Source: Thermosediminibacter litoriperuensis (lineage in GTDB: Bacteria > Bacillota > Thermosediminibacteria > Thermosediminibacterales > Thermosediminibacteraceae). From it: a stretch of DNA of 37,251 nucleotides. Under the pieces are notes generated by a model, which saw only the letters and a list, made by a program, of their open reading frames with translations, did not search any database and was not told the DNA's origin. The DNA is taken from NCBI RefSeq assembly GCF_008124715.1, contig NZ_VNHO01000020.1, positions 1-37,251 of the forward strand, read 5' to 3'. The position numbers were made by a program, and so were the translations under genes. Below, piece after piece: positions 1-37,251 of the stretch. Every line of letters begins with the position of its first letter. Within the stretch, counting starts at the first letter, position 1.

Positions 1-61
1 TTTGTATCTTCTTTAATTTTACTAAAAAGCTGATGATTTTTGTACTAGCTTTTGCAAAAAA

Positions 62-92
62 AGACTGTCGACAGTTACTTTGTCGACAGTCT
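62..92 (-). terminator. Perfect 12-bp hairpin with T-run on the minus strand
   Basis: The arms AGACTGTCGACA (62-73) and TGTCGACAGTCT (81-92) are perfect reverse complements around a 7-nt loop. A run of A precedes the left arm, so on the minus strand the hairpin is followed by a run of T, the layout of an intrinsic terminator for leftward transcription. No minus-strand gene is seen to its right, so it could instead be a structural or protein-binding palindrome. Confidence 0.5.
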
Positions 93-94
93 GG

Positions 95-120
95 ACCCGC
101 GGAATTTTCCGCGGGTTTTA
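95..120 (+). terminator. Rho-independent terminator of an upstream gene outside the window
   Basis: The stem ACCCGCGG / CCGCGGGT closes a short AT loop (95-116) and runs into TTTTATTTTT. It would end a rightward transcript entering from the left edge of the window, whose gene is not visible here. Confidence 0.75.
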
Positions 121-123
121 TTT

Positions 124-153
124 TTGTCATTTTTTGACCTGAATTAATATACT
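124..153 (+). promoter_or_regulatory. Candidate sigma-A promoter for the gene at 233
   Basis: TTGTCA (124-129) is followed after 18 bp by TATACT (148-153). The pair lies just past the upstream terminator and about 80 bp before the start codon, which leaves a leader that can form a hairpin. An overlapping alternative is TTGACC (134-139) with TATTAC (156-161). Confidence 0.45.
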
Positions 154-160
154 GTTATTA

Positions 161-199
161 CCGGAGCGTGACCTTCGGGAATTTCAGTAACGCTTCCGG
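161..199 (+). other. Hairpin in the 5' leader of the gene at 233
   Basis: CCGGAGCGT (161-169) pairs with ACGCTTCCGG (190-199) with a single bulge. It lies between the candidate promoter and the ribosome binding site. No T-run follows, so it is not a terminator. It matches no riboswitch class I recognise and may stabilise the mRNA. Confidence 0.35.
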
Positions 200-232
200 G
201 AAATCCGCATAGTATAAAAGAGGGGGATTCTC

Positions 233-607
233 ATGGTATTACTTGGATTTGCGGCGGCGCTTGGAGTTGTAATTGTCGTCTTCTACTTTTTCCTGAGAAA
301 GCTCTTCATCAACAAAAAAGGCTGCATCAAGGAGCCGCAGGAGAAGAAAAAGGAGCCCGAAAAACCGGCACCGGGCCAAGAAGAGCCGGTCGGAGTTCCG
401 GAACCGCAGAAACCGAAACAGCCGGAAGGGCAGCAACCCGAACAGCCGCAAAGCCCGCAACTCGAACAGCCGGAAGGCGAAAAATCCGAGCAACAGGAAG
501 GCCAGAAACCCGAACAACCGGAAGACAAAAAACCCGACCAGGGGGCACCGGTGGGGCCGGTTCCGGATGATAAAGCCAACAACGGTACCGGCACGCCCGA
601 AGTATAA
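233..607 (+). CDS. Small Pro/Glu/Gln-rich single-pass membrane protein, unknown function
   Basis: The 124-residue product begins with one strongly hydrophobic segment (about residues 2-22) followed by a basic stretch (RKLFINKKG), suggesting an N-terminal anchor. The remaining ~95 residues are a low-complexity tail dominated by Pro, Glu, Gln and Lys, with degenerate repeats of the type QPEGQKPEQPE. Cysteine occurs once, near residue 31. The start is supported by GAGGGGG at 219-225, 7 nt upstream. The tail looks extended and disordered, as in wall-spanning or spore-surface proteins. Some family resemblance to repeat-rich spore proteins is possible, but I recognise no named family. The next gene encodes a SPOCS/LysM sporulation protein, which makes a spore or envelope role plausible but unproven. 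It is probably monocistronic, because a terminator overlaps its 3' end. Confidence 0.7.
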   Translation: MVLLGFAAALGVVIVVFYFFLRKLFINKKGCIKEPQEKKKEPEKPAPGQEEPVGVPEPQKPKQPEGQQPEQPQSPQLEQPEGEKSEQQEGQKPEQPEDKKPDQGAPVGPVPDDKANNGTGTPEV

Positions 608-638
608 ACGCCTCTCCCCTGTGCGTGCCGGATTTTTT
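588..638 (+). terminator. Terminator overlapping the 3' end of the gene at 233
   Basis: CCGGCACGC (588-596) and GCGTGCCGG (623-631) form a perfect 9-bp stem with a 26-nt loop, followed by ATTTTTT. The left arm lies inside the coding sequence. Confidence 0.65.
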
Positions 639-646
639 GAGACGGG

Positions 647-653
647 TGTCGAA
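647..653 (+). promoter_or_regulatory. TGTCGAA heptamer, possible Spo0A box
   Basis: TGTCGAA equals the core Spo0A-binding heptamer known from Bacillus and clostridia. It lies 120 bp upstream of a sporulation-type gene. A 7-mer is weak evidence on its own. A sigma-E-like minus-10 (CATACATAT, 696-704) lies downstream, but no convincing minus-35 accompanies it. Confidence 0.25.
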
Positions 654-772
654 TGATACCTGTCTTTGTTTTTTGTTGTAACATATTTGTTAAGCCATAC
701 ATATATATTATTAGAAGTAGTATAGGAAATATAAGAAATTTTTGTTATTTTTATGAAAGGGGGAAAAACCTG

Positions 773-2395
773 ATGGGAGTTAAGTTGACCAAGGAACTGG
801 TTAAAGTGGACCAGGTGGTAGGGGAAGACAGGGCCCAGACCGTCGTTGACGGCGTCATAGTACTCCCGCCCGGGAAACCCGATATCGAGCGCGTGCTGTC
901 AGTTGAGGCGGAAGTCAACACCGAAACCCTGGAGATAAACATTCTCGACGGTAAGGTAATGGTGGAAGGAACTATCGACGTCGAGGCCCTGTACGTGGGC
1001 TGCGTGCCCTCGGGTGCCCAACCGGTCCACTTCGTAGAAGGCACGGTGGACTTCAGCTTTTTCGTGAAAATACCCGGCGCCAGGAAAAACATGGACGTCC
1101 GTGTCAAAGCCAGGGTGGAGCACGTGCAATTCTCCTGCAACGAGCATAGACCCAGAGAAATAGAAGTGCGGATAATCGTGGAATTCTTCGTAAAGGTCAC
1201 CCAGAGGGTGCAGATCGAGATAGTGGTGGACGCAACAGGCCCCGCCGACCTGCAGGTTCTCAGGAAGACCATAAGGGTAGACAACGTGGTAGGAGAAGCC
1301 AGAGCCCAGAAGATCGTCAAGAGCGACGTTTCGGTCCCCGATAAAAAGCCCGATATCCTGGAGATTATAAAGGTCGAGGGCAAGGCCAGGACAACCGAAG
1401 TCAAGATCCTTGACGGCAAGATAATAATCGAGGGCGTGCTGGAAGTCAGCATACTTTACGTGGCGGAAGTACACTGCGACAAGCCCGAGCAGCCGGTTCA
1501 TTTCATGGAGGCCGAAATCCCGTTCACCGAGTTTGTGGAGGTCCACGGTTGCCGGGAAGACATGTCCAAGCTTGTTAAAGTGCGGGTGGAGCACATAAGG
1601 GCCCGCAAAAAGGACGACAGAACTGTGACTGTCGAGGCTGTCCTGGACATAAAAGCCAAGGTGCTCGAGCCCAAGATAATAGAAGTGGTGGAGGACCTCT
1701 TCAGTCCGTCGGAGATGCTGGACGTCAAGAAAACCCGCGTGAAGGTGGATCAGGTCATAGGAGAAGACGACAACCAGATCGTGGTAAAAGAGACTTTCAA
1801 AGTGCCCCTGGAAAAACCGCCGATAGAACAGATCTTCAAGACCAATGCGAAAGCCAAGGTCACCGAAGCCCGCATCATTGATGACAAGGTAGTAGTTGAC
1901 GGTGTTCTGAAGCTGGAAACACTGTATGTGGCATCGGTGCCGCACCACTTCCCGCAGCAGCCGCTGCACTTCGTGGAAAACGAGGCGCCGTTTACCATTT
2001 TTGTGGAGATCCCCGGGGCTAAAGAAGACATGATGCTGGACTTCGACGTAGATGTGGAGCACGTTTCTTCAAGAGTCGAACCGAATGATGACCGCAGGTT
2101 CGAGGTAAGGGTGGTTTTAAGGCTGTTCGCCAAGGTCACCAAGATGGTCCAGCTGGACGTGGTAGTGGATGTAAAGCAAATCGAAAAAGAAGAGGAAAAA
2201 GAAAAAAAGGAGGAAAAGGATAAAAAGGATTATCCCGCGATGACCATATACATCGTCCAGAAGGGGGATACTCTGTGGAAGATCGCAAAGCGCTACAATG
2301 TGACCCTGGAGGCCATCATTAGGGCCAATAACCTGGAAAACCCAGACCTAATTTATCCGGGTCAGCGGCTCATCATCCCCAGAAGGATGTATTGA
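773..2395 (+). CDS. SPOCS (DUF3794) triple-repeat protein with C-terminal LysM domain
   Basis: The 540-residue protein holds three tandem SPOCS-type repeats starting near residues 12, 169 and 325. Each opens with VDxVxGE and contains a conserved core of the pattern QPxHFxE...FxxFVExxG. A charged Lys/Glu linker (about 476-490) leads to a C-terminal LysM domain (about 492-540; [17 protein letters not shown], then [14 protein letters not shown]). SPOCS and LysM domains occur in spore coat/cortex morphogenesis proteins such as SpoVID and SafA. I infer a spore-envelope protein that bridges cortex peptidoglycan and coat. The reading frame is open from 653, but the ATG at 773 has a strong GAAAGGGGG site 8 nt upstream, and repeat 1 begins just after it. 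A terminator follows directly, so the gene is probably a single-gene unit. Exact orthology to a named Bacillus protein is not claimed. Confidence 0.85.
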
Positions 2396-2403
2396 TGGGA
2401 TTT

Positions 2404-2429
2404 TCCCGCGCTGGCGCGGGATTTTTTAT
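2404..2429 (+). terminator. Terminator after the SPOCS-LysM gene
   Basis: CCCGCG and CGCGGG arms with a CTGG loop are followed by ATTTTTTATTTTT. It separates the SPOCS gene from the cyanophycin operon. Confidence 0.75.
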
Positions 2430-2470
2430 TTTTGCGCTTTTCAGGGGATAATAACTCTGAGGTGATGTTT

Positions 2471-3313
2471 TTGGGGGAAAAAGTAAAGGGATTTTTGATG
2501 GTCATAGGAGGGGCTGAAGACCGGCGCGGAGAGCGTAAAATACTAAAAAAATTTATAGAAATTTCCGGTGGAAGGGATGCCCGTCTCACCGTGATTACGG
2601 CTGCGGCCCAGGATCCTCAACGGGTGGGGGCTGACTACGTTGAGATTTTTTCCGAACTGGGGGTCCATGACGTGCAGACCCTCAACATAGAAAGCCGGAG
2701 AGAGGCCGACAGGGAGGAGATCGCAGACCGAATTCTCAATTCCACAGGCATTTTTTTTACCGGCGGTGACCAGCTGCGCATAACGAGCCTCCTCGGAGGA
2801 ACCAGGGTCTATATCGCCCTGCACAGGGCATACCGGGAGGGCGTTGTAGTTGCCGGAACCAGCGCCGGAGCCTCGGCCATGAGCGACACAATGATAATAG
2901 GGGGCAGCGGAGATCAGGCGCCAAAGGGCAGTACGGTCAGCATGGCACCGGGGCTGGGGCTTCTGGAAGAGGTGGTGGTGGACCAGCATTTCGCGCAGCG
3001 GGGCAGGATGGCCCGGCTTTTGCTGGCAGTGGCCCAGAACCCGTACATCCTGGGGGTGGGTATAGACGAGGACACGGCAATACTTGTGAGCCCTGATGGG
3101 AAATTCCAGGTCATAGGTTCCAACACTGTAACCGTAGTAGACGGCAGTATCGTGGATTTCACCAATGTGTCCGAGCTCGGATCGGGCGAACCTCTGGCAA
3201 TGTTCAACGCCAGAATCCACATACTTTCGCCGGGCTTCGGATTCGACATGAAAAACAGAAAGCCGCTGAAGGATGAAGTAACCGCGGCGTATATACGCTC
3301 CGGAAATGGATAG
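2471..3313 (+). CDS. cphB: Cyanophycinase (peptidase S51 family)
   Basis: This is an intracellular serine exopeptidase that cleaves cyanophycin, a poly-aspartate chain with arginine side groups, to beta-Asp-Arg dipeptides. The sequence shows the N-terminal LMVIGGAEDRR segment, the FTGGDQLR motif, and the nucleophile elbow GTSAGA with Ser near residue 131. A later IGVGIDEDTA-like segment is also typical of the family. The length of about 280 residues fits. The frame is open upstream, but the best start is the TTG at 2471, placed 8 nt after GAGG within GAGGTGAT, an almost complete anti-16S match; the ATG at 2465 overlaps that site. cphA follows after 45 bp, so synthesis and breakdown of the polymer are co-expressed. 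Confidence 0.9.
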   Translation: MGEKVKGFLMVIGGAEDRRGERKILKKFIEISGGRDARLTVITAAAQDPQRVGADYVEIFSELGVHDVQTLNIESRREADREEIADRILNSTGIFFTGGDQLRITSLLGGTRVYIALHRAYREGVVVAGTSAGASAMSDTMIIGGSGDQAPKGSTVSMAPGLGLLEEVVVDQHFAQRGRMARLLLAVAQNPYILGVGIDEDTAILVSPDGKFQVIGSNTVTVVDGSIVDFTNVSELGSGEPLAMFNARIHILSPGFGFDMKNRKPLKDEVTAAYIRSGNG

Positions 3314-3358
3314 TATATTTTTAAGAGGTTCCGTCAAATTTCTGAAGGAGGAAAATGA

Positions 3359-5986
3359 ATGGACATTGTGGATATAAGGGCTTTAGAGGGGCCCAATATT
3401 TACAGCCCGAAGCCGGTGATAAGAATGCTGGTGGATGTGGGCGAATTCGAGGACATACCCACCAGGGATATACAGGGGTTCAACCGGAGGCTTCTGGAAA
3501 AACTGCCCGGGCTGGCTGCACATCACTGCTGCTTCGAGGAGCCCGGCGGATTTCTGATAAGACTTGAAGAAGGCACCTATATTCCCCATGTAATAGAGCA
3601 CGTGGCCCTGGAGCTTTTGAACCTGCTGGGGCAGGACGTAAAGTTCGGGCGGGCGCGCAGGTTGGAGAAAACCACCTACAGCATAGTCTTCGGTTATACG
3701 GGCAAGTTCGCGGCTCTTGAAGCCGGTAGGCTTGCGGTCAGACTGGTGGATGCCCTGGTCCGGGGGTGCGATATCAACCTGGAAGGGGAACTCGAAAGGA
3801 TTGCGCGCTATTCCGCCGAGATGGAACTGGGGCCCAGTACCGCTGCCATTGAAAGGGAAGCAAGGAGCCGCGGCATACCCGTCACCAGGGTGGGGGACGG
3901 CAGTCTGCTCATCCTGGGGTACGGAGCTCACCAGAAAAGGGTGGAAGCTACAATAACCGGTGAAACCAGCTGCGTTGCGGTGGATATAGCCTGCAACAAG
4001 ACCCTCACCAAAAAGATGCTTACCCTGGCCGGTATTCCCGTGCCGGAAGGTACCGTGGTATGTACCGAGGAAGAGGCCATCCGGGCTGCAAAAGAGCTGG
4101 GATTTCCGGTGGTGGTCAAGCCCGTGGACGGCAATCAGGGCATGGGGGTGAGCCTGAACTTAAAGAGCGACGCCGAAGTTGCCGAAGCCTTCCGCCTGGC
4201 AGCCGGGTACAGCCCCAGAATAATCGTGGAGAGGTACATCAGAGGCAGGCATTACAGAGTGTTGGTAGTGGGTGGAAGATTTGTATGTGCTGCTGAAAGG
4301 ATACCGGCCCACGTCGTGGGCGACGGTATCCGCAGCATAAGAGACCTGATAGAGGAAGTCAACCGGGACCCCATGAGGGGTGAAAAACACGAAAAGCCCC
4401 TGACAAAAATAAAAGTTGACCCTGTCGTCCTGAGGGTCCTGGCCCGCCGGGGCTATACGCTGGATACGGTACCTGGGAAAGGCGAGGTCGTGTTTCTCAG
4501 GGAAAACGGGAACCTGAGCACCGGCGGTACCGCTGTGGACGTGACGGACCTGGTGTGCCCGGAAAACAGGCTGACGGCCGAGAGGGCCGCAGCCATGGTG
4601 GGCCTGGATGTAGCCGGTATAGACATCACCACCGAAGACATATCAATACCGATCGGAGAAAGCGGCGGCGCCGTTATAGAAGTCAATGCGGCGCCGGGCA
4701 TAAGAATGCACCTTTACCCCTCCATGGGTAAACCAAGACCTGCGGCCAAAGCGATAGTCGACATGCTCTTCCCGCAGGAGCCCCGGAGGTTCCCGCTGGT
4801 GGCGGTTACCGGCACCAACGGCAAGACCACCACTGTGAGGATGGTGGCCCGCATTCTGTCGGCTCACGGCCTAAAAGTCGGCATGACGTGCACCGATGGG
4901 GTTTACGTCGGGGGGATGTGCATAAAAAAGGGCGACTGCAGCGGCCCTGAAAGCGGAAAAATGGTGCTGCTCGATCCTTCCGTTGAAGCCGCGGTCCTGG
5001 AAGTGGCCAGAGGGGGTCTCATCCGAGGAGGGCTTGCCTACGAGACCGCCGATGTGGGCATAATTACCAATATAACTGGCGACCACCTGGGACAGGACGG
5101 CGTCAACACACTGGAGGACCTGATGTTCGTCAAATCCCTGGTGGCGGAACAGGTGAAACCCGAAGGGTACGCCGTGCTGAACGCCGACGATATTACGTCG
5201 GTGGAGGTGAAAAAGCGGGTCCGTAGCAGGGTTATCTTCTTCAGCCTGCAGGAGGATAATCTGGTGCTCAGAAAGCACATGGCTGAAGGCGGCCGTGGCG
5301 TCTACGTAAAAGAAGGTGTTATAATTTTCCATGAAGGCGAGGAGGCTGTTCCCCTGATGAAGGTGGCCGACATACCCGCCGCCATGAACGGTAGAGCCAG
5401 GCATAACGTCCAGAATGCGCTGGCCGCCGCGGCCGCAGGATGGGCGCTGGATGTGCCCGGTGAAACCATATGCCGGGCTCTTTCCGATTTCCGGTGCGAC
5501 GAAAGCACGAATCCCGGTCGCATGAACATCATCTCCGACGGCGGCGTAAGGATAATTCTGGACTACGGCCATAACCCGGCGGCCCTTGAAGCCGTTATAG
5601 GCACCGCCAGGGCCATGAACCCGGCGCGTATGGTGGGTGTGATAGCCAGCCCCGGGGACCGGCGGGACGATGCTATCGTTAAGCTGGGCCAGGTGGCGGG
5701 CAAGGGCTTCCAGCGGATTATAATTAAAGAGGACGAAGACCTCCGGGGCAGGAAACCCGGCGAGGTGGCGGCGCTGCTTCTGGAGGGGGCTCTAAGTGCC
5801 GGATTGAAAAAAGATCAGATTGATGTTATCTTAAAGGAAGAAGAGGCTATAGCCTTTGCTCTGGAAAACGCCCAGGAAGGCGACCTCATAGTGATATTTT
5901 ACGAGCACTATGACAGCGCGATGAAGGCGATCCGGGAAGCTTTAAGGCGCCGCAGGAAAACGCCTGCGGCCGCGAGAATAGTCTAA
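3359..5986 (+). CDS. cphA: Cyanophycin synthetase
   Basis: The enzyme makes cyanophycin (multi-L-arginyl-poly-L-aspartate) by ATP-dependent addition of Asp to the backbone and Arg to its side chain, storing nitrogen in cytoplasmic granules. The 875-residue length is normal. An N-terminal domain (about 1-160) precedes an ATP-grasp module (about 217-470; FPVVVKPVDGNQGMGV). A Mur-ligase-like module follows (about 480-875), with the P-loop TGTNGKTTT near residue 483 and LDYGHNPAA near 734. The start ATG at 3359 has AAGGAGG 7 nt upstream; the out-of-frame ATG at 3355 is not used. It sits directly behind cphB, and both modules look intact. The usual cyanobacterial gene order pairs the same two genes. 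Confidence 0.94.
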   Translation: MDIVDIRALEGPNIYSPKPVIRMLVDVGEFEDIPTRDIQGFNRRLLEKLPGLAAHHCCFEEPGGFLIRLEEGTYIPHVIEHVALELLNLLGQDVKFGRARRLEKTTYSIVFGYTGKFAALEAGRLAVRLVDALVRGCDINLEGELERIARYSAEMELGPSTAAIEREARSRGIPVTRVGDGSLLILGYGAHQKRVEATITGETSCVAVDIACNKTLTKKMLTLAGIPVPEGTVVCTEEEAIRAAKELGFPVVVKPVDGNQGMGVSLNLKSDAEVAEAFRLAAGYSPRIIVERYIRGRHYRVLVVGGRFVCAAERIPAHVVGDGIRSIRDLIEEVNRDPMRGEKHEKPLTKIKVDPVVLRVLARRGYTLDTVPGKGEVVFLRENGNLSTGGTAVDVTDLVCPENRLTAERAAAMVGLDVAGIDITTEDISIPIGESGGAVIEVNAAPGIRMHLYPSMGKPRPAAKAIVDMLFPQEPRRFPLVAVTGTNGKTTTVRMVARILSAHGLKVGMTCTDGVYVGGMCIKKGDCSGPESGKMVLLDPSVEAAVLEVARGGLIRGGLAYETADVGIITNITGDHLGQDGVNTLEDLMFVKSLVAEQVKPEGYAVLNADDITSVEVKKRVRSRVIFFSLQEDNLVLRKHMAEGGRGVYVKEGVIIFHEGEEAVPLMKVADIPAAMNGRARHNVQNALAAAAAGWALDVPGETICRALSDFRCDESTNPGRMNIISDGGVRIILDYGHNPAALEAVIGTARAMNPARMVGVIASPGDRRDDAIVKLGQVAGKGFQRIIIKEDEDLRGRKPGEVAALLLEGALSAGLKKDQIDVILKEEEAIAFALENAQEGDLIVIFYEHYDSAMKAIREALRRRRKTPAAARIV

Positions 5987-6010
5987 TTATTTTTCGTAAC
6001 GGAGCAGGAT

Positions 6011-6037
6011 TTTAGTATTTTATGCGAAATATATAAT
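6011..6037 (+). promoter_or_regulatory. Candidate promoter of the ispE operon
   Basis: A perfect TATAAT (6032-6037) lies in the 82-bp gap between cphA and ispE. The possible minus-35 (TTTAGT, 6011-6016) is poor and spaced only 15 bp away, so only the minus-10 is convincing. Confidence 0.35.
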
Positions 6038-6068
6038 TAGATTCGGCTTTTGGGAGAGAGGGAGAGAT

Positions 6069-6920
6069 TTGGATAAGGTAGAACTGGAGGCCAGGGCTAA
6101 GATCAATCTTACTCTTGACGTGCTTTACAAAAGGCCCGACGGCTACCATGAGGTCGAAATGATAATGCAGACCATATCCCTGAAGGACCGCATCGTAATC
6201 ACACTCCTTCCCGGAAGGGATATAAGAATAGTAAACAGCTGCCGGGAACTTCCCGACGGCGAAGATAACCTTGCCTTCAAGGCCGCGAAATTGATGATGG
6301 ACGAGTTCGGCCTGGACGCCGGGGTTGAGATAAAGCTCTTTAAGGAGATTCCCATCGCCGCGGGTCTGGCAGGCGGAAGCGCCGACGCGGCGGCAGTGCT
6401 GGAAGGATTGAACGAACTCTTCGGGCTGAGGCTGTCGAAGGAAGCCCTCATGCGGCTGGGCGAGAGGATTGGGGCCGACGTACCCTTCTGTTCAATGGGA
6501 GGTACGGCTCTGGCCCGCGGGAAGGGGGAACAGCTCACCCCCCTTCCACCCGTCCCGCCTATGAGCCTGCTTTTGGTGAAACCTCCTTTTGCGGTTTCGA
6601 CAAAAGAGGTATACAGTAGACTGAATATTAAATCTATTAAAAAAAGGCCCGATACGGAGGCCGTTATAAAGAGCATTGAAAAGGGGGATGTGGACGGGAT
6701 ATCCCAGGGGCTGTGCAACGTGCTGGAAGAGGTCACCTTTGCTCAGCACCCGGAGCTCGAGATAATCAAGGCCTGGCTCGTGGAAAGAGGAGCCCTGGGA
6801 AGCCTTATGTCGGGCAGCGGGCCTACTGTATATGGCATTTTTGAAAACCGGCGGGATGCCGAGAGGGCTGCCGTGTCGGTACCGCCGGGGTGCAGGATCT
6901 TCATAACCCAGGTGGATTAG
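6069..6920 (+). CDS. ispE: 4-diphosphocytidyl-2-C-methyl-D-erythritol kinase
   Basis: IspE phosphorylates CDP-methylerythritol at the 2-hydroxyl in the non-mevalonate (MEP) isoprenoid pathway. It is a GHMP kinase. The ARAKINLTLDVLYKRPDGYHEV N-terminus, the ATP loop PIAAGLAGGSADAAA (about residues 95-109) and the C-terminal SLMSGSGPTVYGIF all fit. The length of 283 residues is normal. Translation starts at a TTG (6069) behind a purine-rich GGGAGAGAGGGAGAG stretch. It heads a tight operon with a GntR regulator, a nucleotidyltransferase and purR. Confidence 0.95.
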   Translation: MDKVELEARAKINLTLDVLYKRPDGYHEVEMIMQTISLKDRIVITLLPGRDIRIVNSCRELPDGEDNLAFKAAKLMMDEFGLDAGVEIKLFKEIPIAAGLAGGSADAAAVLEGLNELFGLRLSKEALMRLGERIGADVPFCSMGGTALARGKGEQLTPLPPVPPMSLLLVKPPFAVSTKEVYSRLNIKSIKKRPDTEAVIKSIEKGDVDGISQGLCNVLEEVTFAQHPELEIIKAWLVERGALGSLMSGSGPTVYGIFENRRDAERAAVSVPPGCRIFITQVD

Positions 6921-6931
6921 GAGGGAGAAAC

Positions 6932-7633
6932 TTGGCGGGAAAGCTTAAGTCCATAAAACTGGATAACTACAAGCCTTTAAGGGAGATAGTATTCGAAGCC
7001 CTGAGGGAGGCTATAATTACCGGGGAGTTAAAGCCCGGGGAAAGACTGATGGAAGTCCAGCTGGCCGAAGAGATGGGTGTTTCGCGCACGCCGGTGCGGG
7101 AAGCCATACGCAAGCTGGAGCTGGAAGGCCTGGTGGTGATGATCCCCAGGAAGGGAGCTTATGTGGCGGGACTTTCCCTCAAGGATGCCGCCGATGTCTT
7201 CGAGATAAGGCAGAGCCTTGAAGGCCTGGCTGCGGCCTTAGCGGCGGAACGCATAACCGACGAGGAAATAGAGAGTCTGGAGAGAATACTGGTGGAAATC
7301 ACCGAAGCAGCGGAAAACGATGACGTGGAAACGGCCATCAGAAAAGACGCCGAATTCCATCAGATCCTGTTCAAGGCCACCAGGAACGACAGGCTGGTGC
7401 AGATTATAAACAACCTGAAGGAGCAGATAGACCGGTTCAGGACCCAGTCCTTTGCCAACAGGGCCAGGGTCAGGAGCCTGCTGGAGGAGCATAAAAAGAT
7501 AGTGGAAGCCATAACCGACAGGAACGTGGAGCTGGCGAAAAAACTGGCCGAGGAGCACATAGAAAAGGTGGAGAATAATGTGATGAACATGCTGAGAAAG
7601 CAGATGGACTTTGAGGAGGAGTTATCATGCTGA
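6932..7633 (+). CDS. GntR-family regulator, FadR/FCD subfamily
   Basis: The 233-residue protein has an N-terminal winged HTH (about 12-75; LREAIITGELKPGERLMEV then VSRTPVREAIRKLELEGLV) and a C-terminal all-helical FCD ligand domain (about 80-220). Such proteins usually bind organic acids or related metabolites and act as dimeric repressors. The ligand here is unknown. The start is taken as the TTG at 6932, because GGAGGGAG (6920-6927) sits 4 nt before it and overlaps the ispE stop; the longer frame from 6890 lies inside ispE. The 3' end overlaps the next start by 7 nt, pointing to translational coupling. Confidence 0.85.
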   Translation: MAGKLKSIKLDNYKPLREIVFEALREAIITGELKPGERLMEVQLAEEMGVSRTPVREAIRKLELEGLVVMIPRKGAYVAGLSLKDAADVFEIRQSLEGLAAALAAERITDEEIESLERILVEITEAAENDDVETAIRKDAEFHQILFKATRNDRLVQIINNLKEQIDRFRTQSFANRARVRSLLEEHKKIVEAITDRNVELAKKLAEEHIEKVENNVMNMLRKQMDFEEELSC

Positions 7634-8385
7634 AGGCCTTGATTCTGGCCGGAAGCGGGGGTAGCGAAAAGCTCAAAGAATCCGAAGGCGCCAAGGCCCT
7701 GGTTAAGATCAACGGCCGGGAGATGATTCTCTACATCCTGGATGCGCTGAAGAAACTGGACTACATCGAAAAAATCGTCATAGTGGGCCCGCAGGAAAAG
7801 CTCGGCTCGTTGAAGACCGTGAAAGATGTGGTTGTCGTCGAGGAATCGGATTCCATCGTCGAGAACATAGAGCTGGGCTTGGAGCTTTTTACCGATGATG
7901 AAGAAATCCTCATACTGACCTGCGACATACCCATGGTAACCGCCGAGGCTATAGATGATTTTGTGAAAAAAGCAAAAGACCTAGACGCCGATTTCTGCTA
8001 CCCTATAATTCGCAGAGAGGACACGGAAAGGAAGTACCCCGGTGTAAAGAGAACCTACGTCAGGGTCAGGGAAGGCACCTTTACCGGTGGCAACGTGGTG
8101 CTGGTCAGGGCGGGCAGCGCGAAGCGGTGTATAAAAAGAGTCGGGGAGTTCTTCGCCTATAGAAAAAATCCCTGGAAATTGGCCGGCATCCTGGGCTTTT
8201 CTATAGTCCTGAAGTTTATGCTGGGACAGCTCACCATACCGGAAATCGAAGAAAGGGTTCACGAGATCTTCGGGATCAAGGCCCGCGCGGTAATAAGCAG
8301 TTTCCCCGAGATAGGAAGCGACGTCGACAAGGAGAGCGATCTGGAGCTGGCCCGGAAAGTACTCGGCCGGGAGGTTTTTCAATGA
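7627..8385 (+). CDS. MobA-like nucleotidyltransferase family protein
   Basis: The N-terminus LKALILAGSGG...GAKALVKINGREMI is the nucleotide-binding fold of the NTP-transferase superfamily (MobA, GlmU and IspD relatives), and LTCDIPMVTAEAI is the metal-binding aspartate region. In the family these enzymes join a nucleoside triphosphate to a phosphate-containing acceptor; the acceptor here cannot be read from sequence. The nucleotide loop LAGSGGSEKLKESEGAKAL is slightly divergent from the usual LAGGxGxR, so activity is probable but not certain. Both flanks overlap: 7 nt with the GntR gene, and ATGA with purR. Confidence 0.75.
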   Translation: MLKALILAGSGGSEKLKESEGAKALVKINGREMILYILDALKKLDYIEKIVIVGPQEKLGSLKTVKDVVVVEESDSIVENIELGLELFTDDEEILILTCDIPMVTAEAIDDFVKKAKDLDADFCYPIIRREDTERKYPGVKRTYVRVREGTFTGGNVVLVRAGSAKRCIKRVGEFFAYRKNPWKLAGILGFSIVLKFMLGQLTIPEIEERVHEIFGIKARAVISSFPEIGSDVDKESDLELARKVLGREVFQ

Positions 8386-9206
8386 GGCGCAGCAAAAGGC
8401 TGGTACTTCTATCCAAATTCCTGAGCGACAACCCCAACAGGATTTTCACCCTTAAGTATTTCGGAGACAAATACGATGCGGCCAAATCCTCCATCAGCGA
8501 GGACCTGAACATAATCAAGGATGCTTTTCACGAAGCTGGTGAGGGCACGCTGGAGACCATCCCCGGGGCGGCGGGAGGAGTGAGGTTCAGGATAAAAAGG
8601 CCGGTGGAAGTGATCGAAAGGTTCCTGGCGGAGCTTAGCAATATCCTTTCAGACAGGTCCAGGATAATCCCCGGCGGATACCTTTACATGACCGACGTGA
8701 TATTTTCCCCCGAGTATTCTTCCAAAATCGGCGAGATTTTCGCACAGCTTTTTGTGGATGCGGAGCCGACCTGCGTCCTCACCGTTGAGACAAAGGGTAT
8801 ACCCCTTGCCCTTATGACCGCCAGAGCCCTGGGCGTGCCCCTGGTGGTGGCGCGCCGGGACAGCAGGGTTACCGAAGGACCGTCGGTGAACATAAGCTAC
8901 ATATCCGGCTCCAGCCGGAGGATCCAGAATATGGCGCTTCCGACCCGGGGCCTATCAGAGAAGGCCCGGGTGCTCATCGTCGACGATTTCATGAAGGGCG
9001 GAGGTACCGCCCGGGGCATGAGCGAGCTGGTGCGGGAGTTCGGGGCCGAAGTGGTCGGGGTGGCGGTGCTGGTGGCTACAGCCTACCCGGAAGAAAAACT
9101 TGTAAAAAAATATACCTCCCTGATGGTGCTCGAAAAGATCGACGCCGAACGAGGAGAGGTTAGCCTGAAACCTGTCAAAATCCCTATACAAAAAGAAGGA
9201 ATTTAG
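8382..9206 (+). CDS. purR: Purine operon repressor PurR
   Basis: PurR of Gram-positive bacteria represses purine biosynthesis and salvage genes and is released by PRPP. The 274-residue product has an N-terminal winged HTH (about 1-75; RSKRLVLLSKFLSDNPNR) and a C-terminal phosphoribosyltransferase-like domain. The PRPP-binding segment VLIVDDFMKGGGT lies near residues 197-209. The start overlaps the upstream stop as ATGA. The order ispE, (regulator), purR, spoVG, glmU, prs is close to that of Bacillus and clostridia, which supports the call. Its stop codon lies within the sigma-H-like promoter of spoVG. Confidence 0.93.
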   Translation: MRRSKRLVLLSKFLSDNPNRIFTLKYFGDKYDAAKSSISEDLNIIKDAFHEAGEGTLETIPGAAGGVRFRIKRPVEVIERFLAELSNILSDRSRIIPGGYLYMTDVIFSPEYSSKIGEIFAQLFVDAEPTCVLTVETKGIPLALMTARALGVPLVVARRDSRVTEGPSVNISYISGSSRRIQNMALPTRGLSEKARVLIVDDFMKGGGTARGMSELVREFGAEVVGVAVLVATAYPEEKLVKKYTSLMVLEKIDAERGEVSLKPVKIPIQKEGI

Positions 9207-9221
9207 ATTTTTTTATAGAAC
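9195..9221 (+). promoter_or_regulatory. Sigma-H-like promoter of spoVG
   Basis: GAAGGAATT (9195-9203) fits the sigma-H minus-35 RnAGGAwWW exactly. After 11 bp, ATAGAAC (9215-9221) fits the minus-10 RnnGAAT except for the last base. The spacing is as expected. B. subtilis spoVG is a classic sigma-H gene, so the position supports the reading. The minus-35 overlaps the end of purR. Confidence 0.55.
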
Positions 9222-9257
9222 TTTTATAAAAATATAAAACCGGGGAGGTTCAAGGTC

Positions 9258-9518
9258 TTGGAGGTCACCGATGTCCGCATAAGAAGGGTCGAGAATGAGG
9301 GCAGGATGAAGGCCATAGTATCGGTAACTTTTGACGACGAATTTGTGGTTCACGACATACGGATAATAGAAGGAGAGAAAGGCCTTTTCATAGCCATGCC
9401 GAGCCGAAGAACTCCAAACGGGCAGTTCAGGGATGTGGCTCACCCGATAAATTCGGCCGCGAGGGCCAAGATCCAGGACGCCGTACTGAAGCAATACAAC
9501 GGTGAGGGTTGCGAGTAA
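9258..9518 (+). CDS. spoVG: Septation/sporulation regulator SpoVG
   Basis: SpoVG is a small nucleic-acid-binding protein involved in septum formation and spore cortex assembly, and it modulates gene expression in many Firmicutes. The 86-residue product shows the family signature [10 protein letters not shown] at the N-terminus, and [10 protein letters not shown] followed by FRDVAHPI in the middle. The start is a TTG at 9258 with GGGGAGG 9 nt upstream. It is flanked by its own promoter and a strong terminator, so it can be expressed separately from purR. Confidence 0.95.
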
Positions 9519-9550
9519 ATATAGGGCAGACTCTGTCCTATATTTTTCTT
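9519..9550 (+). terminator. Terminator after spoVG
   Basis: ATATAGGGCAGA and TCTGTCCTATAT form a nearly perfect 12-bp stem (9519-9543, one G-U pair), followed by TTTTTCTTTTT. Confidence 0.8.
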
Positions 9551-9575
9551 TTTAAAGAGGATTTCGATAAAAAAA

Positions 9576-9582
9576 TGTCGAA
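9576..9582 (+). promoter_or_regulatory. TGTCGAA heptamer, possible Spo0A box upstream of glmU
   Basis: TGTCGAA in the context AAATGTCGAAATAT lies 54 bp before the glmU start. The same 10-mer TGTCGAAATA occurs upstream of the cas operon. Confidence 0.25.
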
Positions 9583-9609
9583 ATATGAGTAAGGTTCCGG
9601 CCTGTTTTA

Positions 9610-9618
9610 TGTTAAAAT
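9610..9618 (+). promoter_or_regulatory. Candidate extended minus-10 of the glmU operon
   Basis: TGTTAAAAT has the TGn extension plus TAAAAT. No good minus-35 is visible. Initiation would fall close to the GGGGGG ribosome site, so the leader would be very short. Confidence 0.3.
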
Positions 9619-9635
9619 ATGGGGGGTAGCAAGCT

Positions 9636-11036
9636 ATGGATTTTACAGCGGTTATTCTCGCTGCCGGTGAAGGTACGCGAATGAAATCAAACACCCCGAA
9701 GGTGCTTCATAAAATCTGCGGGATTCCCATGCTGGGACACGTGATTTCGGCCGCCAGGGGCGCCGGTGCAAAAAGGATAGTTGTGGTCGTGGGAAGGGGT
9801 TCCGACGAGGTTAAAAGGGCTTTTGAAGGGGAAAACGTGGAATTCGTGCTGCAGGCCGAACAAAAGGGTACCGGCCATGCCCTGAAACAGGCGGAAAAGG
9901 CTGTAAAGGGCGAAGACGCCATTTTGGTGCTCTACGGGGATATGCCCCTGGTGAAGAGCGAGAGCCTCAGGGCTATGGCCGAATTTCACCGGAAAAACGG
10001 GGCGGCCGCCACAGTTATGACGGCGAGGATAAAAGATCCTACCGGGTACGGCCGGATAATAAGGAAGGGCCTTGAGGTTTTGGCGATAAGGGAGGAAAAG
10101 GACGCCTCCCCGGAAGAAAAGGCCATCAACGAGATAAACTCGGGGATTTACTTCTTTCAGGGGGAAAAGGCCTTTGCTGCGCTGGACCAGGTAAATAATA
10201 ACAACAGGCAGGGAGAATACTATCTAACAGATGTAGTAGAAATATTAAACGCCGGGAAGGAAAAGGTGCTGGCTTTCGAGGTGCAGGATACCGATGAGGT
10301 CCAGGGCATCAACGACAGGATTCAGCTATCGGCCGCCCAGGCCATTATGCAGAGGAGGATAATTCACCGCCTGATGGCGCAGGGCGTAACATTTTTGAAT
10401 CCCGAGACCTGCGTGGTCGACGCCGGAGTAGAGATAGGAAAGGATACGGTGATATACCCGGGCGTCTTCCTGGAAGGTGCAACCCGAATAGGCGAGGGCT
10501 GCACGATAGTTGGTACAAGCCGCATAATTGACTCCAAAATCGGCAACGGCGTGGAAATAACCATGTGCCACGTTCAGGAGAGCGTCATCGAGAACGGTGT
10601 AAAGATCGGGCCTTTTGCCAACCTGCGGCCCGGTTCCCATGTAATGGCGGGTGCCAGGATAGGGGACTTCGTCGAGATTAAAAACAGTAGGGTCGGCGAG
10701 GGCTCAAAGATACCCCATCTCGCTTACGTGGGCGACGCCGATATAGGCCGCAGGGTCAACATCGGCGCCGGAGTGATTTTCGTAAATTACGATGGATACA
10801 AAAAACACCGGACGGTGGTTGAGGACGACGCCTTCGTAGGATGCAATTCGAACCTCATAGCCCCGGTCACCATAGGGGCGGGTTCCTATGTGGCCGCCGG
10901 TTCCACGATCAACATGGACGTGGAGAGGGGAGCCCTTGCCATTGCCCGGGAGCGGCAGGTGAATAAGCCGGGATGGGCGGAAAAAAGGCGAAGAGAACAT
11001 GAAGGAGGAGATAAAACCGATGGAAAACAGGCTTGA
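9636..11036 (+). CDS. glmU: Bifunctional GlmU: N-acetylglucosamine-1-phosphate uridyltransferase / glucosamine-1-phosphate acetyltransferase
   Basis: GlmU acetylates glucosamine-1-phosphate and then couples it to UTP, giving UDP-GlcNAc for peptidoglycan and wall polymers. The N-terminal pyrophosphorylase carries [18 protein letters not shown] (about residues 8-25), and VLYGDMPL lies near residue 104. The C-terminal half (about 250-445) is a left-handed beta-helix of hexapeptide repeats with the acetyltransferase segment GPFANLRPG and NYDGYKKH. The length of 466 residues is normal. ATG 9636 follows GGGGGGT. The last 17 nt overlap prs, so the two are translated together. Confidence 0.96.
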
Positions 11037-11958
11037 GATTTTTACGGGCAATGCTAATCCCGAGCTTGCCCGGGAGATTGCCCAGAACCTGGGGATTATG
11101 GTTGGGGACGCTGTCGTAAACACTTTCAGTGACGGGGAGATCCAGGTCAAGATAAACGAAAGCGTCAGGGGGGCCGACGTTTTCCTGGTCCAGCCCCTGT
11201 GTTATCCGGTTAACGACCACTTAATGGAGCTCCTCATAATGATAGACGCCCTCAAGAGGGCTTCGGCCTGGCGCATTACCGCCGTCATACCCTATTACGG
11301 CTATGCCCGCCAGGACAGAAAGATCCGGGCCCGCGATCCCATTACGGCCAAGCTGGTGGCGGACCTGATTTCCGCCGCGGGAGCCCACAGGGTGCTGACT
11401 ATGGATCTGCACGCCGGACAGATTCAGGGATTTTTCAATTTCCCGGTAGATCACCTGATGGCTGTGCCGATCCTGGCCGATTATTTTAGGAAAAAGGAAA
11501 TAGCAGAAGCGGTAGTGGTATCCCCTGACCTGGGCGGCGTGACTAGAGCCAGGGAATTCGCCAACAGGATAGGGGCGTCCATCGCGATAATAGACAAGCG
11601 CAGGCCCGAGCCCAATAAGGCCGAGATCATGAACATCATAGGAAAGGTCAAGGATAAAACCGTCATAATGATAGACGATATGATAGATACGGCGGGGACC
11701 ATCACCCTGGGGGCCCAGGCGCTGCTGGACCAGGGGGCTAAAGAGGTATACGCCTGCTGTACCCACCCGGTGCTCTCCGGTCCGGCCATCGAAAGGCTCA
11801 ACGCATCGCCGATTAAGGAAGTGGTGGTGACCAACACTATACCGCTCAGGGACCACCAGAAAATAGAGAAAATAAAAGTACTGTCGGTGGCGACGCTTTT
11901 CGCCGAAGCCATAAGACGCATTCACCTGCACCAGTCGGTGAGCACTCTTTTCGATTGA
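11020..11958 (+). CDS. prs: Ribose-phosphate pyrophosphokinase (PRPP synthetase)
   Basis: Prs makes PRPP from ribose-5-phosphate and ATP for nucleotide, His and Trp synthesis. The 312-residue product has [10 protein letters not shown] at the N-terminus, the ATP-loop region [11 protein letters not shown], the catalytic [13 protein letters not shown], and the PRPP loop [11 protein letters not shown] near residue 218. I start it at ATG 11020 behind AAGGAGGAG, although the frame is open from 10999. It is coupled to glmU as in many Firmicutes, and its product is the effector of the PurR encoded nearby. Confidence 0.96.
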
Positions 11959-11960
11959 TA

Positions 11961-11989
11961 TTGATTTGTGGCGATAAAAAGGTTATACT
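11961..11989 (+). promoter_or_regulatory. Sigma-A promoter of the L25/ctc gene
   Basis: TTGATT (11961-11966), a 17-bp spacer and TATACT (11984-11989) lie 33 bp before the TTG start. Confidence 0.65.
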
Positions 11990-12022
11990 TATATCCGTAA
12001 TTTTAGAAAGGAGGAGACAAAG

Positions 12023-12658
12023 TTGGCTCAGGTTACTCTTACAGCTGAAGAAAGAAAACTCGCCGGGAAGGGCGTTCTGAACGAACTTCGGAGAAACGGA
12101 AAAGTGCCCGCCGTAATTTACGGTAAGAACATAGAGAACAGGACCGTCGCCGTGGATGCCAAGGAATTACAGAAGTTATTCAAGACCCACGGAGAAGGCG
12201 TACTTATCGATCTGATGTTGGGTGGAGAAAAACACACGGTAATTATCAGGGAAATTCAGAGGGATAACCTGAAAGGCGCCATCAACCACGTGGATTTCTA
12301 CAGGGTATCCATGACCGACAAAATTGAGGTGGACCTGCCTATAGTGCTCAAGGGCGAACCCGAGGGAGTCAAGGCTGGCGGAGTGCTGCAGCATCAGCTG
12401 CACGAGTTGACCATAGAAGCCCTTCCGGCCGATATCCCGGAGCACATCGAGGTGGACATATCTCACCTCCAGATCGGCGATGTGCTCATGGTGAAGGACA
12501 TCAAGCTGAGCGATAAAATAACGGTTATTGATGATCCGGAAGAAGTGGTGGTCACTGTGCTGGCTCCGGCTACCGGGGAAGAGCTCGAGACCACCGCCGG
12601 CGAGACTGCCGAGCCCGAAGTAGTGGCAAAGGGCAAGGAGAAGAAAGAGGAAGAATAA
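12023..12658 (+). CDS. rplY: 50S ribosomal protein L25, long Ctc/TL5 form
   Basis: L25/Ctc binds 5S rRNA in the large ribosomal subunit. The 211-residue product has the N-terminal 5S-binding domain (about 1-92; LRRNGKVPAVIYGKN). It also has the C-terminal beta domain of the long form (about 95-185), containing EGVKAGGVLQH and LTIEALPADIPEHIEVDIS, and ends in an acidic/Lys tail. TTG 12023 is preceded by AAAGGAGGAGAC. In Bacillus, ctc is stress induced and sits between prs and pth, the same order as here. Confidence 0.94.
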   Translation: MAQVTLTAEERKLAGKGVLNELRRNGKVPAVIYGKNIENRTVAVDAKELQKLFKTHGEGVLIDLMLGGEKHTVIIREIQRDNLKGAINHVDFYRVSMTDKIEVDLPIVLKGEPEGVKAGGVLQHQLHELTIEALPADIPEHIEVDISHLQIGDVLMVKDIKLSDKITVIDDPEEVVVTVLAPATGEELETTAGETAEPEVVAKGKEKKEEE

Positions 12659-12663
12659 TTTCG

Positions 12664-12690
12664 GCGCAACGCATGTTGCGCTTTTCTTTT
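12664..12690 (+). terminator. Terminator or attenuator between L25 and pth
   Basis: GCGCAAC (12664-12670) and GTTGCGC (12675-12681) enclose GCAT, followed by TTTTCTTTT. pth starts only 16 nt later, so readthrough probably drives pth. Confidence 0.75.
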
Positions 12691-12705
12691 ACTGGAGGTG
12701 AAAAT

Positions 12706-13269
12706 GTGTTTCTCATAGTCGGGCTGGGGAATCCGGGCAGCGAATACGAGGAAACCCGTCATAACGTGGGTTTTATGGTGCTGGACCGCCTGGCGGCAGA
12801 GCTGGGGATAAAAGTTGACAGGATCAAATTCAAAGGTCTTTTCGGTGAAGGGGTTTACGAAGGGGAAAAGCTGCTGCTTTTAAAGCCCATGACCTATATG
12901 AACCTTTCCGGCCAGAGCGTCATAGAAGCCATGAAGTTCTATAAAATTCCTCCCGAGAATCTGGTGGTGATCTACGACGACATGGATCTGCCGGTGGGGA
13001 GGCTGAGGATCCGGGGGAGCGGCAGCTCGGGCGGCCATAAAGGGATGGAATCCATAATATATCTCATCGCCTCCGACGGCTTCCCGCGAATAAGGATAGG
13101 CATAGGAAGGCCGCCGGGTGACGTGGTGGACCACGTGCTGGGCAGGTTCGAGCCGGGGGAGAGGAAGAAGATCGAAACCGTTATCGGTGCCGCGGTGGAA
13201 GCCGCCCTCACGATAGTGCGGCACGGGGTGCAGGAGGCCATGAACCGGTATAACGGCTTCGAGGCGTAA
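12706..13269 (+). CDS. pth: Peptidyl-tRNA hydrolase
   Basis: Pth releases peptides from peptidyl-tRNAs that drop off the ribosome, recycling tRNA. The 187-residue product has LIVGLGNPGSEYEETRHNVGF with catalytic His19, KPMTYMNLSG, and DDMDLPVGRLRIR followed by GSGGHKGM. The GTG at 12706, 5 nt after GGAGGTGA, is chosen. The ATG at 12704 is out of frame, and the upstream in-frame codons at 12673 lie inside the terminator stem. It has the usual position after ctc. The mfd gene that often follows is absent. Confidence 0.95.
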   Translation: MFLIVGLGNPGSEYEETRHNVGFMVLDRLAAELGIKVDRIKFKGLFGEGVYEGEKLLLLKPMTYMNLSGQSVIEAMKFYKIPPENLVVIYDDMDLPVGRLRIRGSGSSGGHKGMESIIYLIASDGFPRIRIGIGRPPGDVVDHVLGRFEPGERKKIETVIGAAVEAALTIVRHGVQEAMNRYNGFEA

Positions 13270-13378
13270 ATCCTGCCGTGTTTTACCGCGAAATCGAAAT
13301 TATCAGCATATAAGAGTACCGATCGGGGCAGATTAAAACATGAGGGAAACAAATACGGCACACGGGGAGGTAATGCTT

Positions 13379-13492
13379 TTGACGAAACTGCGGTCTTTTT
13401 TCTTAGGCGTAGGGGCTGCGGCGCTGGCTTACGGGGTTTTTCCCCGGTTCAGAAATATGGCTCGACGGGCCAGGGCTGTGGCGGAAAGATGA
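13379..13492 (+). CDS. Very small membrane-associated protein (37 residues), unknown
   Basis: A TTG at 13379 with GGGGAGGT 7 nt upstream opens a 37-codon frame. The product has a short hydrophobic segment (about residues 6-19; FFLGVGAAALAYGVF) and then a strongly basic tail (RFRNMARRARAVAER). An ATG two codons earlier lies too close to the ribosome site. A single amphipathic or transmembrane helix with a positive cytosolic tail is the simplest reading. It lies 9 nt before another small gene, and the two may form one unit. I do not recognise a family. Confidence 0.5.
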   Translation: MTKLRSFFLGVGAAALAYGVFPRFRNMARRARAVAER

Positions 13493-13501
13493 ACGGACGC
13501 T

Positions 13502-13684
13502 ATGGAAGACATAAGGGTTCGTCCCCTTAAGAGGGTGGACCTTGTAACGCCCGGTTTAGGTCAGGCTTACCGCGGAGTGACCCCCGAGGAGCAGGGGCTG
13601 GCGAGACTTTCCGGCGAATTGAGCGGCCTGAAAGAGGCCATAACCAGGCTGCAAAACGAAATAGAGGAACTTAAGAAAAAATAG
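13502..13684 (+). CDS. Small coiled-coil protein (60 residues), unknown
   Basis: The product has a basic N-terminus (MEDIRVRPLKRV), a Gly/Pro-containing middle, and a C-terminal heptad-like helix (about 33-60; GLKEAITRLQNEIEELKKK) predicted to be a coiled coil. The ribosome binding site is weak, which suggests coupling to the preceding small gene. A terminator overlaps the stop. The helix could dimerise or bind a partner, but the sequence alone gives no function. Confidence 0.6.
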   Translation: MEDIRVRPLKRVDLVTPGLGQAYRGVTPEEQGLARLSGELSGLKEAITRLQNEIEELKKK

Positions 13685-13709
13685 AGCTTGAAGGCTCTAT
13701 TTTTTCTTT
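13681..13709 (+). terminator. Terminator after the small gene pair
   Basis: ATAGAGC (13681-13687) and GCTCTAT (13694-13700) close a 6-nt loop and are followed by TTTTTTCTTT. The left arm contains the stop codon. Confidence 0.8.
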
Positions 13710-13772
13710 CAGGTAGTGCAGGACTCATTGCCGGGACAGGAATGTAATTCCATGGTCTTTGCTAATGACCCC

Positions 13773-13781
13773 TGTTATAAT
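13773..13781 (+). promoter_or_regulatory. Extended minus-10 promoter of the GH130 gene
   Basis: TGTTATAAT carries TGn plus a perfect TATAAT (13776-13781), 35 bp before the start codon. No clear minus-35 is seen. Confidence 0.5.
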
Positions 13782-13815
13782 AATTACTGAAAAATCACTT
13801 TGAGGGAGAGGATCC

Positions 13816-14739
13816 ATGATAAAACTGGAGAGACTTACCGAAAAACCGATTTTGGAACCTAAAAGGGGCAATGCTGAGGAGAGCGAATGGGAAAGGGCCG
13901 CAGTATTCAACTGTGCCGCCGTCTACGACAACGGCCTCTTTCACATCATTTACAGGGCGTCCAATATAGGCCCCCACGAGAGGTACGGCCGTTACATTTC
14001 CAGGCTGGGTTACGCGGTGAGCTCCGACGGTTTAAACTTCAACAGGCTCAGGGAACCCATAATCACCAACGACCAGCCCCAGGAACAGAGGGGCTGCGAG
14101 GACCCCAGAGTTGTCAAAATCGGCGACACTTACTATATGATGTACGTGGGGTTCGGCGGAAGGTTTGACGGCGACTGGCGCATATGCCTTGCCACTTCCA
14201 AGAACCTTATAAAGTGGGAAAAGCACGGGGTAGTTCTCGACGAACCCAACAAGAACGCTTCTTTATTCCCCGAAAAAATAAACGGAAAGTTCGTCCTGCT
14301 TCACCGCAGGTACCCGAATATATGGATAGCCTTCTCGGAGGACCTGAAGGAATGGCATGACCACACTCCTATTCTGGAACCCGTTGAGGGCACCTGGCAG
14401 AGCGCCAGGGTGGGTATTGCGGGACCGCCGATCAAGACCCAGGACGGCTGGTTTTTAATATACCACGCCGCCGACTCAAAGAACACTTACAGGCTCGGAG
14501 CGGCACTTCTGGACCTGAAGAATCCGGCAAAGGTCATAGCAAGGCAGGAGGAACCCGTAATGGAGCCGGAGCTCTCCTGGGAAAAAGAGGGCTACGTGCC
14601 CAACGTGGTATTCAGCTGCGGCCATGCGGTCAAGGGCGACGACATCTATGTCTACTACGCCGGCGCCGACAGCGCCATAGGTGTCGCATATCTAAACAAG
14701 GCTGATATAAAATTCGAAAAACTGGAGGCTGCAGCCTGA
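13816..14739 (+). CDS. Glycoside hydrolase family 130 protein (mannoside phosphorylase/mannosidase type)
   Basis: GH130 enzymes are five-bladed beta-propellers that mostly phosphorolyse beta-mannosides, giving mannose-1-phosphate. The 307-residue product shows blade-like repeats (YRASNIGPHERYGRYISRLGYAVSSDG) and the GCEDPRV motif near residue 95, which contains the conserved acidic residue. IYHAADS and an AGADSAIGVA blade close to the C-terminus also fit. The substrate linkage (beta-1,2 or beta-1,4) and the choice between phosphorylase and hydrolase cannot be fixed from this reading. It has its own promoter and terminator. It lies next to the mannitol operon but is probably not part of it. 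No transporter or partner glycosidase is adjacent. ATG 13816 follows GAGGGAGAGGA. Confidence 0.85.
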   Translation: MIKLERLTEKPILEPKRGNAEESEWERAAVFNCAAVYDNGLFHIIYRASNIGPHERYGRYISRLGYAVSSDGLNFNRLREPIITNDQPQEQRGCEDPRVVKIGDTYYMMYVGFGGRFDGDWRICLATSKNLIKWEKHGVVLDEPNKNASLFPEKINGKFVLLHRRYPNIWIAFSEDLKEWHDHTPILEPVEGTWQSARVGIAGPPIKTQDGWFLIYHAADSKNTYRLGAALLDLKNPAKVIARQEEPVMEPELSWEKEGYVPNVVFSCGHAVKGDDIYVYYAGADSAIGVAYLNKADIKFEKLEAAA

Positions 14740-14751
14740 ACGAAATCCAGG

Positions 14752-14783
14752 GCCGGCGGGTTAAAAAATCCGCCGGCATTTTC
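14752..14783 (+). terminator. Terminator after the GH130 gene
   Basis: GCCGGCGG (14752-14759) and CCGCCGGC (14770-14777) pair across a 10-nt AT loop and are followed by ATTTTC. Confidence 0.65.
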
Positions 14784-14857
14784 TTAAAGACATAATAAGA
14801 GCGGAAAAACTATTTCGCCGGGCCCATGAAGGGGCTAAATGCGCTTTTATTTTAATA

Positions 14858-14983
14858 TTTGTCACCGGAAGTTAAGCGCAAAACTTAATATCTTTTCCTT
14901 GAGCGACCTGACAAAGGCCTGTATAATAAAATCAGAAAATATAAGAAATTAATAAAATAAAGTCACTAATTCATGGTGACAAA
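14858..14983 (+). promoter_or_regulatory. mtl promoter with flanking inverted half-sites
   Basis: The promoter is TTGAGC (14899-14904), a 17-bp spacer and TATAAT (14922-14927). TTTGTCACC (14858-14866) lies upstream and its exact reverse complement GGTGACAAA (14975-14983) lies downstream. The downstream copy also forms GTCAC-N9-GTGAC (14962-14980). TTGTCA-type sites are known for MtlR activators in Bacillales, so an MtlR or other mannitol-regulator operator is a fair guess. The rest of the 270-bp gap shows nothing else. Confidence 0.5.
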
Positions 14984-15009
14984 ATTTAAGATCAAGGAGG
15001 TCACAGATT

Positions 15010-16374
15010 ATGAGGGCTAAAATTCAGGCCTTCGGGAGATTTTTGAGCGGTATGGTTATGCCCAACATAGGCGCCTTTATAGCCTGGGGTTTAATTACCG
15101 CCTTCTTCATCCCCACCGGGTGGGTTCCTAACGAACACCTGGGCAAGCTCGTTGGTCCCATGATAGTATACCTCCTGCCCCTGCTCATAGGTTACACCGG
15201 CGGCAGGATGGTTCACGGCGTAAGGGGCGGCGTCGTGGGAGCCGTGGCTACCATGGGCGTAGTGGTGGGTGCTGATATACCCATGTTTATGGGCGCCATG
15301 ATAATGGGTCCTCTGGGAGGTTACGTCATAAAGAAGTTCGACGAAGCCGTCCAGGATAAGATCCCGGCCGGTTTCGAGATGCTCGTAAATAACTTTTCCG
15401 CCGGAATCATAGGTATGATAGTTACCCTGCTGGCATACGTGGCAATAGGGCCGGTGGTTCTGGGGCTCAACAGGGTCCTGGCCGCCGGAGTACAGGCCAT
15501 AGTCAGCGCGGGCCTTTTGCCCCTGGCGTCGATATTCATCGAGCCGGGCAAGATACTGTTCCTTAACAACGCTATAAATCACGGCATCCTGGCGCCGCTG
15601 GGTGTGGCCCAGGTTGCAGAAAAGGGAAAATCCATTTTCTTCCTGCTGGAGACGAACCCCGGCCCGGGACTGGGGGTACTATTAGCCTACTGGCTGGTGG
15701 GCAGAGGTATGGCGAAGCAGTCGGCGCCGGGCGCAATAATAATCCACTTCTTCGGAGGAATTCACGAGATCTACTTCCCGTACGTGCTAATGAACCCGGT
15801 ACTAATCGTTGCGGTTATCCTGGGCGGTGCCACCGGCGTATTCACCTTTACGATTCTCGGCGCCGGCCTGGTGGCAACCCCATCGCCGGGCAGCATCTTC
15901 GCCGAAATCGCCATGGCGCCGAGGGGAGGCCTCTTCCCGGTGCTGGCCGGTATTACCCTGTCCGCCGTAGTATCCTTCCTGGTGTCTTCGGTGCTACTGA
16001 GGCGGTTCGCCCAGGAAGAAGAGGATTTCCAGGCCGCCCAGCAGATGGTGAACCAGCTTAAAGGCGGTCAGGCCGCCGGCGCTGTTCAAAAGCGGACGGC
16101 GGTCAGGAAGATAGTGTTTGCCTGCGACGGCGGCATGGGATCTTCGGCCATGGGCGCTTCGGTTCTCAGGGGAAAGATCCGGGAGGCCGCCCTTGACGTA
16201 GAGGTGGTGCACGCGGCCATCAACGAAATTCCCGGTGACGCCGATATAGTCATCTCCCACCGGGAACTCACCTCGCGGGCAAAGGCCAAAGCGCCGGACG
16301 CGGAGCATATATCCATCGAAGCCTTTGTGAACAACCCGGTCTATGATGAGATAGTGCAAAGGTTGAAAAAATAA
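15010..16374 (+). CDS. mtlA: PTS mannitol transporter subunit IICB
   Basis: The membrane permease imports D-mannitol and phosphorylates it to mannitol-1-phosphate. The IIC part (about 1-335) is strongly hydrophobic and opens with FGRFLSGMVMPNIGAFIAWG, a hallmark of mannitol EIIC; GGIHEIYFPYV carries the conserved GxHE-type motif. A linker (about 336-362) leads to IIB (about 363-454) with FACDGGMGSSAMG, where Cys372 is phosphorylated. No IIA is fused; it is supplied by mtlF downstream. The length of 454 residues fits the IICB class. The start has AAGGAGGT 7 nt upstream. Confidence 0.95.
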   Translation: MRAKIQAFGRFLSGMVMPNIGAFIAWGLITAFFIPTGWVPNEHLGKLVGPMIVYLLPLLIGYTGGRMVHGVRGGVVGAVATMGVVVGADIPMFMGAMIMGPLGGYVIKKFDEAVQDKIPAGFEMLVNNFSAGIIGMIVTLLAYVAIGPVVLGLNRVLAAGVQAIVSAGLLPLASIFIEPGKILFLNNAINHGILAPLGVAQVAEKGKSIFFLLETNPGPGLGVLLAYWLVGRGMAKQSAPGAIIIHFFGGIHEIYFPYVLMNPVLIVAVILGGATGVFTFTILGAGLVATPSPGSIFAEIAMAPRGGLFPVLAGITLSAVVSFLVSSVLLRRFAQEEEDFQAAQQMVNQLKGGQAAGAVQKRTAVRKIVFACDGGMGSSAMGASVLRGKIREAALDVEVVHAAINEIPGDADIVISHRELTSRAKAKAPDAEHISIEAFVNNPVYDEIVQRLKK

Positions 16375-16393
16375 CGTAAAAGGAAATAATAAG

Positions 16394-16426
16394 GAGTAAC
16401 GGCGGCAGCTGTTACTCTCATTTTTT
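16394..16426 (+). terminator. Attenuator-like hairpin between mtlA and mtlR
   Basis: GAGTAAC (16394-16400) and GTTACTC (16411-16417) pair around a 10-nt loop, with TTTTTT at 16421-16426. It may lower transcription of the downstream regulator relative to the transporter. Confidence 0.55.
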
Positions 16427-16435
16427 AAAGTGGTG

Positions 16436-18496
16436 ATGCCGGTGGATCTTACGAGACGGGAAAGGGAAATCCTGAAGATACTGCTTGAAGGACCGACCAC
16501 CGCCGAAAGGCTCGCCTCCCTTCTAGGAGTAAGCAGGCGAACGATCCTCAGAGACTTACCGGGGCTTTCCGAAAAGCTGAAGTCCCTCGGTATAACCCTG
16601 GAGAGAAAGGCGGGAATCGGTATCAGCCTCGAAGGCCGCAGTGAATCTATGGAAAAACTGGGATGGCTGTTGGAGCGGCCTTCGAAAAAGGTCGAGATGA
16701 CCCCCGGTGAAAGGCAGCAGCTTATTATACTGTCCCTCCTGGAGCAGAAGGGCCCCAGGAAGCTGTACACCTTCGCCAGGGAATTCGACGTGACGGAAGC
16801 CACGGTCAGCAACGATTTAGACAGAATAGAAGAAATCCTTTCGCGGTACGGCATAAAGCTCCTGCGCCGGCCGGGGCTCGGGGTATGGATAGAAGGGCAG
16901 GAGAAGAACATCAGAGCCCTGGTAACGGACCTTTTTTACGAGAACTTCGATGAGACCCAGCTGGTCAGGCTCATAAGGGATAATCTCCGGGGCGGGATAA
17001 TACCCGGCGGCGTGACGGCCCAGGTCAAAAACAGGCTTCTCGGGCTTATAGACAGGAACCTGGTGGAGGGGATAGAACATGCCTTGAAGGAGGCGATCGA
17101 AGAAAGCGGTATACACCTGGCCGACAGTGCCTACGCCGGCCTGCTGGTTCACATAGCCCTTGCCCTGGAGAGGTTGAAAAGCGGCGAGACCATATCCATG
17201 GATGAAGCCTTCCTGGCAAATCTGAAAAAAACTAAAGAATTCGAACTGGCCGCCCGGCTCGGTTCCAAACTGGAGTCTGCCTTCGGGATAAGCATTCCGG
17301 AAGGGGAACTGGGCTACATCACCATGCACCTTTTAGGGGCCAAGCTCCGGATGGGAGATAACTTACACGAATTATTCGTGCTGGATCATCGCGAGGTTGC
17401 CGGAGCGGCGCGGGAAATTTTGAAAGAAGCGGGACGCGAGCTGAAAAGGGACCTTCTGGAAGACGGCAGGGTTCTGGAAGATTTGGCTCTGCACCTGAAG
17501 CCCGCCCTGGTAAGGTTGAAGCTGGGGATGGAAATCAGAAACCCGTTGCTCTCCCAGATAAAAGAGACCTACCCGCGGCTCATGCAGGTGGCGAGACGGG
17601 CCGCCCGGCTGCTGGAGAAAAGGTTCCGCGTCCCGGTGCCCGAATCGGAGATAGGCTACATCGCCATGCACATAGGAGCCGCTCTGGAGCGGGGAAGGGG
17701 TAAAGAAAGGGCCGGGGTCGTACTGGTCTGCCCCAGCGGCATAGGCAGTGCCAGGATGCTGGCCAGCCGCATAAAAAAAGAACTGCCGGAATTGGAAATA
17801 CTCGACGTAGTATCGGTTCTGGACCTGGAAAAGTCCCTCGAAAAACACCCCGCGGCCGAAGCGGTGATTTCCACGGTGCCCCTGGAAGTGGCTGAACCTC
17901 CGGTGTTGCTAGTATCGCCGCTGTTAAACGACGAGGATGTGGAAAATATCAGGGCTCACTTCAAGGAGAGAAGGCTGAAGGAGCGGGAAAACGACGGGGT
18001 GGTTGCCGGCCGCGGAAAGCCGGAAGAAAGGCGGGAACTGGTATTTGAGATCCTGGAGGATTTCGCGATAGAAGAAGTCGGTGCCGGCGATCTGGAAGAA
18101 CTGCTGGACGCCGTCGTGGAAAAAATCGAAAGAAAACCGGGTATAACTTCTGCCGGCCGGGTAAAAAAGGACCTTCATTCCAGGGAGGTAAACGCCGGGA
18201 CTGCGGTCCCCGGCCTGGGGCTCTCGGTGCTTCACGCCAGGACCGGCGGAGTGGAAAAACCCTTTCTGGGGCTGTTCCGCCTGAAAGAACCGCTAAAAAT
18301 GAGAAATATGGATGGAGATACCGAAGAGGTGAGGGCGTGCCTGGTAATGCTCCTGCCCCAGGAACCATCTGCCGGGGAAATAGAAGTAATGGGGCGCATA
18401 AGCGCGGGGCTGGTGGAAGACCGGACCCTGGCGGGGATTCTCAAAGATGGTTCCAGCGGTGATGTAATAAAGGCACTGCTCCGGATTTTAAAGTAG
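16436..18496 (+). CDS. mtlR: PRD-containing mannitol operon activator MtlR
   Basis: MtlR is a PTS-controlled transcriptional activator. The order visible is: N-terminal HTH_11 (about 1-60; LTRREREILKILLEGPTTAERLASLLGVSRRT), a second Mga-like HTH (about 80-145), PRD1 (about 190-300), PRD2 (about 300-415), an EIIB-Gat-like domain with VLVCPSGIGSARM (Cys near 432) and an EIIA-Mtl-like domain (about 535-686; LSVLHARTGG with the conserved His). This is the full MtlR architecture. The start is ambiguous: GTG 16430, GTG 16433, ATG 16436 and GTG 16442 are all in frame behind a weak ribosome site, and I use the ATG. Phosphorylation of PRD2 and interaction with EIIB are the known control points in Bacillaceae. 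Confidence 0.93.
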   Translation: MPVDLTRREREILKILLEGPTTAERLASLLGVSRRTILRDLPGLSEKLKSLGITLERKAGIGISLEGRSESMEKLGWLLERPSKKVEMTPGERQQLIILSLLEQKGPRKLYTFAREFDVTEATVSNDLDRIEEILSRYGIKLLRRPGLGVWIEGQEKNIRALVTDLFYENFDETQLVRLIRDNLRGGIIPGGVTAQVKNRLLGLIDRNLVEGIEHALKEAIEESGIHLADSAYAGLLVHIALALERLKSGETISMDEAFLANLKKTKEFELAARLGSKLESAFGISIPEGELGYITMHLLGAKLRMGDNLHELFVLDHREVAGAAREILKEAGRELKRDLLEDGRVLEDLALHLKPALVRLKLGMEIRNPLLSQIKETYPRLMQVARRAARLLEKRFRVPVPESEIGYIAMHIGAALERGRGKERAGVVLVCPSGIGSARMLASRIKKELPELEILDVVSVLDLEKSLEKHPAAEAVISTVPLEVAEPPVLLVSPLLNDEDVENIRAHFKERRLKERENDGVVAGRGKPEERRELVFEILEDFAIEEVGAGDLEELLDAVVEKIERKPGITSAGRVKKDLHSREVNAGTAVPGLGLSVLHARTGGVEKPFLGLFRLKEPLKMRNMDGDTEEVRACLVMLLPQEPSAGEIEVMGRISAGLVEDRTLAGILKDGSSGDVIKALLRILK

Positions 18497-18511
18497 ACGG
18501 GAGGTCTTAAC

Positions 18512-18994
18512 GTGGCATTTAACTGGTTCAAAAAAAGCCGAGAAAGCGAAAAAAAGGACGATATACTGACAGAAAGCGCCATAGTTGTTGGCGCCCGGGC
18601 TCGGGATAAATACGAGGCCATAGAAATAGTGGGCGGCCTGCTGGTCAAGGAGGGGCGGGTGGACCCCTCTTATATTGACGCCATGAAGCAGAGGGAAGAC
18701 CTGCTGACGACCTATATAGGCAACGGCATCGCCATCCCTCACGGAGTCGGCGCCGCCAAAGAAAAGATTAAAAAAAGCGGGATCGCCGTAGCCCAGTTCC
18801 CCGAAGGAGTCGACTTCGGAGACGGCAATAAAGCGTATATCGTCATAGGTATTGCGGCAAAGGGCGACGAGCACCTGGATATACTGGCGAATATAGCCTC
18901 GGCCTGCGAAGACGAAAAGAGGGTTAAGAAACTCGTGGAAAGTAAAGACCCCAGGGAAGTTCTCCGGCTGCTGACGGAGGGGTTCGGAAAATGA
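18512..18994 (+). CDS. mtlF: PTS mannitol-specific IIA component
   Basis: MtlF carries phosphate from HPr to the IIB domain of MtlA. The 160-residue protein is an EIIA of the fructose/mannitol family. His77 in NGIAIPHG is the phosphorylation site, and the C-terminal GDEHLDILANIASACED is typical. It has an N-terminal extension of about 20 residues relative to the usual ~145. GTG 18512 follows GGGAGGT. Its stop overlaps the mtlD start (ATGA), implying coupled translation. Confidence 0.93.
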   Translation: MAFNWFKKSRESEKKDDILTESAIVVGARARDKYEAIEIVGGLLVKEGRVDPSYIDAMKQREDLLTTYIGNGIAIPHGVGAAKEKIKKSGIAVAQFPEGVDFGDGNKAYIVIGIAAKGDEHLDILANIASACEDEKRVKKLVESKDPREVLRLLTEGFGK

Positions 18995-20133
18995 AGACAG
19001 CAGTCCATTTCGGTGCGGGCAACATTGGCCGCGGCTTCATAGGATTCCTGCTTTCGCGGGCTGGATACCGGGTGGTGTTTGTGGATATTAACGCCGGACT
19101 CGTCGAAGCTCTTAATGAAAAAGGGTTTTACCGGGTGGTGGAAGGGGGCGAAGATGCAAAGGTTCACAGGGTCGAAGGAGTATCCGGGATTCTTTCGACG
19201 GAGGAAGAAAAGGTGGCCGGGGCGGTGGCCGGGGCCCATATAGTGACGACCGCCGTCGGACCCGGCGTCCTGGGCTCCATCGCCCCCCTGATAGCTGCGG
19301 GTATATCCCGTAGGTTGCGGTATTCTACGGACCCGCTGAACGTGATCGCCTGCGAAAATATGGTAGGAGCGTCCACATTCCTGAAAGAAAGGGTCATGGA
19401 ACATCTTTCCGCCGGCGAGAGGGAGAAGGCGGAGAAGACGATGGGTTTTCCCGACGCCGCCGTGGACAGGATCGTGCCTCCGCAGGAAGGGACGGACCCC
19501 CTCGACGTAACCGTAGAGCCCTACTTCGAATGGGTTGTCGACACCGGCGGGTTTAAGGGCACAGTTCCGGAAATTCCGGGCATGAAGGCGGTAGAAAATC
19601 TACAGGCCTATGTGGAGAGAAAGATTTACACCCTGAACACCGGCCACGCCGTAGCGGCCTACCTGGGTTACGAAAAGGGCTGCGCAACCATCCGCGAGGC
19701 TCTGCAGAATCCGGAAATACTGGGAACGGTTAAAGGGGCCATGGCCGAGTCGGGCGTTTACCTCAGGGCGCGTTTCGGTTTTGGCGAAGAAGAACACCGA
19801 GCGTATATAGAAAAGGCACTGCAGCGCTTTTTAAACCCGGCGCTGAAAGACCCGGTGGTGCGGGTGGGGCGCAACCCGGTGAGAAAACTGGGGCCGAAGG
19901 ACCGGTTGGTTTTCCCGGCGGTCAGAGTTCTGGAACTCGGTGTAAAGCCGGTGAATCTGGCGCGGGGGATAGCCGCAGCCCTGAGGTTCGATTATGAGGA
20001 AGACGCCGAAGCAAGGGAGCTGCAGCGAATGATAAGGGAGCAAGGGATAGATGCGGTTTTGAGCAGAGTATGCGGTATCCCGGAAGAAAGCCCGTTGAGA
20101 GATATTATAAAAGCAAACCTTATCAAGAACTGA
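18991..20133 (+). CDS. mtlD: Mannitol-1-phosphate 5-dehydrogenase
   Basis: MtlD oxidises mannitol-1-phosphate to fructose-6-phosphate with NAD. The N-terminal Rossmann loop AVHFGAGNIGRGFIG (about 4-18) and the active-site region KIYTLNTGHAVAAYLGY are as expected for the polyol-specific long-chain dehydrogenases. At 380 residues the length is normal. It completes the mtlA-mtlR-mtlF-mtlD pathway and has a strong terminator behind it. Confidence 0.95.
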   Translation: MKTAVHFGAGNIGRGFIGFLLSRAGYRVVFVDINAGLVEALNEKGFYRVVEGGEDAKVHRVEGVSGILSTEEEKVAGAVAGAHIVTTAVGPGVLGSIAPLIAAGISRRLRYSTDPLNVIACENMVGASTFLKERVMEHLSAGEREKAEKTMGFPDAAVDRIVPPQEGTDPLDVTVEPYFEWVVDTGGFKGTVPEIPGMKAVENLQAYVERKIYTLNTGHAVAAYLGYEKGCATIREALQNPEILGTVKGAMAESGVYLRARFGFGEEEHRAYIEKALQRFLNPALKDPVVRVGRNPVRKLGPKDRLVFPAVRVLELGVKPVNLARGIAAALRFDYEEDAEARELQRMIREQGIDAVLSRVCGIPEESPLRDIIKANLIKN

Positions 20134-20160
20134 ATTATAAAAAAGCCGTTTAAAATAGGG

Positions 20161-20200
20161 GAGAGCACGTATTATGCATGAGTAATATGTGCTCTCTTAT
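20161..20200 (+). terminator. Long hairpin after mtlD
   Basis: GAGAGCACGTATT (20161-20173) and AATATGTGCTCTC (20184-20196) form a 13-bp stem with one G-U pair. Only TTAT follows, so termination would rest on the stem, but its position at the operon end fits. Confidence 0.6.
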
Positions 20201-20229
20201 CATCTAATAAACTAACGATCCCATTAACC

Positions 20230-20249
20230 TTTCAATTATTACATTGAAA
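20230..20249 (+). repeat. Inverted repeat TTTCAAT-N6-ATTGAAA
   Basis: The arms at 20230-20236 and 20243-20249 are perfect complements and the right arm overlaps the ATG of the next frame. It could be an operator or simply a chance AT-rich palindrome. Confidence 0.3.
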
Positions 20250-20683
20250 TGGCACTTTCCTTTGACCGGGATTACAGCCTCGAAGAAGTGCAGGCAATGC
20301 TCCCCGGTGAAGTAAAACCGGTTTGGTACTGGGTGAATACTTATAATGAAGAAGGTTTGAACGGGCAAAAAAACGGTGAGAGAATTTTGTTTGCCAATCA
20401 GGTCTACGGAATGAAAGGGGTTAATTCCGACGGAACAACGGAAGAAGACCCCCGCCTTTCCTTTATCAGTGCAATTAATTCTGGTCTAAAACGAAAAAGC
20501 CGTTATCAGCTGCAATTCCGGAGGCTCTACGAAAGGTTGAGCAATGATAAAGGAGAAATTACAAAAGAAAATATTAGAGTTATAGGAGTGGTGGTTACGG
20601 GCGATACCGCTTCTATGAAGCTATTGAGGGACAAAAATTATATTAAAGCAGCAACCTTGGGAATAGTTATAGATAAATATTAA
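20249..20683 (+). pseudogene. 5'-truncated anti-sigma-factor C-terminal (Sigma_reg_C-like) remnant
   Basis: The 144-residue frame reads ALSFDRDYSLEEVQAMLP...VKPVWYWVNTYN, which resembles the C-terminal domain of Bacillus anti-sigma regulators (Sigma_reg_C). Those proteins normally have an N-terminal sigma-binding segment and a transmembrane helix before this domain. Here the upstream 50 bp hold only an intergenic hairpin, no ribosome binding site precedes the ATG, and no N-terminal domain or helix is present. I therefore read it as the leftover 3' part of a longer gene. The stretch is more AT-rich than its neighbours, as expected for decay or foreign origin. It could still be a functional standalone domain. 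Confidence 0.6.
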
Positions 20684-20708
20684 CTCCATAACGGATTCGA
20701 GTTTTTTA
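20682..20708 (+). terminator. Weak terminator after the anti-sigma remnant
   Basis: AACTC (20682-20686) can pair with GAGTT (20699-20703) ahead of TTTTTT. The stem is short. Confidence 0.4.
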
Positions 20709-20740
20709 CAGAATCTTAATAGAAAAACAACTTGTACTCA

Positions 20741-20769
20741 TTGACAGCGAAAAAATATTTTAATATAAT
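20741..20769 (+). promoter_or_regulatory. Consensus sigma-A promoter of the selenoprotein gene
   Basis: TTGACA (20741-20746), a 17-bp spacer and TATAAT (20764-20769) match the consensus completely. The start codon is 26 bp downstream. Confidence 0.9.
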
Positions 20770-20794
20770 AAAATCAGCAGTGGAGGTGAATGTT

Positions 20795-21079
20795 ATGATT
20801 CAAATAGAAATAGATGAGAAGGCAAAGAATTTTATTCGGGAGAAAAACAGCGACGCCATAACCGTCAAACTTGAGCGCTACGGCGGCGGATGAGCGGGCT
20901 GCAGGTACATGCCTGCCGTGTATGTAGGCGCTCCGGCGGACAAGAACGAGTACCAGGTTCAGGAAGTCGACGGAATAAAAGTATATATAAGCCCCTTTGT
21001 CGATACGCAAAAGGGCCTCAGGATTTACCTTTCCGGTTTCGGGATGTTCAAGAACCTGGCTGTGGCTTCACCGTATTAA
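20795..21079 (+). CDS. HesB-like Sec/Cys-motif selenoprotein with in-frame UGA
   Basis: ATG 20795 follows GGAGGTGA. The frame runs 32 codons to a UGA at 20891-20893 and continues without interruption for 61 more codons to TAA at 21077. Reading the UGA as selenocysteine gives a 94-residue protein with GGGUAGCRY, that is Sec33-x-x-Cys36. The downstream frame (YMPAVYVG, then GIKVYISP and LSGFGMF) continues the same fold and matches small HesB/IscA-like proteins annotated as CC/Se-motif (seleno)proteins; this match is from memory. A hairpin starts 7 nt after the UGA. A perfect promoter and good ribosome site argue against a pseudogene. The biochemical role is unknown; a redox or metal-sulfur function is inferred. 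Standard gene calling would stop at residue 32 or miss the gene. Confidence 0.8.
20895..20918 (+). promoter_or_regulatory. Putative bacterial SECIS hairpin
   Basis: Just after the UGA, GCAGG (20901-20905) pairs with CCTGC (20912-20916) around TACATG. CG at 20895-20896 can pair with CG at 20917-20918 below an asymmetric bulge. G residues at the apical base and the short distance to the UGA fit loose bacterial SECIS models recognised by SelB. Confidence 0.55.
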
Positions 21080-21849
21080 TCGGCACTGCGGTGTTCCTTG
21101 TAAAGCTGTATAAACTTCATGATAAAGCTAAACTCTTGCGGGGTGCAGTCTGCCACCATCTCCAGGAAGGACCTCACTTTAGGGTCTGCAAAAAGCCGCT
21201 TCAGTTCCGGGTTCATGGGTCTTAAAAGCGATGTTATTTCGTCGTCATCGCCGACGAAATAACAGGGCGAGAGCGAAAGGGCCCGGGCGATTTTTTCCAG
21301 GGTTTTTATCGAAGGTTCAACCCTGCCGCTTTCTATCTGGCCTATGAGGCCGGTGGAAACTCCCGCCTTCCTTGCCAGCTCCGCCTGGGTGAGGCCGCGC
21401 TCCTGGCGAATCTTCTTTATCTTATAGCCCACGTGGGAAGTGGCTGCCATGAGGTCCTGGGCGTTCATACCCAGGGCCCCGGCTATGGCCTTGAGGGTCG
21501 ACAGCGACGGCAGGGCGTTGCCCTTTTCGATCTGGCACAGGTACGTCGCCGAAATGCCCGCCTTCCCGGCCAGTTCCGAGAGCGAAATCCCCTTCTCCTG
21601 GCGAAGGAGGGCTATCCTGTCGCCTATAGACCTGCTGCTGCGGTTTTCGGTGGGCTCCGGCTCAAAGAGCGCGTTTTTCGATATATTCAGGGCGGTGGCC
21701 AACTTTTCGATGGCCTCCAGGGAGGGCTGTTTTTTCCCCCGCTCTATCTCGCTCAGGTAGGAGACCGAGAGCTCCGCCCGCCGGGCCAGTTCCTGGAGGG
21801 ACATATTCCTTTTTCGCCGGAAGTTCCGGATGAGTTTCCCGTCGATCAT
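21076..21849 (-). CDS. XRE-family regulator with three tandem HTH domains
   Basis: The 257-residue protein contains three Cro/CI-type HTH domains of about 53 residues each, near 4-58, 74-128 and 141-195. Each follows the pattern IRxxRxxxxxSxxELAxxAxxSxxYLxxIExG...PSLxxLxxIAxAL. The C-terminal 60 residues are acidic and resemble no ligand domain I know. Most XRE regulators have one HTH. Three in one chain imply extended or multi-site DNA binding, or internal duplication. ATG 21849 has AAGGGAG 8 nt upstream on the minus strand. Its stop overlaps that of the selenoprotein gene by 3 nt in antiparallel orientation. Targets are unknown; a palindrome on its own promoter suggests autoregulation. Confidence 0.85.
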   Translation of the reverse strand: MIDGKLIRNFRRKRNMSLQELARRAELSVSYLSEIERGKKQPSLEAIEKLATALNISKNALFEPEPTENRSSRSIGDRIALLRQEKGISLSELAGKAGISATYLCQIEKGNALPSLSTLKAIAGALGMNAQDLMAATSHVGYKIKKIRQERGLTQAELARKAGVSTGLIGQIESGRVEPSIKTLEKIARALSLSPCYFVGDDDEITSLLRPMNPELKRLFADPKVRSFLEMVADCTPQEFSFIMKFIQLYKEHRSAD

Positions 21850-21880
21850 ATAATTTCTCCCTTATTATTTATTAAAAATG

Positions 21881-21897
21881 CTATAATTCCATTATAG
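21881..21897 (-). promoter_or_regulatory. Palindromic operator CTATAAT-TCC-ATTATAG
   Basis: The 7-3-7 palindrome is perfect and covers the minus-10 and the transcription start region of the XRE gene. It is the natural candidate for autorepression by the triple-HTH protein. Confidence 0.5.
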
Positions 21898-21919
21898 TAT
21901 ATCCACATCATGCAGTCAA
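21891..21919 (-). promoter_or_regulatory. Sigma-A promoter of the triple-HTH gene
   Basis: On the minus strand TTGACT (21919-21914), a 17-bp spacer and TATAAT (21896-21891) form a strong promoter 42 bp before the start codon. Confidence 0.8.
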
Positions 21920-21929
21920 AATAAACTAA

Positions 21930-21942
21930 ATGCGCATCGCAT
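21930..21942 (+). promoter_or_regulatory. Short inverted repeat ATGCG-CAT-CGCAT upstream of trxA
   Basis: It lies between the divergent XRE and trxA genes, 60 bp before trxA. It may be an operator. No clear sigma-A promoter for trxA is visible around it. Confidence 0.3.
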
Positions 21943-22001
21943 AAGGCGGAAATAATAAAATAAAGGCCTGTCTTTATGAATTTTAAAAAGGAGGAATAAC
22001 G

Positions 22002-22316
22002 ATGAAACCCCTTACTCTGACCGACGATAATTTTGAACAGGAAGTCCTAAAATCCGACGTGCCGGTGCTCGTGGACTTCTGGGCGCCCTGGTGCGGCCCC
22101 TGCCGCATGATGGCACCCGTAATCGATGAGCTGGCAACCGAATACGAGGGCAAGATCAAAGTAGGAAAACTGAATGTGGACGAAAATCCGAACAGCGCGG
22201 GAGCCTACGGCGTCATGAGCATTCCGACGCTCATACTCTTTAAAGACGGCCAGCCGGCCAAGAAGATGATCGGCTTCAGGCCGAAAAAGGAAATAATCGC
22301 CGAACTCGGCATATAA
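22002..22316 (+). CDS. trxA: Thioredoxin
   Basis: This is a cytosolic dithiol-disulfide reductant, kept reduced by thioredoxin reductase (not in the window). The 104-residue product has the active site [11 protein letters not shown] with Cys31 and Cys34, the buried Asp region, and the cis-Pro segment [12 protein letters not shown]. The start follows AAAGGAGG. It is divergent from the triple-HTH regulator and has its own terminator. Its closeness to the Sec-x-x-Cys protein is suggestive of a redox link but proves nothing. Confidence 0.96.
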
Positions 22317-22329
22317 TGGAGCGCTTTAT

Positions 22330-22362
22330 CCGCCCTTCGACGAGGGGCGGTTATTTTTTTTT
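22330..22362 (+). terminator. Terminator after trxA
   Basis: CCGCCC (22330-22335) and GGGCGG (22345-22350) are followed by TTATTTTTTTTT. Confidence 0.85.
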
Positions 22363-22366
22363 CAGG

Positions 22367-22394
22367 TTGACAGAAAATGCCTTGGGGGTATAAT
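22367..22394 (+). promoter_or_regulatory. Sigma-A promoter of the znu operon
   Basis: TTGACA (22367-22372), a 16-bp spacer and TATAAT (22389-22394) match the consensus hexamers exactly. Confidence 0.85.
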
Positions 22395-22412
22395 AAGTAT
22401 TGGAGATTCAGT

Positions 22413-22427
22413 TGCAAATAATTTGCA
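22413..22427 (+). promoter_or_regulatory. Zur-type operator TGCAAAT-A-ATTTGCA
   Basis: A perfect 7-1-7 palindrome lies 19 bp after the minus-10 of the znu promoter, where bound repressor would block transcription. The 7-1-7 layout is that of Fur-family boxes (Fur, Zur, PerR), and a Fur-family gene ends the same operon. I infer zinc-dependent repression by that protein. Confidence 0.7.
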
Positions 22428-22453
22428 TTTATAATTTTCAGGAGGTGCCTTTT

Positions 22454-23416
22454 TTGAAGAGTAAAAGGGTTACCGCAGCCTTTTTGCTGGTGATGGTGAC
22501 AGTCTTTGTACTTTCAGCCTGTTCTTCCAGGACCTATACCCCGGCGGCGCCCCAGGTGCGGGGGAAAATCAGGGTCTATACCACCGTTTACCCCCTTTAC
22601 GACTTCGCTTCGAAGATCGCCGGAGACAGGGCCGAGGTGGTGAACGTAACCCCGGCCGGGGTGGAAGCCCACGACTTTGAGCCCTCTCCCAGGACGGTAG
22701 CGGATATTTACGAAGCGGACGTATTCGTATATCTCGGAGGGCCTATGGACCCCTGGGCTGAAAAACTTGCAAAACAGCTGGCCGGGAAGGGTGTTGCAGT
22801 TGCGGCCGCCGAAGGGGTTCTCGGTGACGAAGGCCGGGAAAAGGCCGAAAATCATGAAAATGACGAGGCCCGGGACCAGGATCATGACCATAGCTTGGAT
22901 CCCCACGTCTGGCTCGATCCAATTGTTTCAAAAATACTCGCCGAAAGGATAGCAGAAGCTCTGATTGCCGCCGACGGGAAAAACGTCGCCTATTACAGGC
23001 AAAACCTCGAGGTGCTGAAAAACCGACTTGACGATCTGGATAAAAAATACCGGGAGGCTCTTTCGGGTGTGAAAAGGCGCGATTTCGTGGTGAACCACGA
23101 CGCCTTCGGGTACCTGGCCCGGCGATATGAGCTCAATCAAATCGCCATCAGCGGGCTTTCACCCCAGCAAGAGCCTTCTTTTAAAAAACTTGCCGAACTT
23201 GCCCGGATCTGCCGGGAAAAGGATATAAAGTATATTTTTCTTGAGACCGCCGCCGGTTCTAAATTGGCCGAAACCCTGGCCCGGGAGGTCGGAGCCGGGA
23301 TTCTGGTCCTAAACCCCATCGAGAGCTTGACGGAAGACGAAATGAAAGCCGGCGAAGACTACTTTTCCGTCATGGAAAAGAACCTGGAAAACCTGAAAAA
23401 AGCCCTGGCGGAATAG
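22454..23416 (+). CDS. znuA: Zinc ABC transporter substrate-binding lipoprotein
   Basis: This cluster A-I solute-binding protein captures Zn2+ outside the membrane. It starts with a lipoprotein signal (basic KSKR, a hydrophobic core, lipobox LSAC, about residues 1-22). Metal ligands fit the family: His73 (EAHDFEP), His151 (DPHVWLDP), His215 (VNHDAFGY) and an acidic residue in the C-terminal lobe. A His/Asp-rich loop (about 135-150; HENDEARDQDHDH) is typical of zinc rather than manganese proteins. TTG 22454 follows CAGGAGGTG; the frame open from 22400 would put the operator inside the gene. It is the first gene of znuA-znuC-znuB-zur. Confidence 0.92.
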   Translation: MKSKRVTAAFLLVMVTVFVLSACSSRTYTPAAPQVRGKIRVYTTVYPLYDFASKIAGDRAEVVNVTPAGVEAHDFEPSPRTVADIYEADVFVYLGGPMDPWAEKLAKQLAGKGVAVAAAEGVLGDEGREKAENHENDEARDQDHDHSLDPHVWLDPIVSKILAERIAEALIAADGKNVAYYRQNLEVLKNRLDDLDKKYREALSGVKRRDFVVNHDAFGYLARRYELNQIAISGLSPQQEPSFKKLAELARICREKDIKYIFLETAAGSKLAETLAREVGAGILVLNPIESLTEDEMKAGEDYFSVMEKNLENLKKALAE

Positions 23417-23432
23417 AGGGCAGGTGTAGAAA

Positions 23433-24191
23433 GTGAAAGAGGAAAAAAAGTTTGAGATTCCAGTGGTGGAGCTGCAGGAGGTTACCTTTTCCTATAACGG
23501 CCCGCCGGTGCTGGAAGGGGTGAGCTTCAGGGTGGACAGGGGCGATTTTATGGCCCTCATAGGCCCCAACGGTGCCGCCAAGTCCACCCTTATGAAGATC
23601 ATGCTGGGACTCCTGACTCCTGACAGAGGTGCGGTAAGGCTTTTCGGCGAGGATGTCCGGAATTTCAGGCAGTGGCATAGAGTCGGCTACGTGCCCCAGC
23701 AGGGAGGGCAGGTTAACATCGCCTTTCCCGCTACAGTGACGGAAACGGTGGCGTCGGGGCTTTACGGCGGGTATATGAAGTTTTTAAAGGGGCAAGAGAG
23801 GGATAAGGCTGTAAGGGAGGCCATGGCAACAGTCGGCATCGAGCACCTGGCCCGCAGGCTCATCGGGGAGCTTTCCGGGGGACAGAGACAGAAGGTGTTC
23901 CTGGCCAGAAGCCTCGTAAAAAAACCCGAAGCCCTTTTTCTGGATGAACCCACCGCTGGAATAGACCCGGAATCCCAGGAGGAATTTTACAGCCTCCTGG
24001 AGAATCTGAATAAACATCACGGCCTGACGGTGGTCATGATAACCCACGATATAGGTATGGCCTACGGCAGAGCCACCAAGATTGGGTGTGTGGGCTGCAG
24101 GAAGGTTGGCGTGCACGAAAACATAAAGGATATTACCGAAGACCATATAGCCGAAGTGATGGGCTACAGGATAAAAAGGAAGCGCCGCTAA
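23433..24191 (+). CDS. znuC: Zinc ABC transporter ATP-binding protein
   Basis: This cytoplasmic ATPase powers zinc import. The 252-residue product shows Walker A (GPNGAAKST, about 44-52), the signature LSGGQRQKVFLARSL, Walker B LFLDEPTAGID and the switch region MITHDIG. The Walker A has Ala in place of the last Gly. I recall the same change in AdcC zinc ATPases of streptococci, so it is probably a family trait and not damage. The C-terminus has GCVGCRKVGVHEN, with Cys residues that could bind metal. GTG 23433 follows GGGCAGGTG and lies 17 nt after znuA. Confidence 0.92.
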   Translation: MKEEKKFEIPVVELQEVTFSYNGPPVLEGVSFRVDRGDFMALIGPNGAAKSTLMKIMLGLLTPDRGAVRLFGEDVRNFRQWHRVGYVPQQGGQVNIAFPATVTETVASGLYGGYMKFLKGQERDKAVREAMATVGIEHLARRLIGELSGGQRQKVFLARSLVKKPEALFLDEPTAGIDPESQEEFYSLLENLNKHHGLTVVMITHDIGMAYGRATKIGCVGCRKVGVHENIKDITEDHIAEVMGYRIKRKRR

Positions 24192-24216
24192 ACCGGCGTC
24201 AGGGGAGAAGGTATAT

Positions 24217-25029
24217 ATGGAGATATTTGCGTATTCCTTCATGGTCAGGGCGTTTATCGCGGGGGTGGCCGCCGCCGTCCTGACCTCCACCATCGGGGTG
24301 TTCGTGGTGCTCAGGCGCATGTCGATTGTGGGCGACAGCCTGTCTCACGCCTCCCTGGCCGGAGTAGCCGCCGGTATGCTCTTCGGGTTCTACCCCTTTT
24401 ACGGCGCCCTGCTGTTCTCCGTCCTGGCCGCACTGCTCATCGAGGTCATGAGGGCCGCCTTTAAAAGATACGCCGAAGTCGCCATAGCGGTGGTGATGTC
24501 GGCGGGCATGGGCACTGCGGTGGTGTTGATAAGCCTCGGCAAATCCTTCAATGCGGACCTCTTCTCGTACCTCTTCGGCAGCCTGATGGCGGTTACGCCG
24601 GGAGATATAAAGGTTATATCAACGCTGGGACTTTTCGTGATAGCTTCCATCATCCTCCTCCGACGGGAGCTCTTTGCCGTCACCTTCGACGAAGATACGG
24701 CCCGCCTTTCGGGCATACCGGTGAAGGCCGTAAACGCCTACTTTTCGGTAATTACGGCACTGACGGTGGCCCTGTCGGTGAGGGTGGTGGGTACCCTGCT
24801 GGTATCGGCTCTCATAGTCATACCCGCCGCCGTGAGCCTCCAGCTGGCAAGGAGCTTCAGGTCGGCCTTTTTCATATCGAATGCGGTGGCGATTTTCTCG
24901 GTGGTTGCCGGGCTCTACATTTCCTTTTACCTGGACCTGGCGCCCGGAGGCACCATCGTCCTCATCGCTTCTTCGGTGCTATTTATGGTTCTTTTGCTTA
25001 AAAAGGGGGTCAGGAAGGGATGGAACTAG
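24217..25029 (+). CDS. znuB: Zinc ABC transporter permease
   Basis: The membrane channel of the zinc importer is a 270-residue protein of the ABC-3 family with about eight hydrophobic segments. The conserved GDSLSHASLAGVAAG loop (about 34-48) contacts the ATPase, and RVVGTLLVSALIVIPAAVS is the typical C-terminal membrane motif. ATG 24217 follows GGGGAGAAGG. Its last 10 nt overlap zur, which ties permease and repressor translation. Confidence 0.93.
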   Translation: MEIFAYSFMVRAFIAGVAAAVLTSTIGVFVVLRRMSIVGDSLSHASLAGVAAGMLFGFYPFYGALLFSVLAALLIEVMRAAFKRYAEVAIAVVMSAGMGTAVVLISLGKSFNADLFSYLFGSLMAVTPGDIKVISTLGLFVIASIILLRRELFAVTFDEDTARLSGIPVKAVNAYFSVITALTVALSVRVVGTLLVSALIVIPAAVSLQLARSFRSAFFISNAVAIFSVVAGLYISFYLDLAPGGTIVLIASSVLFMVLLLKKGVRKGWN

Positions 25030-25445
25030 AGAATCTGCTGAAACAGAGGGGCCTGAAGGTTACGGACCAGAGAAAGGCCATAGTGAAGGTGCTTAAAGAC
25101 TGCAACTGTATGCTCAGCGCCAGGGACATATTCGATAAAGTGAAGCAGATAATTCCCGGCGTAAACTTTTCCACCATATACAGGAACCTGGACCTGATGA
25201 GCCGCAAGGGCATCCTGTGCGGCTTGATGGTCGATACCGGGGTGTCGCTATACGGGTTGCACCGGGAGGAAGGTCATCACCACCACCTCGTATGTAAAGG
25301 GTGCGGCAGGTCGATGGCTATAGATTACTGCCCGATGAGTTCGGTAGAAAAGGAGCTTGCCAAAAAGGGTTTTTCCCCCACGGAGCACGAATTTATAGTC
25401 TATGGTTTCTGCGGCAGCTGCGGAACTTCCGGCAGGGGGGAATGA
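25020..25445 (+). CDS. zur: Fur-family zinc uptake repressor
   Basis: The 141-residue product has the N-terminal winged HTH (about 5-80; LKVTDQRKAIVKVLKDC and NFSTIYRNLDLM) and a C-terminal metal/dimer domain. The regulatory-metal motif is HREEGHHHHLVCKGCGR with Cys92 and Cys95, and the second structural pair is Cys131 and Cys134. Position at the end of a zinc transport operon makes Zur the best assignment over Fur or PerR. With the operator at 22413 this forms an autoregulatory loop. The start overlaps znuB by 10 nt. Confidence 0.88.
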   Translation: MELENLLKQRGLKVTDQRKAIVKVLKDCNCMLSARDIFDKVKQIIPGVNFSTIYRNLDLMSRKGILCGLMVDTGVSLYGLHREEGHHHHLVCKGCGRSMAIDYCPMSSVEKELAKKGFSPTEHEFIVYGFCGSCGTSGRGE

Positions 25446-25477
25446 GTTTGTCTTTATAATTTTTTTATATAAGGCAG

Positions 25478-25506
25478 TTGCAAATTTACCTTTGAATTGA
25501 TATATA
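25478..25506 (+). promoter_or_regulatory. Candidate promoter of the trpP T-box leader
   Basis: TTGCAA (25478-25483), a 17-bp spacer and TATATA (25501-25506). The minus-35 lies within CAGTTGCAAAT (25475-25485), an 11-mer that also occurs at the znu operator (22409-22419). Confidence 0.45.
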
Positions 25507-25740
25507 TATTAATAAAAAGTATAGCAGGGTTAAATTCGATGACGGGGAAGAGTAGCCGTACCGGAAGGTCAAAGAGAGCCGCCGGCGGTGGGAGCGCGGT
25601 ACCGGAAGGTTCGGTGAATGGGCCCCGGAGAAGGCGCGGCGAAAGACATATCAAGTAGCCGTGCCCGGAAGGTCCTCCGTTAATAAAAGGACGGGGTATC
25701 GCATTTTATGCCGTACCCTTATGAGAGAGCCTCTGTATAC

Positions 25741-25787
25741 CGGGTGGCGAAAAAGCATTTCATCCCTTGGGGTGAAATGCTTTTTTT
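25741..25787 (+). terminator. First terminator in the T-box leader with degenerate T-box sequence
   Basis: AAAAGCATTTCA (25751-25762) and TGAAATGCTTTT (25773-25784) form a long stem extended by CCC/GGG pairs and followed by seven T. It is preceded by CGGGTGGCG (25741-25749), which equals a T-box sequence with ACCGC removed. Confidence 0.75.
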
Positions 25788-25823
25788 ATCACCTGTGCAG
25801 GCTAATTCGGGTGGCACCGCGGA

Positions 25824-25859
25824 GAGCATCCGTCCCGCATGGACGGATGCTCTTTTTTT
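25824..25859 (+). terminator. Second (main) T-box terminator
   Basis: GAGCATCCGTCC (25824-25835) and GGACGGATGCTC (25841-25852) form a perfect 12-bp stem followed by seven T. Its 5' arm competes with the T-box sequence for pairing. Confidence 0.9.
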
Positions 25860-25963
25860 ATATCTTTTCTGATCCAAGGGGGTGGTCGCCTTCTGGTTCT
25901 CGACACGATGGGGTCTTGAATTTGATATAAGTCTGAATTTAAAGGCAAAGGAGGAATTTACCA

Positions 25964-26473
25964 ATGAAACTCAGAGACATGGTCCTTACTTCCCTCTTTA
26001 TGGCCATAGGCCTTGTACTCCACCAGATAACGCCGCCTTTAGTGGCGGGTATGAAGCCGAATTTCCTGCTGGCTATGCTCTTCGTGGCGCTTTTCATAAA
26101 CCCGGCCCCTAAAAATGCGCTTTTGGCCGGGATGGTGGGGGGTATCTTTGCGGCGCTCACTACCAGCTTCCCAGGAGGCCAGGTGCCGAACATCGCCGAT
26201 CAAATAATAACCGCCCAGGTGGTGGCGCTGCTGATCAGGCACGGCCGGGGCGTCAGCCCGCGAATCTTTGTTCCCCTGATCAGCCTTGCGGGTACCAGCC
26301 TCAGCGGCACGGTTTTCCTGCTGGTAGCCATGATGGTGACGGGTACCCTTCCTGCGGCTTTCCCGGTGCTGTTCACTACTGTAGTGCTGCCTACTGCGGC
26401 CATCAATGCGGTGGTGACGGGTATACTTTACGGCCTGGTAATGGCCACCGGCAAGGTCGCACGGAAGGTTTAA
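25964..26473 (+). CDS. trpP: Tryptophan transporter TrpP
   Basis: This is a small integral membrane permease for L-tryptophan. The 169-residue product is almost entirely hydrophobic with about five membrane segments. It matches the TrpP/YhaG pattern: SLFMAIGLVLHQITPPLVAGMKPNF at the start and AINAVVTGILYGLV at the end. The Trp-specific T-box directly upstream supports the assignment independently. In B. subtilis the orthologue is controlled by TRAP; here control is by tRNA-Trp charging. ATG 25964 follows AAAGGAGG. A terminator follows, so it is monocistronic. Confidence 0.92.
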   Translation: MKLRDMVLTSLFMAIGLVLHQITPPLVAGMKPNFLLAMLFVALFINPAPKNALLAGMVGGIFAALTTSFPGGQVPNIADQIITAQVVALLIRHGRGVSPRIFVPLISLAGTSLSGTVFLLVAMMVTGTLPAAFPVLFTTVVLPTAAINAVVTGILYGLVMATGKVARKV

Positions 26474-26481
26474 ATCAACAA

Positions 26482-26504
26482 CCCCGGCAAAGCCGGGGAT
26501 TTTT
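26482..26504 (+). terminator. Terminator after trpP
   Basis: CCCCGGC (26482-26488) and GCCGGGG (26492-26498) enclose AAA and are followed by ATTTTT. Confidence 0.85.
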
Positions 26505-26646
26505 ACTGAATCCGGAACAGCTTTTGGACTGAACCTTTTCCCATAGCTTTGAAAAAACAGTGCGGTGAATGTATGTATACCCCGCCCGTGAATTTTTTGA
26601 TATTATTAAGAGAGGCGATATTTTTATACAGCGATGGAGGGTTAAT

Positions 26647-27408
26647 ATGGATTCCGGCAGCGAAAAAATAATTGAGGCTAAAATTAGGGATATATTCAAT
26701 ATAGCCATCAAAAACGGAGAAAAACGGGCGGGCAACTTCCTGGACCCTGCCGAGCAGCAGATTGCCGAAGCGGTGGCCAGAAATTTCCCCGGAGCCGGTT
26801 ATTATTTTGAGGGTGGCCACGGGGAGGCGGAGAGAAAGGTGCTGGTGGCTTTTCCCGAATATCTGAAGGATGAGCCCTTCTTTGTCCCAATAAGGGCCAT
26901 TAGGGTGACCCCCAGGGATCCGGACGAGCACCCGGGCCACCGGGATTATCTCGGTGCAGTGCTGGGACTCGGCATTTCCAGAGATAAGGTCGGCGATATA
27001 ATCGTTACAAAGACCGGAGCCGATATAATAGTAAAAGAAGAGGTGGCGGAGTACATCGGGCTCAACCTCTCCAGGGTGGGTAACGTGCCCGTCGCCGTTG
27101 AGGAAATCTCGCTGAAAGAAGTGGCCGCCGTTGAGAGGTCGTATAAGGAAATAAAGGGGACGGTAGCCTCCCTGCGCCTTGACGCCATAGCCAGCCTTGC
27201 TTTCGGAATATCCAGGTCAAAAATGGCCCCTTATATAAAAGGCGAAAACGTGAGGCTGAACTTTAAGACGGTGAAAGACCCTTCCGCCGAAGTAAAGGAG
27301 GGCGACGTCATCTCCGCCGCCCGCCTGGGCAGGGCCAGAGTGGTCGAGATCGGCGGCAGCAGCAAAAAAGGCAGGATCTACGTGACGGTGCATAAGTACA
27401 CGGGTTAA
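26647..27408 (+). CDS. YlmH-like S4-domain RNA-binding protein
   Basis: The 253-residue protein has an N-terminal region like YlmH (about 1-100; FLDPAEQQIAEAV and VPIRAIRVTPRD) and a middle domain with HRDYLGAVLGLGISRDKVGDI. The C-terminal S4 RNA-binding domain (about 177-250) contains RLDAIASLAFGISRSKMAPYIKGENVRLN. YlmH proteins act in ribosome rescue and cell-division contexts in Bacillus; here no division genes are adjacent. ATG 26647 follows GATGGAGGG; a longer frame from 26569 lacks a ribosome site. A weak TTGATA (26598 region) may be part of its promoter. Confidence 0.85.
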   Translation: MDSGSEKIIEAKIRDIFNIAIKNGEKRAGNFLDPAEQQIAEAVARNFPGAGYYFEGGHGEAERKVLVAFPEYLKDEPFFVPIRAIRVTPRDPDEHPGHRDYLGAVLGLGISRDKVGDIIVTKTGADIIVKEEVAEYIGLNLSRVGNVPVAVEEISLKEVAAVERSYKEIKGTVASLRLDAIASLAFGISRSKMAPYIKGENVRLNFKTVKDPSAEVKEGDVISAARLGRARVVEIGGSSKKGRIYVTVHKYTG

Positions 27409-27482
27409 CGTTGAGGCCCCTCGAAGCGTCTGATATATGCTGACATTTTTTGCACAATAATTTTGAGAAAGCGGGTGAAACG

Positions 27483-28085
27483 GTGTTTTACCTGCCGGCG
27501 AAACTCATCCTCCGAATTTTCTTTTACTTTACGGGCGGGGTGAAGGTGAAGGGCCTTTCCAATGTGCCGAAAAAAGGGCCTCTTATAATTGTCTCCAACC
27601 ACCAGAGCATCCTGGACCCGCCGGTGCTCATGGCGTGCATGCCCCGAAAGATAAACTTCCTTGCAGCGGCCTACCTTTTCAGGATACCCGTATTGAATAT
27701 CCTCCTGTCAATGGCCGGCGCTATTCCGGTAAAAAGCGAAAAGGGTGACTTTGCCTCCTTCAAGAAGGCACTTCGAATCCTGGAAAACGGAGGGGTGATC
27801 GCTTTCTTTCCCGAGGGGGGCGTAAGCCCCGACGGAAACCTGCGCCCCTTCAAGTCCGGCTGGGCCTACCTTGCCCTGAAGTCCGGCGCCCCGGTGCTGC
27901 CCGTGGCGGTGACCGGCACCCGGGACGTACTGCCCGTGGGCACTTACATACCCCGCAGGGGCAGGATTGAAGTAAGGGTGGGGGAATGTGTTCCTATGGA
28001 AAAAAAGGGGAGGGTAAGACAGGAGGACTTCGGTGAACTGAATATGATAATGGAGAATAGGTTAAAATCACTGCTTTTGAAATAG
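27483..28085 (+). CDS. plsC: 1-acyl-sn-glycerol-3-phosphate acyltransferase (PlsC family)
   Basis: This membrane-bound enzyme transfers an acyl chain to lysophosphatidic acid, giving phosphatidic acid for phospholipids. The 200-residue product carries the HX4D catalytic motif NHQSILDP (His40, Asp45) and the acceptor-binding FPEGGVSPDG near residue 109. The N-terminus (FYLPAKLILRIFFYFTG) forms one hydrophobic helix. The GTG at 27483 behind GCGGGTGA is the preferred start; TTG 27450 would add 11 residues without a ribosome site. Substrate preference cannot be read, and related lysophospholipid acyltransferases share these motifs. Confidence 0.85.
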   Translation: MFYLPAKLILRIFFYFTGGVKVKGLSNVPKKGPLIIVSNHQSILDPPVLMACMPRKINFLAAAYLFRIPVLNILLSMAGAIPVKSEKGDFASFKKALRILENGGVIAFFPEGGVSPDGNLRPFKSGWAYLALKSGAPVLPVAVTGTRDVLPVGTYIPRRGRIEVRVGECVPMEKKGRVRQEDFGELNMIMENRLKSLLLK

Positions 28086-28100
28086 GGCAGTGATTTTTTT
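28065..28100 (+). terminator. Terminator after plsC
   Basis: AAATCACTGC (28065-28074) and GCAGTGATTT (28087-28096) pair across the stop codon and run into TTTTTTT. It insulates the cas operon. Confidence 0.8.
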
Positions 28101-28110
28101 AGTCAAAATT

Positions 28111-28117
28111 TGTCGAA
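28111..28117 (+). promoter_or_regulatory. TGTCGAA heptamer, possible Spo0A box upstream of cas6
   Basis: TTTGTCGAAATA lies in the 127-bp cas leader region, about 95 bp before cas6. The rest of this leader is AT-rich with no clear consensus promoter. Confidence 0.25.
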
Positions 28118-28212
28118 ATATTTTTTATTAATATGGAAGGATTTTAGAGAATTTTATAGAATTTTAGCATCATAGAAACAAACATTTTTTTGTTCAGCTA
28201 GGGAGGCAAATT

Positions 28213-28968
28213 ATGAGAGTCCGTATTTATTTCGAGCCCGTCACACTTGGAACCAGTATATATTACCCCTATTACCTGCAGACAGCATTGTACTCCCTGC
28301 TTGACGACGAGCTGGGGACATGGATGCACGATAAGGGACTGGTACTTGAGAAGCGAAGATTAAAACCAATATGTTTCAGCCGTTTAATGGGAGAATACAA
28401 ATTAGATAGCAAAAGCGGTGTTATTTACTTTCCTAAAGGTGCGTCCCTGGTGGTAACCTCGCCTATTCCGGAAATTTGTCAGAGCCTTTTAACGGGGCTT
28501 TTGAAAAGGGGCGAGATAATCCTGGGAAAATCTTCTTTTCCGGTATCGAAGGTGGAAATAATAGATCCGAAGGTCAGCGGTAGCAGCATTTTGGTAAGGA
28601 CTCTTTCTCCTATAACTGTGTATTCGACGATGTTGAAGTTCGATGGATCAAAATACACTTGTTATTTTTCTCCGAAGGATTCCGAATTCGCATCTCTCTG
28701 CCGGGATAACCTGGTTCGGAAAGCCCGCGCTCTGGGATGGGAAGAAAATCAGGATTTTGAAGTGAATATAGAATTTAAAGGGGATCCCAAAACTAATATA
28801 GTTAAATACAAAAACAGTTTAATTAAAGGATATAGCGGCCGCCTTATGATTTCCGGCCCTGCCAGATACCTTAAGCTCGCCCTGGACTGGGGCCTGGGGG
28901 CCAAAAACAGTGCTGGGTTTGGCTGCCTGGAGATTACAGGGGGTGGGAATCAGCAAGATAGAATTTGA
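28213..28968 (+). CDS. cas6: CRISPR-associated endoribonuclease Cas6
   Basis: Cas6 cuts the long CRISPR transcript within each repeat to give crRNAs. The 251-residue product has the RAMP fold pattern: an N-terminal beta strand (RVRIYFEPV), a mid-region with GRL-type segments and the C-terminal glycine-rich loop GLGAKNSAGFGCLEI. HDKGLVLEKRRLKPICFS near residue 36 fits other type I-B Cas6 proteins. The exact catalytic residues cannot be fixed by eye. ATG 28213 follows AGGGAGG. It is the first gene of the operon, and its array is not in the window. Confidence 0.88.
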   Translation: MRVRIYFEPVTLGTSIYYPYYLQTALYSLLDDELGTWMHDKGLVLEKRRLKPICFSRLMGEYKLDSKSGVIYFPKGASLVVTSPIPEICQSLLTGLLKRGEIILGKSSFPVSKVEIIDPKVSGSSILVRTLSPITVYSTMLKFDGSKYTCYFSPKDSEFASLCRDNLVRKARALGWEENQDFEVNIEFKGDPKTNIVKYKNSLIKGYSGRLMISGPARYLKLALDWGLGAKNSAGFGCLEITGGGNQQDRI

Positions 28969-29007
28969 TGCGAATCAATATTTATTAAAAAAGGGTGAAA
29001 GTGGGAA

Positions 29008-31074
29008 ATGTTAGTAGATAGCCTCATTAGACTCGGCAAAGTTTTAATGAGTTATTCTCATTCGCCACGGACAATAATAAAAGAGCTTTCTGGCCTGGGT
29101 GATCCGCTGGCAGGAGGTTTTCTTCAAAGGATTTACATCGTAGAGGTGTACCGCAGTCTGGAGCCGAAGATAGTTTGCAGCCCGCCTGTATGCTGGGGGG
29201 ATTTTGAGGATGCCGGAGGAAAAAAATCAAAAAAGAGCATTTTTAGGCCCGATTTCGAAAGGGCTATCGGCACCCCTTTCTTTCTTCCCCAGGGAGGCAA
29301 TCCGAGAAAACCGCAGGGCTATTACCCGGTTCCCGTATACATAGTGTATGATGGAGACTTCAGGGAATTCTCCGGAAATGCCGATAAAGTTGCCAGCTTC
29401 CTGAAAGGTAGGCTTGCCAGAACGGAAGATCCATCTTTAACCGAAGATGAGTTGAAGATATGTGCTGAAAGCATATCAAGCAGAGTGCGTGAAACAAATA
29501 TTTCCGATAAGGGGAAATTACAAGCCTTGATAGCAATATGCATAGTCGATGAAGACTCTCCCTACCGGCTAAAACCTTCCGGAGCAAGGATAGATGAAAG
29601 GGTAGAATTCAAAGTCACCGACAGTTTCGCCTATCCGGGCATGGCTGTTTACGCCGACCTTACCAAAATCCTGGACAGGCTCTGGAGGGCAAAGCTTACT
29701 GAAGGTGCGGAATCTGGACAGATTGATAATGGAATATGTGTGACGTGCGGAAAAATTGATAAACTCGTTTCGCTTTATAACAAATCGTGGCCGCTTTTTC
29801 TCCCTACCTGGAGCTGCCCGCTTCCTCAGGTGACCGCAAAAAAAGAGTTGAACCTGGCAGAAAAAACCGGCGGCCTTTGCCAAGATTGCTATAAAGCTTT
29901 GACCTACGGGGCAAGTGCTTTCAGGAGCATGGAAAAAGATATTCCGGGATGGCTTACAAAAGAGCTGTTCGCTCCGGTTGACAGCCCCGGCGGAAGGGAT
30001 AATAAAAAAGCGGGGACCGCGTCGGTTAAAGTAACAGGATGCGCATATCCCGCCCCGGTGGAAATCACCCTTTCCGAAGAAGATATGGAATTTTTAGGGG
30101 AAGAAATCTCGTTGATGGTATCAAGAGAGCATGCCGCGGGGAGAAGGGTAAGAGATATTCAGTCAGTGGTCGGCTTCGAAAGCCTGATATCCGAGGAGGG
30201 GCTTCAAGATGCTATGAGGCTTTACATCGTATATTATTCCGGCGACAGGAGTAAGGGCGATGTGCACCTGAGGGCCACGATGGAAGATGTGCTTCCTTCT
30301 ATCTTAATAAAACTGGACGATGTTGCAAAAAGCACAGCTATGTCGGTTGCCGAGTTGTCGGAAGAACTTCACGGCAGTAAAAACGAGGAGCATTACGGGC
30401 AAATTAGAAGCCGGTACGGTTCTATTCCATGGCTTCTCGCCAACGCCTACGGCCCGGGTTATATGTGGCAAACACTGGAGAAAGTAATGACCGGAAAGAA
30501 GCTGGATCATGGAAGCTTTATAGCCGGCTGCGGACACAGAATGTCCGCCCTAAGCAGAACCTGGCCCGATTCTCAATGGAAGATATTTGGCGAGGTGCTT
30601 TTCTTTCATGGTTTTGCTAGTTTTTTATCAATATACCATTCAACTTTGGGCATAGAAGGGGGTATGTGTGAATTGAGCGACTGGAAAGGACTAAGGAAAT
30701 TGGTAGTGGAAACACCGGCAGAGGATATGGTTTTGGATACTGTTGAAAAAGTTGGATTTGCAGCGGGGTATGTAATACAGGAGTTCAGCAGGAGATATTA
30801 TGCGGTGAAAGCAAAAGATTTTATAAAACACCGGGTTATGGTTTTCGGCAGCAGCCTCTCACCGGATGTGATATGGAGCAGGGGGCTGGCCAGGCTGGAG
30901 GAATATGCCAAAAACTTAGACATTTACATGGAACCGGAACTCAGCAAAAAGAATGCCGTTACCATGCTGGCCTATAACCAGCTTCGGGACCGGATTAAAG
31001 CCGAAAAGGATTTATTTATAGCCTCGTTTTGGAGCGGATACGCACTTTCGGCGAAAACATCTGAAAAAAACTAA
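29008..31074 (+). CDS. cas8b: Type I-B Cas8b large subunit, TM1802 family
   Basis: Cas8b is the large subunit of the Cascade complex and usually recognises the PAM. The 688-residue protein matches the TM1802/Csh1 group by length, position between cas6 and cas7, and a zinc-finger-like pair CVTCGK (about residue 246) and CQDCYK (about 291). The sequence is poorly conserved elsewhere, as normal for Cas8. The C-terminal third is helix-rich and may hold a fused small-subunit function. ATG 29008 follows a GGGTGAAAGTGGG stretch. Confidence 0.85.
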   Translation: MLVDSLIRLGKVLMSYSHSPRTIIKELSGLGDPLAGGFLQRIYIVEVYRSLEPKIVCSPPVCWGDFEDAGGKKSKKSIFRPDFERAIGTPFFLPQGGNPRKPQGYYPVPVYIVYDGDFREFSGNADKVASFLKGRLARTEDPSLTEDELKICAESISSRVRETNISDKGKLQALIAICIVDEDSPYRLKPSGARIDERVEFKVTDSFAYPGMAVYADLTKILDRLWRAKLTEGAESGQIDNGICVTCGKIDKLVSLYNKSWPLFLPTWSCPLPQVTAKKELNLAEKTGGLCQDCYKALTYGASAFRSMEKDIPGWLTKELFAPVDSPGGRDNKKAGTASVKVTGCAYPAPVEITLSEEDMEFLGEEISLMVSREHAAGRRVRDIQSVVGFESLISEEGLQDAMRLYIVYYSGDRSKGDVHLRATMEDVLPSILIKLDDVAKSTAMSVAELSEELHGSKNEEHYGQIRSRYGSIPWLLANAYGPGYMWQTLEKVMTGKKLDHGSFIAGCGHRMSALSRTWPDSQWKIFGEVLFFHGFASFLSIYHSTLGIEGGMCELSDWKGLRKLVVETPAEDMVLDTVEKVGFAAGYVIQEFSRRYYAVKAKDFIKHRVMVFGSSLSPDVIWSRGLARLEEYAKNLDIYMEPELSKKNAVTMLAYNQLRDRIKAEKDLFIASFWSGYALSAKTSEKN

Positions 31075-31090
31075 AAAGGAGTGATGTTTT

Positions 31091-32041
31091 ATGCCTGAAA
31101 TCGCAAGGACCGGAGAAATACTGTTTGTAAAGAGCGTAAAGGACGGAATCCCCAACCGTGATCCCCTTAACGACAGCGATGCCAGAAGGATATTCGGAGA
31201 AGATGACGGCAGAATATCATTGAGCGATGTCAGTATCAAACGGGATGTCAGGGATTATATCCTGCATCGTTTTCTAGATGGAGGCCCGGATAAAAAGTAT
31301 CATGTCTTTGTTCGGCAGGAAAAAGGAGAAAACGGTAAACTTCGGGACAGGAAAGAACTCGCGAGGAAGATTATCGCAGATGTTTCTGGTGAAGATATTT
31401 CTGATAAAAAGCAGGCCCTTATGTCAGCAGCTTTCGATGTCAGGGTGTTCGGTGCCGTTTATAGTGTGGGAGGAGAAAGCTTCAACCAGACAGGGCCGGT
31501 TCAGTTTGGCTGGGCTCATTCCCTTCATCCCGTTGAAACTCGATACGTGCAGGGAACCGTAGTAATTCCTTCGGAGGATGCAAGCAAAGAGCAGGGTTCC
31601 ATCTGGACCACATATATAGTTCCATTTGCGGTATTTTGTATGCCAGGAGTCATAAATGAAAGTATCGCTAGGGAGACTGGCGCGACCCGGGATGATATAG
31701 AACTGCTGCTGGAGGCGCTATGGAAGGGCACGCTGCACAGGCAGGCCAGGGGTAGAGGAATACAGCAGCCGTGCTTCTTGCTTCACGTTGAGTATTCCGA
31801 TCCTTTCTTCCGCATAGGATACCTGGAAGATTACATCTCCCTGGAGCCCGGGCGAGAAGCATGGCTGGGAGGCAATCCTCCCACATCCCTGGAGCAAGTG
31901 AGGTTAAACGTGGACCGTCTGGCAGAAGTGCTGGACCCGGAGGGAGAGTTCGGCAATAAGATTGAAAGGATACGGTACTGGGTGAACCCTGCCCTGACGA
32001 TCAGCTGTGAACTTCCTGGAACCTGCGAAAAGATATGGTAG
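31091..32041 (+). CDS. cas7: Type I-B Cas7 backbone subunit (Csh2/DevR family)
   Basis: Cas7 polymerises along the crRNA and forms the Cascade backbone. The 316-residue product carries family marks: FVKSVKDGIPNRDPLND at the N-terminus, DVSIKRDVRDYI, the DVRVFGAVYSVGGESFNQTGPVQFGWAHS block (about 118-146), and MPGVINESIA. ATG 31091 follows AAGGAGTGAT. It lies 16 nt after cas8b. Confidence 0.94.
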   Translation: MPEIARTGEILFVKSVKDGIPNRDPLNDSDARRIFGEDDGRISLSDVSIKRDVRDYILHRFLDGGPDKKYHVFVRQEKGENGKLRDRKELARKIIADVSGEDISDKKQALMSAAFDVRVFGAVYSVGGESFNQTGPVQFGWAHSLHPVETRYVQGTVVIPSEDASKEQGSIWTTYIVPFAVFCMPGVINESIARETGATRDDIELLLEALWKGTLHRQARGRGIQQPCFLLHVEYSDPFFRIGYLEDYISLEPGREAWLGGNPPTSLEQVRLNVDRLAEVLDPEGEFGNKIERIRYWVNPALTISCELPGTCEKIW

Positions 32042-32081
32042 CGGCACTCCGGGATGTAAAGCTAAGGGCAGGTGAGAAAAT

Positions 32082-32780
32082 TTGAAACTGCTTGTCTTCG
32101 AATTGCGCGGCGATCTCGCACATTTCCGCAGACCTGATGGAATAGTAACGCACCCCACGTATCCTGCCATGACAAGGACCGTGCTTTACGGCCTGATCGC
32201 ATCTATTCTGGGGAAACGTGAACTGGATGGCGAAAACTGGATGGGATATTCCATTCTCAAGCCTGTTCGCACTGTAGCCCAGGAAATGTCTATGCTTGGG
32301 AAGGGCTGGATGGGTGACGGCGGAGACTCATTCAACCGACCCACATCGATCCAGCTAATTGTAAACCCCCACTACCGCGTATATTATGCGGGATATCATT
32401 TTGAAACGCTCACAGAAATGGTCAGGGAAAAACGCAGTGTTTTTCATACTTACCTGGGATCTGCTTTTTGCCTGACGTTCCCAAGGTTTACGGGTGTCAT
32501 CGAGGCTGAAGAGATATCGCCGGTACCAGGAGATATCCTCACCGCAATTACGGTAGTTCCTGCGGATCTGGTTGAAAGTTTGCTCCCCGAAAGCGGAGAA
32601 AGATATATACCCATGAGGGGAGCTCGCTACTCAGTTGACTGCGACAGGAATTTTAAAGGGACTCTTAACTTTATCATTGAAGAGTCCGGCAGGCCGATAA
32701 AATTTAAAACAAGAGGCTGTACTGGTTTGGTCAATTATCGCATTCTGAAAGTTGAAGATGGAGTGATTTGCCTGTGGTGA
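32082..32780 (+). CDS. cas5: Type I-B Cas5 subunit
   Basis: Cas5 binds the 5' handle of the crRNA and joins Cas8 and Cas7. The 232-residue RAMP protein opens with LLVFELRGDLAHFRRPDG, the conserved N-terminal strand and loop of Cas5, and contains FNRPTSIQLIVNPHYRVYY and SVFHTYLGSAFCLTFPRF. Translation begins at TTG 32082 after GGGCAGGTGAG. Its last 13 nt overlap cas3. Confidence 0.9.
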   Translation: MKLLVFELRGDLAHFRRPDGIVTHPTYPAMTRTVLYGLIASILGKRELDGENWMGYSILKPVRTVAQEMSMLGKGWMGDGGDSFNRPTSIQLIVNPHYRVYYAGYHFETLTEMVREKRSVFHTYLGSAFCLTFPRFTGVIEAEEISPVPGDILTAITVVPADLVESLLPESGERYIPMRGARYSVDCDRNFKGTLNFIIEESGRPIKFKTRGCTGLVNYRILKVEDGVICLW

Positions 32781-35209
32781 TTCCTTTCAGGGAGTGCGTC
32801 GCTCGACCGAAGTCCGGGGACGGGAATCCCAATCTTCTTACCGACCATCTCCTTGCGGTTGCAAAATTTATAGGCGATCCCAAAGGAGACGATGAAAGTA
32901 GGATGAGATTCCTGGCGGGCCTCTGCCATGATGCCGGTAAGGCTGCAAGACGATGGCAAATGTATATCTTATCTAAGGAAGAAGGAAGAGTGGCTGTCTC
33001 GGGCGGCAGCCACTCTCCTCTAGGAAGCCTGATATTTTTCGTTTGCAGCGAACAGCTGGTGACTAAAGATTTGCCCAGGCGGTTCAGGGAGTATCTGATT
33101 ACGCAACTCACCCTGGATATTGCAGGGCATCACGGTTCAATCAAAAATATTGACCCGGCATGGCCACCGTGGGAAGAGGCCCTTTTGTCTGTCGAAGGGG
33201 TTCATTCCTATGAAACTGTAGACCTTGACGGATTTTTCGATTTTGTGAGGGGATTTTTCCCTGAAATAACACTTACATCTCGTAGTTTTGTGGATAGGCT
33301 TCAAGGGATAGATAGAAGATGGGCTGTAGTTGCAGATAAAGCTCTCGGGTATGCCCAACGTTATATTGATAACAGTGCGGATCGGGACTCTGCAGCAGCC
33401 GGCTTAATAATAAGGGATCGGACGTCGGCCATGATTTCAGCTGACAGGTTTCATGCTGCGGGCTTAGATTTTGCTTTTTTCCATCCGGAAGAAGCCAGAG
33501 TGGCTATAAATAATCTTGCGGAGGAATGCAGTCGCCTGCAAAAAAATGCTGCGCCGGAGACTTTACGAATTGTAAAACTGAGAAACGATCATCAAAAGAA
33601 AGCAATGGAGACTTACAGGACTTTCCACGATAGGTTAATTTATTCACTGGAGCTTGCTACCGGACTTGGAAAAACGCTCACCGCCCTGAGGATAGCCCTG
33701 GAGGCCGTGGCTTCGGGCAGGTGCAGCCGTGTAATCTACGTTGCTCCTTATATATCAATTTTGTCTCAGGCCACCAATGCCATCAGAGAAGCTACGGGTA
33801 TACCCGATATAATTGAACATCATCATCTATCATTTCTCGAAATGGATTACGAGCACCTGAGATCAGAGGAAGATGGAGCCTTCCTTATTGATTCATGGCA
33901 ATCCAAAATCGTAACTACTACCTTCAACCAGTTTTTCCTGGCGCTATTCCCGATAAGGGCACAGCACACGGTTAGGATACAGGCTCTAGAGAATGCCTTT
34001 GTAATAATCGACGAACCTCAAATTATTGAACCGAAAGCATGGGCTGCCTTCTTGAAGACTCTCGAAGCGGCTGCGAAACGATTGCATTTTCAGTCGATTT
34101 TATGCACGGCGACACTTCCGTACGCCTCTGATTATCTCAGCGAAGAATATATCTGTCTTTCAAGGGGAGATTCTTTAACTTCGCGTTATATTGTAAAAAC
34201 TTTGGAGGATAAATGGGATGTCCAGACTCTTGCAGAGCTGGCTGTAAAAAAGTTAATGGAAAAAGGTTCCGTAGCGGTAATCTTAAATACTGTCGCTGAT
34301 GCAGCCAGGGTTTACATGGCGGTGAAAGACCTCATCTTACGGGGGAACTTTGAAAATATAACCGGAATAGATATTTTTAACCTGACGGGATGTATGACTC
34401 CCCTTCACAAATCCGCATGGATCTCAAGAATAAAGGATTCATTAAGGAGAGGAAAAAAATGTATAGTAGTCTGCACTCAGATTCTTGAAGCGGGTGTAGA
34501 TTTGAGTTTTCGGTGTGTAATAAGAGCGCGTCCTGTTATACCTTCAGTAATTCAAGCCGCGGGACGCGGCAACCGGCATGGGGAAGGGGATCCGGCTGAA
34601 GTATTGGTTGTGGATTTTGTAAGGGATGACGGTGAGGACCCAAGAAAGTATGTTTACAGAAATCCTATATTCAGGGAAGTGACAGATGAACAGCTTAGAA
34701 GCTGTGGGGAATTTTCGGAAAAGGATTCCAGGGAGATTATAGAAAACTTTTACAGGGAAGCTTTCAAAAGAAACCCACCAACCGGGAAAATGCGGCTGAT
34801 ATATGAAGCAGCTATGGGGCAATGGTCCAAGCTAGAAGAAATCGAACCCTTTGAAGGCGATTACCCTAAAGTGATGGTATTTGTGCCACGAGTATTTAAA
34901 GGCTCCGGTGGTCCGGACATCCCCGAAATAATTCAGCGCGCTATGAAATATTTCGGCATATCCGGGGTTTCGGATATATATCAGCGCTACCTTGAAAAGG
35001 GATTCTGGAAGAGTTTGTCCTTTCGGGATAAAAAACTCTTCATGGCGTTGATCGAGCAGTTCTGCGTGTGCGTAAGTGTCAAAAAAGCTGATTCCATTGT
35101 AACAATACCCGAAGGCGCCTTTATAGGCAGTCTGGTGGATGATAGAATTTATAGCGAAGATACGGGGATGGCTCTTTCTGAAGATAGTACGGAATTTCGG
35201 ATGTATTGA
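32768..35209 (+). CDS. cas3: CRISPR-associated helicase/nuclease Cas3, HD-helicase fusion
   Basis: Cas3 is recruited by Cascade and degrades target DNA. The 813-residue product has an N-terminal HD nuclease (about 20-240). Its motif CHDAGKAARRW has the metal ligands at about residues 54-55, followed by SHSPLG and AGHHGS. The superfamily 2 helicase follows: Walker A LATGLGKTL (about 297-305), motif II IIDEPQ (about 415), motif III TATLP (about 447) and motif VI QAAGRGNRHGE (about 596). DEPQ in place of the common DEAH/DECH is a variation. The start is uncertain among TTG 32768, GTG 32774 and GTG 32777, because GGAG (32760) serves any of them. Nuclease and helicase are in one chain, the standard type I layout. 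Confidence 0.93.
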   Translation: MPVVIPFRECVARPKSGDGNPNLLTDHLLAVAKFIGDPKGDDESRMRFLAGLCHDAGKAARRWQMYILSKEEGRVAVSGGSHSPLGSLIFFVCSEQLVTKDLPRRFREYLITQLTLDIAGHHGSIKNIDPAWPPWEEALLSVEGVHSYETVDLDGFFDFVRGFFPEITLTSRSFVDRLQGIDRRWAVVADKALGYAQRYIDNSADRDSAAAGLIIRDRTSAMISADRFHAAGLDFAFFHPEEARVAINNLAEECSRLQKNAAPETLRIVKLRNDHQKKAMETYRTFHDRLIYSLELATGLGKTLTALRIALEAVASGRCSRVIYVAPYISILSQATNAIREATGIPDIIEHHHLSFLEMDYEHLRSEEDGAFLIDSWQSKIVTTTFNQFFLALFPIRAQHTVRIQALENAFVIIDEPQIIEPKAWAAFLKTLEAAAKRLHFQSILCTATLPYASDYLSEEYICLSRGDSLTSRYIVKTLEDKWDVQTLAELAVKKLMEKGSVAVILNTVADAARVYMAVKDLILRGNFENITGIDIFNLTGCMTPLHKSAWISRIKDSLRRGKKCIVVCTQILEAGVDLSFRCVIRARPVIPSVIQAAGRGNRHGEGDPAEVLVVDFVRDDGEDPRKYVYRNPIFREVTDEQLRSCGEFSEKDSREIIENFYREAFKRNPPTGKMRLIYEAAMGQWSKLEEIEPFEGDYPKVMVFVPRVFKGSGGPDIPEIIQRAMKYFGISGVSDIYQRYLEKGFWKSLSFRDKKLFMALIEQFCVCVSVKKADSIVTIPEGAFIGSLVDDRIYSEDTGMALSEDSTEFRMY

Positions 35210-35249
35210 AGATTATTATCCTTGTATGCTACTAAGGGAAGGATTAAAA

Positions 35250-35756
35250 GTGTCAGGCAAAGAGATTAACATTACCGGAACACTAGTATGGTATTACTTT
35301 ATATGTCCCCGTCAGGTATGGCTTATGTCCCATAATATAAATCCTGATGAAGATGATGAAAATGTGGCGATTGGGCGGTTTTTACATCAAGAAAGTTACG
35401 CAAGAGAGCGGAAGGAAATAAGTTTTCACGGTGGGAAAGTAGATGTTCTGGGGACCCGAGATGGACAGATTGTCGTTGCGGAAATAAAAAAGAGCAAAAA
35501 AGCAGAACAAAGTGCGAGGATGCAACTTGCTTTTTACCTTTATGAGCTAAGAAAGCTTGGAATAGAGGCAAAGGGAGAACTAAGATATATCGAGGAAAAA
35601 CGAAAGGAACAGATTGTTTTAGACGAGCAACTAACGGTAGAAGTGGAAAATGCCATGGTCCGTATACTGAGGTTGATGTATGAACCAGTACCTCCAAAGC
35701 CTCAAAAGATAAGATGGTGTAGTAATTGTGCATATAAAGAATTCTGCTGGGCTTGA
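35250..35756 (+). CDS. cas4: CRISPR adaptation exonuclease Cas4
   Basis: Cas4 trims prespacers and helps choose PAM-correct ends with Cas1-Cas2. The 168-residue product has the four iron-sulfur cysteines: Cys19 (ICPRQVWL) and Cys157, Cys160, Cys166 (CSNCAYKEFCW). The RecB nuclease motif (VAEIKKSKK, then QLAFYLYEL) lies between. GTG 35250 follows GGGAAGGA; the longer frame from 35139 lies inside cas3. Base composition here is lower in GC than the housekeeping genes. Confidence 0.92.
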   Translation: MSGKEINITGTLVWYYFICPRQVWLMSHNINPDEDDENVAIGRFLHQESYARERKEISFHGGKVDVLGTRDGQIVVAEIKKSKKAEQSARMQLAFYLYELRKLGIEAKGELRYIEEKRKEQIVLDEQLTVEVENAMVRILRLMYEPVPPKPQKIRWCSNCAYKEFCWA

Positions 35757-35808
35757 TTTTTCATTTTTAATTTACATATCAATATGCTTTCAAGGAGCTT
35801 TTCGTCGT

Positions 35809-36801
35809 ATGAAAAAAGCGATTTATATTTTTTCAAGCGGAGAACTTAAAAGAAAAGACAATACCCTTTACCTTGAAACCGAAGACCGAAAAAACTATAT
35901 ACCCGTCGAAAATACCAGTGAAATCTATATTTTCGGAGAAGTAGACATAAACAAGAGATTCTTGGAATTTGCATCCCAGAACCAAATAATAATTCATTTT
36001 TTTAACCATTATGACTACTATGTGGGCTCCTTTTATCCGAGGGAGTTTCTTAATTCAGGCTATATGATTTTGAAGCAGGCCGAATACTATCTGGATAAAG
36101 GAAAAAGGATGGCAATAGCACGGGAATTTGTGAGAGGTGCGGTAAAAAATATATTACAGGTTATAAGGTATTACATAAATCGCGGAAAAGATCTAGCTCA
36201 AATCGATGAAAGGATCCGCGAACTTGAAGGCAGAATGGATGATTTTAATGAAATTGATGAACTCATGGCTATAGAGGGCAATATCAGGGAATGTTATTAT
36301 TCTTCGTTTGATAAAATATTAGAAAATCAAGACTTTAAGTTTTACAAAAGGACTACAAGGCCACCGAAGAATAATTTAAATTCCCTTATAAGTTTTGGAA
36401 ATGCAATGATTTATACGGTTACGCTTAGTGAAATATATAAAACACACCTGGACCCTCGCATCGGTTTTCTCCATGCTACCAATTTCAGGAGGTTTACCCT
36501 GAACCTCGATGTTGCAGAGATTTTCAAGCCGATTATAGTCGACAGGGTAATACTTACCCTTATCGGCAGAAAGGTGATAACCAAAGACGATTTTGAGCAA
36601 GATTCTGAAGGGTTGATTATTAAAGAAAAAGCCAAAAGGGAGTTTATAAAAGAACTGGAAGAAAAACTATCAACCACTTTCAAGCATAGGCAAATTGGTA
36701 AAAACGTTTCATATAGAAGGCTTATAAGGCTCGAGCTATATAAATTGGAAAAGCATCTCATGGGTGAACAAGAATACAGCGCCTTTGTAGCCGGCTGGTA
36801 A
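35809..36801 (+). CDS. cas1: CRISPR integrase Cas1
   Basis: Cas1 joins new spacers to the array as a complex with Cas2. The 330-residue product (type I-B group) begins IYIFSSGELKRKDNTLYLE. The metal-binding active site is Glu156 (IEGNIRE), His222 (GFLHATNF) and Glu237 (LDVAEIFKP). All three residues are present, so it is likely active. ATG 35809 follows AAGGAGC; the frame open from 35728 overlaps cas4 and lacks a ribosome site. Confidence 0.96.
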   Translation: MKKAIYIFSSGELKRKDNTLYLETEDRKNYIPVENTSEIYIFGEVDINKRFLEFASQNQIIIHFFNHYDYYVGSFYPREFLNSGYMILKQAEYYLDKGKRMAIAREFVRGAVKNILQVIRYYINRGKDLAQIDERIRELEGRMDDFNEIDELMAIEGNIRECYYSSFDKILENQDFKFYKRTTRPPKNNLNSLISFGNAMIYTVTLSEIYKTHLDPRIGFLHATNFRRFTLNLDVAEIFKPIIVDRVILTLIGRKVITKDDFEQDSEGLIIKEKAKREFIKELEEKLSTTFKHRQIGKNVSYRRLIRLELYKLEKHLMGEQEYSAFVAGW

Positions 36802-36822
36802 TCTGGAGGCATAAGAATTTGC

Positions 36823-37086
36823 ATGTTTATAATACTTGTATATGACGTGGGCGAAAAAAGAGTGGCAAAGGTGTTAAAAATCTGCCGAAAATATCTTACC
36901 TGGGTTCAGAATTCGGTCTTTGAAGGAGAAATAACGGAATTGGCGTATAAAAAATTAAAACTGGAACTGAAAAGAGCAATAGTGGAAGATGAAGATTCGG
37001 TTATTTTTTACATATTAAGGACGATTAAATATTCCGAGCGAGAAATGCTTGGGAGAAAAAAGGGCGGAGAGGAAATATTTCTATAA
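36823..37086 (+). CDS. cas2: CRISPR adaptation protein Cas2
   Basis: Cas2 is the dimeric scaffold of the Cas1-Cas2 integrase. The 87-residue product has the N-terminal FIILVYDVGEKRVAKVLK strand with the conserved Asp, and QNSVFEGEI. The upstream GGAGG (36805-36809) lies 13 nt from the ATG, a rather long spacing. It is the last gene of the operon. Confidence 0.95.
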   Translation: MFIILVYDVGEKRVAKVLKICRKYLTWVQNSVFEGEITELAYKKLKLELKRAIVEDEDSVIFYILRTIKYSEREMLGRKKGGEEIFL

Positions 37087-37090
37087 AAAA

Positions 37091-37136
37091 TGTCGTCGAC
37101 CTCCGGTGATGCAAAAACCCCCGGAGGTCGACGACA
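37091..37136 (-). terminator. 16-bp perfect palindrome after cas2, shaped as a leftward terminator
   Basis: TGTCGTCGACCTCCGG (37091-37106) and CCGGAGGTCGACGACA (37121-37136) are perfect complements around a 14-nt loop. Six A precede it on the plus strand, so a minus-strand transcript would end in TTTTTT. No T-run follows on the plus strand. The last 115 bp of the window after it are AT-rich and hold no CRISPR repeat or gene. Confidence 0.6.
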
Positions 37137-37251
37137 AAGGCTAATTACGCTTAAAGTCAGAATTAACACTGTTTTAGAAGGATTTTTTTAGTTAGTAGCG
37201 AAATAAATATAGAAAATTAAATAAACGTTTTTTCTGCTTAAAACTTTAATT

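Follow-up and report, generated by a model that had tools for sequence, protein, structure and literature searches.

Described relatives and family membership

In a 2026 review, the NCBIfam family NF041239 (CC/Se motif family (seleno)protein) is listed as a predicted selenoprotein of Moorella thermoacetica that has a single Sec and the motif CxxU (PMC13188914, Table 1), and UxGP is given as the motif of the HesB-like selenoproteins of TIGR01911 (PMC13188914). The window, which is the whole stretch of 37,251 nucleotides of DNA of the anaerobic bacterium Thermosediminibacter litoriperuensis that was analysed, holds a gene (Table 1) whose product scores 97.7 bits against NF041239, where the cut-off is 40, and all 70 aligned relatives (70/70) match the same profile. 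The family is present in 90 of 398 genomes from the phylum, mostly with one TGA, and the window gene is an additional member of this catalogued, functionally uncharacterised selenoprotein family, not a new kind of system.

Profile score, length, a central Sec, a SECIS and the existence of Cys forms are all common to the window gene and NF041239, whereas the motif differs from the CxxU listed for the family (PMC13188914), being UxxC in the taxonomic order of the window's host, with Cys at +3 and not at -3 relative to Sec. Amongst the members, the near Cys lies at +1 in 23, at -3 in 23, at +3 in 15 (the class of the window's group) and at -1 in three, and is missing from all of these positions in 21; in a relic copy in genome G009, positions -3 and +3 are both Cys. 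Sec is thus the constant element of the alignment, whereas the Cys that partners it shifts its place (UxxC, UC, CxxU, CU) or is lacking. As the partner Cys is variable among members that pass the profile, CxxU does not define NF041239.

An AlphaFold2 model built with the 70 aligned relatives reached a mean pLDDT of 92.8, and the top Foldseek matches of this predicted structure were SufA, IscA, AQ_1857 and DsrR, with a probability of 1.00 and TM of 0.5-0.6 to SufA/IscA (SufA E 1.8e-5), so that the modelled protein is of the HesB/IscA-type beta fold. A profile search of the sequences of solved structures gave no match, and only the comparison of folds gave any. By hhalign (96.5%), Sec33 falls on the Sec/Cys of HesB-like, TIGR01911-like proteins, and the profile alignment also puts it on the first ligand Cys of the A-type carriers. 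The fold type and the equivalent place of Sec are shared with TIGR01911, but the window protein scores 14.5 bits against that family (cut-off 66.35) and has U-A-G-C in place of UxGP, and no TIGR01911 member above the cut-off was found in the 61 genomes searched, the window's own included. The preliminary description had called the gene HesB-like, a label that is fit for the fold and not for membership of TIGR01911.

IscA-type carriers hold their cluster with three Cys ligands, one central and two in a Cys-x-Cys at the C terminus. The window protein resembles the A-type carriers IscA, SufA and ErpA (PF01521, TIGR00049) in fold and in having Sec33 where their first ligand Cys stands, but the C-terminal Cys-x-Cys is missing, U33 and C36 being the only candidates for the three-Cys set and C36 the only Cys of the protein. 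Its scores are below the IscA, SufA, ErpA and PF01521 cut-offs (16.4 bits for PF01521, gathering score 26.3).

Table 1. Features in the window and related genes elsewhere in the same genome (positions are those of the window unless a contig or locus is given).
Feature	Position	Strand	Remarks
ORF of 144 residues	20249-20683	+	Sigma_reg_C domain only
Predicted sigma-70 type promoter, TTGACA-17-TATAAT	20741-20769	+	-35 at 20741-20746, -10 at 20764-20769, spacer 17 nt; 12/12 match, by consensus only
Ribosome binding site GGAGG	20782-20786	+	By sequence; ATG 8 nt downstream
CC/Se motif family selenoprotein gene	20795-21079	+	ATG at 20795, TAA at 21077-21079; 94 residues, Sec33, UxxC motif (U33-A-G-C36)
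UGA codon almost certainly read as selenocysteine, codon 33	20891-20893	+	Sole stop within the frame; UGA also at this codon in nearly all relatives
Predicted bacterial-type SECIS hairpin	20911-20929	+	Stem 20911-20916 / 20924-20929, loop 20917-20923; comparative evidence
Triple helix-turn-helix regulator gene, convergent	21076-21849	-	HTH families; neighbour in 23 loci, kept in the order
Thioredoxin gene	22002-22316	+	TIGR01068, 134 bits; conserved neighbour of the single-Sec form
Zinc/manganese-type ABC transporter genes (22400-25029), then Fur-family regulator gene	22400-25445	+	Named from sequence
T-box leader	25530-25840	+	112.4 bits
selC (tRNA-Sec)	C5:19375-19465		Above curated cut-off
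selB	C5:19611-21482		Above curated cut-off
selA	C5:21503-22876		Above curated cut-off
selD	C2:103087-104010		Above curated cut-off; own in-frame TGA
Second family member, tandem UGA-UGA	C7:3321-3602 (L078:2825-3109)	+ (L078)	Outside the window

Evidence for selenocysteine decoding at codon 33

From the sequence of the window, the preliminary description had proposed that the UGA is read as selenocysteine in a frame that is otherwise open to its TAA, behind a perfect consensus promoter with 17-bp spacing and a good ribosome site, and that the product carries GGG-Sec-AGC, a Sec-x-x-Cys motif. Each of these signals was recovered, and translation gives a product with a sole in-frame TGA (MIQIEIDEKAKNFIREKNSDAITVKLERYGGGUAGCRYMPAVYVGAPADKNEYQVQEVDGIKVYISPFVDTQKGLRIYLSGFGMFKNLAVASPY), in which the local sequence around Sec33 is YGGGUAGCRYMPAV. 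The four genes for selenocysteine synthesis and decoding, whose presence in the host was one of the checks called for, were all found, and three of them, selA, selB and selC, are clustered at C5:19375-22876. Nearly all homologues have Sec at position 33, which aligns with Cys in most of the Cys forms.

The gene also follows the decoding machinery across the order. It is intact in 14 of the 22 genomes searched, with selB and selC above cut-off in 14/14, and the other eight have no intact gene and selB and selC above cut-off in 0/8, these counts coming from related genomes in which events are not independent. One of the eight, G009, retains a relic broken by several frameshifts (L090, G009:C31), next to the same regulator and thioredoxin genes as the intact copies, and has no selB or tRNA-Sec. 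Both the co-occurrence and this relic are as expected if the gene depends on Sec decoding. Weak matches to tRNA-Sec and SelB in the Sec-free genomes, all below curated cut-offs, were set aside as cross-hits to other tRNAs and EF-Tu-like GTPases.

The hairpin that had been described directly after the UGA does exist, but its conserved stem begins around 18 nt further downstream. It was compared across 68 distinct relatives with a U-x6-P[ATVS]V pattern, in which the stem lies at a fixed distance from the UGA and the apical-loop G (20918 in the window, 24 nt after the UGA) is invariant. The stem cells are paired in 95% of cases, against a mean of 88% and a maximum of 91% for shuffles and 22-38% for slid partners, and one stem position has GC in 38 relatives, AT/AU in 21 and GU in nine, with no mismatches. 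Codon choice at the hairpin is frozen when compared with the rest of the same genes, with CCT for Pro in 63/68 (48/214 elsewhere), GCC for Ala in 42/42 (101/257 elsewhere) and GTG for Val in 67/68 (95/456 elsewhere). Thr occurs at a stem position in 21 members, all of which (21/21) have the pairing Val and none Ala. Covariation and frozen wobble sites of this kind indicate selection on RNA structure within the coding sequence, which is what a bacterial SECIS requires. The folding energy of the 45-nt UGA region (20891-20935) is no better than that of shuffles (z = -0.56), the region folding into a different structure, and support for the SECIS therefore rests on comparison; in the 25-nt stretch around the stem, the stem is recovered at z = -1.94.

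Downstream of the UGA, comparison with a same-genus genome gave dS 0.40 and dN 0.036 (dN/dS about 0.09), so that selection there is purifying. That the UGA is instead a true stop in a recent pseudogene, or a sequencing error, has in its favour the in-frame stop itself and nothing more, and is very improbable given this constraint, the covarying hairpin and the recurrence of this UGA in the same-genus genome and dozens of further genomes; the last of these excludes the error that had been named as a way to refute the proposal. The preliminary description had argued that a decaying gene would not keep such features, and the true relic in G009 does look quite different, so that comparison refutes decay here. 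Still less credible is the decoding of the UGA as another residue, by Trp reassignment or near-cognate readthrough, for which no support was found; the residue aligns with Cys in the Cys forms and not with Trp, tRNA-Sec and SelB are present, and the hairpin is SECIS-like. To judge from these comparisons, selenocysteine is almost certainly inserted at codon 33 of the window gene, and there is very little doubt about Sec decoding and membership of NF041239 taken jointly. SelB carrying Sec-tRNA would very likely bind the hairpin and insert Sec at the UGA, and translation would then continue past Sec33 to the TAA. The expectation that automatic annotation would miss the gene is probably out of date, as pipelines that use NCBIfam now have a named (seleno)protein family for it.

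Gene neighbourhood and possible role

Of the 86 single-Sec loci, 28 have a thioredoxin gene within 3 kb, as against none of the 23 Cys loci and none of the 12 double-Sec loci, these being counts in which the flanks are short at some loci. In the distant family f18, thioredoxin follows the single-Sec gene by 14-40 nt. In the window's order, the gene for the convergent triple-HTH regulator lies between the selenoprotein and thioredoxin genes, and these two are therefore not in one operon. The Cys-Cys forms have ArsR nearby in 7/23 loci and ACR3 in 6/23, and ACR3 accompanies 2/86 of the single-Sec loci. Five Cys-Cys forms (L108, L110, L113, L115 and L137) lie among arsenic resistance genes, in clusters that hold ArsR, ACR3, ArsC-like or ArsA-like genes, and the set of arsenic-cluster loci also includes one Sec form (L135). 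These gene links suggest that the single-Sec form would act as a thioredoxin-reduced selenol and the Cys-Cys form in a metalloid role.

Several other features of the region were noted. The zinc/manganese-type ABC transporter genes of the window lie downstream of the thioredoxin gene, and a similar permease gene is found near the distant relative L018. Upstream of the selenoprotein gene, the frame homologous to the 144-residue ORF is longer in a same-genus genome (L003:707-1405), and the 5' part of the ORF may therefore be lost or out of frame. A peptidyl-tRNA hydrolase/L25-like neighbourhood common to three loci was judged to be a chance linkage of housekeeping genes.

Taken as a whole, the best explanation is that of an NF041239 selenoprotein with SECIS-directed Sec33 that may act as a thioredoxin-reduced selenol, and this is considered highly probable. 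In the modelled protein, Sec33 would stand where the A-type Fe-S carriers have their first ligand cysteine, and it may be a reactive selenol that attacks an oxidised substrate, forming a selenenylsulfide with Cys36 (UxxC) that would be re-reduced by the neighbouring thioredoxin. The thioredoxin-coupled role of the window protein, considered on its own, is tentative and falls somewhat short of an even chance, as most loci lack the link, nor can pairing with a near Cys in a selenenylsulfide hold for all members, since 21 single-Sec members have no Cys at -3, -1, +1 or +3.

The alternatives concern the role of the protein and leave its decoding as above. Sec33, together with a nearby Cys in those members that have one, may be a ligand for soft metals or metalloids, and the protein would then be no redox enzyme but a small chaperone that delivers, or a scavenger that removes, As(III), Hg(II), Cu(I) or a comparable ion. 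The Cys-Cys forms in arsenic operons (ArsR in the 7/23 above) do point to metalloid binding, either in place of disulfide chemistry or in addition to it. The fold, being that of a metal/Fe-S carrier, and the common occurrence of vicinal pairs (CU, UC, CC) agree with this, but near the window gene there are zinc-type ABC genes and no recognised metal resistance genes, and single-Sec members keep company with thioredoxin and not with ars genes, which leaves this reading rather unlikely, though the strongest of the alternatives. That the protein carries Fe-S clusters in the manner of IscA/ErpA, with Sec among the ligands, draws on the same fold and on Sec standing at the first cluster Cys, but the lack of the C-terminal pair and the sub-threshold carrier scores make it improbable.

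A paralogue with tandem UGA-UGA, probably Sec-Sec

The same genome encodes a second family member with a tandem in-frame UGA-UGA, and such members also occur in other genomes of class-level relatives and in one farther genome (L079-L089). The G022 double-UGA copy scores 49.2 bits against NF041239 (cut-off 40), and several others are below the cut-off. One SECIS-like hairpin, with a covarying stem, follows the UGA-UGA. The spacing between the first UGA and the start of the loop matches that of the single-Sec form, and it appears that a single hairpin serves both UGA codons of the pair. In at least eight double-Sec loci the gene follows those for ferredoxin and aldehyde ferredoxin oxidoreductase (AFOR), and in most of these it precedes the gene for an Fe_hyd_lg_C (Fe-hydrogenase-type) protein; the copy in the window's own genome lies in a cluster of this make-up. 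The NF041239 entry in the review has one Sec (PMC13188914), and no account of the Sec-Sec form was found in the literature searched, although it may be described elsewhere.

It is about evenly balanced whether the family should be seen as a selenol platform of variable form, its Sec number being tied to the partner gene, with single Sec linked to thioredoxin, Cys-Cys to arsenic efflux and Sec-Sec to the AFOR cluster, the Sec-Sec pair being a diselenide or metal-binding couple that serves AFOR. The window gene is itself of modest value as a secure example of a catalogued family, to which it adds comparative evidence for the SECIS, a distribution in which the gene is kept or decays in step with Sec decoding, a predicted fold, and thioredoxin as a candidate partner. 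The tandem Sec-Sec paralogue, which lies outside the window, is the most novel thing seen, and it is the part for selenium specialists because of the hairpin that its adjacent UGAs appear to share.
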